A stretch of DNA of 48,129 bases from a virus: IMG/VR virus record IMGVR_UViG_3300027782_002495, positions 1-48,129 of that record. One strand, given 5' to 3'. A program made the position numbers and the translations under genes. Under the pieces are notes generated by a model that was not told where the DNA came from, made no database searches, and saw nothing but the letters and a program-made list of their open reading frames with translations. Shown piece by piece: positions 1-48,129 of the stretch; the stretch's first letter is position 1, and every line of letters begins with the position of its first letter.

Positions 1-1086
1 CTAGTACGTCGTGCAATGCCTAACCTAATGGCTTATGACATCTGCGGCGTTCAGCCAATGACAGGCCCAACAGGTTTGATCTTTGCAATGCGTTCTACAT
101 ATGGCGCTGCACGTACACCGTCAACAAGAGCAGAAGCATTGTACAATGAAGCAAACGTTGGATTCTCTGGTACTGCAGTTGCATCTAGCCCAGCACAAGG
201 AACTACTTTAGATCCTACAGGCACATTCACAGCCCCAGGCGGTGTAACAACAGCAACAGCTGAAGGTTTGGGCACTTCTGGTGAGCAAGGCTTTAACGAA
301 ATGTCTTTCTCTATTGATAAGACAACAGTTACTGCAAAATCACGTGCATTGAAAGCAGAATATACAGTTGAATTAGCACAAGACTTGAAAGCTATTCACG
401 GTCTTGACGCTGAAGCAGAATTATCAAACATTTTGTCACAAGAATTCATGTTTGAAATTAATCGCGAAGTTGTTCGTACAATTTACAAAGTTGCTAAGCC
501 TGGTTCACCAGCAACAGCATCTGCTGGTACATTCGACTTAGACGTTGACTCTAATGGACGTTGGTCTGTTGAGCGTTTCAAAGGTCTATTGTTTAACATT
601 GAGCGTGATGCTAATCACATTGCTCAAGACACACGTCGTGGTAAAGGTAACTTCATCGTTTGCTCTGCAGACGTTGCAAGTGCATTAGCTATGTCAGGTG
701 TTCTAGACTACGCTCCAGCTTTAAGCACAAACTTAAATGTTGATGACACAGGCAACACTTTCGCAGGTGTATTGAATGGTCGTTACAGAGTTTACATTGA
801 TCCGTATTCCAGCAATCTAGGTGCAGCAAATCAGTTCTACATGGTTGGTTATAAGGGTTCTAGCCCATATGACGCAGGTATGTTCTATTGCCCATATGTT
901 CCTTTACAAATGGTTCGCGCAGTTGATCCTAACAGCTTCCAGCCAAAAATTGGCTTCAAGACACGTTACGGTCTAATTGCTAACCCATATGTTGTACAAT
1001 CAGACGGTTATACAAATGATGCTGACACATTTACAGCTAATCGTAATCAGTATTATCGTCGTACACGTGTATTGAACTTGATGTAA
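1..1086 (+). CDS. 23: Major capsid protein gp23 (5' end outside window)
   Basis: T4-like major head protein that forms the hexamers of the prohead. The frame is open at the left edge (it reads L-V-R-R-A before the first in-window ATG at 16), so the true start lies upstream and about 361 C-terminal residues are present. The stretch AYDICGVQPMTGPTG is a highly conserved gp23 signature, and the C-terminal part (FKTRYGLIANPY, ending RTRVLNLM) also fits the family. gp23 is normally cut near its N-terminus by the prohead protease; that site is not in the window. A rho-independent terminator follows, so this gene probably ends the head-gene transcript. Family assignment is secure. Confidence 0.96.
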   Translation, partial: LVRRAMPNLMAYDICGVQPMTGPTGLIFAMRSTYGAARTPSTRAEALYNEANVGFSGTAVASSPAQGTTLDPTGTFTAPGGVTTATAEGLGTSGEQGFNEMSFSIDKTTVTAKSRALKAEYTVELAQDLKAIHGLDAEAELSNILSQEFMFEINREVVRTIYKVAKPGSPATASAGTFDLDVDSNGRWSVERFKGLLFNIERDANHIAQDTRRGKGNFIVCSADVASALAMSGVLDYAPALSTNLNVDDTGNTFAGVLNGRYRVYIDPYSSNLGAANQFYMVGYKGSSPYDAGMFYCPYVPLQMVRAVDPNSFQPKIGFKTRYGLIANPYVVQSDGYTNDADTFTANRNQYYRRTRVLNLM

Positions 1087-1140
1087 TTTTTACATTAAAT
1101 AAGTCGGCATTAAGATCGACACAGTCATAGACTGTTTAAA

Positions 1141-1166
1141 AGGGGGAAGAAATTCCCCCTTTTTTT
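1141..1166 (+). terminator. Rho-independent terminator after gp23
   Basis: An 8-bp stem (AGGGGGAA / TTCCCCCT) with a GAAA tetraloop is followed directly by six T residues. The A residues just 5' can extend the stem into the T run. It separates the capsid transcript from the next late promoter five bases downstream. Confidence 0.92.
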
Positions 1167-1170
1167 GCCT

Positions 1171-1178
1171 TATAAATA
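1171..1178 (+). promoter_or_regulatory. T4-type late promoter (TATAAATA)
   Basis: Exact match to the T4 late -10 element recognised by gp55-RNA polymerase. It is intergenic, directly after a terminator and 26 bases before the next start codon. It should drive the tail-tube-like gene and the glycosyltransferase after it. Confidence 0.85.
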
Positions 1179-1203
1179 TTAATGTTAGTAAAAGGAATGT
1201 TAA

Positions 1204-1788
1204 ATGTATACTGCAAATATAGATGTTTTACAACAGAACTACATCAGTACTCTGCCAAAAACAAATGATTACCTAAGACCAAACGCGTTTAAGTTTGTAA
1301 TAAAAGATATACCAGGTGTATCGTTTACTTGTCAATCAGCAAACTTGCCGCAATTGTCTATGGGATTTGCAGTGCAACCTACACCGTTTACTGATATTCC
1401 TCGCATCGGCGATAAACTGAATTTCGGAGACTTTACTATTAGATTTTTAATTTCCGAAGATATGTCAAATTACTTAGAATTATATAGATGGTTAGTGGCT
1501 CTTGGTTTTCCTAATGATTACAGTCAATTTGGATCATTCGTAACAAAACGACCAAGTTCGTTCCCACTCGTAACCAACGCAAAAGGCGAAAAAGAAGTTT
1601 TGGCATACTCGGATGGTACTTTATCGATTTTAGACTCGACAAATACCCCTAAAGTAAATATAATATATAAAGACTTGTTCCCAGTGTCTTTAGAAGCTTT
1701 GGATTTTGATATTGCTTCTGCTAGTGTTGAGTACTTTACTGCAATCGCTTCCTTTAAATACACATTCTTTGAGGTGGAGCAAATTTAA
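1204..1788 (+). CDS. Tail-tube-fold virion structural protein (gp19-like; possibly gp3-like)
   Basis: A 194-residue protein with a late promoter and an AAAGGA ribosome site. The N-terminal pattern RPNAFKFVI...F.CQSANLP, a central F.I.FLISED..NY.ELYRWL block and a C-terminal strand-rich segment ending in FKYTFFEVEQI resemble the T4 tail-tube protein gp19 and relatives such as gp54. Those proteins begin their fold with RPNLF...ATALP. Its place between gp23 and uvsY is where several T4-like cyanophages carry the tail-completion protein gp3. It could therefore be the tube terminator/completion protein rather than the main tube subunit. Structural role is likely; the exact identity is not settled from sequence alone. 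Confidence 0.62.
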   Translation: MYTANIDVLQQNYISTLPKTNDYLRPNAFKFVIKDIPGVSFTCQSANLPQLSMGFAVQPTPFTDIPRIGDKLNFGDFTIRFLISEDMSNYLELYRWLVALGFPNDYSQFGSFVTKRPSSFPLVTNAKGEKEVLAYSDGTLSILDSTNTPKVNIIYKDLFPVSLEALDFDIASASVEYFTAIASFKYTFFEVEQI

Positions 1789-1804
1789 TTAATATGGAGA
1801 TTTT

Positions 1805-2704
1805 ATGGCTACTAATAACAAACCTGGATTGAAAAACATTCCGAAAATTCCGGTTCCAAAATTTAACAAACCGGCCGCAACGCAGCCACAACAGCAAGCT
1901 CAACCTGGGCAGCTACAAATAAACATCGAAGAATTGCGTAAAGAAAAAATCTTTATTGCGACTCCGTGTTATGGCGGCATGCTAACAGAGGCATATTTCA
2001 GATCAATGGTTCGCACATTGACATTCTTCAACCAGCATCAAATCCCAATTGCATTTGGTACTATTGCTAATGAGTCTTTAGTTACTCGTGCTCGCAACGT
2101 ATTAGTTGCATATTTTCTTCAAAGCAATTATACTCGGTTGTTGTTCATTGACGCTGACATTGAATTCCAAGTTGAAGACGTGTTAAAATTAATTGCCCAC
2201 AATAAAGAAGTTTGTGTTGGTGCATATCCTAAAAAGGGTGTTAACTGGCAACGTATTCGCGATATGGTTCTTAGCAAAAAAGATGAACCTATGGCTGACG
2301 GTGCAATTGCATCTGCTGGTAGCGATTATGCTATTAACTTTAAATTCCTTAATCCAGGTAGTAAACAAATTGCTATTGAAAATGGCGTAATTAAGTTGCA
2401 TGACGGCGCAACCGGCTTTATGATGATTAAACGTGAAGCAATGGATAAGATGATTAAAGCTTATCCTGAGTTGAAGTATAACAATGATTTAAATACTCCT
2501 CCAGATTTGCAAGACTTCTTCTATGCATTCTTTGACACAATGATTGATCCTAAAGATCGTCGTTACTTATCAGAAGATTACACATTCAGCAGACGTTGGC
2601 AAGATATCGGCGGAGACATTTGGCTTGACCCAACTATCTCATTGAATCACTTTGGATCATTTAACTTCCAAGGCAACCCAGCACAAATTATTCAACTTGG
2701 ATAA
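1805..2704 (+). CDS. GT-A type glycosyltransferase, late class
   Basis: A 299-residue protein. The first ~40 residues are a Pro/Gln/Lys-rich, probably disordered leader. From residue ~48 a GT-A nucleotide-sugar binding fold follows: KIFIATPCYGG, then NESLVTRARN, then the metal-binding DxD-type motif in LLFIDADIEF. The C-terminal half contains LHDGATGFMMIKREA and a distal SEDYTFSRRW, typical acceptor-side elements. It starts 16 bases after the tail-tube-like gene with GGAG five bases upstream of the ATG and no promoter between, so it should be co-transcribed from the late promoter at 1171. Late expression beside virion genes suggests virion or surface glycosylation, but acceptor and sugar are unknown. 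Confidence 0.75.
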   Translation: MATNNKPGLKNIPKIPVPKFNKPAATQPQQQAQPGQLQINIEELRKEKIFIATPCYGGMLTEAYFRSMVRTLTFFNQHQIPIAFGTIANESLVTRARNVLVAYFLQSNYTRLLFIDADIEFQVEDVLKLIAHNKEVCVGAYPKKGVNWQRIRDMVLSKKDEPMADGAIASAGSDYAINFKFLNPGSKQIAIENGVIKLHDGATGFMMIKREAMDKMIKAYPELKYNNDLNTPPDLQDFFYAFFDTMIDPKDRRYLSEDYTFSRRWQDIGGDIWLDPTISLNHFGSFNFQGNPAQIIQLG

Positions 2705-2707
2705 TCA

Positions 2708-3148
2708 ATGAAATTATCTGACCTGCAGGAACTGTGGGCGGATGATTGTAAGATTGACGAAACAAATCTTGGACATGAATCTGCTCGCACCCCTACTTTA
2801 CATTCTAAGTATTTAAATTTTTTAACATCTACTCGGCTTAATTTACGTAAGGCTGAGTCTGACTACTTAAACCTTCGCCGCAAAAAATACAAATATTTCA
2901 GAGGAGAAATGACTCAACTGGAATTAACTGACGAAGGCTGGAATCAGTGGCAAGGCAACAAACCATTAAAGAATGAAATGGATGAATTTCTTCAGGTAGA
3001 TCCAGACTTAATTATCCTACAAGATAAGATTGAGTATTTTAAAACTGTCATGTTTCAACTTGAACAAATTATTAGATCATTGAATAGTAGAACATGGGAT
3101 ATTAAAAATAGTATTGAATGGACTAAATTTACAAACGGTTTAATGTAA
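2708..3148 (+). CDS. uvsY: Recombination mediator UvsY
   Basis: A 146-residue protein; T4 UvsY has 137. In T4, UvsY loads the UvsX recombinase onto gp32-coated single-stranded DNA. The N-terminus MKLSDLQELWADD.KID...L matches the UvsY opening (MRLEDLQEE...D..ID). The mid-protein LHSKYLNFLT and the later block with VDPDLIILQDKIEYF correspond to the family's helical core. It lies directly before uvsW, as in T4-like cyanophages, and its stop overlaps the uvsW start (TAATG), which indicates translational coupling. Confidence 0.9.
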   Translation: MKLSDLQELWADDCKIDETNLGHESARTPTLHSKYLNFLTSTRLNLRKAESDYLNLRRKKYKYFRGEMTQLELTDEGWNQWQGNKPLKNEMDEFLQVDPDLIILQDKIEYFKTVMFQLEQIIRSLNSRTWDIKNSIEWTKFTNGLM

Positions 3149-4632
3149 TGTCTGATATAAGAATAAGAAAAAAGAACGAAGTATATTTAAATGTTGATGC
3201 TGAACCTTCAATTGCACAAGAATTGAACGATCATTTCTCATTTGAAGTCCCTGGTGCAAAATTTCACCCGCTTTATAAATCTCGTATGTGGGATGGAAAA
3301 GTGCGTCTTTTTTCGATGTTTACAAAAGAGTTATATGTTGGTCTAAAAGAATATGTTGAACATTTTGCCAAAGAACGAGATTATACTGTAGATTATTCTG
3401 AGTATGTTCACACTGCTGACCCTTGCACGCTTGAAGAAGTAAAAGAGTTTATAAAAGAACTTAATATTGGATCTAAAGGCGAACCTCTTGAAATGAGAGA
3501 TTATCAAATAGATGCAGTATACAAAGCAATTAGTGATGGTCGACGATTACTATTATCTCCTACTGGTTCCGGGAAATCATATATCATTTATTGTGTAATG
3601 CGTTGGCATGAGAAATACAGTAGACGACAATTAATTTTAGTCCCCACTACTTCGCTTGTTGAACAAATGTATTCTGATTTTCAAGATTACTCTTGTTTGA
3701 ATGGTTGGAAAACATCTAATCATTGTCATCGTATTTACGGCGGGCATGAAAAGTCTAACGAATATGATGTTGTTATTAGTACATGGCAATCTTTATATAA
3801 ATTACCTAAAAAATTCTTTGATGATTTTCAGGCAATTTATGGAGATGAAGCGCATTTGTTTAAGGCCAAATCACTAACAGGTATTCTAAATAAATGTCCA
3901 GGCGCACCTTATCGTATAGGTACTACTGGAACATTAGATGGTACTCAGACACATAAATTAGTTCTTGAAGGATTATTTGGGCCCGTTTATAAAGTTACTA
4001 CAACTAAGAAACTTATTGCAAGTAAAACTTTAGCTGATTTACAAATATATAATTTAATATTAGACTATTCGGATGAGATTAAAAAGTCTCTCAAAGGAAA
4101 GACATATCAAGAAGAAATGGATTTTCTAGTACAACATGAACCTCGGAATAAATTTATTCGTAATTTGACTCTAAAGCAAGAAGGCAACAGTCTTGTCCTA
4201 TTTCAGTATGTTGAAAAACACGGTAAAAATCTATATCAAATGATTAATGATAAAGCCGAAAATCGAAAGGTGTTTTTTGTTTATGGTGGGACAGATACGG
4301 AACAAAGAGAACAAATTCGAGCATTGACAGAAAAGGAAAATAATGCTATAATAGTAGCATCATATGGGACTTTCTCAACAGGAATAAATATTAAAAACCT
4401 ACATAATATTATTTTTGCATCTCCCTCTAAATCTCGGATTAGAAATTTGCAATCGATTGGCAGGGGATTGAGAACAAGTGAAACTAAAAGTAGTTGTAAC
4501 TTATATGATATAGGCGATGATTTGACTTGGAAGTCTAAAAAGAATTATACTTTATTACACATGATAGAACGAATCAAAATCTATAACGATGAACATTTTG
4601 AATATAAACTAATAAAAGTAAAACTACAATGA
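3148..4632 (+). CDS. uvsW: DNA/RNA helicase UvsW
   Basis: A 494-residue superfamily 2 helicase; T4 UvsW has 503. It unwinds branched recombination intermediates and R-loops and helps switch origin-initiated to recombination-driven replication. Visible motifs are the Q-like MRDYQIDAV, Walker A TGSGKS (residues ~139-144), DEAH (~233-236), TTGTLDG (motif III region), and motifs V-VI with ASYGTFSTGINIKNL and QSIGRGLR. The N-terminal ~85 residues with GAKFHPLYKSRMWDGKVRLF are the small DNA-binding domain typical of UvsW. The stop overlaps the next start (ATGA). A consensus bacterial promoter lies inside the gene at 4324-4352. Confidence 0.95.
   Translation: MSDIRIRKKNEVYLNVDAEPSIAQELNDHFSFEVPGAKFHPLYKSRMWDGKVRLFSMFTKELYVGLKEYVEHFAKERDYTVDYSEYVHTADPCTLEEVKEFIKELNIGSKGEPLEMRDYQIDAVYKAISDGRRLLLSPTGSGKSYIIYCVMRWHEKYSRRQLILVPTTSLVEQMYSDFQDYSCLNGWKTSNHCHRIYGGHEKSNEYDVVISTWQSLYKLPKKFFDDFQAIYGDEAHLFKAKSLTGILNKCPGAPYRIGTTGTLDGTQTHKLVLEGLFGPVYKVTTTKKLIASKTLADLQIYNLILDYSDEIKKSLKGKTYQEEMDFLVQHEPRNKFIRNLTLKQEGNSLVLFQYVEKHGKNLYQMINDKAENRKVFFVYGGTDTEQREQIRALTEKENNAIIVASYGTFSTGINIKNLHNIIFASPSKSRIRNLQSIGRGLRTSETKSSCNLYDIGDDLTWKSKKNYTLLHMIERIKIYNDEHFEYKLIKVKLQ
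4324..4352 (+). promoter_or_regulatory. Consensus sigma70 promoter inside uvsW
   Basis: TTGACA (4324-4329), a 17-bp spacer and TATAAT (4347-4352) give 12 of 12 consensus bases. A TG at 4344-4345 one base before the -10 makes it an extended -10. It points at the Sm-like gene (4629) and gp55 (4996), giving the late sigma gene a possible source of transcription independent of uvsW. Confidence 0.7.
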
Positions 4633-5045
4633 ACCAATCATATAAACTATTAAAACTTAATACAGGTGACGATATAGTTTGTAAAACTGAAGAAAATTTA
4701 TCATTAAAAGATAAAGAAAGTATTTTCGTACAAGACCCTATGGTGCTTAATCAAATTAGAGTACCTTACGGATCCGGTATAATGGAATCTTATACTTTAT
4801 CTCCTTGGATGGCAATGACCGAAGATGATTTTTATGAAATACCTGTACGTTATATTATTGTAGCTGCAGATATTAAAGAAAATCTTAAAGATAATTATAT
4901 AAAGTATGTACAAAATCGTAAAGAAGCAGAACTAAATGCAGAATGCGAAGATGAAGAAGAATCTGATAACTCTGAAATTGAAAAAGAACCTAACTATGAA
5001 AACAGCCAAAGCACCATTAAACGTCGCGGAAGACTTGTCCACTAA
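4629..5045 (+). CDS. Sm-like (LSM-fold) phage protein with acidic tail
   Basis: A 138-residue protein. The first ~95 residues start with YKLLKLNTGDDIVCK, the pattern 'KL.(S/T)G(D/E)(E/D)I.A' seen in many small phage proteins with an Sm/Hfq-like beta-barrel. They continue with VQDPMVLNQIR and a tyrosine-rich LSPWMAMTEDD. The last ~40 residues are strongly acidic (DEEESDNSEIEKE), probably disordered. It overlaps uvsW by four bases and the predicted gp55 start by about 50 bases. A second protein of the same kind lies at 40957-41253. RNA binding is plausible from the fold but not shown. The assignment rests on pattern similarity only. Confidence 0.5.
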   Translation: MNQSYKLLKLNTGDDIVCKTEENLSLKDKESIFVQDPMVLNQIRVPYGSGIMESYTLSPWMAMTEDDFYEIPVRYIIVAADIKENLKDNYIKYVQNRKEAELNAECEDEEESDNSEIEKEPNYENSQSTIKRRGRLVH

Positions 5046-5595
5046 ACCTAAGATGCAGGTGTCATCTCATTATGTTGACAATAAAAAATTCTTACAGGCA
5101 TTAATAGACTATAGACAAAGTGTAGTTGACGCTGCCGAAAAAGGTGAAGAACCTCCTATTGTTTCAAAATATATAGGTGAATGCTTTATTAAGATTGCAA
5201 CACATCTTTCATATAAATCTAATTTTATTAATTATACTTTTAAAGATGATATGATATCTGATGGTATTGAAAATTGTTTAACGGCTGTTGCTAAATTTGA
5301 TCCTGCTAAATCCTCAAATCCGTTTGCGTATTATACGCAAGTTATCTATTTTGCATTCATTAGACGTATCCAAAAAGAAAAGAAACAACAAGCAACCAAA
5401 TATAAGTTAATTGAGAATATGGATATTGATGCTTTAATTTCTCAAGAACAAGATGGTGAATTTGGTTCACAATTCTTAGATTATCTAAAACGACAAATGG
5501 ATACTATTGATATTGAAAAACGGGTAATGAATATTCCCAAAAAGGCTAAAAAAGTTAGAGATGATATCGAAAATCCGCTTGACCTTGATGACTAA
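4996..5595 (+). CDS. 55: Late-transcription sigma factor gp55
   Basis: Divergent sigma factor that directs host RNA polymerase to TATAAATA late promoters, working with gp33 and the gp45 clamp. The diagnostic block is SNPFAYYTQVIYFAFIRRIQKEKKQQ (quoted here only as landmarks SNPFAYYTQ and FIRRIQKEKKQ, residues ~108-134), equivalent to sigma region 2. The frame is open from 4936, but those first residues are Lys/Asn-rich and read through the acidic tail of the upstream gene. The ATG at 4996 (199 residues) is preferred, and the ATG at 5053 is an alternative. The C-terminus PLDLDD is short and acidic. T4 gp55 has 185 residues. Confidence 0.9.
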   Translation: MKTAKAPLNVAEDLSTKPKMQVSSHYVDNKKFLQALIDYRQSVVDAAEKGEEPPIVSKYIGECFIKIATHLSYKSNFINYTFKDDMISDGIENCLTAVAKFDPAKSSNPFAYYTQVIYFAFIRRIQKEKKQQATKYKLIENMDIDALISQEQDGEFGSQFLDYLKRQMDTIDIEKRVMNIPKKAKKVRDDIENPLDLDD

Positions 5596-5607
5596 ACACT
5601 ATATAAT
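5579..5607 (+). promoter_or_regulatory. Sigma70-type promoter for the 7-deazaguanine operon
   Basis: TTGACC (5579-5584), a 17-bp spacer and a perfect TATAAT (5602-5607). The -35 overlaps the gp55 stop region and the -10 lies 24 bases upstream of the first queE ATG. This host-type (early) promoter sits exactly at the start of the queE-folE-dpdA block. Confidence 0.75.
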
Positions 5608-5633
5608 ATGTAATATAAATTCTCGGAGATATG

Positions 5634-6503
5634 ATGGCAAAATTGAAAATATCAGAACTATTTTATAGTATTCAGGGCGAAGGCAGGTTCATGGGAGTGC
5701 CTTCCGTATTCTTAAGAACATTTGGTTGCAACTTTACTTGCGACGGTTTTGGAATGTCAAAAGGTGAAAAGAGTGATGAAAGAAATGTTATTGCGATTAA
5801 AGCCGATAGCTTTACAAACTATAGAGATCTTCCTCTTGTTCATACAGGTTGCGACTCTTATGCTTCTTGGGATCCTAGGTTTAAGCATCTTAGCCCTGTA
5901 CTCTCTACTGATAGCATTACCGATACAATTATGGATATATTACCGCACAAGAGGTGGGAAGACGAACATCTTGTAATTACAGGCGGTGAACCTTTATTGG
6001 GTTGGCAAAAACAATATCCTGAATTATTAGATAATGAAAAGATGGTAGGGTTAAAAGAACTAACATTTGAAACAAATGGCACACAAGCATTGACCCCCGA
6101 TTTTAAGCAATATCTTTTAAATTGGACATTGAGTAATAAAAATAGATCAAGTAAAAGAGGGGCCGATTCTTTGACATTTTCAGTCTCTCCTAAGTTATCT
6201 GTATCCGGTGAAAAGTGGGAAGACGCTATTTGCCCTGAGATTGTTGCTGGTTATGAATGGTGTGGATATACGTATCTTAAATTTGTAATTGCTTCACCTC
6301 AAGATGCGGAAGAAGCAGAGGAGGCAGTCAATGCATATCGTAAAGCTGGTTTTACGGGTCCTGTTTATCTTATGCCTCTTGGCGGCACTGAGCAGTTGTA
6401 CTCTATTAATAATAGGAATGTTGCAGAACTCGCAATGCGAAAAGGTTGGAGATACTCAGATAGACTCCAAATTCCATTGTTTAAAAACGCATGGGGAACA
6501 TAA
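5634..6503 (+). CDS. queE: QueE-like 7-carboxy-7-deazaguanine synthase (radical SAM)
   Basis: Converts 6-carboxytetrahydropterin to 7-carboxy-7-deazaguanine (CDG) using an S-adenosylmethionine radical. Seen: ISELFYSIQGEGRFMGVPSVFLRTFGCN at the N-terminus (landmarks FYSIQGEG and RTFGCN), the GGEPLL motif, and late SPKLS and LKFVIA segments. Two ATGs are adjacent (5631 and 5634); the GGAG at 5625-5628 is spaced better for 5634. The cluster cysteines are unusual: counting from 5631 they are C33, C37 and C74, i.e. CX3C then a third Cys 37 residues on in TGCDSYASW, where typical QueE has CX3CX2C. It overlaps the next start (TAATG). Confidence 0.88.
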   Translation: MAKLKISELFYSIQGEGRFMGVPSVFLRTFGCNFTCDGFGMSKGEKSDERNVIAIKADSFTNYRDLPLVHTGCDSYASWDPRFKHLSPVLSTDSITDTIMDILPHKRWEDEHLVITGGEPLLGWQKQYPELLDNEKMVGLKELTFETNGTQALTPDFKQYLLNWTLSNKNRSSKRGADSLTFSVSPKLSVSGEKWEDAICPEIVAGYEWCGYTYLKFVIASPQDAEEAEEAVNAYRKAGFTGPVYLMPLGGTEQLYSINNRNVAELAMRKGWRYSDRLQIPLFKNAWGT

Positions 6504-6709
6504 TGAATAAAATGGTATGGGATATCGAAGATATGGGCAGAGAACTTCGCTCATCTTATAATGATGGATTTACCACATTTGAGATTAAAAAGAAATTATA
6601 TGAAATTAAATGGGCAGTTGATAAACAAATAGAAAGCGGCCCAAATCATGTAGGCGAGCCTGAATGGCTAAAAGAAAATTATATAAATAATAATGTTACA
6701 CAACGGTAA
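6503..6709 (+). CDS. Small protein of unknown function
   Basis: A 68-residue protein starting at the ATG that overlaps the queE stop; GGGGA lies about six bases upstream. It is charged and probably mostly helical (DIEDMGRELRSSY...EIKKKLYEIKWAVDKQIE). I do not recognise the family. Tight coupling to queE and its place before folE suggest it belongs to the deazaguanine operon, but nothing in it points to an enzymatic role. Confidence 0.7.
   Translation: MNKMVWDIEDMGRELRSSYNDGFTTFEIKKKLYEIKWAVDKQIESGPNHVGEPEWLKENYINNNVTQR
6682..6689 (+). promoter_or_regulatory. Possible late promoter upstream of folE
   Basis: Exact TATAAATA at the 3' end of the small upstream gene, 61 bases before the folE start. 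In AT-rich coding DNA such matches occur by chance, so this is weaker than the intergenic examples. Confidence 0.35.
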
Positions 6710-6750
6710 CAAAATTCAATCATCACATCCGAGTTAGGAAGGATTCTAAA

Positions 6751-7437
6751 ATGTCATATAACAAAACAAAATGCGACCCCGAGTTGGGTCTTAAAGTTCA
6801 CGAACATCTAGTTAAAGTTGGTGTAGAAACACCGATTAAAGATACTGGGCAAGTGATTGATCGTAAGGGTAAGATCGATATAATTGAATCTTTATTTACA
6901 GATATTATGAAAACACTTGGGCTTGATCTTACAGACGATAGTCTAATTGAAACACCTAAACGTGTTGCTAAGATGTATGTGAATGAAATCTTTTGGGGAC
7001 TCGATTATGAGGCTTTCCCTAAATGCACAACTGTTGACAACAAGATGCATTATAATGAAATGGTTGTAGAACGCAATGTTAATGTACAATCTAATTGTGA
7101 GCATCACTTCGTTGTTATTGATGGCCTAGCTACTGTAGCATATGTTCCTAAACAACGAGTACTTGGTCTAAGTAAAATTAATCGTATTGTTGAATATTTT
7201 AGCAAACGACCACAGATTCAAGAACGCTTAACAGAACAAATTTTCCACACACTACAATTTATTCTTGATACTGAAGATGTTGCTGTGTTAATTGATGCTC
7301 AACACTATTGTGTTAAATCTAGAGGCGTTGAAGATACAGGCAGTTCTACAGTCACGGTTCGATTAGGTGGCGGATTTAAAAATCATCCAGAAGTAAGAAA
7401 CGAATTTTATCAGATTGCACGACAAGGATGTAGATGA
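6751..7437 (+). CDS. folE: GTP cyclohydrolase I
   Basis: Opens GTP to 7,8-dihydroneopterin triphosphate, the first step of both folate and 7-deazaguanine synthesis. A 228-residue protein (E. coli FolE has 222). The zinc ligands are visible in NCEHHF (Cys and His of C-x-H-H) and in AQHYCVKSRG (second Cys). VPKQRVLGLSKINRIVEYFSKRPQ is the conserved substrate-binding block (landmarks GLSKINRIV, RPQIQERLT). A strong AGGAAGG site precedes the ATG. It overlaps the next gene by four bases. With QueE and QueD in the same operon, its product most likely feeds 7-deazaguanine synthesis. Confidence 0.95.
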   Translation: MSYNKTKCDPELGLKVHEHLVKVGVETPIKDTGQVIDRKGKIDIIESLFTDIMKTLGLDLTDDSLIETPKRVAKMYVNEIFWGLDYEAFPKCTTVDNKMHYNEMVVERNVNVQSNCEHHFVVIDGLATVAYVPKQRVLGLSKINRIVEYFSKRPQIQERLTEQIFHTLQFILDTEDVAVLIDAQHYCVKSRGVEDTGSSTVTVRLGGGFKNHPEVRNEFYQIARQGCR

Positions 7438-7943
7438 CAGTTAATATAATGGTTGACTTGGAGACAATGTCAACAAGATCACACGCAGCAATTTGTTCGA
7501 TTGGCGCAGTAAAATTTGAAGGTAGTAAAATTATAGATACATTTTATTGCACCGTTGATCTTGCTAGCTGTAAAGAAGCTGGAATGCATATCTCTAAGGA
7601 TACTGTTGCATGGTGGTCTAAACAAAATAAAGAAGCATTGCGCGAACTAACAAAAAATAATATCTCATTACAAGAAGCTCTTGATAAATTTGAATTATGG
7701 TTTGGTACTAAGAGTTTACCTATTTGGGGCAATGGTGCAGTATTTGATAATACTATTTTAGGCAATGCTTATTTTATTACAGGTAGAGAACCACCCTGGA
7801 AATGCTGGGATGATCGTTGTTATAGAACTGCTAAAGCAATGTTCAATTGGATCCCTGAAGATAAACGAGAAGGCACATATCATAACGCCTTAGATGATGC
7901 TATGCATCAGACAAAACACTTAATTAAAATTCTTGGTGAGTAA
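7434..7943 (+). CDS. DEDDh-type 3'-5' exonuclease
   Basis: A 169-residue RNase H-fold exonuclease, about the size of one catalytic domain. Motif I is VDLETMSTRSHAAICSIGAV (D and E of DxE), motif II lies in NGAVFDN (D), and motif III is YHNALDDAMHQ (H and D of HxxxxD). This form resembles the phage/Rac exonuclease VIII-like family (PF16473-type) rather than T4 DexA. It starts inside the folE stop (ATGA). A role in the deazaguanine operon is not obvious; it could process host nucleic acid or supply guanine nucleotides. DNA or RNA preference cannot be told from sequence. Confidence 0.82.
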   Translation: MTVNIMVDLETMSTRSHAAICSIGAVKFEGSKIIDTFYCTVDLASCKEAGMHISKDTVAWWSKQNKEALRELTKNNISLQEALDKFELWFGTKSLPIWGNGAVFDNTILGNAYFITGREPPWKCWDDRCYRTAKAMFNWIPEDKREGTYHNALDDAMHQTKHLIKILGE

Positions 7944-7944
7944 T

Positions 7945-9306
7945 ATGCGTCTTTATAAAAAGAGAGTTGCGTTTTGTATTAGCGATCAACACCTTGTCCC
8001 CCACGGTGGTATTGGTCAATTTGCAAAAGGGTTTGTCGAAATGGCAAATACTATTGATTGGAAAGTTGATATTATTACAGACAAACCAACAACAAATGAG
8101 TTTGCCAAATTAGTTGAATCATTGGGGGCAAATTTAATTGCTCCCAAAAATGCTTTATCATATAAAAATCATACCGGCACATTTGCATTTACAGATTCAA
8201 TTAACTTTGAAAAGATGATTAACTTCCGTGATGCTGTTATGAATGCGTTTCATAATAACATCTATGATATGGTTGTATGTAATTCATTAGAAGCAATGCC
8301 CGCAGTATTAAGTTTTGATCTTAATAATTATATTCCAGTAGTATTCTACACGCATGAAGAGAGTATGGTATTCCGTGATACGAGAAAATTTAAAGGTGTG
8401 TTTTTAGAGAGTTGTAATGAATTCTTTAATAATTTAATGACACTTGAGAATTGCCATATCGGCACACAATCCGCACGTAATGTATCTGAAATTAAAAACA
8501 ATGGCGGAATAAGTGTAGAACATTTAAGTATGCCCATGTCTGAAAGAGAATTACTCACAAGCAATTACGCAGAACGAAAAGGTGTCTTGTATATTGGTCG
8601 TTGGGAAGATCGTAAAAATCCAGAAGCATTTTTAAAAGTAATTAAAGAGACTGGATTACCTGCAAAGATTATGACGAATGCTAACGGCAAAAAGAAATTT
8701 GAAGCTCGTCTTGCAGAGTTGGGCATTACTGATTATGAGATTAAAGCCGGTATTGTTGGCAAAGAAAAAGTTGACTTTATTAAATCTGCAAAGGTTCACT
8801 TTAATCCGTCTCTAAGAGAAAATTACCCATTCACATTTTTTGAATGTCTTGGACATATGCCTTGTATTGTTATTGACAAATCTGAATGGGTAACTAATTT
8901 TGATAGTAAATATTACATTCGTTTACCGTTAAACGAAGTAGCTGAAACATTAAAGTTAGAATATAATGCTGATCGAAAAGATCGCAACCATGATGCGTTA
9001 CAGTATATTAAGCATTTGGATTTTCAAACATCTGATAGATGGAAAAAGTTCTTATCTGGATACAATCAAACTTCTTTGGCTAGATCTGATTCGGCAAAAA
9101 TTAATGATTATTCCGAAATAAAATATGCAGACTTTATTCGTGTCCTAAATAGAACACAATTAGCTATAGATGATGTCAAAAGTGTGTTGACAAATAAGTC
9201 TAAATATAATATAATCTATACAGACAACGACACATACTTATCTAAAGATCCTAATTTTATACCAAAAGAAGAAGCTACTTCTTCACTAGAAAGCCTGTTT
9301 GCATGA
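7945..9306 (+). CDS. GT-B (GT4-like) glycosyltransferase with clamp-binding-like tail
   Basis: A 453-residue protein from the ATG at 7945; TTG and GTG codons just upstream are less likely starts. N-terminal Rossmann domain: RVAFCISDQHLVPHGGIGQFA, with the GGIGQF glycine loop usual for GT4 acceptor domains. C-terminal domain: GVLYIGRWEDRKNPEAFLK, then NPSLRENYPFTFFECLG, whose paired acidic residues match the donor-binding E-x7-E element. It lies between an early-class exonuclease and the DpdA gene, which it overlaps by four bases. The protein ends ATSSLESLFA, nearly the same as the DpdA tail SLEDLFA. This suggests both are brought to the same partner, perhaps the gp45 clamp, making DNA a candidate acceptor. 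Confidence 0.78.
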   Translation: MRLYKKRVAFCISDQHLVPHGGIGQFAKGFVEMANTIDWKVDIITDKPTTNEFAKLVESLGANLIAPKNALSYKNHTGTFAFTDSINFEKMINFRDAVMNAFHNNIYDMVVCNSLEAMPAVLSFDLNNYIPVVFYTHEESMVFRDTRKFKGVFLESCNEFFNNLMTLENCHIGTQSARNVSEIKNNGGISVEHLSMPMSERELLTSNYAERKGVLYIGRWEDRKNPEAFLKVIKETGLPAKIMTNANGKKKFEARLAELGITDYEIKAGIVGKEKVDFIKSAKVHFNPSLRENYPFTFFECLGHMPCIVIDKSEWVTNFDSKYYIRLPLNEVAETLKLEYNADRKDRNHDALQYIKHLDFQTSDRWKKFLSGYNQTSLARSDSAKINDYSEIKYADFIRVLNRTQLAIDDVKSVLTNKSKYNIIYTDNDTYLSKDPNFIPKEEATSSLESLFA

Positions 9307-10589
9307 GAACATATGAATACGTAATTTCTGGCCCAGCATATTTACGCTTGGGTGCAGAACAATGTAATGACCCTGTAGTATTAGAAATGATGCTCGACAT
9401 GATTAGTCGAGTATGTCACAATCAAAACAACCACACATTCTCACTATTGTATAATGGGTTTACAGAAAAGAACTTTGGACCCAAGTTACAAAAGTTTCGC
9501 CCTTCAATTAATAACATTCATGCTGACTCTGGTGGTTTGCAGATTATTACACGTGGTTTGAAAAATACTCTAGATGTAAGAGAAAAAGTTTATTTGAATC
9601 AAGGCACATATGCAGACATTGGTATGTCTTTTGACGAGATTCCTGTTAAGACAACTTCTACAAGTGGCGTATCATCTAAGATTGATACCAAGCGTAGATA
9701 TGCGGACATGGATAATTTTGACGATTATGCAAGACAAACTGGTCGAAATGTAAAAGCACAAATTGAAACATTCGATAAGATGGGTAGTAAATGTAGACCA
9801 TTCGTTATTATGCAGGGTTCATCTCAAGAATCCTATGCACGTTGGGCAAAATTAGCACTTGAAGAAATTACCCCTGCATTGCATCATCGTATTGGTGGTC
9901 TTGCTATGGGATCAGCTGCTCTAGGTATGGGTCAATTAGAAGATGTTAAACGAGCATTTTATGTTACTCAGATGCCATATACTAGACCATTTCATTTACA
10001 CGTATTGGGCGTAGGTGCATTACGTCGTATTCTTCCTTATATTTGTTTTAGTCAATCTGGTTTATATGAAGGCATTGATATCTCATATGACTCAACAACG
10101 CATTCTATGTCATTGGATAATGGATTGTTTTATTTTTCATTCGCTAAAAAAGCAGCAGGCTCACCATATGGTGGAACATCTGTAAAAATGGGTAGAGAAT
10201 ATTCTAACATTTACAGAACAGTTACTAAAGAAATTAATACAGTGTGTGGAACAAATTATACCCCTGAAGAATATCACATCTTGATGAATAGAGGTGTAGG
10301 TGTTCATTTAGAAGCAGGTGGACAATTTGTAGATATTATGCGAGCTCGCCTTGCTTTTATTTTAACAAACGTACATAATTTTACTCACGATGTAAATGCT
10401 TTAACGGAATCTAAAGAATTGTTTTTAAAGTTCTGCAGAGAAAAAGATTGCGAAAATGAATATGCTACATTATTTGATGTTAAGACACTTGCTGATTTTG
10501 AGCACTGGGAAAAGAACGTAGGCAAACATATGGATTCCGAACCAGTTAATACACAACCGCCCGTTTCACTTGAGGATTTATTTGCATGA
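9303..10589 (+). CDS. dpdA: DpdA-type 7-deazaguanine transglycosylase (TGT superfamily)
   Basis: A 428-residue member of the tRNA-guanine transglycosylase superfamily, most like the phage DpdA enzymes that exchange guanine in DNA for a 7-deazaguanine. Seen: HADSGGLQI with Asp75 (cf. DSGGFQ in TGT), IGGLAMGS (~197-204, the GGLAVGE-like base-binding loop) and YDSTTHSMS with Asp263 at the place expected for the catalytic nucleophile (Asp264 in E. coli TGT). It lacks an obvious CxCxxC zinc site at its C-terminus, which is common in TGTs but not in all DpdAs. Clustering with folE, queD and queE supports DNA modification. The last seven residues are SLEDLFA. Confidence 0.85.
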   Translation: MRTYEYVISGPAYLRLGAEQCNDPVVLEMMLDMISRVCHNQNNHTFSLLYNGFTEKNFGPKLQKFRPSINNIHADSGGLQIITRGLKNTLDVREKVYLNQGTYADIGMSFDEIPVKTTSTSGVSSKIDTKRRYADMDNFDDYARQTGRNVKAQIETFDKMGSKCRPFVIMQGSSQESYARWAKLALEEITPALHHRIGGLAMGSAALGMGQLEDVKRAFYVTQMPYTRPFHLHVLGVGALRRILPYICFSQSGLYEGIDISYDSTTHSMSLDNGLFYFSFAKKAAGSPYGGTSVKMGREYSNIYRTVTKEINTVCGTNYTPEEYHILMNRGVGVHLEAGGQFVDIMRARLAFILTNVHNFTHDVNALTESKELFLKFCREKDCENEYATLFDVKTLADFEHWEKNVGKHMDSEPVNTQPPVSLEDLFA

Positions 10590-11038
10590 CCGATATTATT
10601 TCAGACGATCCAGTATTTTTTACAGATACAATTATACACAGTAAACTAATTAAAAAGAAAAGTTCTATTTGGGTTACCTTTCAAAAAGAGGGTATTCATA
10701 AATATCCTCAAGCTGCAACTGATCCTAAATTAGCAACAGGCGACTGGCTAGACGTTTCATTCTTAGGAACACCTCATAGACATATTTTTCACTTTCGAGT
10801 AGAGATGGAAGTATTTCATGATGATCGAGATGTTGAATTTATCCAAGCAAAACGCATTATGGAAAAGTGGTATTCGGATGGCACGCTACAATTAGATTTT
10901 AAATCGTGTGAAATGATGGCAAATGATCTTTTTGATAAATGTTATGTTCAATGGCCTGACAGAGATTATACTATTGAAGTATCAGAAGATGGTGAAAACG
11001 GTTGTAGAATTAGTTTTGAAAGGATAGCGGGTGAGTAA
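10586..11038 (+). CDS. Unknown protein between DpdA and a glycosyltransferase
   Basis: A 150-residue acidic protein overlapping dpdA by four bases (ATGA) and the next gene by eight. Recognisable blocks are WLDVSFLGTPHRHIFHF, VFHDDRDVEFIQAKRIMEKWY and a C-terminal strand pair ending in CRISFERIAGE. The His-rich GTPHRHIFHF could bind metal. I do not recognise a named family. Its fixed position between DpdA and a glycosyltransferase makes a role in the modification pathway likely, for instance as an accessory or specificity subunit, but this is inference from context only. Confidence 0.75.
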   Translation: MTDIISDDPVFFTDTIIHSKLIKKKSSIWVTFQKEGIHKYPQAATDPKLATGDWLDVSFLGTPHRHIFHFRVEMEVFHDDRDVEFIQAKRIMEKWYSDGTLQLDFKSCEMMANDLFDKCYVQWPDRDYTIEVSEDGENGCRISFERIAGE

Positions 11039-12200
11039 ATTATATTATATGGGTTTAGAACCCTATGAAGGTCGTTATACTTTACAATTACAACAATGGA
11101 GCGAAGCTGCATTTAAACGCAGAGGTATTGACTATGAAGTAATTCATGGTGATATTTTAGATGACTCTAAAGCAATTGTCACGGGTCAAGTACTTGATGC
11201 CCATGGGCGTAGTTATTATTCGTTGACACAAATGGCTAATCTTATTAAGAAGATGAAAGCTGGTGAAATTACTTGGCAAGATACAATCTTTTTTGAAGAT
11301 ATGTTTACTCCCGGAATTGAGGCATTGCCCTATATTATGGATCAAGTAAGTTTTGAGTATCAACCTCGAATCTTTGTACGTTGTCTTGCACAAACAATTG
11401 ATCCGGATGATTTTGTTCACGTATGGGATATGCAGAAGTGGATGGGTCTATACGAAAAGATGACAGATCAATTTGTTACCGGTGTACTTGCATCTAACGA
11501 AGAGATGGTCGCTCATATGAAAATTGCAGGATGGGAAGCACCTGTTTTTAATATCTCCGGACTAGCATTTGATAAAGATGAAGTTCGTGGTCGTGTATCC
11601 ACTCGCATTCCATTTAATGAGCGTAAACTTCGTGTAGTATTTGCTGCAAGATTCGATCAAGAAAAACAACCTGATTTCTTTATGGATCTAATTGAAAGAT
11701 ATCACACAATTAATCCCAATGTAGAGTTTGCTGTTCTTTCAGGCGGCCCTTTACGTAGTAATAACGAAAAATATTTAGCTCGCGCGCGAGCAATGGAAAA
11801 GACTCACAATTTTAAAATCTATGAGAATCTTAAGAAGAATGAATACTATGAATTGTTAGGTGATTCTCGAGTATTGTTTAATTGTGCCTTGCAGGATTGG
11901 GTAAGTAATACAGCATCAGAAGCAGATGCATTAGGTACAAATTGTTTGTATCCTGCGTACAGATCATTCCCCGAAACATTTGCTAATGATCGTGAATGTT
12001 TATACATCCCATGGTCGCAAGATGATGCAGTATTTAAATTAAATACATTGTTGTTTCAAGAGAGAGCAAACTTAGGTAAGCTGTCTGATTGGACGTCTGG
12101 TACTATTGATCGTTGCTTAGATATTATGTTTGAAGATAATTCTAAATGGTATCGTAGCGGTAAGGATTACAGAGATTATGTCCCAGCAGCCAAGTACTAA
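11031..12200 (+). CDS. Second GT-B glycosyltransferase of the deazaguanine operon
   Basis: A 389-residue protein starting at GTG with AAAGGA upstream; it overlaps the previous stop. The C-terminal domain is typical GT-B: KLRVVFAARFDQEKQPDFF, then FAVLSGGPL, NLKKNEYYELLGDSRVLFNCALQDW and SNTASEADALGTNCLYP, which carries the acidic donor-sugar contact. The N-terminal domain is divergent, with DTIFFEDMFTPGIEAL, similar to GT-B phage enzymes of unknown acceptor. It is transcribed with dpdA and is followed, with a 23-base overlap, by a GalE-like epimerase that could make its donor. T4 alpha- and beta-glucosyltransferases also have GT-B folds and act on DNA, so DNA is a reasonable candidate acceptor here. 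Confidence 0.75.
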   Translation: MSKLYYMGLEPYEGRYTLQLQQWSEAAFKRRGIDYEVIHGDILDDSKAIVTGQVLDAHGRSYYSLTQMANLIKKMKAGEITWQDTIFFEDMFTPGIEALPYIMDQVSFEYQPRIFVRCLAQTIDPDDFVHVWDMQKWMGLYEKMTDQFVTGVLASNEEMVAHMKIAGWEAPVFNISGLAFDKDEVRGRVSTRIPFNERKLRVVFAARFDQEKQPDFFMDLIERYHTINPNVEFAVLSGGPLRSNNEKYLARARAMEKTHNFKIYENLKKNEYYELLGDSRVLFNCALQDWVSNTASEADALGTNCLYPAYRSFPETFANDRECLYIPWSQDDAVFKLNTLLFQERANLGKLSDWTSGTIDRCLDIMFEDNSKWYRSGKDYRDYVPAAKY

Positions 12201-13200
12201 ATTAGTTGTTGTTACTGGTTCTGCCGGTTATATCGGTGGACAGACTTGTATCGAATTAAAGAAACAAGGATACGAAGTTATCGGTATTGATAACAGACAT
12301 AACGAACATCTTGACGAATATCAAGATGAATACCTACAATGTGATTTTACAGATATGGATGCGTTTAGTCTGTATAAAAAGGTTTATCCTGTAGCAATTA
12401 TCCATTGTGCCGGTACTAGTTTAGTTGGTCCTAGTATGCAAAATCCAGGCCATTACTTTCACAATAATGTATCTAAAACAAATTTACTATTAGACTTTGT
12501 TGCTAAACATATTCCAAAAACTAAAATTATTTTTAGTAGTAGCGCATCTGTTTATGGAATTCCTACAACAAAAACACCATTAAGAGAAAACGATAAGGTA
12601 GATCCAATATCTCCGTATGGCGAATCTAAGTTAATGGTTGAACATTTATTGGAATGGTATCATCGATGCCACAAATTAAATTATACCGTATTTAGATATT
12701 TTAATGCGTGTGGTGCAGATGATAAAGGTCAACATGGCCAAGAACCAAATGCGACACATATATTTGCCAAACTATTTGAAGCAGTCAAAAATAATACAGC
12801 ATTTACTTTAAATGGTGCAGACTATGACACACCTGACGGAACTTGTATTAGAGATTACATTCATGTTCAAGATATTGCGCTTGCACATATAAAAGCTATT
12901 GACAATTCTATTCAAGGCATATATAATTTAGGTATGTTACAGGGACATTCCAATCTACAAATTCAAATACTTGTAGAAAGAATTACCAATAAAGAAATTG
13001 TAACATTTATTAATAGGCGACGCGAAGGAGACCCTCCATCGTTAGTTGCTGATAGTACAATGTTTAAACGTCTTGCAGATTGGACTCCTTATTATAATAT
13101 GACAGATGTTTTATTATCACTTAATAAATGGTATAATTCTCCAACATATGAGGCTTTAACAAAACAGCGGTCTTTCCCGAACATTCATCCCGCTTTATAA
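12178..13200 (+). CDS. galE: UDP-glucose 4-epimerase-like enzyme (GalE family)
   Basis: Extended short-chain dehydrogenase of 340 residues from the ATG at 12178 (E. coli GalE has 338). Visible: VVVTGSAGYIGG (NAD-binding GxxGxxG), IHCAGTSLVGPSMQNP (cf. IHFAGLKAVGES in GalE), SSSASVYG (catalytic Ser/Thr region), SPYGESKLMVE (YxxxK), and NACGAD with a late CIRDYIHVQDIA. These match GalE closely rather than RmlB or Gmd. It likely interconverts UDP-Glc/UDP-Gal or the N-acetyl forms. It sits between a glycosyltransferase and queD, so it may supply the sugar donor for the two GT-B enzymes of this operon. Confidence 0.85.
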   Translation: MSQQPSTKLVVVTGSAGYIGGQTCIELKKQGYEVIGIDNRHNEHLDEYQDEYLQCDFTDMDAFSLYKKVYPVAIIHCAGTSLVGPSMQNPGHYFHNNVSKTNLLLDFVAKHIPKTKIIFSSSASVYGIPTTKTPLRENDKVDPISPYGESKLMVEHLLEWYHRCHKLNYTVFRYFNACGADDKGQHGQEPNATHIFAKLFEAVKNNTAFTLNGADYDTPDGTCIRDYIHVQDIALAHIKAIDNSIQGIYNLGMLQGHSNLQIQILVERITNKEIVTFINRRREGDPPSLVADSTMFKRLADWTPYYNMTDVLLSLNKWYNSPTYEALTKQRSFPNIHPAL

Positions 13201-13238
13201 ATTCTGCATGTCGTCAAACTTACTTAAAGAGGCAAGAG

Positions 13239-13721
13239 ATGGCAAATAAAAAATTCTTCTCAACAAAAACATATAGACAAATAGGTCCTGTAGCTTACAG
13301 GCAATGGCGCGCAGATTCTCATTGTAATTTAATTCATGGTTATGCCATGAGTTTTCATTTCGAATTTGAAGCAGATACATTGGATGCCCGTAATTGGGTA
13401 ACTGATTTCGGTGGGTTACGACCACTTAAAGACAAGCTAGAAGAATGGTTTGACCACACTCTACTAGTTGCACAAGATGATCCAATGCGCGAACATCTAT
13501 TGGAATTGGGTAGATTAAAACTAGCTAAGATTACAGAAGTAGAACGTACAGGATGTGAGGGGTTATCCGACTTCTTATATGAATATATTAACACAATCTT
13601 TTTACCTAATTGCGGTAGCGAAGAAGCTAAGCGAGTTTGGTGCTGCCGAGTAGAAGTTCGCGAGACTGATTCTAATATGGCAGGCCGTTCTGGTCATAGA
13701 GAAGACAACGAATTTAATTAA
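13239..13721 (+). CDS. queD: QueD-like 6-carboxytetrahydropterin synthase, variant metal site
   Basis: Makes 6-carboxytetrahydropterin from dihydroneopterin triphosphate. A 160-residue protein (E. coli QueD 121, related enzymes up to ~150). The aligned core is SHCNLIHGYAMSF (residues 27-39, cf. KCGRLHGHSF), DFGGLRPLK (cf. DFAELK), WFDHTLL (cf. LDHHYL) and VEVRETDSN (cf. VKETCT). Catalytic Cys29 and Glu of the RET motif are kept. Two of the three canonical zinc histidines appear to be tyrosines (Tyr20, Tyr35); His33 and a nearby His28 remain. It starts 38 bases after the epimerase with AAGAGG upstream, and ends the deazaguanine block. Confidence 0.85.
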   Translation: MANKKFFSTKTYRQIGPVAYRQWRADSHCNLIHGYAMSFHFEFEADTLDARNWVTDFGGLRPLKDKLEEWFDHTLLVAQDDPMREHLLELGRLKLAKITEVERTGCEGLSDFLYEYINTIFLPNCGSEEAKRVWCCRVEVRETDSNMAGRSGHREDNEFN

Positions 13722-13724
13722 TAC

Positions 13725-14780
13725 ATGAAACTTTGTTTATTGGGTGATACTCATTTTGGTGTTAGAAATGATTCTAAAGCATTTCACGCTTATTATGAGA
13801 AATTTTATAGTGAGGTATTTATACCTTATTTGTTAGAGCATAATATTGATACTGTTATTCAATTAGGCGATCTATTTGATCGTAGGAAATATATCAATTT
13901 TAATTCTCTTGCAGAAGCAAGACGATACTTCTTTGATCCATTAGAAGCAAACGGCATTAAACTTCTAACACTAATCGGCAATCATGATATTTTCTGGAAA
14001 GAAAGTCTTGATGTTAATTCGCCTGACCTATTATTAAAAGACTACGGCAACATTACGATCTATCAAGAGCCAGGTAAATTTGTATATGATAACATTACCT
14101 TTGATATTGTCCCGTGGATTTGTAAACAAAATGAAGCAGATATTGCATCATTTATAGATCAAAGTTCTGCAGATTATTGCGTAGGTCATTTTGAGATTGC
14201 AGGATTTCAAATGATGAAAGGTATCGACAACCATGAAGGAGTTGATCGTAGTTACTTTAAACAATATAAACAAGTAATAAGTGGACATTTTCATACTAAA
14301 TCATCTGAAGGCAATATTACATACTTAGGTACTCCGTATGAGTTAACCTGGAATGATGAAAGTGATCCTAAAGGGTTTTTCATATTTGACACCGAAACAC
14401 ATGATATAGAATTTATTCAGAATCCATATACTATTTTTACTAAGTTCTATTACGACGATGATAAATTTGATCCTGACACAATTGATGTATCTATTTTTAC
14501 TAGTCAACACGTTAAATTAGTTGTTGTTAAAAAGAAAGACTTTGTTAAATTTGAGAAATTTATAGAGCGAATTTATAAACAAGACCCATTAGAATTAAAA
14601 ATTATTGAGGATTTTTCCGAATTTGAATCTGAAGCATTAGATGCTTCAATTGATTTAGAAGATACTATGACTCTGTTATCTAATTATGTAGATAGCGTTG
14701 AGACTGATGTAGACAAGGAAAGACTTAAAACATTGCTAAAAACATTATACGTTGAAGCACAACATTACGAACAAGCATGA
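13725..14780 (+). CDS. 47: Recombination endonuclease subunit gp47 (Mre11/SbcD-like)
   Basis: A 351-residue calcineurin-like nuclease (T4 gp47 has 339). With gp46 it resects DNA ends for recombination-dependent replication. Five phosphodiesterase motifs are present: GDTHFG (Asp8, His10), LGDLFDRR, IGNHDIFW, VGHFEIAGF and ISGHFHTK. The distal ~90 residues are the acidic, helical capping/gp46-contact region. The stop overlaps the gp46 start by four bases, as in T4-like phages. Confidence 0.96.
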   Translation: MKLCLLGDTHFGVRNDSKAFHAYYEKFYSEVFIPYLLEHNIDTVIQLGDLFDRRKYINFNSLAEARRYFFDPLEANGIKLLTLIGNHDIFWKESLDVNSPDLLLKDYGNITIYQEPGKFVYDNITFDIVPWICKQNEADIASFIDQSSADYCVGHFEIAGFQMMKGIDNHEGVDRSYFKQYKQVISGHFHTKSSEGNITYLGTPYELTWNDESDPKGFFIFDTETHDIEFIQNPYTIFTKFYYDDDKFDPDTIDVSIFTSQHVKLVVVKKKDFVKFEKFIERIYKQDPLELKIIEDFSEFESEALDASIDLEDTMTLLSNYVDSVETDVDKERLKTLLKTLYVEAQHYEQA

Positions 14781-16489
14781 TTAGATTTACAAAGATCAGA
14801 TGGAAAAACTTTCTTTCAACCGGTGGCCAATTTACAGAAATTGATTTTGAAAGTTCGCCCTCAACTTTAATTGTGGGTGAAAATGGCGCAGGCAAAAGTA
14901 CAATTCTTGATGCTATTTGTTTTGTATTGTTTAATAAACCTTTTAGGAATATTAACAAGCCGCAATTAATGAATACAATTAATGGTAAGAATCTTATTGT
15001 TGAGGTTGAATTTAGTATTGGTCAGAAAGACTATAAAATAATTCGAGGAATAAAGCCCGGCGTATTTGAAATATACTGCGATGGCAACATTCTTAATCAA
15101 GATGCAGCTGTAAAGGATTATCAGAAGTATCTTGAAGAAGCAATTTTAAAATTAAATTATAAATCATTCACACAAATTGTTATTCTTGGATCGGCTTCAT
15201 TCACGCCTTTTATGCAATTGTCATTGGGCGTTAGACGTGAAATTATTGAAGACATTTTAGATATACAAGTATTTTCGGTGATGAATACTGTATTAAAAGA
15301 TAAGTCAAATGAATTAAAAACTAAAATATCTGAAATTGAATCTGTTATTGAATTGGGTAAAAATAAGGTTAAGTTGCAACAGCAATACATTGCAACGCTT
15401 GAAACTGATAAGCAAAAGAAAGTAGACGATGTACAAAAGCGAATATCTGAAACGAATACAGAAATACTACAACTTAATGCCTGTTTGCTGGCAGAACAAG
15501 AAACAGAAGGAAATCTTAAATCCTCGATATCAGACTCCGTTGAGAAACGTAACAAGCGTACGGAAATGGGATCTTTGCTTAAAAAACTTTCCGAAAGAGT
15601 TAAGGATCAGGAAGGTAGCATACAATTTTACAACGAACATGATGTATGTCCAACGTGTAGCCAAGGTCTTGACGATGACCTCAAGAACTCCGCTATCACA
15701 CTCCATACACATAAACGCGAGGAAGTTGAAACCGCAATTGAAACCCTTGCCACTCAACTCGAAACTATTGAAGCTAGACTTAATGAGATTAATGATGTCG
15801 AAGAGAAAATCTCTGAACATAAAAGCAACATCATTGCCTATAGTTCAAAAATTATTGCGTCGCAAAATTATATTCAAAAGTTACAGGCGGACTTGGCAAG
15901 CAACACTAATGATACGGCAAACATTGAAGATGAAACGAGGCAACTTAAAACCTTGGCCAAGGAAGTTGTAGGCGCCGCAGGTGAAAAAAGTAAATTATCG
16001 GAAGATAAACATTATTTAGATATTGCCGGAATCTTGTTAAAGGATACCGGAATTAAAACAAAGATCATTAGACAATACTTACCTGTTATAAATAAATTAG
16101 TAAACAAGTATTTAACCGCAATGGACTTCTTTGTTCATTTTGAGTTGGATGAATCATTCAATGAAGTAATTAAATCTAGACACAGAGACGAATTTAGTTA
16201 TGCTTCATTTAGTGAGGGTGAAAAGCAAAGAATTGATTTGGCATTGTTATTTACATGGCGTACTATTGCTAAGATGAAAAATAGTGCAAGTACAAACTTG
16301 TTACTATTAGATGAAGTATTTGATTCTTCATTAGATGCAAATGGTACAGACTATGTCATGAATTTGTTAAATACTATAGGTGACGATGCAAATGTGTTTG
16401 TTATATCGCATAAAGGCGATCAATTAATAGATAAATTTAAATCAGTTATTAAGTTTCAAAAGTATCAAAATTTTAGTAGAATAGTATGA
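14777..16489 (+). CDS. 46: Recombination endonuclease subunit gp46 (Rad50/SbcC-like)
   Basis: A 570-residue SMC-like ATPase (T4 gp46 has 560). Walker A is VGENGAGKST (~34-43), the ABC signature is FSEGEKQRIDLAL, and Walker B is LLLLDEVFDSSLD. Between them lie two long coiled-coil arms separated by a zinc hook, CPTC (Cys291, Cys294), which pairs two Rad50-type molecules. It is coupled to gp47 upstream and overlaps peptide deformylase by four bases downstream. Confidence 0.96.
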   Translation: MIRFTKIRWKNFLSTGGQFTEIDFESSPSTLIVGENGAGKSTILDAICFVLFNKPFRNINKPQLMNTINGKNLIVEVEFSIGQKDYKIIRGIKPGVFEIYCDGNILNQDAAVKDYQKYLEEAILKLNYKSFTQIVILGSASFTPFMQLSLGVRREIIEDILDIQVFSVMNTVLKDKSNELKTKISEIESVIELGKNKVKLQQQYIATLETDKQKKVDDVQKRISETNTEILQLNACLLAEQETEGNLKSSISDSVEKRNKRTEMGSLLKKLSERVKDQEGSIQFYNEHDVCPTCSQGLDDDLKNSAITLHTHKREEVETAIETLATQLETIEARLNEINDVEEKISEHKSNIIAYSSKIIASQNYIQKLQADLASNTNDTANIEDETRQLKTLAKEVVGAAGEKSKLSEDKHYLDIAGILLKDTGIKTKIIRQYLPVINKLVNKYLTAMDFFVHFELDESFNEVIKSRHRDEFSYASFSEGEKQRIDLALLFTWRTIAKMKNSASTNLLLLDEVFDSSLDANGTDYVMNLLNTIGDDANVFVISHKGDQLIDKFKSVIKFQKYQNFSRIV

Positions 16490-17061
16490 TAGTATTAAGA
16501 AAAGATAAATTAGATTTGGTAGAACCAACTGCTGAGGTACTGCATAAAGCACCTCAACCTTTTAATTTTGAAGCAAATGGGGATAGTGCGCAAAGTGTTG
16601 CAAATGTTTTATTTGAAAGAATGAAACAACTAGGAGGGGTGGGTCTAAGCGCCAATCAAGTTGGTTTAGATATGCGCGTATTTGTAATGGGTCTAGGCGA
16701 AACTAAAATTGCAGTATTTAATCCTATTATAATTTCATATAGTAAAATAGAAGAAGTATTCAACGAAGGCTGTTTATCTTATCCTGGTATTATGTTAGCT
16801 ATTAATAGACCAACTAAAATTACAGCAACATATCAAGATGAAACTGGCAAATTTGTTGAGCAAGATTTTAATGGATTAACTGCTAGAATATTTCAACATG
16901 AATATGACCATATGAATGGTACTGATTATACACAGCGAGTATCTAAATTTAAATTAGATTTTGCTAAAAAGAAATTCGAAAATAAGCGTAAAAAGATTAT
17001 TAAAAAATACGCAGTAAAAACAATGATAGAGGCACTAAATGACAATAAAGATTCCAACTGA
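16486..17061 (+). CDS. def: Peptide deformylase
   Basis: Removes the formyl group from nascent peptides. A 191-residue protein with all three PDF motifs: GVGLSANQVG (51-60, Gln58), EGCLS (94-98, Cys96 metal ligand) and HEYDH (138-142, the HExxH metal site). The C-terminal ~40 residues are Lys-rich (KKKFENKRKKIIKKY) and extend beyond the phage PDF core. Short PDFs occur in many cyanophages and other aquatic T4-like phages, where they are thought to favour phage or photosystem protein maturation. Overlaps gp46 by four bases. Confidence 0.95.
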   Translation: MIVLRKDKLDLVEPTAEVLHKAPQPFNFEANGDSAQSVANVLFERMKQLGGVGLSANQVGLDMRVFVMGLGETKIAVFNPIIISYSKIEEVFNEGCLSYPGIMLAINRPTKITATYQDETGKFVEQDFNGLTARIFQHEYDHMNGTDYTQRVSKFKLDFAKKKFENKRKKIIKKYAVKTMIEALNDNKDSN

Positions 17062-17452
17062 ATATAACGAAGTATTTGATTTTGGTTTTACAGCAGTAGA
17101 ATCAGAAGAATCCATAGTTGAAAAACCGGTAGTTAATACCGCACCAATGGTTGACGGATTATCGGCAGTTGAAGATAAAGTTTCTATTATATTAAATAAA
17201 ATCGATTATCTAGAAGAGATAATCAAAGCAAGTGCTGGTTCTAATAGTACTTTTGATATTGACTCATATAAATTATTAGTTGAAAAAGATGTTAATGATA
17301 AATTAAAAAAATTAGAAGGATTAATAATGCCATTATTGGCGAATTTATTAAAAAATCCAGATAAAGATTTTATTAAATGGCCTAATAGAAAACCGATTAT
17401 TGAAGCACAAATATCCAAAATATTGGCTATAACTAGACCTACTACAGAGTAA
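17039..17452 (+). CDS. Conserved phage protein of unknown function
   Basis: A 137-residue protein overlapping the deformylase gene by 23 bases. The N-terminal half is acidic (AVESEESIVEK). The middle is a predicted helix (KVSIILNKIDYLEEIIK). The C-terminus carries DKDFIKWPNRKPIIEAQISKIL, a block I associate with a small conserved protein of T4-like aquatic phages, but no function is known to me. The ATG at 17039 is the only in-frame ATG near the front, although internal starts cannot be ruled out. Confidence 0.7.
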   Translation: MTIKIPTEYNEVFDFGFTAVESEESIVEKPVVNTAPMVDGLSAVEDKVSIILNKIDYLEEIIKASAGSNSTFDIDSYKLLVEKDVNDKLKKLEGLIMPLLANLLKNPDKDFIKWPNRKPIIEAQISKILAITRPTTE

Positions 17453-17459
17453 AAAATGC

Positions 17460-17488
17460 TTGACCTTTGTTCCTAAAGGTGTTATAAT
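17460..17488 (+). promoter_or_regulatory. Extended -10 sigma70-type promoter
   Basis: TTGACC, 17-bp spacer, then GGTGTTATAAT (17478-17488), in which TG one base before TATAAT makes an extended -10. The start codon of the metalloprotease/VWA gene is 22 bases beyond the -10. The same 11-mer recurs at 19651-19661 and 36145-36155. Confidence 0.82.
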
Positions 17489-17509
17489 ATAGCATCAGCA
17501 AGGAAATTT

Positions 17510-19636
17510 ATGGCACTAGCAAACTCAAAATCAGTACTGGCAAAGCTACTCGCACAAGAGAATATCTCAGTCGAGCATCGCAAAACACAAACCGCATACT
17601 TCGATCCCAAGAATCGTGTTCTTGTTCTTCCAATCTGGAAAGACATGAGCACTGATCTTTATGACTTACTTGTAGGTCACGAAGTGGGACATGCTTGGGA
17701 AACCCCCGCTGAAGGTTGGCACAATGCCCTTCAAGCACACAAGCGAGGTTTCAAATCTTATCTTAATGTAGTAGAGGATGCTCGTATTGAACGTTGCATT
17801 AAGACTCGCTACCCTGGTCTGCGTTCATGTTTTTATAAAGCATACGGCGAATTGGCAGATAAAGATTTCTTTGGCATTGCGGAACGAGAAATCTCAACAC
17901 TTAATTTAATTGATCGTATTAATCTTCACTTTAAGATTGGTCCTTTCCTTGCGGTTCCGTTTAGCTTTGAAGAACAATTCTATGTTAAGCAAATTGAAAA
18001 CCTTTCAGATTGGGATGACGTAGTTCGTGTTGCTACAGAATTGTATAATCGTCGCAAACAAGAACTTGAAGATGAGTATGAAGACCGCCGCAGAGGTCTT
18101 GGTGAAATTCAAGACTATGAAGATGGCGATGAAGATGATTATGAGATTGAAGCTGAGTATAATCGTGAAGAAGATATAATGGCAGACGATGATGCCGGAG
18201 GTGTAGGTGCGGGCGGTGCACCAGAGTTTGACCCTAAGTCATTGACAGATGAAGAATTCCGCAAGCGTGAATCTGAATTAGTATCCGATGAAATCAAACC
18301 ATATCGGTATGCAACATTGCCTTTAATTAATACTAAAGATTTTATTATACCTCACAAGAAACTTTATGCCGAAACAGATTGGCAAATTATTGATGACGAC
18401 TACGGCGCAGCTGATCCAATGTTTGCTGAATATAATGTTCCTGCAGGTGACGCATTATATTCAGAATACAAACAGACAAACTCTAAATTTATTCAATACC
18501 TTGTAAAAGAATTTGAATTAAAGCGTAATGCGGCACAATTTGCTAGAGCGCACGTTGCTAAAACAGGTGAGCTTGATATTGATAAAGTATTCGGTTACAA
18601 ATTTAAGACAGATTTATTCAAGCGTGTTACTGTTATTCCTGGTGGTAAGAATCATGGCATGGTAATGTTTATTGATTGGTCTGGTTCAATGACTGATATT
18701 ATCAAACAAACTATTGAACAGACTTTGGTGCTTGCAGATTTTTGCAAGAAAGTAAATATCCCATTCCGAGTATTTGCTTTTTCAGACTCAGACCAAAACA
18801 ATAAGAATAAAGATATTCTTGCTATTAGAAAAACTAAATACTCACAACGCATTGGTGATTTATCATTAGAAAATTATAGTACATATATGATGGAATTGTT
18901 ATCTAATACTATGACAAGTTCGCAATATCATTATGCGCAGAAACGATTATTACAAGTTGGTCATGTATTTGGTCGTATTCATCGTAGACATTATGTCCCA
19001 CATGGATGGAATTTAAGCGGCACTCCTTTAAATGAGGCATTGGTATTTGCCAATTATTATATTCCAGAATTTAAAGAAATGCATCGATTAGATATTGTAA
19101 ATACAATTGTATTGACTGACGGTGAAGCAAATGAGACTGAAGAAATTATTGCGTCTGATGGCCGTCGTAGACATATGAATTCTGTATATTCAATTGGTTG
19201 GAAAGGTAAAGCAAATACTGTTATTACAGATAAACAAACCGGTAAAACCGGATTCGCTAAACCCGGACAACCATTAACAGCTGCTCTTTTAGATTTATTA
19301 AAGAATAGAACTGGAACTAATTTAATTGGATATTATATTCTAAGTGGTATTTCTAAATATCGGATTAATGGCTTTATTCAGGGTCAGGGTATTATTAATG
19401 AAGATACTCAAAATATTATTCATAAAATAAAGAAAGAAAAGTTTTATGCGATTAACTCTTATGTTTATGATAAATATTTTCTGGTTAAATCAGACGATTT
19501 AAATATTAATGACGAAGAATTAAAGGTAAAATCAGATTCTTCTAAAAAGGATATTCTAAAATCTTTTATGCAAAGTCAAAAATCAAAGATCGTGAATCGT
19601 GTACTTTTGAACAAGTTTATTGCAGAAATTGCTTGA
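17510..19636 (+). CDS. Metalloprotease-like protein with VWA domain (CobT-like)
   Basis: A 708-residue protein. The N-terminal domain has VGHEVGHAWE (His57, Glu58, His61; the HExxH zinc-protease motif) and a following NVVEDARIER with a possible third ligand. Residues ~185-240 are a highly acidic Asp/Glu/Gly linker, as in CobT. The C-terminal half is a von Willebrand A domain with a complete MIDAS: DWSGSM (Asp389, Ser391, Ser393), a Thr in NLSGTPLNEAL and Asp in VLTDGEAN. It is followed by an AAA+ ATPase. MoxR/CobS-type ATPases and VWA partners usually work together on protein or metal-insertion targets. Its own strong promoter and AGGA ribosome site precede it. Substrate unknown. Confidence 0.85.
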   Translation: MALANSKSVLAKLLAQENISVEHRKTQTAYFDPKNRVLVLPIWKDMSTDLYDLLVGHEVGHAWETPAEGWHNALQAHKRGFKSYLNVVEDARIERCIKTRYPGLRSCFYKAYGELADKDFFGIAEREISTLNLIDRINLHFKIGPFLAVPFSFEEQFYVKQIENLSDWDDVVRVATELYNRRKQELEDEYEDRRRGLGEIQDYEDGDEDDYEIEAEYNREEDIMADDDAGGVGAGGAPEFDPKSLTDEEFRKRESELVSDEIKPYRYATLPLINTKDFIIPHKKLYAETDWQIIDDDYGAADPMFAEYNVPAGDALYSEYKQTNSKFIQYLVKEFELKRNAAQFARAHVAKTGELDIDKVFGYKFKTDLFKRVTVIPGGKNHGMVMFIDWSGSMTDIIKQTIEQTLVLADFCKKVNIPFRVFAFSDSDQNNKNKDILAIRKTKYSQRIGDLSLENYSTYMMELLSNTMTSSQYHYAQKRLLQVGHVFGRIHRRHYVPHGWNLSGTPLNEALVFANYYIPEFKEMHRLDIVNTIVLTDGEANETEEIIASDGRRRHMNSVYSIGWKGKANTVITDKQTGKTGFAKPGQPLTAALLDLLKNRTGTNLIGYYILSGISKYRINGFIQGQGIINEDTQNIIHKIKKEKFYAINSYVYDKYFLVKSDDLNINDEELKVKSDSSKKDILKSFMQSQKSKIVNRVLLNKFIAEIA

Positions 19637-19661
19637 CATCAAACGAAAACGGTGTTATAAT
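19633..19661 (+). promoter_or_regulatory. Extended -10 sigma70-type promoter
   Basis: Perfect TTGACA (19633-19638), 17-bp spacer and GGTGTTATAAT ending at 19661. It overlaps the stop of the VWA gene and lies 33 bases before the CobS-like gene. Confidence 0.85.
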
Positions 19662-19693
19662 TAATTGTTGAACAAACATTTTAGGACTATATT

Positions 19694-20869
19694 ATGAATT
19701 CTATTGATCTCCAGAAAAAACAGCTTGTATCTGATCTGATTCAAGCATTCGGCAAAACAGCATTACGCAAAGATGTGATTGCATTCGTCAAGCAAAAAGA
19801 CGTTAAGATGCCCAATTGGTTAATTAATGGCGCGACATATCGAGCAGCTCGTGGCTTAATTAATCTTGACGCATTTGGTAGTGATAAAGTAAACAACATT
19901 CCAGCAACCCCTGCTCCTGAGATTGAAGCATTGCCTGCATTACAAGCTCAGGTTGTACAACTCCGACAAAAACGTATGGTATCAGAAGTAGAAGATTTGG
20001 TTCCGATTAAAGACACAACGTATGTGCCATTTGGATTTTATAAAGATTTAGAATCAATTATCAAATCCAAAGTGTTTTATCCTATATTCATTACTGGTCT
20101 TACTGGCAATGGTAAAACCACAATGGCAGAACAAGTATGTTCTAAATTGAAGCGTGAGTGTGTTCGTGTTAACGTATCAATCGAGACTGATGAGGATGAC
20201 CTTGTAGGTGGTTCAACATTGATTGACGGCAACGTAACATTCCGAGAAGGTCCTGTTATCCTAGCTATGCGCCGTGGTGCAGTATTGTTGATTGACGAAA
20301 TTGATCGTGGTTCAAATAAATTGATGTGCATTCAGGGTATTCTTGAAGGCAAACCATACTTCAATAAAAAGAATGGTGATGTAATTCATCCTGCCCCTGG
20401 GTTTACAGTTATTGCTACAGCAAATACTAAAGGTCAAGGTTCAGACAGCGGCAAGTATATTGCAGCACAAATTCTTGACGAAGCATTTTTAGAACGTTTC
20501 CCAATTACAGTTGAACAAGAATATCCTTCAGCTAAGGTTGAGCGTACTATTATTATGAATAATATGGAACAACATAGTTGCGTGGATGAAGAATTTGCCG
20601 ACAAACTTGTAACATGGGCTGAGGTTATTCGTAAAACATATCTTGAAGATGCAGTTGACGAATTGATTTCTACTCGACGTCTTGTTCATATTGTAAAAGC
20701 ATTCTCAATGTTTAGAGATCGTCAAAAGGCAATTGAACTTTGCGTTAACCGGTTTGATGCAGACACAAAGAATGCGTTCTTAGATTTGTATAAGAAAATG
20801 GAAGCACCTGCAGAAGAGACAGTTGCACCAATTCAAGAAAATAATATGGATGAAGATATCCCATTCTAA
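19694..20869 (+). CDS. cobS: CobS/MoxR-like AAA+ ATPase
   Basis: A 391-residue AAA+ protein. Residues 1-~90 form a helical leader with MPNWLINGATYRAARG. Walker A is TGLTGNGKTTMAE (~133-145), Walker B AVLLIDEIDRG, sensor 1 in VIATANTKG, and an arginine-finger region LDEAFLERF. The DEDDLVGGSTLIDGNV segment is typical of CobS/MoxR proteins. Cobaltochelatase subunit-like genes named cobS are common in T4-like cyanophages, where a cobalamin role is unproven. The adjacent VWA protein is the expected CobT-like partner. The C-terminus ends in EDIPF, an acidic-hydrophobic tail. Confidence 0.88.
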   Translation: MNSIDLQKKQLVSDLIQAFGKTALRKDVIAFVKQKDVKMPNWLINGATYRAARGLINLDAFGSDKVNNIPATPAPEIEALPALQAQVVQLRQKRMVSEVEDLVPIKDTTYVPFGFYKDLESIIKSKVFYPIFITGLTGNGKTTMAEQVCSKLKRECVRVNVSIETDEDDLVGGSTLIDGNVTFREGPVILAMRRGAVLLIDEIDRGSNKLMCIQGILEGKPYFNKKNGDVIHPAPGFTVIATANTKGQGSDSGKYIAAQILDEAFLERFPITVEQEYPSAKVERTIIMNNMEQHSCVDEEFADKLVTWAEVIRKTYLEDAVDELISTRRLVHIVKAFSMFRDRQKAIELCVNRFDADTKNAFLDLYKKMEAPAEETVAPIQENNMDEDIPF

Positions 20870-20886
20870 CATAAATTAATTTAACC

Positions 20887-20911
20887 AAAGGGCACAATAC
20901 TGTGCCCTTTT
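20887..20911 (+). terminator. Rho-independent terminator
   Basis: Perfect 10-bp stem AAAGGGCACA / TGTGCCCTTT with loop ATAC, ending in four T residues. It isolates the CobS-like gene from the sugar island whose late promoter starts 14 bases later. Confidence 0.88.
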
Positions 20912-20924
20912 ACCTTTATCAGCA

Positions 20925-20932
20925 TATAAATA
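20925..20932 (+). promoter_or_regulatory. Late promoter of the sugar island
   Basis: Intergenic TATAAATA, 34 bases upstream of gmd and just after a terminator. No other good promoter is seen between it and 36127, so the co-directional, overlapping genes up to 35821 may form one late operon. Confidence 0.8.
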
Positions 20933-20965
20933 ATATAATATTATTAATTCATTATAGGGATTGAA

Positions 20966-21973
20966 ATGAAAACAGCATTAATTACTGGCATCACTGGCCA
21001 AGACGGATCTTATCTTGCAGAACTATTACTCGAAAAGGGTTATATGGTTCATGGCATTATTAGACGTAGTTCGTCAATCAACACAGGTCGCATTGACCAC
21101 ATCTATGGTCACCCCAATTTAAAATTGCACTACGGTGACGTAACAGATTCATTGTCTATTATGAACATACTTAAGAAGTATGAACCAGATGAAATCTATA
21201 ATTTAGCTGCACAAAGCCATGTTAAAGTCTCATTTGAGACCCCTGAATATACTGCGCAAGTTGATGCATTAGGTACATTAAAGATTCTTGAATCAGTTAG
21301 ATTGTTGAACTTAGAAAAGAAAACTAAGATTTATCAAGCATCTACTTCAGAACTGTATGGTCTAGTACAAGAAACTCCTCAAAAAGAAACAACGCCTTTT
21401 TATCCTCGCTCCCCATACGGTGTAGCTAAACTATATGGATTTTGGATTGTTAAAAACTATCGTGAGTCCTACAATATGTTTGCCTGTTCTGGTATTCTAT
21501 TTAATCACGAGTCTCCCCGTCGTGGACATAATTTTGTGACTAAGAAAATTGTAAATGGTATTGAGGCTGTTAGTGCTGGTCGTCAAGAGTGTTTGTATTT
21601 AGGAAATTTAAACGCAAAACGAGATTGGGGACACGCAAAAGACTATGTTAACGCAATGTGGCTAATGTTGCAACATGATGTCCCTGACGATTTTGTTATT
21701 GCTACCGGTGAACAATATTCGGTAAAAGAATTTGTTGAAAGATGCGCTCCATTTTTCGGATTGAAAATTCGATGGGAAGGCCATGGCCTAAACGAAGTAG
21801 GTATTAATACTATGACTAATAAAATTATTATTCGTGTGGATGAAAAGTATTTCCGACCTGCAGAAGTTGAGACTTTGTTGGGAGATTCTACAAAAGCTAG
21901 AAGTGTGCTAGGTTGGGTTCCTGAACATTCTTTTGACGATCTTGTTCACGATATGTGCATGAATTTTAGTTGA
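20966..21973 (+). CDS. gmd: GDP-mannose 4,6-dehydratase
   Basis: Makes GDP-4-keto-6-deoxy-D-mannose, the common precursor of GDP-fucose, colitose, rhamnose and perosamine. A 335-residue protein. Seen: [20 protein letters not shown] (NADP-binding, with the Gmd-specific GQDGSYL), [31 protein letters not shown] (catalytic Thr and Glu) and [10 protein letters not shown] (YxxxK). It is slightly shorter than E. coli Gmd (373). First gene of the late sugar island; fcl follows after seven bases. Confidence 0.96.
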
Positions 21974-21980
21974 GGATACA

Positions 21981-22916
21981 ATGGAAAAGAATAGTACAAT
22001 ATTTGTTGCAGGACATAATGGTCTTGTAGGATCGGCAATTGTTCGTAAATTAAAATCTGAAGGATACACTAACTTAATTCTTCGATCAAAAGCAGAATTA
22101 GATTTGCGAGATCAGCTCGCAGTTAAAAAATTCTTTAGTACAGCAACTCCGGATTATGTTTTCTTGGCTGCTGCTAAAGTCGGGGGAATTAATTGGAACT
22201 GGACTAATCCTGGCGAGTTTATTTACGATAACTTGCAGATTCAAACTAATGTTATTGATTCGGCATATCGCAATGGATGTAAAAAATTGTTGTTCTTAGG
22301 TTCTGCTTGCATTTATCCTAAGATTGTTCCTCAACCAATTAAAGAGGAATACTTGTTAACAGCATTACTTGAGCCCACAAATGAGGGATATGCTTTAGCA
22401 AAAATTACTGGATTGCGTATGTGTGAATATTACAGACGTCAATATGGGTTCAACGCTATCAGTTTAATGCCTGCTAATTTATATGGACCAAATGATAACT
22501 TTATTCCAGAACACGGTCACGTAATTCCTGGTATTATTACTAAGTTATATAACGCAATGCAGAATGGTGACAAGAGCGTTGAATGCTGGGGTGATGGCAC
22601 ACCTACAAGAGAATTCTTATATGTAGATGATCTTGCAGATGCTTGCTTTTGGACAATGCAAAATTATGATAAAGCTGAATTTATTAACGTAGGTAGTGAT
22701 GAAGAACTTACAATTAGAGATCTTGCTGAAAAATTAAAAGATGCAATGGGCTTTAAGGGTGATATTATTTGGAATACTGAAAAACCAAATGGCACACCTA
22801 GACGCAAAATGGATAATAGCAAATTGAAAGCACTAGGTTGGTCCGCAAATGTAACCTTTGATGAGGGACTAAAGCTGACTATTGATTGGTATAAAAAGCA
22901 AAAAGGTATGTTATGA
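21981..22916 (+). CDS. fcl: GDP-L-fucose synthase-like epimerase/reductase (Fcl, or ColC role)
   Basis: Bifunctional 3,5-epimerase/4-reductase family. A 311-residue protein (E. coli Fcl/WcaG 321). Seen: VAGHNGLVGSAIVRKL, YVFLAAAKVGGI, GSACIYPK (Ser and Cys of the epimerase site), PTNEGYALAKI (YxxxK) and NLYGPNDNF. This is very close to true Fcl. The gene after it is ColD-like, and in colitose pathways a homologous enzyme (ColC) epimerises and reduces the ColD product. This protein may therefore make GDP-fucose, GDP-colitose, or both. Confidence 0.93.
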   Translation: MEKNSTIFVAGHNGLVGSAIVRKLKSEGYTNLILRSKAELDLRDQLAVKKFFSTATPDYVFLAAAKVGGINWNWTNPGEFIYDNLQIQTNVIDSAYRNGCKKLLFLGSACIYPKIVPQPIKEEYLLTALLEPTNEGYALAKITGLRMCEYYRRQYGFNAISLMPANLYGPNDNFIPEHGHVIPGIITKLYNAMQNGDKSVECWGDGTPTREFLYVDDLADACFWTMQNYDKAEFINVGSDEELTIRDLAEKLKDAMGFKGDIIWNTEKPNGTPRRKMDNSKLKALGWSANVTFDEGLKLTIDWYKKQKGML

Positions 22917-24082
22917 GATGGCCTTTAATGGGTGAGACAATCACCTTCACAGATAGATTAAAAATGGCGCACTTTGCTTTAACAGCAAAGAAATTCACAT
23001 TCGGCGAAAAAGTAAAACAATTCGAAAACGAATGGAGTGATTGGCTAGGTGCAAAACATTCATTGTATGTTTCCAGCGGAAGTACTGCAAACTTCTTGTT
23101 GGTTGCTGCTATTAAAGAATTATACAAGTTAAAAGAAGGCGACAAAGTATTGTTACCTGCCTGTACCTGGATGACCAATGTGGCACCTATTATGCAACTT
23201 GGCCTTACACCCGTATTCTGTGATATTAATTTAGATAATTTTAGTTTTGATCTAGAAGAAGCTAAATTAATCGCAATTAAACACGAAATTAAAGCGGTGT
23301 TTATTACACACCTATTAGGTTTCTCTGCAGACAATGAAGCTATTAAACGAATGTTCCCTCGAGCATTAATTATAGATGACGTGTGTGAATCACATGGATG
23401 CCAATCACCGTATGGTGAAAAGCGCGGGGCAAACAGTTTAGGTGCAACATTTAGTTTCTATTTTGGTCATCATATGTCTACAGTCGAAGGCGGTATGGTT
23501 TCAACTAATAATACTAAGCTTTATGATTTAATGAAAGTTAAACGCAGTCATGGCATGGCAAGAGAATCAATTAACTTTGCAGACTATGCTAAGAAGTATC
23601 CAAAGATTGATAAACAATTCTTGTTTGTTACTGATGGATACAATTTTAGGAACCATGAGATTTGTGCAGTATTAGGTATATCGCAATTAAAGCGTTTAGA
23701 TAAAATGGTTAATATTCGTAATAGGAATCATACTTTATTTGCAGATATTGTTGACAAATATCCTAATTTGTTTTATAATATTAAAAATCCCAAAACAATT
23801 AGTAGTTTCTGTTTTCCTTTCATCTGTAAATCTAACGAAATTATGTTAGCAATGAAGGACACATTTACAAAGCATGGTATTGAATATAGACCAATTGTTG
23901 CAGGTAACTTATTAGCTCAACCGTTTCTAAAAGATTATAGTATTGAGACTAATAAGAAAAGAACTAATGCAGATATTCTTCATACGCAAGGCGTGTACGT
24001 TGGTAACAACCATTTTGTCACAGAAGCAGATATGAAATTTTTAAACGATGTGGTTGGAGAAATAAATGAAAAATTTAGGTGA
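22913..24082 (+). CDS. colD: GDP-4-keto-6-deoxymannose 3-dehydratase-like PLP enzyme (ColD)
   Basis: A 389-residue DegT-fold, PLP-dependent protein (E. coli ColD 388). The usual Schiff-base lysine is replaced by histidine: FYFGHHMSTVEGG, with His186 aligned to the Lys position, as in ColD, which removes the C3 hydroxyl instead of transaminating. Other ColD-like blocks are FTFGEKV near residue 30, YVSSGSTANFL, IDDVCESHG, EYRPIVAGNLL and GVYVGNNHF. It overlaps fcl by four bases. The expected product is GDP-4-keto-3,6-dideoxymannose, the direct precursor of colitose. Function as an aminotransferase is unlikely without the lysine. Confidence 0.88.
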   Translation: MRWPLMGETITFTDRLKMAHFALTAKKFTFGEKVKQFENEWSDWLGAKHSLYVSSGSTANFLLVAAIKELYKLKEGDKVLLPACTWMTNVAPIMQLGLTPVFCDINLDNFSFDLEEAKLIAIKHEIKAVFITHLLGFSADNEAIKRMFPRALIIDDVCESHGCQSPYGEKRGANSLGATFSFYFGHHMSTVEGGMVSTNNTKLYDLMKVKRSHGMARESINFADYAKKYPKIDKQFLFVTDGYNFRNHEICAVLGISQLKRLDKMVNIRNRNHTLFADIVDKYPNLFYNIKNPKTISSFCFPFICKSNEIMLAMKDTFTKHGIEYRPIVAGNLLAQPFLKDYSIETNKKRTNADILHTQGVYVGNNHFVTEADMKFLNDVVGEINEKFR

Positions 24083-24443
24083 AAGCATTGAGGACATTAT
24101 TAGCAGAACAGTCGGTAGCGTCTTAGATGATATTAGAAATGCTGATCGATGGAATCCTCTAGTCATGCCAAACTCTAGCTATATTGCTACAGATAATTTG
24201 GGAGAAGTTATTGAAAAGCTAGCAATTATTCATATTAGAATGTGGATGTTGGAAGATGCAATTCAAACAGCAAAATCAGATGAAGAGATTGCAGAACTAA
24301 AACGCAAATGCGATATTTGTTTTAAAGTTAAACGTCCTAAGTATGTTCAAGCAATCAATGCTTTGGTTGAAGATGCAATTACAAATAATAAATCTTTAAG
24401 AGAAGATTCGGTGAAATTATACAAAGGTGTTAATGATGAGTAA
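24066..24443 (+). CDS. Small helical protein, DUF4254-like
   Basis: A 125-residue protein with GGAG upstream, overlapping colD by 17 bases. The segment NLGEVIEKLAIIHIRMWMLEDAIQ...DEEIAELKRKCD resembles DUF4254 proteins. Those have the same helix pair (a short helix with Trp, then a D-x-E-I-A-x-L-K-R helix) and often occur in sugar clusters. Function unknown. The family name is a tentative recognition. Confidence 0.5.
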   Translation: MKNLGESIEDIISRTVGSVLDDIRNADRWNPLVMPNSSYIATDNLGEVIEKLAIIHIRMWMLEDAIQTAKSDEEIAELKRKCDICFKVKRPKYVQAINALVEDAITNNKSLREDSVKLYKGVNDE

Positions 24444-25353
24444 AATTGTTTTCTTCAATCACTTCCATAAAGGTGATCTACATACGCATAAGGAATTTAT
24501 TCGTCATATTCAATCTGAATTGTCTGATTTTACTTTTGAGTATATGCATAATAATGCAGCAAAACTAACTGCTGAATTAGATATTCCGTTAGTTGGTGCG
24601 CCTACTGACTTAAACAATAAAGATCCTTTTTATGCAGATGATGATATTCTTTATATTAATACCTGGGTTGGATGTAATTGGGATGTATTCTGCAAGCATG
24701 GCGGCATTAATATGCACACATTGTATGAGCAATGGGAAGGTATTGTAGGAACAATTAACGAAACATTTGGTACAGATATTAAACTGCGTGAAGAAAAAGA
24801 ATCTTATTTACCTAAAATTGATTCTAAATTATTGACAACTGATAAGATTGAAGATTATTTGTTGACTGCGGATGAGAGCGTTCGCAAAGTATTGATCTGC
24901 AATAACACACCTATGTCCAATCAATCTTTCAAATCTAATATGAAAGAACACATTTTGCCGTTTGCTGAAATGTATCCAGACACACATTTTATATGTACTA
25001 ATAAATTTGATACCGAAGGTCAGAATAATATTAAATTTACAGATGATATTGTTGGCCCGGTTCAAGATGGTGATCTACAAGAGATTTCTTATCTAAGTAG
25101 AAACTGTGATATAATTATTGGTAAGAACTCAGGCCCGTTTGTTTTTTGCGAAACATATGATAATTACATGGATGATACAAAGAAGTTTATTTCATTCAAT
25201 ACTAAACATCCTGATTATGAAGATGTGCAGGAAACAATGTCGAATGGATTAAAATTGAAATGCGGATACAAAGCTATTCCTATTTTAAGTAATGATTTAA
25301 CAGAAAAAGATCACGAGAATATTATGGCGGCCCTTAATGAGGCCTTTGCATGA
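24436..25353 (+). CDS. GT-B glycosyltransferase-like protein (GT9-like)
   Basis: About 305 residues; ATGs at 24433 and 24436 are both possible, with AAAGG upstream. The N-terminus KIVFFNHFHKGDLHTHKEFI resembles the glycine/aspartate loop of heptosyltransferase-like GT-B enzymes. The C-terminal QEISYLSRNCDIIIGKNSGPFVF parallels their donor site (LAALI...VVGNDSGP). The middle (KVLICNNTPMSNQSF) would be the strand starting the second domain. It overlaps the fucosyltransferase gene by four bases. Likely a glycosyltransferase of the surface-glycan pathway; donor unknown. Confidence 0.55.
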   Translation: MSKIVFFNHFHKGDLHTHKEFIRHIQSELSDFTFEYMHNNAAKLTAELDIPLVGAPTDLNNKDPFYADDDILYINTWVGCNWDVFCKHGGINMHTLYEQWEGIVGTINETFGTDIKLREEKESYLPKIDSKLLTTDKIEDYLLTADESVRKVLICNNTPMSNQSFKSNMKEHILPFAEMYPDTHFICTNKFDTEGQNNIKFTDDIVGPVQDGDLQEISYLSRNCDIIIGKNSGPFVFCETYDNYMDDTKKFISFNTKHPDYEDVQETMSNGLKLKCGYKAIPILSNDLTEKDHENIMAALNEAFA

Positions 25354-26228
25354 AAAAGCTGGCTATTGGGTTTACCGATACACACGACCATCTAGCCGCA
25401 TTTTTTATATCGTTGCTAAGTACTCGGTATGATTTAGAAGTTGTTGATGTAAATAAAGAAACACCAGATATTCTTTTATTCGGTGATGACAATTTCGGCA
25501 AGCACAATTTAAATTTCTCCAGGAAAGATTGCACTAAGTTATTTTACACCGGAGAAAATCGTAGACCAGAAAATTTTGATTGCGATTATGCTATTAGTTT
25601 TGACCACAATTTTGAACCATGGCATTATAGATTGCCATTGTATGTAATCTATATGTGGGCATTGGAAAATATTCATAATACTAAATATGATTATAATTAC
25701 ATTTTTAGTCCCGAGATAAAAGAAAAAACAGACTTTTGTTCTTTTGTAGTATCAAATCCTAATTGTATTGAACGTAACGAATTCTTTAAACAGTTACACG
25801 CAGAAAAACATGTCGATAGTGCAGGTAGATTATTTAATAATACATCTGCAAATTTAGAAGGCGAAGCTGCTAAGATTGAATTTCTTTCTACAAGAAAATT
25901 TAATATTTGTTTTGAACCATATTCGCATCCCGGATATGTAACAGAAAAAATACTACACGCATTTTATGCTGGAACTGTTCCTATTTACTGGGGAAGCGAA
26001 ACAATAAGTTCTGATTTTAATCCCGACGCATTTGTTAATGTGCACGACTTTGATACTTATGACGATGTAATTAAACATCTTGCATATCTAAATAGTAATG
26101 ATGAAGCATATAATGCAATGTTAAATGCTCCTAAGTTTAGAAACGGAATTCCTCCTTCATACATAATGCTCGACAATTTCCTAAATTGGTTTGATGCTGT
26201 TGTTTACAATAAAATTCTTCAACGATGA
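25350..26228 (+). CDS. GT10 alpha-1,3/4-fucosyltransferase-like enzyme
   Basis: A 292-residue protein with the GT10 signatures in order: FYTGENRRPENFDCDYAISFD (landmarks GENRRP and DYAISFD), FCSFVVSNPNC.ER.EFF, VDSAGRLFNN, FLSTRKFNICFEPYSHPGYVTEKI (landmarks KFNICFE and GYVTEKI), and GTVPIYWG. These residues bind GDP-fucose in bacterial and animal fucosyltransferases. Size fits bacterial GT10 enzymes lacking a C-terminal heptad tail. Its donor would be the product of gmd and fcl four genes upstream. A closely related 6-deoxy sugar such as colitose is an alternative donor. No membrane anchor is seen, so it is cytoplasmic. Confidence 0.9.
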   Translation: MKKLAIGFTDTHDHLAAFFISLLSTRYDLEVVDVNKETPDILLFGDDNFGKHNLNFSRKDCTKLFYTGENRRPENFDCDYAISFDHNFEPWHYRLPLYVIYMWALENIHNTKYDYNYIFSPEIKEKTDFCSFVVSNPNCIERNEFFKQLHAEKHVDSAGRLFNNTSANLEGEAAKIEFLSTRKFNICFEPYSHPGYVTEKILHAFYAGTVPIYWGSETISSDFNPDAFVNVHDFDTYDDVIKHLAYLNSNDEAYNAMLNAPKFRNGIPPSYIMLDNFLNWFDAVVYNKILQR

Positions 26229-26935
26229 AAATACAAACATTTATTTTCAACTGGCGCGGACAGTATGAAAAGACAAAAGAAAAGCAAAAGCAACTGAGTG
26301 CCATTGGGGTCGTGCCTGTCGTTATTAATAGTGACGACAATCACCGTGAGAACGATCCTAATTGGCACAACATTGGCGAGGATAGTTATTTTACTGCACA
26401 ATTTTTAAAAGCAATTGAACTGTTTGATGGTGACGCTATGTTCCATATTCAAGCAGATGCTTCTTATAATAATTGGGCTGAAATTTATGCTGGCGCAGAA
26501 GAATGTTTCAATACTTATAATTGGGGCATTTATGCGCCGAATGTAGATTATACTTGGTATAGTGCTGAAAGAACTAATCTCACATCGTTTGATTTAGATG
26601 AACCTCATTTTAAAATGGTTGCTAATACAGACTGCACTTGTTGGTTTATTCATAAAGATATAATCAATGAAGCAAATAACAGAGGTGTGGATTTTGCACC
26701 GTACAAGATGGGGTGGAGTTTTGATATTGTTTATACTGCTTTAGGATATCTTAATAAAAGACCAGTCATCCGAGATTATCGATATACTATTGACCATCCG
26801 CCCGGAACCAATTATAATAAGGCTCAAGCTGAAAAAGAGATGTATACGTTGTATGCATCCTTACCCACAGATATTCAGCAAGCATTTAGAAGTATAAAAC
26901 AAGATAAAGAACAACTAGCAAATTATTACGCATGA
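26225..26935 (+). CDS. Putative GT-A glycosyltransferase
   Basis: A 236-residue protein. The N-terminal TFIFNWRGQYEKTKEKQKQL and VPVVINSDD are consistent with the first strands of a GT-A nucleotide-binding fold. MFHIQADASYNNWAEIY carries a DxD-like acidic pair. Later DCTCWFIHKDII and KMGWSFDIVYTAL are acceptor-side. It overlaps genes on both sides by four bases. The motif order fits a glycosyltransferase, but I cannot place it in a numbered family. Confidence 0.55.
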   Translation: MKIQTFIFNWRGQYEKTKEKQKQLSAIGVVPVVINSDDNHRENDPNWHNIGEDSYFTAQFLKAIELFDGDAMFHIQADASYNNWAEIYAGAEECFNTYNWGIYAPNVDYTWYSAERTNLTSFDLDEPHFKMVANTDCTCWFIHKDIINEANNRGVDFAPYKMGWSFDIVYTALGYLNKRPVIRDYRYTIDHPPGTNYNKAQAEKEMYTLYASLPTDIQQAFRSIKQDKEQLANYYA

Positions 26936-27855
26936 CACATAACTTCTTTCAATTAAATGAATTACTTAGTGATTTGCTTAAGGCAAACGAACCGTTTTCT
27001 TTGTTGCGTATAGATAATACTGCAGGATATGTGATGGATTGTCTGCATAAAAATACTGTACCTGTTAGAGAATTTTATAACGATACCGCATTAATTGAAG
27101 GTGGTATATTTCCAAACACGTTGGATTATGCGTATGATGTAGTTATTCCTTTAAATTTAGAAGCAATGACACACTGTGATATTTTAGGGTTTGTCGATTT
27201 GTCAGGTGAAGTAGAAAGGAATACTGCATTTACAAATTTGTTTGGAGATAAACCAAAGTTCTATGGTGCTGATAGTCTTTTAGTATTAGATCCGTGTGCA
27301 TTATTAAATGCAGACGGAGCACATCAGTTAGAAACTCCTTGGCCCACATATTTAAAAGATAAAAAAGTTTTAGTTGTATCAACACACGCTGAGACGATTA
27401 AACATCAATGGAATAATATAGATAACATCTGGGGATGGAATAAAGATAAAATTGCACCATTCGAATTGGTAGATGTTATTAAATCCCCGTATCATCCGAT
27501 TATGGATCCTAATCAATATCCTGATTGTAATAATTGGAAAGATACTGTAGAATATATTAAAGCAAAAATTGATACCTATGACTACGATGTTTTAATAGCT
27601 GGATCAACAACATCTTCTCCTATCTATGCAGAACACGCAAAGCAAATGGGAAAAGTGGGAATACAAACTGGTGGCGTACATCAGTTGTTTTTTGGTATAA
27701 TGGGATATCGTTGGTCGCCCGAAGCAAATAACATATACAAACCATGGGCAAAATTTTACAATAAACATTGGATGTATCCATTAGAAGTGGATGAGCCTAT
27801 AAATAGAAAAAAATATAAATCTTTAGAAACTAACTACGCATATTGGAAACCATGA
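26932..27855 (+). CDS. GT-D fold glycosyltransferase-like protein
   Basis: A 307-residue protein. FSLLRIDNTAGYVMD near residue 22 resembles the 'FS(I/L)(L/I)R(F/I)GDGE' opening of GT-D (DUF1792-type) glycosyltransferases. KKVLVVSTHAETIKHQW and YDVLIAGSTTSSPIYAEHAKQMGKVGIQTGG, followed by GYRW, match their C-terminal pattern (landmarks LIAGSTTSS, VGIQTGG). Note that the usual acidic DGE after the first motif reads DNTAG here, so activity may differ. It overlaps the previous gene by four bases. The ATG of the RfbH-like gene lies within its last codons. Confidence 0.6.
   Translation: MTHNFFQLNELLSDLLKANEPFSLLRIDNTAGYVMDCLHKNTVPVREFYNDTALIEGGIFPNTLDYAYDVVIPLNLEAMTHCDILGFVDLSGEVERNTAFTNLFGDKPKFYGADSLLVLDPCALLNADGAHQLETPWPTYLKDKKVLVVSTHAETIKHQWNNIDNIWGWNKDKIAPFELVDVIKSPYHPIMDPNQYPDCNNWKDTVEYIKAKIDTYDYDVLIAGSTTSSPIYAEHAKQMGKVGIQTGGVHQLFFGIMGYRWSPEANNIYKPWAKFYNKHWMYPLEVDEPINRKKYKSLETNYAYWKP
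27798..27805 (+). promoter_or_regulatory. Possible internal late promoter before the RfbH-like gene
   Basis: Exact TATAAATA 46 bases upstream of the RfbH-like start, within the end of the GT-D-like gene. It could boost the second half of the island, but a chance match in coding DNA is possible. Confidence 0.35.
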
Positions 27856-29177
27856 ACAAACAAGACATTATTAAAAGCGTTGCTGAATTTATACAAGAGA
27901 AAAACAGCAAAAAGACTTGGGTAGCAGGAAAAGACTTTGTTAACTATGCTGGCCCTTATTTTGATGAACATGAAATTACGGCAGCAGTTTCTACATTGTT
28001 AGATAGCTGGCTTGTAATGGGCGATCAATCAATAAAATTTGAGAAACAATTTCCTAAACAATTTCAAAAGAACTTTGGAATACTTACTAATTCAGGATCA
28101 AGTTCTAATTTATTAATGATGTCTACGCTTACATCTAAGCGAGGATACAATCTACCTAAAGGTACAAAGGTATTGATGCCTATTGCAGGTTTTCCCACAA
28201 CATTAAATCCAACATTACAAGTAGGGTTTGAACCTGTATTTTTAGATATTGAATTAGATACACTTAATTTAGATTTAACTAGAGCGGAAGAACTAATTAA
28301 GAAACATGACATTCGAGTAATCACATTTGCTCACGTCTTGGGCAATCCTCCTAATATGCGTTGGGTAATGGAACTTGTTAATCGTTATGATTTAATTCTA
28401 TTAGAAGACTGTTGTGATGCTTTGGGTTCTACATATGGCGGCCAACCACTGGGATCATATGGTGAAATGGCATCTTGCTCATTCTATCCCGCACATCATA
28501 TGACAATGGGCGAAGGCGGATTTGTAGCATGTAAGTCTTATGAGACAGAAGTTATTCTTCGTTCATTTAGAGAATGGGGCCGAGGTTGTTATTGTGTAGG
28601 CCCGGAAGCCAATAAACTAAAATGTGGTTCTTGCGGTAAACGATTCCAAGAATGGATCCCCGAAATGCCAGGCGAAATTTTTGACCACAAGTATGTTTAT
28701 GACGAGATTGGATATAACCTTAAACCTATTGAACTACAAGGTGCAATGGGGTTGGTACAACTAGATAAATTGGAGACTATTCATGCCCTACGTCGTCGTA
28801 ATTATAGTTTGCTTTTTGATATCTACAGCAAGTACGAGGAGTATTTCCATCTACCAAGAGCACAAGAATACTCAGACCCAAGTTGGTTCGCATTCCCATT
28901 AACAATTCGTGCAGGCGCCCCTTTCAAGCGTAGCGACATTGTAGACTATTTGGAAGAGAATTTAATTCAGACGCGACCCTATTTTGCTGGTAATATTATG
29001 TTACAGCCTGCATATTCACATTTAATGAATCCTGCAGATGCAAGAGACAATTTTCCTGTTGCCACAATGACAATGACTAATACCTATTTTCATGGTACAA
29101 GTCCTGTTATTACTCCAGAACAAATTGCCTATATCGGAGAAACTGTAGATGGTTTTATGAGTTTATTTGGAGCATAA
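27852..29177 (+). CDS. rfbH: RfbH/DdhC (E1)-like PLP, iron-sulfur 3-dehydratase
   Basis: A 441-residue enzyme of the family that removes the C3 hydroxyl of a nucleotide 4-keto-6-deoxyhexose. SFYPAHHMTMGEGG has His215 where aminotransferases have lysine. The [2Fe-2S] ligands follow the unusual E1 spacing: Cys188 (EDCCD), 57 residues, Cys246, one residue, Cys248. The fourth ligand would be Cys258 or Cys261 in KCGSCGKRF, slightly further away than in E1. IGYNLKPIELQGAMGL and RPYFAGNIMLQP are also family blocks. E1 needs an electron-transfer partner (E3/DdhD), not present in the window. ATG 27852 has GGAA upstream; a TTG at 27843 is less likely. Confidence 0.92.
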   Translation: MNKQDIIKSVAEFIQEKNSKKTWVAGKDFVNYAGPYFDEHEITAAVSTLLDSWLVMGDQSIKFEKQFPKQFQKNFGILTNSGSSSNLLMMSTLTSKRGYNLPKGTKVLMPIAGFPTTLNPTLQVGFEPVFLDIELDTLNLDLTRAEELIKKHDIRVITFAHVLGNPPNMRWVMELVNRYDLILLEDCCDALGSTYGGQPLGSYGEMASCSFYPAHHMTMGEGGFVACKSYETEVILRSFREWGRGCYCVGPEANKLKCGSCGKRFQEWIPEMPGEIFDHKYVYDEIGYNLKPIELQGAMGLVQLDKLETIHALRRRNYSLLFDIYSKYEEYFHLPRAQEYSDPSWFAFPLTIRAGAPFKRSDIVDYLEENLIQTRPYFAGNIMLQPAYSHLMNPADARDNFPVATMTMTNTYFHGTSPVITPEQIAYIGETVDGFMSLFGA

Positions 29178-29179
29178 GA

Positions 29180-29224
29180 ATGGAAAAAGCAATTGAATTG
29201 TATAACACAACAAATGCAAAATAA
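29180..29224 (+). CDS. 14-codon leader-like ORF overlapping the cupin start
   Basis: GGAG (29169-29172) is spaced seven bases before an ATG whose frame encodes only 14 residues (MEKAIELYNTTNAK) before TAA. It runs ten bases past the apparent start of the cupin gene at 29214, which itself lacks a good ribosome site. This looks like translational coupling through a short leader, or a frameshift that cut off the true N-terminus of the cupin. Speculative as a gene. Confidence 0.35.
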   Translation: MEKAIELYNTTNAK

Positions 29225-29876
29225 TATTATTTGTAAACCGTGGGGGTATGAATACATAGCCTATCAGAATAATGATGTAGCACTTAAGGTGTTACATATT
29301 TGTCACGGTGAGCAAACAAGCATGCACTGCCACCCTAATAAGAGCACTGGTCTTGTTTTAGTTGAAGGTCAAGCTATAATTAGTTTTATTGCAGATCAAG
29401 CTCTGTTAACAGCGCCTGCTAAGAAAATGATTCGTCGAGGATTGTTTCATCAAACACGTGCAATTAGCAATAACGGTATTGTTATGTTAGAAATTGAAAC
29501 TCCCGTAGACCAAGATGATCTAGTTCGTTTACGAGATAACTATGGTAGAGAAAATAAAGGGTATGAAGATAGTAACTATGAAATACCTAAAGATCATACT
29601 TGCTTAAATATTGTTGCTTCGAAAGAAGGTATTAATAGTTACACATTGGGTGTAAGTACTCTTGATGTTTGTTATGTTGATGATACTTCTATATTGGATC
29701 AATATGATCCCTGGGTTAATATATTATTCCTACAAGGCGGACTAATAAAAACTATTAATGGGTGTAGTCACTTTGTTACGCAACCTGGAGATGTAGGTCA
29801 AATAAAAGTTGTTAAGCAAGTTGCATCTGAAATGGATGGGTTTGCTAAAAATACGATTGTGATGTTTATTAAATGA
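29214..29876 (+). CDS. Cupin, mannose-6-phosphate isomerase type II-like
   Basis: About 220 residues with two half-cupins. The N-terminal KPWGYEYIAYQN, LKVLHICHGEQTSMHCHPNK and STGLVLVEGQA match the C-terminal isomerase domain of ManC and related sugar-phosphate cupins; the paired histidines bind metal. The second half (YTLGVSTLDVCY...DPWVNILFLQGG) is a degenerate repeat. The ATG at 29214 is used because upstream in-frame codons have no ATG. A short overlapping ORF carries the better ribosome site. It could isomerise a sugar phosphate or epimerise a nucleotide sugar in the neighbouring pathway. It overlaps the HAD gene by four bases. Confidence 0.72.
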   Translation: MQNNIICKPWGYEYIAYQNNDVALKVLHICHGEQTSMHCHPNKSTGLVLVEGQAIISFIADQALLTAPAKKMIRRGLFHQTRAISNNGIVMLEIETPVDQDDLVRLRDNYGRENKGYEDSNYEIPKDHTCLNIVASKEGINSYTLGVSTLDVCYVDDTSILDQYDPWVNILFLQGGLIKTINGCSHFVTQPGDVGQIKVVKQVASEMDGFAKNTIVMFIK

Positions 29877-30274
29877 AAAACCATTTTCCTCCAGCGTTTT
29901 CAGATGACGCAAACAATCTATGTATTGACTTTGATGGTGTTATACATTCTTATCATCTTGGGTTTCACGACGGTACTATATATGGATATCCGATTGAAGG
30001 TAGTTTAGATGCCGTTCGGGAACTAAGTAAAAAATATAAAATTATAATTTTTACTGCTAAAGCAAAAAAAGATCGACCATTAGTTAATGGCAAAACAGGT
30101 ACAGAATTAGTGTGGGAATGGCTATATAAATATAGCATAGCCGATTGTATTACAGAAGTTACTGCAGAAAAACCAAGAGGATTTCTTTATATAGATGATA
30201 ACGGCTATAGATTTGAATCTTGGGTAGATACATTAAAATATGTCGAGGAAAATTATGAGAGTAAAAGTAAGTGA
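29873..30274 (+). CDS. HAD-family phosphatase-like protein
   Basis: A 133-residue protein with the HAD nucleophile motif CIDFDGVIHSY (Asp19, Asp21), motif II threonine in IIIFTAKAKK, and a late FLYIDDNGYRF supplying acidic metal ligands. The small size fits cap-less HAD phosphatases acting on sugar phosphates or nucleotides. It lies between a cupin and the ThDP enzyme and overlaps both, so a sugar-phosphate substrate is likely. The specific substrate cannot be read from the sequence. Confidence 0.75.
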   Translation: MKNHFPPAFSDDANNLCIDFDGVIHSYHLGFHDGTIYGYPIEGSLDAVRELSKKYKIIIFTAKAKKDRPLVNGKTGTELVWEWLYKYSIADCITEVTAEKPRGFLYIDDNGYRFESWVDTLKYVEENYESKSK

Positions 30275-32000
30275 TTATATAATTCAATTGTTAGAAAAGC
30301 ATGGAGTAGATACCTCATTTTGTATTACAGGTGGCGCAGCCGCTCATTTGTTGGAAAGTCTTAGAACATCTAACATTAGTGTTATTCACAATTATCACGA
30401 ACAAGCTTCTGCAATGTCCGCAGAAGGATATGCTCGTATCATAAAAAAGCCTGCGTTAGTTCTTATAACTAACGGTCCCGGTTCAACTAATGCAATCAAC
30501 GGAGTTTTAGGCGCATGGCAAGATAGTATTCCTATGATTGTTATTAGCGGACAAGCTCCAACAAATCAAACACTATCAGCAGAACCTCGCAAACTACGAC
30601 AGCTGGGATTACAAGAAGCAGATGTTATTAGTATGGTTACACATTGTACCAAGTATGCTATTCAATTAAGAGATGCATCTACAATTAAATATGAAGTAGA
30701 AAAAGCAATTGATATTGCAGTATCAGGTAGACCAGGTCCAGTGTGGTTAGATGTACCTATTGATATTCAATCTACTATGATTGATACTGACACGCAATTA
30801 GAATATGTTAAAGAAAACATTAAACAGCAATCTAATATACCATCTGTTATATTAGATGCTATTAGAAATGCAAAGAAACCTCTAGTGGTTGCAGGCAACG
30901 GAATACATATTGCAAGTGTGGAAAACGAATTTAAAGAGTTAATAACTAAACTAAATATTCCTGTTATTTGTACTTGGAATGCTACAGATTTATTTGATTA
31001 TAATGATTCATTATATGTCGGCAACTTTGGTCTGTTAGGTGAGCGCGCTGCAAATTTTGCAGTACAACGAGCAGACTTATTAATTGTTTTAGGTACAAGA
31101 TTAGGTATTCCTTGTATAGGATATAACACTAAAGACTTCGCGCCCAATGCCAAAAAGATAATGGTTGATATAGATGAAAATGAAATCTATAAACATACTT
31201 TAACAATTGATTATCCCGTTGTAGAAGATCTAAAAACATTTATTCCTGCATTACTTGCGGCAGACATTAATAATGCACCTCAGACAGAATGGACTAATTC
31301 TATTATTAAATGGAAATACGATTACCAAGTATTTAATGAAAATCATACTAGAAATGATTATTCTATTAACAGCTTTGATTTTATAAAAGAACTAGGTAAT
31401 TGTTTAGAAGAAAATGATATTGTTTCTACTGACATGGGAACAAGTTTTACCTGCACAATGCAAGCATTAAGAAGCATAGGCACCAATCGTTTATTTACAA
31501 GTAGCGGTCAATCATCCATGGGAGTAGGTTTGCCTGGAGCAATAGGTGCATATGTAGCAAATAAAGCTAGAACTATTTGCATTGCAGGTGACGGTGGCAT
31601 TCAAATGAATATACAAGAACTACAAACGGTAGTTCACTATGGATTACCTATTAAGATAATTATCCTAAATAATCAAGGTTACCTTGCTATTAGTTTGATG
31701 CAAGATAATTTATTTAGTAAAAATAGATTAGGTGCAGATAAATTATCCGGTGTAAGTAATCCTAATTTTGTTGCGGTAGGCGAAGCATATGGTATACCTT
31801 CTTACAAATTAAACACACTAACAGATGTTAAACGTCAATTAAAGGATCTTTTAAAACTAGAAGGTCCTGCAATTATTGAAATTAATATGGTAAAAGATCA
31901 ATTAATTATTCCTAGAGTTCAAAGCAAAAGAGATGCTGAAGGAAAAATTATTAGTGGATCTTTAGATATGATGTTCCCATTTATTGATACTAATTTATGA
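30255..32000 (+). CDS. Thiamine diphosphate enzyme, acetolactate synthase-like (possible YerE-like)
   Basis: A 581-residue protein with the three-domain ThDP layout. The N-terminal FCITGGAAAHLLESL and NYHEQASAMSAEGYARI supply the catalytic glutamate (Glu49). The central domain has KPLVVAGNGIH. The C-terminal cofactor motif runs from AGDGGIQMNIQEL to IIILNN (~443-475, GDG...NN). ATG 30255 with GAGGAA upstream is preferred over 30240. Surface-sugar operons carry such enzymes; YerE of Yersinia joins a two-carbon unit from pyruvate to a 4-keto-3,6-dideoxy sugar to make yersiniose. Its place beside an RfbH/E1-like enzyme and two reductases/dehydratases fits that kind of branched-sugar chemistry. 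True acetolactate synthesis is an alternative. Confidence 0.85.
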   Translation: MRVKVSDYIIQLLEKHGVDTSFCITGGAAAHLLESLRTSNISVIHNYHEQASAMSAEGYARIIKKPALVLITNGPGSTNAINGVLGAWQDSIPMIVISGQAPTNQTLSAEPRKLRQLGLQEADVISMVTHCTKYAIQLRDASTIKYEVEKAIDIAVSGRPGPVWLDVPIDIQSTMIDTDTQLEYVKENIKQQSNIPSVILDAIRNAKKPLVVAGNGIHIASVENEFKELITKLNIPVICTWNATDLFDYNDSLYVGNFGLLGERAANFAVQRADLLIVLGTRLGIPCIGYNTKDFAPNAKKIMVDIDENEIYKHTLTIDYPVVEDLKTFIPALLAADINNAPQTEWTNSIIKWKYDYQVFNENHTRNDYSINSFDFIKELGNCLEENDIVSTDMGTSFTCTMQALRSIGTNRLFTSSGQSSMGVGLPGAIGAYVANKARTICIAGDGGIQMNIQELQTVVHYGLPIKIIILNNQGYLAISLMQDNLFSKNRLGADKLSGVSNPNFVAVGEAYGIPSYKLNTLTDVKRQLKDLLKLEGPAIIEINMVKDQLIIPRVQSKRDAEGKIISGSLDMMFPFIDTNL

Positions 32001-32782
32001 TTAAAGTAATGATTATTGGCGCCGGCGGATTTGTTGGCTCATATATTGTTCCGTTATTATCTAAAAAACATGAAGTTATTCCCATCTATAAAAATGAAAT
32101 AGATCTTTTGGATAACCAAACAGTTACAAAGATATTAGATGTTCTTCGTCCCGATGTTGTTATTAATTGTTTAACCTTCGGTGGTAAAACAGAACTACAC
32201 GAAAACAATGCTTGGAACGTTGGCAAGAACATGGCAGTGTTCTATAACTTCTATACCAATGAGGATAAATTTAAATTTTATATTAATCTAGGTTCCGGCA
32301 TTGAAAAAACCAATGCAAGAAATGCGTATGTATTTTCCAAAAGATTAATTAAGAATTTGTGTTTTGGTCCTAAGTATCTGACACTACGATTATATGGGTG
32401 TTTTGGTGCAGGTGAACCATCACATAGATTGTTAAAACAATACAATTCAACCGAAGGCAAATTTAAAATAAAGAATGATCGCGAATTCGACTATTTTTCA
32501 GTACAAGATTTATATAATGTTATTGATTATTCATTAGATAAGTATGGCACTAACGATTGGTTAGTAGGTAATGATATAGATTGTGTATATCGGAACAAAA
32601 TTACCCTAAGTGAATTTTTGGGGATGTACTGCGATATAAATAATATAGAGAAAAGATTTGTAGTTGAATCTACAAGTGACGAAAAATATATAGGCCATCC
32701 AGTTGATATCAGTACTTTAGAAGAGTTCGGAGGATTAAAGTTGTATGGCATTGGACATGGATTGAAAGTTTATAATGACTAA
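31997..32782 (+). CDS. Short-chain NAD(P)-dependent sugar reductase/epimerase
   Basis: A 261-residue extended SDR overlapping the ThDP gene by four bases. MIIGAGGFVGSYIVPLL is the dinucleotide site, INLGSG the catalytic Ser region and NAYVFSKRL the YxxxK pair. The C-terminal substrate domain is short. It resembles RmlD/WcaG-like reductases. In a yersiniose-like scheme it would reduce the keto group left by the ThDP enzyme (the YerF role); this is inference from position. It overlaps the RmlB-like gene by eight bases. Confidence 0.75.
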   Translation: MIKVMIIGAGGFVGSYIVPLLSKKHEVIPIYKNEIDLLDNQTVTKILDVLRPDVVINCLTFGGKTELHENNAWNVGKNMAVFYNFYTNEDKFKFYINLGSGIEKTNARNAYVFSKRLIKNLCFGPKYLTLRLYGCFGAGEPSHRLLKQYNSTEGKFKIKNDREFDYFSVQDLYNVIDYSLDKYGTNDWLVGNDIDCVYRNKITLSEFLGMYCDINNIEKRFVVESTSDEKYIGHPVDISTLEEFGGLKLYGIGHGLKVYND

Positions 32783-33725
32783 AGTTGTTTATGTTACAGG
32801 GTGTATTGGATTTATAGGTTATCATGTAACCAAAAAATGTTTAGATGCGGGTTATCATGTTTTAGGGATAGATAGTAAAACATATGCAAGCAATCTAAAT
32901 TTACTTCCAGACTTATTAAAATATCCAAAATTTAAATTTTTAGAATTGGATATTAATGATCTAGACAGACTTCATGACTGCGATTATTTTATTAATACCG
33001 CAGCTGAAACACACGTCGACAATAGTATCGTTAGTTCAGATGTTTTCCTTAGAAGTAACATTAACGGTGTCCATAAAATACTAGAACTAATTAAAGCTAT
33101 ACCAAAAGCTCGTAGACCAATTTTATTACATTTTAGTACAGATGAAGTGTATGGAGATATCGTTGATGGGTTTCATTCTGAAACAGATTTATTAAAACCA
33201 AGCAATCCATATTCAGCGACAAAAGCAGCAGCTGATATGTTGGTAACTGCATGGGCCAGAACATATGATGTTCCCTATGTAATTGTTAGACCAACTAATA
33301 ATTATGGAATTGGTCAATATGTTGAGAAGTTTATTCCTAAAGCAATTAAAAATTTATCGCTAGGTAGACCTATTATCATGCATGACAACGGATCTCCTAG
33401 AAGAACTTGGTTGCACGTATCTGACACCGCAAATGCAGTATTAAAAATTATTGAATCTGGCACCGTTAACGAAACCTATAATATTTCTGGTAACTATGAG
33501 GAACAAAATATTATTGTTGCTAAACATTTAGTTGATTTATTCTTTAATTGGAATGTTATCCACTATACAGAATTTATGGATTTTTCTGAAAAGCGTGTTG
33601 GTCAAGATGTTAGATATGCTATAGATGATTCTAAATTAAAAACATTGGGCTGGAAACCAGAAGCAGAGTTTAAAGATTCATTAGTTGAGATTGTGGAATA
33701 CTATAAAGAGAATTTTATATGGTGA
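32775..33725 (+). CDS. rmlB: Nucleotide-sugar 4,6-dehydratase, RmlB-like
   Basis: A 316-residue protein with RmlB signatures: VTGCIGFIGYHV, NTAAETHVDNSI, HFSTDEVYGDI (catalytic Thr-Asp-Glu), NPYSATKAAADMLV (YxxxK), RPTNNYGIGQYVEKFIPK (landmark RPTNNYG) and PRRTWLHVSDTA, then GQDVRYAIDDSKLKTLGW. It would turn a nucleoside-diphosphate glucose into the 4-keto-6-deoxy form, the substrate class of the RfbH-like enzyme five genes upstream. It is closer to dTDP- or UDP-type enzymes than to CDP-glucose dehydratases, which start with a GHTGFKGSW-type motif. The base of the nucleotide cannot be fixed. Confidence 0.9.
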   Translation: MTKVVYVTGCIGFIGYHVTKKCLDAGYHVLGIDSKTYASNLNLLPDLLKYPKFKFLELDINDLDRLHDCDYFINTAAETHVDNSIVSSDVFLRSNINGVHKILELIKAIPKARRPILLHFSTDEVYGDIVDGFHSETDLLKPSNPYSATKAAADMLVTAWARTYDVPYVIVRPTNNYGIGQYVEKFIPKAIKNLSLGRPIIMHDNGSPRRTWLHVSDTANAVLKIIESGTVNETYNISGNYEEQNIIVAKHLVDLFFNWNVIHYTEFMDFSEKRVGQDVRYAIDDSKLKTLGWKPEAEFKDSLVEIVEYYKENFIW

Positions 33726-34414
33726 AAATTATATCATTAAGTGTTTGGGGCAATGATCCCAGATATATCGTTGGCGCAAATCGTCAATATGAATTAGCAA
33801 AGAAATATTATCCTGATTGGGAATTTAGAATTTATACAGATGATAAAAGTAAATTCTCCAATTTAACAGATGCTAACATTATAGAAGTAACAGACGGTTC
33901 ATATGGAATGTACTGGCGCTTTAGAGCAATGTTTGAAGATGAAAATAATATTGTAATCGTTCGTGATTCTGATAGCAGAATAACTGTCAGAGAACAAAGA
34001 GCAGTTAATGAATGGATTGCGTCTGATAAAAAGTTTCACACATTTAGAGATCATCAAGCGCATTTTGAATTTCCTATTATAGGATGTGCGTTTGGATACA
34101 AAGGTAAGTTTGGAACCCCTATATTAAATTTAATGAATTCTTATACAAAAGAACTTAATTACTATGTGGGTGATCAAATATTTTTAAGAGATGTTATTTG
34201 GCCATTAGTTACCAATGATGCGATGGTTCATTGTATGCATGATGGATGGTTCAAAGAAACTAGACAAAAATTAGTTAATCCTTACGACTTTTGTGGCAAT
34301 GGGTATGACGAAAACGATATGCCTATGTATCCACCGACACTTGCAGCATGTGCAGGGTTTGATCCTAAATCTACTCCAGTCAAATTTAAATTTAATTCAG
34401 GTCTTTTGTTATAA
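33719..34414 (+). CDS. Putative GT-A glycosyltransferase
   Basis: A 231-residue protein overlapping the RmlB-like gene by seven bases. IISLSVWGNDPRYIVGANRQYELAKKYYPDWEFRIYTDD (landmarks SVWGNDPRY and PDWEFRIYTDD) is the nucleotide-binding start of a GT-A fold. IVIVRDSDSRI carries the DxD metal motif, and FPIIGCAFGYKGKF and YVGDQIFLRDVIW form the acceptor side. Family number unknown to me. Confidence 0.65.
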   Translation: MVKIISLSVWGNDPRYIVGANRQYELAKKYYPDWEFRIYTDDKSKFSNLTDANIIEVTDGSYGMYWRFRAMFEDENNIVIVRDSDSRITVREQRAVNEWIASDKKFHTFRDHQAHFEFPIIGCAFGYKGKFGTPILNLMNSYTKELNYYVGDQIFLRDVIWPLVTNDAMVHCMHDGWFKETRQKLVNPYDFCGNGYDENDMPMYPPTLAACAGFDPKSTPVKFKFNSGLLL

Positions 34415-34422
34415 GGAATAAT

Positions 34423-35103
34423 ATGGGAATTGGCAATCAAGAGATGCAATTTTTAGCAAACTGTGCTCAACACGGCGCATTTGGCAAAACAATTACTGCA
34501 GGCAGACAAGGTCTTCATGTGCAAAAACACAATGTAGAACATTTTTTAAATATAAAAGATTTTACCCCTACAGAATATTGTGACGATATGTTGTTAGAAT
34601 ATTTTGGGGCAACAAAGGTTGACTCCATAGACTATTCTGATTATGAAGGTGCAAATATTATTCATGATATGAATCTACCATTAGACCCACCTGAAGAATA
34701 TGATACTGTTATTGATAGCGGAACACTAGAACACGTATTCAATATTAATGAAGCATTTAAAAACATAACTAAATTATGTAAAGTTGGCGGCCAAATACTT
34801 CATGCTCTTCCTGCAAATAATAATTGTGGACACGGGTTCTGGCAATTCTCTCCTGAGTTATTCTTTGCAATGTATTCTGAAAAGAATGGTTATAAAGACA
34901 CACAAGTATTTGTAGGAGACACTTCAGATCTTTCTTGGACATATGAATTAGATCCTCCAGGTCAAGGTGAACGGCATGATATACAACATCCAAATCCTGT
35001 TTATGTTATGGTAAGAACAGTATTAGCAAGAAAAGATTTTTCACATAAAGACATTCAACAATCTGATTATGATTATCAATGGAAAAAAGCAGCAAATGAG
35101 TAA
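34423..35103 (+). CDS. Class I SAM-dependent methyltransferase
   Basis: A 226-residue protein. The Rossmann core is partly visible: VDSIDYSDYEGANIIHDMN (acidic end of strand 2), EYDTVIDSGTLEHVFN (motif around strand 4, typical of Methyltransf_11/23 proteins) and KVGGQILHALPANN (strand 5). The usual glycine-rich motif I is not obvious in the first 60 residues, so the SAM site is divergent. It lies between two glycosyltransferase-like genes, so sugar O-methylation is a reasonable guess. Confidence 0.72.
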   Translation: MGIGNQEMQFLANCAQHGAFGKTITAGRQGLHVQKHNVEHFLNIKDFTPTEYCDDMLLEYFGATKVDSIDYSDYEGANIIHDMNLPLDPPEEYDTVIDSGTLEHVFNINEAFKNITKLCKVGGQILHALPANNNCGHGFWQFSPELFFAMYSEKNGYKDTQVFVGDTSDLSWTYELDPPGQGERHDIQHPNPVYVMVRTVLARKDFSHKDIQQSDYDYQWKKAANE

Positions 35104-35821
35104 GGTAACTGTTATCACAGCAACAACTGGTTCGAATTATTTAACAAAAAATATTTTATCGGTTCAAGCACAAACATATACTGACATACAACATTTGGTC
35201 GTTGTCGATGGCCAAGAGCATGTCGTTAAAGTTACGGAACAATTAAAACTTCTTAATCAGCCTAACATAGATTTATTGGTTCTTCCGTATCCAACAGGAA
35301 CGGAACAATATAATGGTCATCGAATATATGGCGCATCTACTTATTTGGCAAAGGGTGATTATATTTGTTTCTTAGATGAAGATAATTGGATCGATACTGA
35401 CCATGTTAAGAGCTTAATGAATACTATTAAAGATGGCGGCTGGGCATGTTCTCTTAGAAAGATTGTTGATGCAGACGGCAAGTTCATTTGTAACGATGAT
35501 TGTGAATCGTTAGGTAATTGGAGATCCGTACTTAATGATTATTTCGTGGATGTTAATTGTTTCTTTTTGCCAAAGCCATTGGCACTTGAACTATCACCCA
35601 TTTGGTATAGACGTGCAAGACATCCAGACGATCAACCTGAAGTTGATAGAGCATTGACAAGTACGCTAAAAGATAATAAAATAGACTGTAATGTAACTGG
35701 TATGTATACTGTTAATTACAGAGCAGGCAATAGAGCAGATTCGGTACAGGGCCAGTTTTTTAAACAAGGCAATGAAATAATGAAGCAACAATATAATGGA
35801 GATTTCCCGTGGAAAAAATAG
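35096..35821 (+). CDS. GT2-family glycosyltransferase
   Basis: A 241-residue protein from the ATG at 35096, which overlaps the methyltransferase stop; the frame is open slightly further up. VTVITATTGSNYLTKNILSVQAQTY (landmarks TATTGS and SVQAQTY) and HLVVVDGQ are the GT2 opening. KGDYICFLDEDNWI is the DxD motif. RRARHPDDQPEVDRAL lies where the catalytic-base region is expected. Last glycosyltransferase of the island; it overlaps the DUF3310 gene by 13 bases. Confidence 0.85.
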   Translation: MSKVTVITATTGSNYLTKNILSVQAQTYTDIQHLVVVDGQEHVVKVTEQLKLLNQPNIDLLVLPYPTGTEQYNGHRIYGASTYLAKGDYICFLDEDNWIDTDHVKSLMNTIKDGGWACSLRKIVDADGKFICNDDCESLGNWRSVLNDYFVDVNCFFLPKPLALELSPIWYRRARHPDDQPEVDRALTSTLKDNKIDCNVTGMYTVNYRAGNRADSVQGQFFKQGNEIMKQQYNGDFPWKK

Positions 35822-36129
35822 ATTACAAATATAATGAAGGTGAATTGATTAAAGAGTTTCAAGAATATATTGATTCAACTTATGGTCAACATTACTCAAT
35901 GAATAAATTTCAGGCAACTGAATTTATTGTTGATAACGGACATGGTGTAGGATTTACTGCAGGTAATGTAATGAAATACGTTCAGCGTTATGGAAAGAAG
36001 AATGGTCGTGACAGACAAGACCTATTAAAAGTACTACATTATGCGTTAATGCTGTTGTATGTGCATGATATTGAAACAGCTGTAAAAGATGAACCGGAAA
36101 CAATCCGTAAGATACAAAAAATAGTATAG
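35809..36129 (+). CDS. DUF3310-type protein
   Basis: A 106-residue protein. The core GFTAGNVMKYVQRYGKKNG, then DLLKVLHYALMLLY, is the hallmark of DUF3310, found in many phages, often near nucleotide metabolism or replication genes. An N-terminal YNEGELIKEFQEYIDSTYG is less typical. Function is unknown. It ends at the promoter of the sliding-clamp gene. Confidence 0.8.
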   Translation: MEKIDYKYNEGELIKEFQEYIDSTYGQHYSMNKFQATEFIVDNGHGVGFTAGNVMKYVQRYGKKNGRDRQDLLKVLHYALMLLYVHDIETAVKDEPETIRKIQKIV

Positions 36130-36155
36130 ACTTTTTTATGTATCGGTGTTATAAT
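36127..36155 (+). promoter_or_regulatory. Extended -10 promoter of the sliding clamp gene
   Basis: Weak -35 TAGACT, 17-bp spacer, then GGTGTTATAAT (36145-36155), identical to the 11-mers at 17478 and 19651. The extended -10 would compensate for the poor -35. The gp45 ATG is 42 bases downstream. Confidence 0.75.
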
Positions 36156-36196
36156 ATATTTTTACGTGAACAAAATTGCAATTTAGGAGATATATA

Positions 36197-36853
36197 ATGC
36201 AAATTAGTAATGAAACAATCCAAATTTTGAAGAACTTTGCTGCGGTAAACAGTAATATTCTTATTCGAAAAGGTAAGACACTGTCTACAATCAGCACAGC
36301 AAAGAACATCTTTGCTAAGGCCACAGTAGCAGAAGACTTCCCCGTTGAGGTTGCGGTGTATGATTTAAACTCTTTGTTGGCATTGTTGACATTGATGGAG
36401 AATCAAGATGTTGAGTTTGGCGAGAAGTCATTGACTATCTCTAAGAACAATGGTAAGTTTGAATACTTCTATTCTAACGCAAACGTAATTGTTGCGGCTC
36501 CTGACAAATCTATTGAGATTGATAATCACTTTCAATTCCAATTGTCCGCAGAAGATGTTAATATGATTATGAAGGCAGCTAACATTACAGCAGCTCCTAC
36601 GATTTCAGTAACAGCAAAAGACGGCACAGTTGTATTGACTATCGGTGATAAGAAAAACGATACTGCAAATACTTATAAGAAAACAATTGGTGCAAGTGAT
36701 GAAGCATTTGAATGCCATATGTCTGTAGACAATTTTAAAATTGTACCCGATGCTTATACAGTAACAGTATCTAAAAAGAAATTGTTCCACTTCCAACACG
36801 CTACAAAAGCAATTGAATACTTTATTGCAATGGAACCGGATTCGGTGGTATAA
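36197..36853 (+). CDS. 45: Sliding clamp gp45
   Basis: Trimeric DNA clamp that holds the polymerase and activates late transcription through gp33/gp55. A 218-residue protein (T4 228) starting at the ATG with AGGAG eight bases upstream. The opening MQISNETIQILKNFAAVNSNILIRKG (landmarks ETIQILKNFA and NSNILIRKG) and the late FHMQHATKAIEYFIAME-like C-terminus (here FQHATKAIEYFIAME) are typical of gp45. It heads the 45-44-62-regA block in T4 order, but an FkbM-type gene lies between it and gene 44. Confidence 0.95.
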   Translation: MQISNETIQILKNFAAVNSNILIRKGKTLSTISTAKNIFAKATVAEDFPVEVAVYDLNSLLALLTLMENQDVEFGEKSLTISKNNGKFEYFYSNANVIVAAPDKSIEIDNHFQFQLSAEDVNMIMKAANITAAPTISVTAKDGTVVLTIGDKKNDTANTYKKTIGASDEAFECHMSVDNFKIVPDAYTVTVSKKKLFHFQHATKAIEYFIAMEPDSVV

Positions 36854-36854
36854 A

Positions 36855-37526
36855 ATGTTTGGAAATTATAGCAACAACGTACATTCTCAAAATGGAGAAG
36901 ATGGAATTATTGAAGAAATTCTTCGTAGGTTAGATGTTAATTATGACACCTCTTGGTGTGTGGACATTGGTGCATGGGATGGTATACTGTATAGTAATAC
37001 ATATAATCTTGTACAAAAAGGTATGCATGCTGTGTTTGTGGAAGGTGCAAGTGAAAAAATTCCTGATCTAAATAAGACAGCTCAATTTTATAAAAAGATT
37101 ATTCCAATCGAAGCATTTGTATCGCATGATCCCACAAGTGAAAATTCTTTAGATAATATTTTGAAAAGAACACCTATTCCTACAGACTTTGAATGTATAT
37201 CTATTGATATTGATTCATTTGATCTAGATGTTTGGGATTCTTTAAAAGAATATTCACCGAAGATTGTTGTCATTGAAATCAATAGTTCAGTTGCACCTGG
37301 TATTATATGGAGACATGGTTCTCCTGAATCTCAATCTATAAATGGTAATACTGGCGGTAATACTTTTTCCGCAACAAACGAAGTTGCAAAAGAAAAAGGA
37401 TATACATTAGTGTGCCATACCGGGAATAACATTTATATAAGAAATGATCTAATTGAAAAAGCCGGCATCCCTTTGGATGTTGCAAATAATCCAGATTCGT
37501 TATTTAAACGAGACTGGGTGCGCTAA
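36855..37526 (+). CDS. FkbM-like methyltransferase
   Basis: A 223-residue protein from the ATG just after the gp45 stop, with GGTGG upstream. SQNGEDGIIEEILRRL, WCVDIGAWDGILYSNTYNL (SAM motif I), HAVFVEGA, EAFVSHD, ECISIDIDSFDLDVWDSL and PKIVVIEINSS match FkbM-type methyltransferases, which often methylate sugars or polyketides. It separates gp45 from gp44, breaking an otherwise conserved replication gene order. Its substrate may be a product of the sugar island 1 kb upstream, but this is context only. Confidence 0.75.
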   Translation: MFGNYSNNVHSQNGEDGIIEEILRRLDVNYDTSWCVDIGAWDGILYSNTYNLVQKGMHAVFVEGASEKIPDLNKTAQFYKKIIPIEAFVSHDPTSENSLDNILKRTPIPTDFECISIDIDSFDLDVWDSLKEYSPKIVVIEINSSVAPGIIWRHGSPESQSINGNTGGNTFSATNEVAKEKGYTLVCHTGNNIYIRNDLIEKAGIPLDVANNPDSLFKRDWVR

Positions 37527-37554
37527 TACGCAAATTTAATATTATGGAGTTATT

Positions 37555-38496
37555 ATGGATATTCGTGAACAAGAGTTTTTGTGGGTTGAGAAGTATCGCC
37601 CTCGCACATTAGCCGATTGTATTCTTCCTGCAGATCAAAAGAAGATCTTTCAGGAAATGCTCTCTAAAGGAGAGATTCAAAATATGCTATTGTGCGGTGG
37701 CGCAGGTATGGGCAAGACCACAATTGCCCGAGCATTATGTGAAGAACTACAAACAGATTATATCATCATTAACGGATCGGAAGAATCTGGTATTGATGTT
37801 CTTCGTACTAAGATTAAACAATTTGCTTCTACTGTATCATTCAGTGGCAAGCCAAAGGTCGTTATTCTAGACGAAGCTGATTATTTGAATCCCAATTCTA
37901 CTCAGCCGGCACTTCGTGCTTTTATGGAAGAGTTCTCATCCAATTGCAGATTCATTTTTACTTGTAACTTTAAGAATCGTATTATTCCTCCGCTTCATTC
38001 TAGAACTGCGGTAGTTGAATTTAAATTACCTAAATCAGAAAAGCCAAAGATTGCATCTGCATTCTTCAAGCGTGTTATTGAGATTCTCAAGCATGAGTCT
38101 GTAGACGCAGATGATAAAGTTATTGCCAAAGTAATCGAAAAACATTTCCCTGATTATCGTCGTATTCTAAATGAACTACAGCGTTATAGTTCTTCGGGCA
38201 GTATTGATGAAGGTATTCTTGTCAATATGGGTGAGATCAATATGCAAGAACTCACAGCTGCCCTTAAAGATAAAGATTGGAAGAAGATGCGTACGTGGGT
38301 TGTTAATAACATTGACAATGATCCACAGACATTGTTCCGTAAATTCTACGACACAATGAGTGATAGCGTAGTACAAGTTCCTCAACTTGTTTTGTTACTT
38401 GCAGACTATCAGTATAAATCAGCATTTTGTGCAGACCAAGAAATTAATCTTGTTGCCTGTTTAACAGAGATCATGGCCTCGGTAGAGTTTAAATGA
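37555..38496 (+). CDS. 44: Clamp loader large subunit gp44
   Basis: A 313-residue AAA+ ATPase (T4 319) that opens the gp45 ring with gp62. Seen: EKYRPRTLADCILP (N-terminal adaptor), GGAGMGKTT (48-56, Walker A), VVILDEADYL (Walker B), FTCNFKNRIIPPLHSR (sensor 1 and arginine finger). The C-terminal helical collar follows from ~230. Confidence 0.96.
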   Translation: MDIREQEFLWVEKYRPRTLADCILPADQKKIFQEMLSKGEIQNMLLCGGAGMGKTTIARALCEELQTDYIIINGSEESGIDVLRTKIKQFASTVSFSGKPKVVILDEADYLNPNSTQPALRAFMEEFSSNCRFIFTCNFKNRIIPPLHSRTAVVEFKLPKSEKPKIASAFFKRVIEILKHESVDADDKVIAKVIEKHFPDYRRILNELQRYSSSGSIDEGILVNMGEINMQELTAALKDKDWKKMRTWVVNNIDNDPQTLFRKFYDTMSDSVVQVPQLVLLLADYQYKSAFCADQEINLVACLTEIMASVEFK

Positions 38497-38780
38497 TTGA
38501 GTTATTAAAACCTACATTTGATTGGATTAAAGATGACTACACTACTAATCGCTTTCGTTTTTGCGTGGAGTTGCTTGCTTGGGGTATTAGTATTGGGTGT
38601 TCAATTACCATGGCTCTCACAGTCCCCAATCCGCCCTTACTTTCTCTTTACCCTATTTGGATCGTCGGCTGTGGTATGTATGCTTGGGCTGCTTTTACTA
38701 GGAAATCATTTGGGATGCTGGCTAACTACTTGCTATTGGTAACAATAGATTCAGTAGGGCTAATAAGGATGTTAACATGA
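38493..38780 (+). CDS. Small membrane protein between gp44 and gp62
   Basis: A 95-residue protein overlapping gp44 and gp62 by four bases each. Three hydrophobic segments can be seen: CVELLAWGISIGCSITMAL, LLSLYPIWIVGCGMYAWAAF and MLANYLLLVTIDSVGLI. Function unknown. Small membrane proteins in this spot occur in some T4-like phages, but I cannot name the family. Confidence 0.75.
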   Translation: MIELLKPTFDWIKDDYTTNRFRFCVELLAWGISIGCSITMALTVPNPPLLSLYPIWIVGCGMYAWAAFTRKSFGMLANYLLLVTIDSVGLIRMLT

Positions 38781-39217
38781 GTTTATTTGGAACGCCTGTT
38801 GAAAAACCTGCAGAAGTTCCCTATAAGGCTCCTGCAATTTCCCCCTTTGATTTCATTAATGCCATTCATTATACAAAAGATAACCTTATTGTAGATGATT
38901 GGTCTGAGAAACAATACAACCCGTTTATCATTAATAAAGGACTATCCTACGGACATGACACAGTAATCCCTGCAAATGAGATGAATTCCCGCCCGCATCT
39001 TGAGAAAAAGATGCAGTTTTCGTTTCTTATAAATACTATTAGGCCCCGTAAAAGATTCAACAAATGGATCAAAGCGGACAAACTTGAATCGATCGAAGTA
39101 ATTAAAGAATACTATGGATATAGCACAGAAAAAGCCCGCCAAGTACTCCCACTCTTTGATGATTCAAAATTAGATTATTTAAGAACAAAACTAATAAAAG
39201 GTGGTCGTAATGGCTGA
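38777..39217 (+). CDS. 62: Clamp loader small subunit gp62
   Basis: A 146-residue protein (T4 gp62 has 187; aquatic T4-like versions are shorter). SPFDFINAIHYTKDNLI and YNPFIINKGLSYG at the N-terminus match the gp62 opening (PFDFLN.I...K....YNPF..NR.LS). Position between gp44 and regA supports the call. Confidence 0.93.
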   Translation: MSLFGTPVEKPAEVPYKAPAISPFDFINAIHYTKDNLIVDDWSEKQYNPFIINKGLSYGHDTVIPANEMNSRPHLEKKMQFSFLINTIRPRKRFNKWIKADKLESIEVIKEYYGYSTEKARQVLPLFDDSKLDYLRTKLIKGGRNG

Positions 39218-39641
39218 AGATATTTTTCACATTGATTATCCGGGATATACTCCACTAGAAGTAACCCTCGTACAACCTGACGACTTTTTAAAAGTCAGAG
39301 AAACGCTTACACGTATAGGTGTGGCATCTAGAAAAGACAAAGTATTATATCAATCATGCCATATTCTACATAAACAAGGTAGATATTTTATTGTACACTT
39401 TAAAGAATTATTTGCGTTAGATGGCAAATCCGCTGATTTAACAGAGAACGATTTACAAAGACGTAACACAATTGCCAAGTTGCTAATAGATTGGGGATTG
39501 GTACAAGTTATTAGTCCAGAGAAATTTACTGATTTGGCGCCATTATCGCAGATCAAAGTAATCGCATTCAAAGATAAAAATGAATGGTCTCTACAAACAA
39601 AATATAATATTGGTAAGAAAAAACAACCTACAGAACAATAA
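39210..39641 (+). CDS. regA: Translational repressor RegA
   Basis: A 143-residue RNA-binding protein (T4 122) that blocks ribosome access to many early phage mRNAs. The ATG at 39210 overlaps the gp62 stop, and AAAGGTGG lies upstream. Blocks FLKVRETLTRIGVAS, YQSCHILHKQGRYFIVHFKELFALDG (landmarks LYQSCHILHKQG and HFKELFALDG) and RRNTIAKLLIDWGL match RegA closely. In T4, RegA is followed by gene 43; here a late promoter and a structured region follow. Confidence 0.95.
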   Translation: MAEDIFHIDYPGYTPLEVTLVQPDDFLKVRETLTRIGVASRKDKVLYQSCHILHKQGRYFIVHFKELFALDGKSADLTENDLQRRNTIAKLLIDWGLVQVISPEKFTDLAPLSQIKVIAFKDKNEWSLQTKYNIGKKKQPTEQ

Positions 39642-39645
39642 TCTG

Positions 39646-39653
39646 TATAAATA
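39646..39653 (+). promoter_or_regulatory. Late promoter upstream of the structured region
   Basis: Intergenic TATAAATA. The expected transcript start, a few bases after the element, falls at about 39658-39661, exactly where the structured GC-rich segment begins. Confidence 0.8.
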
Positions 39654-39657
39654 ATTA

Positions 39658-39815
39658 TATCCCCGGGATGGGAAACGCAGCAATCGGTGTGGGCTGTATA
39701 AACCAGAAGCCGAACTAATTTAAGTCCCACTACCTTGGGAACGTCTAAAGCTGGCACAACGTATGGTGCCCCTGTAGTCAGTAAGCAGGATTAACGCTAT
39801 GCCTTCGGGGTAGCA
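39658..39815 (+). ncRNA. Candidate structured RNA or long structured 5' leader
   Basis: About 160 bases without a convincing gene, clearly richer in G+C than the flanks. Possible stems are GGCT 39692-39695 with AGCC 39708-39711, TCCCA 39725-39729 with TGGGA 39736-39740, GGCAC 39753-39757 with GTGCC 39766-39770, and CCTG 39771-39774 with CAGG 39786-39789. A UUCG-capped hairpin joins GCTA 39796-39799 to TAGC 39811-39814. The first bases, CCCCG (39661-39665), can instead pair with CGGGG (39806-39810), closing the whole element and competing with the last hairpin. It then runs into a weakly structured A/T segment and the AGGAG of the next gene. A 16-codon ORF (39668-39718) lacks a ribosome site. 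I do not recognise a named RNA family. Confidence 0.45.
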
Positions 39816-39846
39816 AAATTATAAACTCGCTTAATAGGAGAACTAT

Positions 39847-40077
39847 ATGTTTTACGCAAACATGGCTATCGATTCAATTCAAGACGCCAAAATCAACTTC
39901 CTCAAACAAACAGTCAAGGAAGATTCCCTTCAAAAACCCCTAGTTGATTTTGTAGAAGCACAACGTGTTTTTACAAAGCAAGTTGCTAAGTCTGCCAACG
40001 ATGTAATGAACATTGCTTCAGAAACAGTTGCAAATACAATTAGTGGTATAACAAATAAAAAGGGAGAATCAAAATGA
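39847..40077 (+). CDS. Small helical protein upstream of Hsp20
   Basis: A 76-residue protein with AGGAG eight bases upstream; it overlaps hsp20 by four bases. Apart from the N-terminus it looks like amphipathic helices (KINFLKQTVKED, LVDFVEAQRVFTKQVAKSANDVMNIASETVANTI). The second helix resembles phasin-like proteins, but the match is weak. Cotranscription with a chaperone suggests a structural or stress-related role; function unknown. Confidence 0.75.
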   Translation: MFYANMAIDSIQDAKINFLKQTVKEDSLQKPLVDFVEAQRVFTKQVAKSANDVMNIASETVANTISGITNKKGESK

Positions 40078-40598
40078 CATTTGTTAAAGATGTATTTGGG
40101 CGTGATATGTTCAAAGACTTTGATAAATTATATGTAGGCTTTGACGATCAATTTAATAAGATGGCAAAGATTCATGATGATCTAACAAAGAGCATTCCAA
40201 ACTATCCACCTTACAACATTAAGAAAACTGGCGATAACACTTATGTTATTGAAATTGCAGTCGCTGGATTTGCAAGACAGGATATTGAAATTGAACTTGA
40301 TAATGGTAAGATGATTATTAAGGGCAACGTACACAATACAGAAGCAGAAGAAAGCTTCTTATTTAAAGGTATTGCTAACAGAGCATTTACCCGTACATTT
40401 GCACTTGAAGATCAAATTGAAGTTAAAGATGCTGAAATGTTTAATGGTATGCTTAAAGTATGTTTGGAAAGAATTATTCCAGAACATAAAAAACCCAAGA
40501 AAATTGAAGTTAAAGATGCCGATGCAAGCACAAAGCCTGCAAAGAAATCTAAGCCGCAATTTCTTACAGAAGATCCTGTAGAAGATCGGGTGCTATAA
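40074..40598 (+). CDS. hsp20: Small heat-shock protein, Hsp20/alpha-crystallin family
   Basis: A 174-residue ATP-independent holdase. The alpha-crystallin domain spans ~45-145: PPYNIKKTGDNTYVIEIAVAGFARQDIEIEL (landmarks YVIEIAVAGF and DIEIEL), GKMIIKGN, IANRAFTRTFAL and the GMLKVCLERIIPE strand carrying the usual G-x-L. This is close to IbpA (EIAVAGF, IA.R.F.R.F.L). A Lys-rich C-terminal tail follows. Hsp20 is widely conserved in aquatic T4-like phages, where a scaffold or capsid-assembly role has been suggested. Confidence 0.93.
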   Translation: MTFVKDVFGRDMFKDFDKLYVGFDDQFNKMAKIHDDLTKSIPNYPPYNIKKTGDNTYVIEIAVAGFARQDIEIELDNGKMIIKGNVHNTEAEESFLFKGIANRAFTRTFALEDQIEVKDAEMFNGMLKVCLERIIPEHKKPKKIEVKDADASTKPAKKSKPQFLTEDPVEDRVL

Positions 40599-40783
40599 TG
40601 AATAATGATCTAAAAGAATTTGAAGGAACTCATGTGCCTTCAATAAAAGACTTTTGGTCGTGGGTTGAAAAAGCCTTTACTCCATCGTATCAAAAAGAGA
40701 TTGATATGTATTTGGGAGATTCTGTAGATCATAAAGATCTAGAAGCCAGAATGCAGGTATTAGTGCGTAGAGGTTTAATATGA
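40598..40783 (+). CDS. Small DUF3563-like protein
   Basis: A 61-residue protein that starts at the hsp20 stop. FWSWVEKAF followed by KEIDMYLGDSVDHKDLEARMQVLVRRG resembles DUF3563 proteins of proteobacteria, which share the Y-L-x-x-S-x-D-x-x-D-L-E-x-R-M/I pattern. Function is unknown. The resemblance may point to a proteobacterial host source. Confidence 0.6.
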   Translation: MNNDLKEFEGTHVPSIKDFWSWVEKAFTPSYQKEIDMYLGDSVDHKDLEARMQVLVRRGLI

Positions 40784-40872
40784 AATTCATTAGAGCTTTT
40801 ATTAAAATCGTACATGAAGTACGACAACGATTGGCTACTCGCAGGAATAAATATCCTGGAACGGGTTCATAA
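40780..40872 (+). CDS. 30-residue basic protein
   Basis: ATG overlaps the previous stop (ATGA). The predicted peptide starts MKFIRAFIKIVHEVRQRLATRR and ends YPGTGS (landmarks FIRAFIKIV and RQRLATRR). It is an amphipathic, Lys/Arg-rich helix and has a UUCG hairpin just after its stop. Translational coupling and the following hairpin favour a real gene, but size makes this uncertain. Confidence 0.5.
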   Translation: MKFIRAFIKIVHEVRQRLATRRNKYPGTGS

Positions 40873-40876
40873 AAAC

Positions 40877-40896
40877 ACTAGGGCTTCGGCCCTAGT
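40877..40896 (+). terminator. UUCG-capped hairpin, likely terminator or mRNA 3' end
   Basis: Perfect 8-bp stem ACTAGGGC / GCCCTAGT with a TTCG tetraloop, typical of T4-like phage terminators and stability hairpins. The following sequence is TGTCC, not a T run, so termination may be partial. Confidence 0.6.
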
Positions 40897-40908
40897 TGTC
40901 CAATAGTA

Positions 40909-40936
40909 TTGATTATAAATAAAAATATGTTATAAT
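40909..40936 (+). promoter_or_regulatory. Overlapping late and sigma70-type promoter elements
   Basis: Late element TATAAATA lies at 40914-40921. A host-type promoter overlaps it: TTGATT (40909-40914), 16-bp spacer and TGTTATAAT (40928-40936, extended -10). The Sm-like gene starts at 40957. Dual early and late expression is suggested. Confidence 0.6.
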
Positions 40937-40956
40937 GTTATTGACATGGAGAAAAA

Positions 40957-41253
40957 ATGACTACTAAAATTTTAAAATTAATTTCGGGCGAAGAACTAAT
41001 TGCTGATGTTGTAATAGGTAAAGAAGAAATTACAGTACAAAAACCCTTTCATTTATCAATGGCTCGGGATCCAAAAAATCCAGAGGGAGATCTGCAATTG
41101 GCATTGTTCCCCTACTCACCATATGTGATAAAGCATACATTGCACATTAATAAAAATAAAATTATATGGATGGAAGATGCGCACGATTCAATGATTAAAG
41201 ATTATGCTCGTGCAATAGCTTCATTACAAATTACAGACGTTGCTACAAAATAA
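40957..41253 (+). CDS. Sm-like (LSM-fold) phage protein
   Basis: A 98-residue protein opening KILKLISGEELIADVVIGKEEITVQKP (landmarks KLISGEELIADV and ITVQKP). This is the small phage Sm-like pattern: a G-E-E turn, then a strand ending in V.KP. It is followed by LQLALFPYSPYV. The protein at 4629-5045 shares the layout (KLLKLNTGDDIVCK...FVQDP...LSPWM). GGAG precedes the ATG. RNA-binding or oligomeric-ring function is a family-level inference only. Confidence 0.6.
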   Translation: MTTKILKLISGEELIADVVIGKEEITVQKPFHLSMARDPKNPEGDLQLALFPYSPYVIKHTLHINKNKIIWMEDAHDSMIKDYARAIASLQITDVATK

Positions 41254-41265
41254 GGAGAATATATT

Positions 41266-41388
41266 ATGAGTGATAAAAAAGTAACAAGCTTTAAAAAGCG
41301 TACTAAACAAGGTGGCAGAGCAAAAACATCGTCAATGAATAAAACTCAGAAACGAAGCTACAAGGCCTATCGAGGCCAGGGCAAATAA
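41266..41388 (+). CDS. 40-residue highly basic protein
   Basis: AGGAG nine bases upstream of the ATG makes translation very likely. The peptide (starts MSDKKVTSFKKRTKQGG, ends KRSYKAYRGQGK) has 14 Lys/Arg in 40 residues and no hydrophobic core. It is probably a nucleic-acid-binding or virion-packaged peptide. The tail YRGQGK resembles that of small conserved proteins in other T4-like aquatic phages, from memory. A late promoter for the next unit begins four bases after the stop. Confidence 0.75.
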   Translation: MSDKKVTSFKKRTKQGGRAKTSSMNKTQKRSYKAYRGQGK

Positions 41389-41391
41389 GAC

Positions 41392-41399
41392 TATAAATA
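41392..41399 (+). promoter_or_regulatory. Late promoter upstream of tRNA and peptidase genes
   Basis: Intergenic TATAAATA nine bases before the tRNA. It would transcribe the tRNA, the lipoprotein and the S11 peptidase together, so these may be late functions. Confidence 0.75.
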
Positions 41400-41407
41400 A
41401 TTAATAC

Positions 41408-41481
41408 CGCGGATTAGTGAAATGGTATCACAAAGGACTCATAATCCTTAGTTCCTAGTTCGACTCTGGGGTCCGCAACCA
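41408..41481 (+). tRNA. tRNA-Met (anticodon CAU), with encoded CCA
   Basis: A 74-nt cloverleaf. Acceptor CGCGGAT pairs with GTCCGCA except for an initial C1-A72 mismatch; D stem GTGA/TCAC; anticodon stem AAGGA/TCCTT around CTCATAA (anticodon CAT); T stem CCTAG/CTGGG with loop TTCGACT; then A73 and CCA. The C1-A72 mismatch is an initiator (fMet) trait. The anticodon stem lacks the full run of three G-C pairs, and position 11-24 is T-A, as in elongators. An Ile-type CAU tRNA (lysidine-modified) is also possible. The next start codon is only two bases after CCA. Confidence 0.88.
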
Positions 41482-41483
41482 TT

Positions 41484-41786
41484 ATGAAAAAAATTATATT
41501 ATTACTGCTATTAACTTTATCTACAATTGCTTGTAGTAAAGAAATGAGCAAACCTGTTTTGTGTATGCACGCAAAAGAAATGTTTGACGCAATATTTGAA
41601 GAATACCGTGAGACAATACTCATGGTATTTGACCAAGATTCATTTCCAAATAAAATTGTTTTAACAGTTAATCCTGCTACAAAGACATGGTCATTGGTCG
41701 AATATAGTACTGAGATAGCTTGTTTGCTAGGCTCAGGAAACAATTATAAGATAATGGGTCGTGTACCAAGTAAAGATTACTTATGA
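41484..41786 (+). CDS. Predicted lipoprotein
   Basis: A 100-residue protein. MKKIILLLLLTLSTIACSK is a lipoprotein signal peptide with Cys17 as the lipidated residue, so the mature ~84-residue protein would be anchored in the host envelope. Further Cys residues at ~27 and ~80 could form a disulfide. The start is two bases after the tRNA, so any ribosome-binding site lies inside the tRNA sequence. It overlaps the S11 peptidase gene by four bases. It could act in lysis, superinfection exclusion or envelope modification; no family recognised. Confidence 0.75.
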   Translation: MKKIILLLLLTLSTIACSKEMSKPVLCMHAKEMFDAIFEEYRETILMVFDQDSFPNKIVLTVNPATKTWSLVEYSTEIACLLGSGNNYKIMGRVPSKDYL

Positions 41787-42502
41787 AGTCTATATTATTA
41801 TCGGCATTACTTATAACAGGTAATGCCTTTTCTATGACAGTAACTGCTCATTCGTGGCTTGTTGCTGATACGAATGGTAAGATCATACAGGGTGAGCATA
41901 TTGAAGAATCTCGCTCAATAGCCAGTATCACAAAACTTATGACTGCAATGGTCGTAATAGATGCAGGCCAAGATCCAAATGAAAAGCTTGGTAAATTTAC
42001 AAGAGAACAACATATACAGTTGGCTCTCGTTAAATCGAGTAATGAATCTGCTATTTTATTATGCGACAAATATCCCGGGGGCAAACCTAAATGTATCCGG
42101 GATATGAATGAAAAGGCAATCGCTATTAATATGCCAAATACTAAATTTGTTGAGGCGTCTGGATTAAGTCCAATGAATATTAGTACTGCTAAAGATTTAT
42201 TAGAATTGACCTTAGCTGCAAGCTACTATCCCGAAATTGTTGAAGCAAGTAAAACCCCACAAGTAAAAATTCAGATTAAAAAGAAATGGTTCTTCTTTAA
42301 TAATACTAATCCCATTATTGGAAAGAGACACAATTTTATTGTGAGTAAAACTGGAACAACAAATGCTGCAGGGGGTTGCATCGTTATGATGCTTGATACT
42401 GATATTGGCCGACGTGTGGTAGTTGTTCTTGGAAGCAAAAACGGTAAGACCAGAATTCCTGAAGCGGAATTTATTGCGTTACAAGAATATCATACAGATT
42501 AA
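41783..42502 (+). CDS. Secreted S11 D-alanyl-D-alanine carboxypeptidase/endopeptidase
   Basis: A 239-residue penicillin-binding-protein-like serine peptidase. All three active-site motifs are in order: SITK (Ser48-Lys51), SSN (85-87) and KTG (189-191). A signal peptide (MKSILLSALLITGNAFS) sends it to the periplasm. The size fits the minimal catalytic domain without the C-terminal domain of PBP5. PBP7/PbpG-type members cut peptidoglycan cross-links. Here the enzyme may help lysis or change the host wall. Cotranscribed with the lipoprotein from a late promoter and followed by a terminator. Confidence 0.9.
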   Translation: MKSILLSALLITGNAFSMTVTAHSWLVADTNGKIIQGEHIEESRSIASITKLMTAMVVIDAGQDPNEKLGKFTREQHIQLALVKSSNESAILLCDKYPGGKPKCIRDMNEKAIAINMPNTKFVEASGLSPMNISTAKDLLELTLAASYYPEIVEASKTPQVKIQIKKKWFFFNNTNPIIGKRHNFIVSKTGTTNAAGGCIVMMLDTDIGRRVVVVLGSKNGKTRIPEAEFIALQEYHTD

Positions 42503-42503
42503 A

Positions 42504-42524
42504 AAAGGGTCCTTAGGACCCTTT
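42504..42524. terminator. Bidirectional terminator between convergent genes
   Basis: Perfect 9-bp inverted repeat AAAGGGTCC / GGACCCTTT with loop TTA. It carries an A run on its left (a U run for the minus-strand transcript) and T residues on its right. It lies between converging transcripts. Confidence 0.85.
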
Positions 42525-42605
42525 GTGCTGGTTACGCAAATCCAGCGACACGCTATTTTGTGCCCGATTTAAATAAATTACCAAACCATTGTTTGATATT
42601 TATTA

Positions 42606-43250
42606 TTACTTCCCCAATAGACTATCTACTTTTGCTTCAGCAATATTCAATCTAGCTTCGATTGCATCTAATGCCGGATCTGATTGTGCTGCAACCGATG
42701 CTGCAATTTCTGCATGTACTTCTGGAGCAACAACTTCACCTGTAGCTGCAGCAATAATTTCAGCAATTGCGGCACCTGCTTCTGCTGCTACTTCTGGTGC
42801 TGGAGCTGGCATTTCAGCAACTGCTTCTGTAATTGCTGCAGTAATTGCTACTGGATCAGTAACAACTTCTGGGTCTGCAGCAACAACTGCGGCAACGGCT
42901 GCAGCTACGATTGCAGCAACTTCTGCATTCTCAATTGCAACTGTTTCAACTTGTGCTGTAACAACATCTGCCACAATATCAGCTGCTGCTGGAACATCTG
43001 AACTTGCGGATAATGCAACAACTTCTTCAACTGCTACAGGAGCATTATCTGCTGGTGCGGCCACAATAGCTTGAATTTGTTCTTGCGTTTTAACGGTAAC
43101 TAAATGATTAACGGTAACTTCTACCAATGTTAATCGCGCATCTAATTCTTCTAACTCTGTAGGGATATCGCTATTAGCATGAACACCTGTTAGTGCTGCT
43201 AATTTAGCTTCAACGGCTACCAATCTTACTGCTAGGTCTTCGAATCTCAT
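42606..43250 (-). CDS. Ala/Val/Glu-rich coiled-coil protein
   Basis: A 214-residue protein with AAAGGAG before the ATG. Low-complexity centre (long Ala/Val runs such as VAAIVAAAVAAVVAA). Three similar heptad segments flank it: LAVRLVAVEAKLAAL near residue 6, LDARLTLVEVTVNHL near 36 and IEARLNIAEAKVDSLL at the C-terminus. These look like trimeric or dimeric coiled-coil ends, so a fibrous virion or scaffold role is possible. The GC content is higher than its neighbours because of GCN codons. No function recognised. Confidence 0.8.
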   Translation of the reverse strand: MRFEDLAVRLVAVEAKLAALTGVHANSDIPTELEELDARLTLVEVTVNHLVTVKTQEQIQAIVAAPADNAPVAVEEVVALSASSDVPAAADIVADVVTAQVETVAIENAEVAAIVAAAVAAVVAADPEVVTDPVAITAAITEAVAEMPAPAPEVAAEAGAAIAEIIAAATGEVVAPEVHAEIAASVAAQSDPALDAIEARLNIAEAKVDSLLGK

Positions 43251-43293
43251 GTTTGCTCCTTTTTGTTAATGATTTGTGCTCTTGGCACACTAT

Positions 43294-43301
43294 TATTTAT
43301 G
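43294..43301 (-). promoter_or_regulatory. Possible late promoter (CATAAATA) of the coiled-coil gene
   Basis: On the minus strand this reads CATAAATA, one base from the late consensus, 43 bases before the ATG at 43250. A 5-bp hairpin (43275-43289) follows it in the leader. Confidence 0.5.
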
Positions 43302-43308
43302 AAATAAT

Positions 43309-43328
43309 ATATTACAGAAATATTACAG
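43309..43328. repeat. Phased 9-bp direct repeat (ATATTACAG)
   Basis: ATATTACAG occurs at 43309-43317 and 43320-43328, exactly 11 bases apart, just upstream of the minus-strand CATAAATA element. Spacing near one helical turn would fit a dimeric protein site. It could also be chance in AT-rich DNA. Confidence 0.4.
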
Positions 43329-43331
43329 CAT

Positions 43332-44042
43332 TCAGTTCCAGTACTTAGATGAATCTAGATTGTCCCAATATGCTTTATTATTACGATTCATGAAATTTTT
43401 TATTAGGTAATATCCCATACCAAAGTATCCCATCTTTTTAAACCTACGAGAATCTTGTCCAAAGTAGTGATTAAGTATTCTAAACTTTTTTGGGCTATAC
43501 ATTCTTGATAGAAAATAGTCTTCAGATGTTACTGTCTTTTCAGGGAACCCGCCGAATTCTTCAAACTTATCTCTGCGAGTTAACATAAATGCTCCAATTG
43601 CAAAAGGGGAAAAGAATTTTAATACATGATTTATAATATTGAAAAGTGTAAACCCAATTATTGCGCGCATGTCTTTGTCATAAGACTTAATGTTTAATCC
43701 AACAAGATCCAAGTTCTTGGATTCCATTTTGTCAACGGCATCTTTGATTACTGTGTTTTTAAAGAAACGAACATCCGCATCAATGAATAATATGTACGGA
43801 GTAGTAACTAACTTGGCACCACTATTCTTAGCAAAAGAAACAGGGCCGCCTTCAATAATTTCAACATTCAATAGAGAACTATTATCTTTTATTACTTGTC
43901 TTGTATTGTCAGTAGAGCAATCGGCAATAATAATCTTTGTATCACCAATGTCCTGTAGACGCAAAGCATCTAATAAATGATGAATATAGTTTTCCTCATT
44001 CTTACAAGGTACAACAATAGTAATTTTATTGCTGAGGTTCAT
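43332..44042 (-). CDS. GT2-family glycosyltransferase
   Basis: A 236-residue protein. KITIVVPCKNEENYIHHLLDAL is the classic GT2 start, IIIADCSTDNT the second strand, and YILFIDADVRF the DxD motif. The region TSEDYFLSRM carries the expected acceptor-side ED motif. An amphipathic stretch (IGFTLFNIINHVLKFFSPFAIGAF) may touch the membrane. It overlaps the LpxH-like gene by 17 bases and lies downstream of it, suggesting a lipid-linked acceptor. Confidence 0.88.
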   Translation of the reverse strand: MNLSNKITIVVPCKNEENYIHHLLDALRLQDIGDTKIIIADCSTDNTRQVIKDNSSLLNVEIIEGGPVSFAKNSGAKLVTTPYILFIDADVRFFKNTVIKDAVDKMESKNLDLVGLNIKSYDKDMRAIIGFTLFNIINHVLKFFSPFAIGAFMLTRRDKFEEFGGFPEKTVTSEDYFLSRMYSPKKFRILNHYFGQDSRRFKKMGYFGMGYYLIKNFMNRNNKAYWDNLDSSKYWN

Positions 44043-44823
44043 TATCTTTTTCCTTAGTCCACGTTATTATTTCCCAACGGCCATCGTGATGTTCTACTAA
44101 TGCAGTACATGATTCAACCCAATCCCCATCATTCATATAAATGATGCCGTCTATTTCTTTTATTTCGGCATGATGTATGTGTCCACATATAACACCATCA
44201 TACCCACGTTTCTTACAGTAGCCTGCTAGATTCTTTTCAAACTGAAATATAAAGTCTACTGCCTTTTTTACTTTGTGTTTAAGGAACTTGCTAAGGCTAA
44301 AGTACCCAAAACCCATACGATGGCGTATCCAATTGAACTTGCTATTGAGCGAAAGAACGAAGTCATATGCTTTATCTCCTAAAAATGCTATCCACGGTGC
44401 TAATCTTGTTATACCATCAAACAAGTCTCCGTGCGTTACTAAATAGTGCTTACCGTCAGCACCGATGTGTTCTATTTGATTATGAATTTCTACTAGACCA
44501 AAACTGAATCCATATGGTATCATTGGTCTTAAAAATTCATCATGATTGCCTGCAATGTAGACAACGCGTGTTCCACGTTTTGCATGACCTAAAACACGGC
44601 GAACAACATTGGTATGACTTTGTTTCCATCGCCATTTGTTTTGTTGTATTCGCCATGCGTCAATAATATCACCGATCAAATAAAGAGTATCGCAAGTATT
44701 ATGTTTTAAAAAGTTATTTAATTTGCCAGCTTGACTATCTTTTGTGCCAAGATGAACATCACTAATAAAAATGCTGCGATATATTTTTTGTTGAGTTATA
44801 GAATTATTGGTATCCATAACCAT
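44026..44823 (-). CDS. LpxH-like metallophosphoesterase (UDP-2,3-diacylglucosamine diphosphatase-like)
   Basis: A 265-residue calcineurin-like phosphoesterase. The metal motifs are FISDVHLG (Asp22, His24), IGDIIDAW (Asp52), AGNHDEF (93-95), VTHGDLFD and CGHIHHAEI. Size and the W-x-x-x-Q-rich segment after motif II resemble LpxH/LpxH2-type enzymes, which remove UMP from UDP-diacylglucosamine in lipid A synthesis. Related phosphodiesterases cannot be excluded. It starts at either of two near ATGs (44823 or 44817) and overlaps the DUF4337 gene by 28 bases. Phage versions might alter host lipid A; this is inference. Confidence 0.8.
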   Translation of the reverse strand: MVMDTNNSITQQKIYRSIFISDVHLGTKDSQAGKLNNFLKHNTCDTLYLIGDIIDAWRIQQNKWRWKQSHTNVVRRVLGHAKRGTRVVYIAGNHDEFLRPMIPYGFSFGLVEIHNQIEHIGADGKHYLVTHGDLFDGITRLAPWIAFLGDKAYDFVLSLNSKFNWIRHRMGFGYFSLSKFLKHKVKKAVDFIFQFEKNLAGYCKKRGYDGVICGHIHHAEIKEIDGIIYMNDGDWVESCTALVEHHDGRWEIITWTKEKDNEPQQ

Positions 44824-45344
44824 ATGCCTTGACTCATTAGTAATGCGGCCAAGGCACCTACCACAATACTTGCAGTATATAACGCGGGTGCAACAGCTAA
44901 GATACTAGCTGACAATAATACAATAGCAATTTGAAATCCAGATCCGGCAAATGTCATCCATGGGCCAGACTTGCGAACCTCGTCACGTTCAGCTTCAAGA
45001 GCACGTGCCTTTGCCATAAGTTCTTTCTTACCCTCACCTGTTGCAGGTTCAGATTCATATCTATTAATTTTAGCAGTTAGCTTATCTGCTTTTTCAAATT
45101 GTTTTCTTTCAATGGCATCATCTCTAGCCATTTCAGCAAGAGTCTGTTTAATAGACTTTGCCTGATAGAATGACCAAGTGTCATTTGCTTTAATTGTATT
45201 GTTTAATACCTTAGAGCTATTGCCCGAAGCAATGTAAGTATTAATAGCTAAAAGAGCAGCAAGTACAGTAATTAACCAACCGGCTTTATCTTTAATTAAT
45301 GCTTCACGCTCGGAACGTGATAGAGGTTTCTTTTCTTCTGCCAT
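44796..45344 (-). CDS. DUF4337 membrane protein
   Basis: A 182-residue protein with AAAGGAG upstream. AINTYIASGNSSKVLNNTIKANDTWSFYQAKSIKQTLAEMARDD (landmarks SGNSSKVLNNTI and NDTWSFYQAKSIKQ) is the DUF4337 signature. Membrane segments lie at ~22-40 and as a pair near the C-terminus (FQIAIVLLSASILAVAPALY and IVVGALAALLMSQGIWLWI). The central part is charged and helical. Function is unknown; bacterial homologues are also unstudied. Upstream of the LpxH-like and GT2 genes on the same transcript. Confidence 0.82.
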   Translation of the reverse strand: MAEEKKPLSRSEREALIKDKAGWLITVLAALLAINTYIASGNSSKVLNNTIKANDTWSFYQAKSIKQTLAEMARDDAIERKQFEKADKLTAKINRYESEPATGEGKKELMAKARALEAERDEVRKSGPWMTFAGSGFQIAIVLLSASILAVAPALYTASIVVGALAALLMSQGIWLWIPIIL

Positions 45345-45361
45345 AATAATCTCCTTTTGAT

Positions 45362-45982
45362 TTATTTATTTGCCAATGGATTGTCGATAGCCTTTTGAAT
45401 TTTGTTATCAACTTCTCTCTTTAGTGTTTCTACTTCACGGTTGATTTCTCTACGTGCCGCAGTAAATTCACTGTTAATTTCTTTACGGGTTGATTCCATA
45501 TCTTTACGAATTGCAGCCGCTTCGGTTCTGGCTCTTTCTAAATCTTCTCGCACAGCCTTACGCATATCACGCATTTCTTGCTCCGTCTCTCTTTGTGCTG
45601 TCTTAACACTACGCTCTACCTGTTCTGTAACTGATTCATTACGACGAATATCGTTCTTTAGATCAGTCTTAATATCGCGAGTATAGTCTGCGCCCTTTTG
45701 GCTATTCTCTTCGATTACTGCCAGACGTTTATCAAATTCCGATAAATCAGGCGCAGCATAACTTGCAATCTTCTTTTTCATATTAATGTAATCTTGGTAG
45801 AATTCAAATGTACCATATAATCCGCCCAACGCAGATGATACAATACCTGCGGCAATCATTAACTTTGCAGGGGTGAATTCATATCCACCGATACTAATAA
45901 CAGTATCTTTGCTTGCGTATTTTTTAGTTGCCGCTTCCAACTCGTCGACTTTTGCGTTTAAGTTCTTACCTTCTTCTGCCAT
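45362..45982 (-). CDS. Membrane-anchored coiled-coil protein
   Basis: A 206-residue protein. The ATG at 45982 has AGGAG seven bases before it and is preferred over the open frame from 46048. One hydrophobic segment (AKLMIAAGIVSSALGGLYG, ~35-53) follows a short helical start (LNAKVDELEAATKKY). From ~75 to the end it is a long Glu/Arg/Lys coiled coil with heptads (VREDLERARTEAAAIRK, FTAARREINREVETLK). It overlaps the next upstream gene by 17 bases. Possibly a structural or envelope-spanning component; no named family recognised. Confidence 0.75.
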   Translation of the reverse strand: MAEEGKNLNAKVDELEAATKKYASKDTVISIGGYEFTPAKLMIAAGIVSSALGGLYGTFEFYQDYINMKKKIASYAAPDLSEFDKRLAVIEENSQKGADYTRDIKTDLKNDIRRNESVTEQVERSVKTAQRETEQEMRDMRKAVREDLERARTEAAAIRKDMESTRKEINSEFTAARREINREVETLKREVDNKIQKAIDNPLANK

Positions 45983-46145
45983 TTTTGTCTCCTGCTTTTG
46001 TTTGGCTAGATACCATTCGTACCCATTCTTTTTTGGCTTCAAGATCATCTATAGCATTTTGTACTTTTTTACTGTTTTTGGTTATAATACTTGATGCTGA
46101 TAATCCTAGCCCAATTCCTATAATGATGTAAGCCATATACCACAT
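45966..46145 (-). CDS. Small single-span membrane protein
   Basis: A 59-residue protein. The ATG at 46145 has GAGGAG upstream, so the earlier in-frame ATG at 46175 is unlikely. One membrane helix (MAYIIIGIGLGLSASSII) precedes a charged helical tail ending in NGRRR. The ribosome site overlaps the stop of the secreted protein upstream, so the two are translationally coupled. Function unknown. Confidence 0.7.
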   Translation of the reverse strand: MWYMAYIIIGIGLGLSASSIITKNSKKVQNAIDDLEAKKEWVRMVSSQTKAGDKNGRRR

Positions 46146-46146
46146 A

Positions 46147-47943
46147 CTATTCTCCTCGTCTATATTGTTGATCAACCATTCGTTGATGTAAACTATCAGA
46201 ACTCATTTGTCTTAATGCTCTAACATTATCTACGGTCTTTTGATTTCTATAAATTTCTTTAGGTGCATAGAATGCAACATCTGGTAACATAAAGAAATAT
46301 TGTGAGTAATTTGCAGGTTGTTTTGCAATTGATTCTATTGTTATATTACCCGCCAACTCATTGTTATCTACATTCTTTTTAACACCATCATTTTGTTGAG
46401 AGGTATCATTCATTTGTGGTATGAATGGTTTTGATTCCATTGCAGAATCAACCGCATTTTTAACCCCGAATTTTATTCCCTCAAGCATAGGTATTTCAAC
46501 CTGAGGCTGAGATGAAGCTCTTGTAGGTGCGACTAAACTATATGATATTTCAGGTGCAACCATTGCTACGGTAGTTTCTTGCCTTGTTGTATTCTGATAG
46601 CTTGTTTGCTGATTAGGCATACCTGTATAATTTAAAACACTTGATTGCGAACTAATACTACTATTAACTGATTGTTGTATTCTTGCAACATTAGATGCAT
46701 TACTTGATTGTTGATTGCCTTGTAACGACACCATTGAACCTTGTGTTTGTGTAAATGATGATTGTGTTCCTGCTGTTTGCGCAGTAGCAGTTGATCCGCC
46801 AGAAGTACTCATACTTTGAGATTGCATATCGCCTGCAATTTTTTCAGCTTGTTGCTTTGCTGTTTCTCCTGCAGAAAATGCTTGTGCATCGGCGGATTGC
46901 ACTACAGATTTTTCTAATGCAGATGTTTTATCCTGATTAGAACTAATCATACTAAGAACTGACGATAAAGAAACGGTAGAACTTTTTCCCCCGCCTCCGG
47001 AATCAGCTACTTCTCCTGCTTTAGGTTGCTGATTATTTGCAGCAGGTTGTGCTGCAGCTTGTTGCGGTGCAGGCCCTGCTGTAGGCGCACCCGGTTGTGC
47101 TGGACCAGGTTGAGCTTGTTGAGGTGCCTCCTGAACTTGAGGAGCACTAGGTGGTGCAATTGCAACCGCAACTGTTGCGGGCGGTGCCGCTGCTGCAATT
47201 TCTGGTGATGCTGCTACAGGAGTAGGAGCTAATTTTGCCAATGCTGCAAGATACCCTGGGCAAGAAGGACTGGATAACGCATTTGTAGTACACGGGTCAA
47301 TACTATATTTTAAACTAAAATTTACGGCAGTTACTTCTGGGCCATATGGACCTACCCAAAAATTATTGTCTCTACCTATAAATCCATACACAGCATTGCC
47401 TACGTTTGGTGCAGCATACGCATTTTTAAATGTTTCCGAATAACTAAACTGAGTCCAATTATATCTTCGATTTAAATCATAATTATATGATTCTAATACT
47501 TTTGAATTTGTATTGTTATAGATGTTAACATATGCAGTTAGATAATCCTGCATACCATTATCCCATCCATTGCCGTTCTTTGCTTGGAAACTAAAATTGA
47601 AACCATTAACTTGTAACCCGGTTCCTGCGCTGGCCAATGCATTATTAATATTAACAATTTGATTTAGGTTTGTTAACCCATATGAAAAGTTAATTATGTT
47701 TGATCCTGCACCCCATGCTGCGACTCTAGGTAGAGGACCACAGTAGCCTTGCCCGCCTGGTTCCCAACAAGTTAATCCCACACCAATAGTACCTGCATTT
47801 TGCCAAGTAGATGTAATCGAGGTAGCCTGATTGGTAAAGTTAACCAGGTTACCTGTTGTATCTACTGTCTGCGCTTTACTTGAAAGCGGCGTGAACAAGA
47901 ATGCCAAGCAAAGAGCCGAAGCCAATGTTTTTAGCAGTTTCAT
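46147..47943 (-). CDS. Secreted protein with low-complexity middle
   Basis: A 598-residue protein from the ATG at 47943; the frame is open upstream but that part lacks sense. MKLLKTLASALCLAFLFTPLSSKAQT is a Sec signal peptide (landmarks LASALCLAFLF and SKA|QT cleavage). A globular, Asn/Tyr/Gly-rich domain of about 210 residues follows (CWEPGGQGYCGPLPRV, SFQAKNGNGWDNGMQDYLTAYV). The central part is Pro/Ala/Gln- then Ser/Thr/Gln-rich. The C-terminus is again ordered (IKFGVKNAVDSAM; YSQYFFMLPDVAFYAPKEIYRNQKT). It looks exported to the periplasm or cell surface, which is unusual for a phage. No family recognised. Confidence 0.8.
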   Translation of the reverse strand: MKLLKTLASALCLAFLFTPLSSKAQTVDTTGNLVNFTNQATSITSTWQNAGTIGVGLTCWEPGGQGYCGPLPRVAAWGAGSNIINFSYGLTNLNQIVNINNALASAGTGLQVNGFNFSFQAKNGNGWDNGMQDYLTAYVNIYNNTNSKVLESYNYDLNRRYNWTQFSYSETFKNAYAAPNVGNAVYGFIGRDNNFWVGPYGPEVTAVNFSLKYSIDPCTTNALSSPSCPGYLAALAKLAPTPVAASPEIAAAAPPATVAVAIAPPSAPQVQEAPQQAQPGPAQPGAPTAGPAPQQAAAQPAANNQQPKAGEVADSGGGGKSSTVSLSSVLSMISSNQDKTSALEKSVVQSADAQAFSAGETAKQQAEKIAGDMQSQSMSTSGGSTATAQTAGTQSSFTQTQGSMVSLQGNQQSSNASNVARIQQSVNSSISSQSSVLNYTGMPNQQTSYQNTTRQETTVAMVAPEISYSLVAPTRASSQPQVEIPMLEGIKFGVKNAVDSAMESKPFIPQMNDTSQQNDGVKKNVDNNELAGNITIESIAKQPANYSQYFFMLPDVAFYAPKEIYRNQKTVDNVRALRQMSSDSLHQRMVDQQYRRGE

Positions 47944-48115
47944 ATTTGTCTTCTTTAGGTGGTTGTGGGATTTTGTCTTTATTATCTTCCCATGCAAGTT
48001 TAGCTTGTTCGCCAATCTTACCCTCAATAGGACAAGGTGTTCCGGCATTTAACATTGCGTTAAACACTCGCTCATCCTGACACATGACTGCAACTGCAGC
48101 AACTTTCATTCCCAT
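47876..48115 (-). CDS. Small protein overlapping the secreted-protein start; 5' end uncertain
   Basis: A 79-residue protein whose last 23 codons overlap the signal-peptide region of the next gene in another frame (68 bases). Seen: VMCQDERVFNAMLNAGTPCPIEGKIGEQAKLAWEDNK (landmarks CQDERVFNAML, GTPCPIEGKIGEQAK), then a polar PQPPKEDKYETA, then a hydrophobic GFGSLLGILVHAAF. The frame stays open to the window edge, so the real start may be outside. Possible single-span membrane protein with two Cys; function unknown. Confidence 0.6.
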   Translation of the reverse strand: MGMKVAAVAVMCQDERVFNAMLNAGTPCPIEGKIGEQAKLAWEDNKDKIPQPPKEDKYETAKNIGFGSLLGILVHAAFK

Positions 48116-48129
48116 ATCATAAAGGGTTT

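Follow-up and report, generated by a model that had tools for sequence, protein, structure and literature searches.

The region described here is located in a virus record of IMG/VR (IMGVR_UViG_3300027782_002495), and the window is the whole stretch taken from that record, 48,129 nt read on one strand. The region lies between the gene encoding RegA and a late operon composed of a small open reading frame (ORF) and a gene encoding an Hsp20 small heat-shock protein. The features of the locus are the following:

ending at 39641: RegA (PF01818, E 2e-48)
39646..39653, + strand: T4-type late promoter octamer TATAAATA, identified by sequence and kept in position in most freshwater relatives
39655-39846, + strand: untranslated leader of the late operon
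39658..39670, + strand: 5'-terminal hairpin UAUCC-CCG-GGAUG, compared across 23 distinct 5' ends
39677..39713, + strand: H-type pseudoknot, with stem S1 at 39677-39681/39693-39697 and stem S2 at 39684-39688/39709-39713
39725..39789, + strand: module D, three hairpins (D1, 39725-39740; D2, 39753-39770; D3, 39771-39789)
39796..39814, + strand: hairpin I, GCUAU-(bulged G)-CC-UUCG-GG-GUAGC, supported by a covariance model and pair counts
39826..39840, + strand: putative thermosensing helix II, CUC-(bulged G39829)-CU / AGGAG, supported by motif occurrence
39836-39840, + strand: Shine-Dalgarno AGGAG, inside helix II
39847..40077, + strand: 76-aa ORF, the first gene of the operon, with no family match
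40074..40598, + strand: Hsp20 (alpha-crystallin) small heat-shock protein (Pfam PF00011, E 5e-16; PHROG 432, E 1e-41)

The 76-aa ORF received no support from Pfam, PHROG or NCBIfam, and the label 'phasin-like', a by-eye resemblance that no model of these collections backs, was rejected. In one clade this ORF is situated between the leader and hsp20; elsewhere it is absent and the leader directly precedes hsp20. At the end of the operon, a strong UUCG hairpin (ACUAGGGCUUCGGCCCUAGU, 40868-40900) is possibly a terminator or a processing site. Downstream of the operon there is a single tRNA-Met gene (CAU anticodon, 41408-41481), and a low-complexity 214-aa ORF rich in alanine and valine occupies the - strand at 42606-43250, opposite to its neighbouring genes. 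In cyanophage S-CREM1, a glnA (glutamine) riboswitch is annotated within the regA-hsp20 interval (L214:797-895), on the other strand, and the interval may thus be a place where RNA elements tend to accumulate.

An earlier sequence-only reading had proposed a late promoter, a G+C content above that of the flanks and the lack of a convincing gene, and all three observations held. The octamer TATAAATA stands just 5' of the 5'-terminal hairpin in most freshwater relatives, as found by leader comparison; taken alone, it occurs in the window at chance frequency (12 found, 9.3 expected). The transcript is expected to start a few bases 3' of it. The G+C content was 0.47 at 39650-39799 versus 0.31-0.39 on the upstream side. 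Approximately 190 bases between the octamer and the 76-aa ORF are free of + strand ORFs, with none of 25 aa or more inside the region, and the indels in the leaders of relatives are out of step with any coding frame. The several stems proposed by the same reading received a divided answer: the predicted fold of 39661-39823 was not stabler than that of shuffled sequence, 70 of 200 shuffles equalling or surpassing it (z = -0.32), and comparison among relatives did reveal structure. Since plain folding gave no signal, the structural support comes entirely from that comparison.

Relatives were gathered in several ways. Megablast against GenBank phages returned no match to the region, and blastn against the same phages matched only the 3' 45 bases of the leader, in S-PRM1 and Marine virus AG-345-P14; in both, the gene behind the matched bases encodes an Hsp20 approximately 30-34% identical to that of the window. 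An Hsp20 protein search of IMG/VR yielded 80 loci whose leaders were read, revealing a modular 5' part and a constant stretch covering the 50 bases ahead of the start codon. IMG/VR was also scanned blindly for AACTCGCTTN{2,12}AGGAG, which gave at least 120 contigs; among those listed, the large majority carried Hsp20 or its preceding small ORF directly behind the pattern and, directly before it, a hairpin of varying sequence around YGCC...GGGR. Ten named phages (cyanophages, pelagiphages and a methylophage) were inspected directly, and helix II could be recognised in all ten. The element was present at 269 of 272 phage hsp20 loci selected by protein, the other three being cut at contig edges. 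One relative (L068:2670-2750) has an extra, G+C-rich hairpin (CCCCAGCAUGGGG) that separates hairpin I from helix II. The hsp20 genes of SAR11 (L434-L486, Pelagibacteraceae chromosomes) have a different two-hairpin leader ending in AAUCGCUUAAGGAGG, apparently another ROSE-like subtype.

The UUCG hairpin noticed in the sequence-only reading is real and corresponds to hairpin I. The G bulging from its 5' strand, where the outer stem gives way to the inner C-G pairs, is invariant, and the stem of the hairpin covaries. In 17 hand-picked sequences, whose alignment was not fitted to the covariance model, 22 cells were changed on both sides of a pair versus 6.2 in shuffles. The 92 distinct rows of model hits, an alignment that was fitted to the model, contained 189 double-changed cells versus 55 in shuffles; there, double changes affected seven of the eight pairs, and sliding the partners by one column abolished the signal. 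In HTVC115P, on a by-eye reading, the bulge appears to be kept and the inner pairs to be changed.

Concerning extent, the sequence-only reading was right that the region is structured and missed its most diagnostic part, since the element runs past 39815 into the ribosome-binding site at 39826-39840. Helix II hardly varies there, so that covariation cannot prove it and it was tested by occurrence. For this count, hsp20 starts were picked by protein and Shine-Dalgarno only, and the 40 bases before each start were inspected. The motif UYGCU preceded 104 of 111 distinct phage hsp20 starts, versus 12 of 236 control starts from these loci. Of the other seven hsp20 starts, three had CUGUCU, whose pairing displaces the bulge; the last four belonged to phages that have the small ORF before hsp20, and their leader is situated farther upstream or past the contig end. 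The base between CUY and CU was G in all 122 cases. Natural variants preserve the pairing: CUUGCU in Melnitz and CUUUGCU in HTVC008M represent the U/C alternative of the ROSE motif. Exposure of the Shine-Dalgarno as predicted with ViennaRNA was 0.32 versus 0.47 in other genes at 25 C (p 4e-9). In the melting computed with the same program, the rise was not sharper than for control genes. It was equally flat for the validated leader of E. coli ibpA, and computed melting thus cannot decide on a thermal response.

The element is also specific to hsp20. Among 18 phage records (48-229 kb), the pattern CTCGCTTN{0,12}AGGAG was present as a single copy in 17 and absent from HTVC008M; the single copy in Melnitz lies apart from hsp20 and is due to chance. 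The covariance model R2 matched 99 of 100 locus sources and hit all 18 whole phage records, 16 of them with E<0.01 and all at the hsp20 leader; in HTVC115P (E 0.015) and HTVC008M (second best, E 0.28) it was at chance level. Across 240 alphaproteobacterial genomes, R2 gave four hits at E<=0.001, each of them before hsp20. UYGCU within 40 bases was likewise found for the Hsp20 relatives of 74 out of 80 bacterial genomes, and several bacterial relatives, for example L425 (a 251-kb contig), also have the bulged-G hairpin; one kind of hsp20 leader is therefore shared by phages and aquatic bacteria.

These observations lend good support to one of the two functions that the sequence-only reading had offered, a switch-like leader of the Hsp20 operon, given that the element tracks hsp20 or the small ORF preceding it and has the anatomy of a ROSE element. 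That reading had named absent covariation, absent conservation or a coding explanation as grounds against its proposal; upon testing, covariation and conservation were both found, and no coding explanation applied. We consider the region to be the 5' leader of a phage late hsp20 operon whose 3' end is probably a short ROSE-type RNA thermometer. In Pseudomonas, the short ROSE-like thermometers of ibpA consist of two hairpins with a U(U/C)GCU motif, a bulged G and an unpaired AUG, and the P. aeruginosa thermometer became locked when the corresponding G39 was deleted (PMC3669281); a definition of the ROSE-like class is also given in PMC11182007. The leader has the two to four hairpins of the class with a stable hairpin upstream of the sensor, lies in a small heat-shock 5' UTR, and presents U(U/C)GCU against the Shine-Dalgarno in the 3'-proximal hairpin with a bulged G opposite.

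By analogy with these elements, we infer that helix II sequesters the ribosome-binding site in the cell and opens thermally. In the cold, CUCGCU would pair with the Shine-Dalgarno AGGAG around the bulged G and hide the site from ribosomes, hairpin I acting as the stable partner that would separate and position helix II. Warming, or another strain that opens this weak helix, would free the Shine-Dalgarno and allow the 76-aa protein and the Hsp20 chaperone to be made. Speaking against this picture, a second register, GCUU with GGAGC, is also possible in many marine phages, and for a late phage gene in aquatic hosts the signal needed may be one other than heat.

A different mode of control by the same leader is a real possibility, if short of probable, namely self-repression, in which the phage Hsp20 would bind to the leader of its own mRNA and prevent translation as long as it is not titrated by unfolded protein, so that temperature would act only indirectly. 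E. coli IbpA represses its own mRNA via the 5' UTR, for which R93 and an aromatic residue at position 34 are needed (PMC10474464). The arginine equivalent to R93 was kept in all 86 phage Hsp20 sequences that could be parsed (54 could not), the R103 column was invariant in alignment A5, and an aromatic residue occupied the position equivalent to IbpA-34 in 140 of 140 phage Hsp20 sequences. Hairpin I, with its invariant bulged G, has the look of a recognition site. However, the arginine is common in alpha- and gammaproteobacterial Hsp20 and need not mean RNA binding. Self-repression is compatible with the thermometer and would constitute a second possible layer.

Upstream of the constant 3' end, the leader is modular. 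All 23 distinct 5' ends pair locally with an invariant GGGAUG even though the partner sequences differ. The sequence-only reading had instead paired the first bases with 39806-39810, in competition with the last hairpin, and this could not be upheld, as CCCC is present in just three of the 23; the long-range CCCC/GGGG switch was rejected as not conserved. The H-type pseudoknot was found in 16 of 16 divergent leaders, in hand-delimited regions, with the sequences of both S1 and S2 replaced and the pairing kept. Its score was reached by at most 1 of 300 shuffles in 13 of the 16 leaders and by 11 of 300 in the window.

Module D has conserved unpaired stretches and loops, CUACCUU and CAGUAAG, and no Rfam match. 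D2 showed compensatory changes (9 double-changed cells versus 2.7 in shuffles), data that do not bear on D3, which was fixed by the search pattern; in L139, D3 reads CCCG/CGGG. Kissing of the D1 loop CUU with the D3 loop AAG is possible, and in longer variants of the module (L116, L393, L395) the first loop, ACCUUA, is complementary to the last, UAAGGU, which suggests such an interaction. Among IMG/VR copies of module D, 76 of 79 precede the hsp20 element and the other three stop at contig ends. In one relative (L516, module D copy at 4649-4668, - strand), the module directly follows the late promoter and a longer hairpin replaces hairpin I.

The conserved unpaired stretches, the covarying helix and the restriction to the front of the hsp20 element would suit a composite sensor, in which the pseudoknot, module D or both form a ligand-binding aptamer working with the ROSE-like lock. 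There is a precedent for structured leaders at such genes, as cyanophages are reported to carry the manA RNA motif ahead of ibpA and of further genes (PMC2864571). We nevertheless regard a composite sensor as unlikely: the pseudoknot keeps its shape with freely replaced sequence, which argues against a binding pocket, most phages lack module D, and no Rfam riboswitch matches the region. The manA motif (RF01745) itself was rejected, with no match in the window or its relatives and one 7.6-bit hit elsewhere in S-PRM1. It is similarly doubtful that freshwater T4-like phages possess a tandem device, in which module D, perhaps together with the exchangeable pseudoknot, was added as a second sensor before the ROSE-type thermometer; if they do, chaperone synthesis late in infection would integrate temperature with another signal, for example a metabolite or a phage protein.

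As for the 5'-terminal hairpin and the pseudoknot, our guess is that they protect the 5' end or help folding. That the leader as a whole is a constant protective structure, serving only to limit translation or stabilise the mRNA without any sensing, seems decidedly unlikely. The two structures do start a few bases after the expected transcript start, and a promoter-like box stands shortly before hairpin I itself in several marine phages, yet neither the invariant anti-Shine-Dalgarno with its bulged G nor the tie of the element to hsp20 would be explained. A free small RNA, the other function offered by the sequence-only reading, or an unrecognised gene could draw on the region's own late promoter and high G+C, but is very improbable, because the conserved parts extend through the Shine-Dalgarno to the start codon with no terminator in between, no + strand ORF is present, and leader length changes out of frame.

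Returning to the ROSE-type thermometer, the best Rfam match of the region among 4227 families was ROSE_3 (RF02523), whose two hairpins match hairpin I and helix II of the window in the alignment. Scores were below the ROSE_3 gathering threshold of 43 bits (16.3 for the window and 28.6 for L139, the best relative), and no family came above threshold in the region in Rfam searches at gathering and permissive cut-offs. Some sub-threshold ROSE_3 hits in other relatives were located elsewhere in the genome and were discarded as chance. By its anatomy, the element appears to be a variant of the ROSE-like class and not a member of Rfam ROSE_3, and we infer its function by analogy. The model R2 annotates the element, and thereby the start of hsp20, in phage contigs where Rfam finds nothing.

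Genes encoding Hsp20 are widespread in cyanophages and other T4-like aquatic phages. Their control is not addressed in the literature found, and leaders or promoters go unmentioned in the paper that described the small heat-shock proteins of cyanophages (PMC3827213). The openly searchable literature yielded no account of a ROSE-like element in a phage. If the ROSE-type lock is real, it would be the first of its class in phages and a group-wide one rather than a set of single cases, and it opens to direct test whether marine and freshwater phages use their own mRNA to match the late supply of chaperone to the temperature of the water. Three phage thermometers are named in a 2024 survey (PMC11182007), namely lambda cIII, SP-beta blyA (fourU) and the Caudoviricetes sigma70 (fourU). 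These are likewise temperature-responsive leaders in phage genomes; in contrast to the element described here, none is ROSE-like or located on a heat-shock gene, and they are single cases, not family-wide.

When compared to Pseudomonas ibpA, the phage leader is alike in being a small heat-shock 5' UTR with two hairpins, a stable hairpin I followed by a hairpin II that pairs U(U/C)GCU with the Shine-Dalgarno, a critical bulged G, and the AUG outside. On the phage side, in contrast, a T4-type late promoter drives the leader, the first gene may be the 76-aa ORF, hairpin I has an invariant bulged G and a YGCC/GGGR core, and the clade of the window adds a long structured extension upstream. In the E. 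coli ibpA leader, a known ROSE element (PMC3669281), the upstream hairpins are longer, as is the upper stem of the terminal hairpin, whereas its core, CUCGCU and AGGAG with the bulged G, is identical to that of the phage leader.
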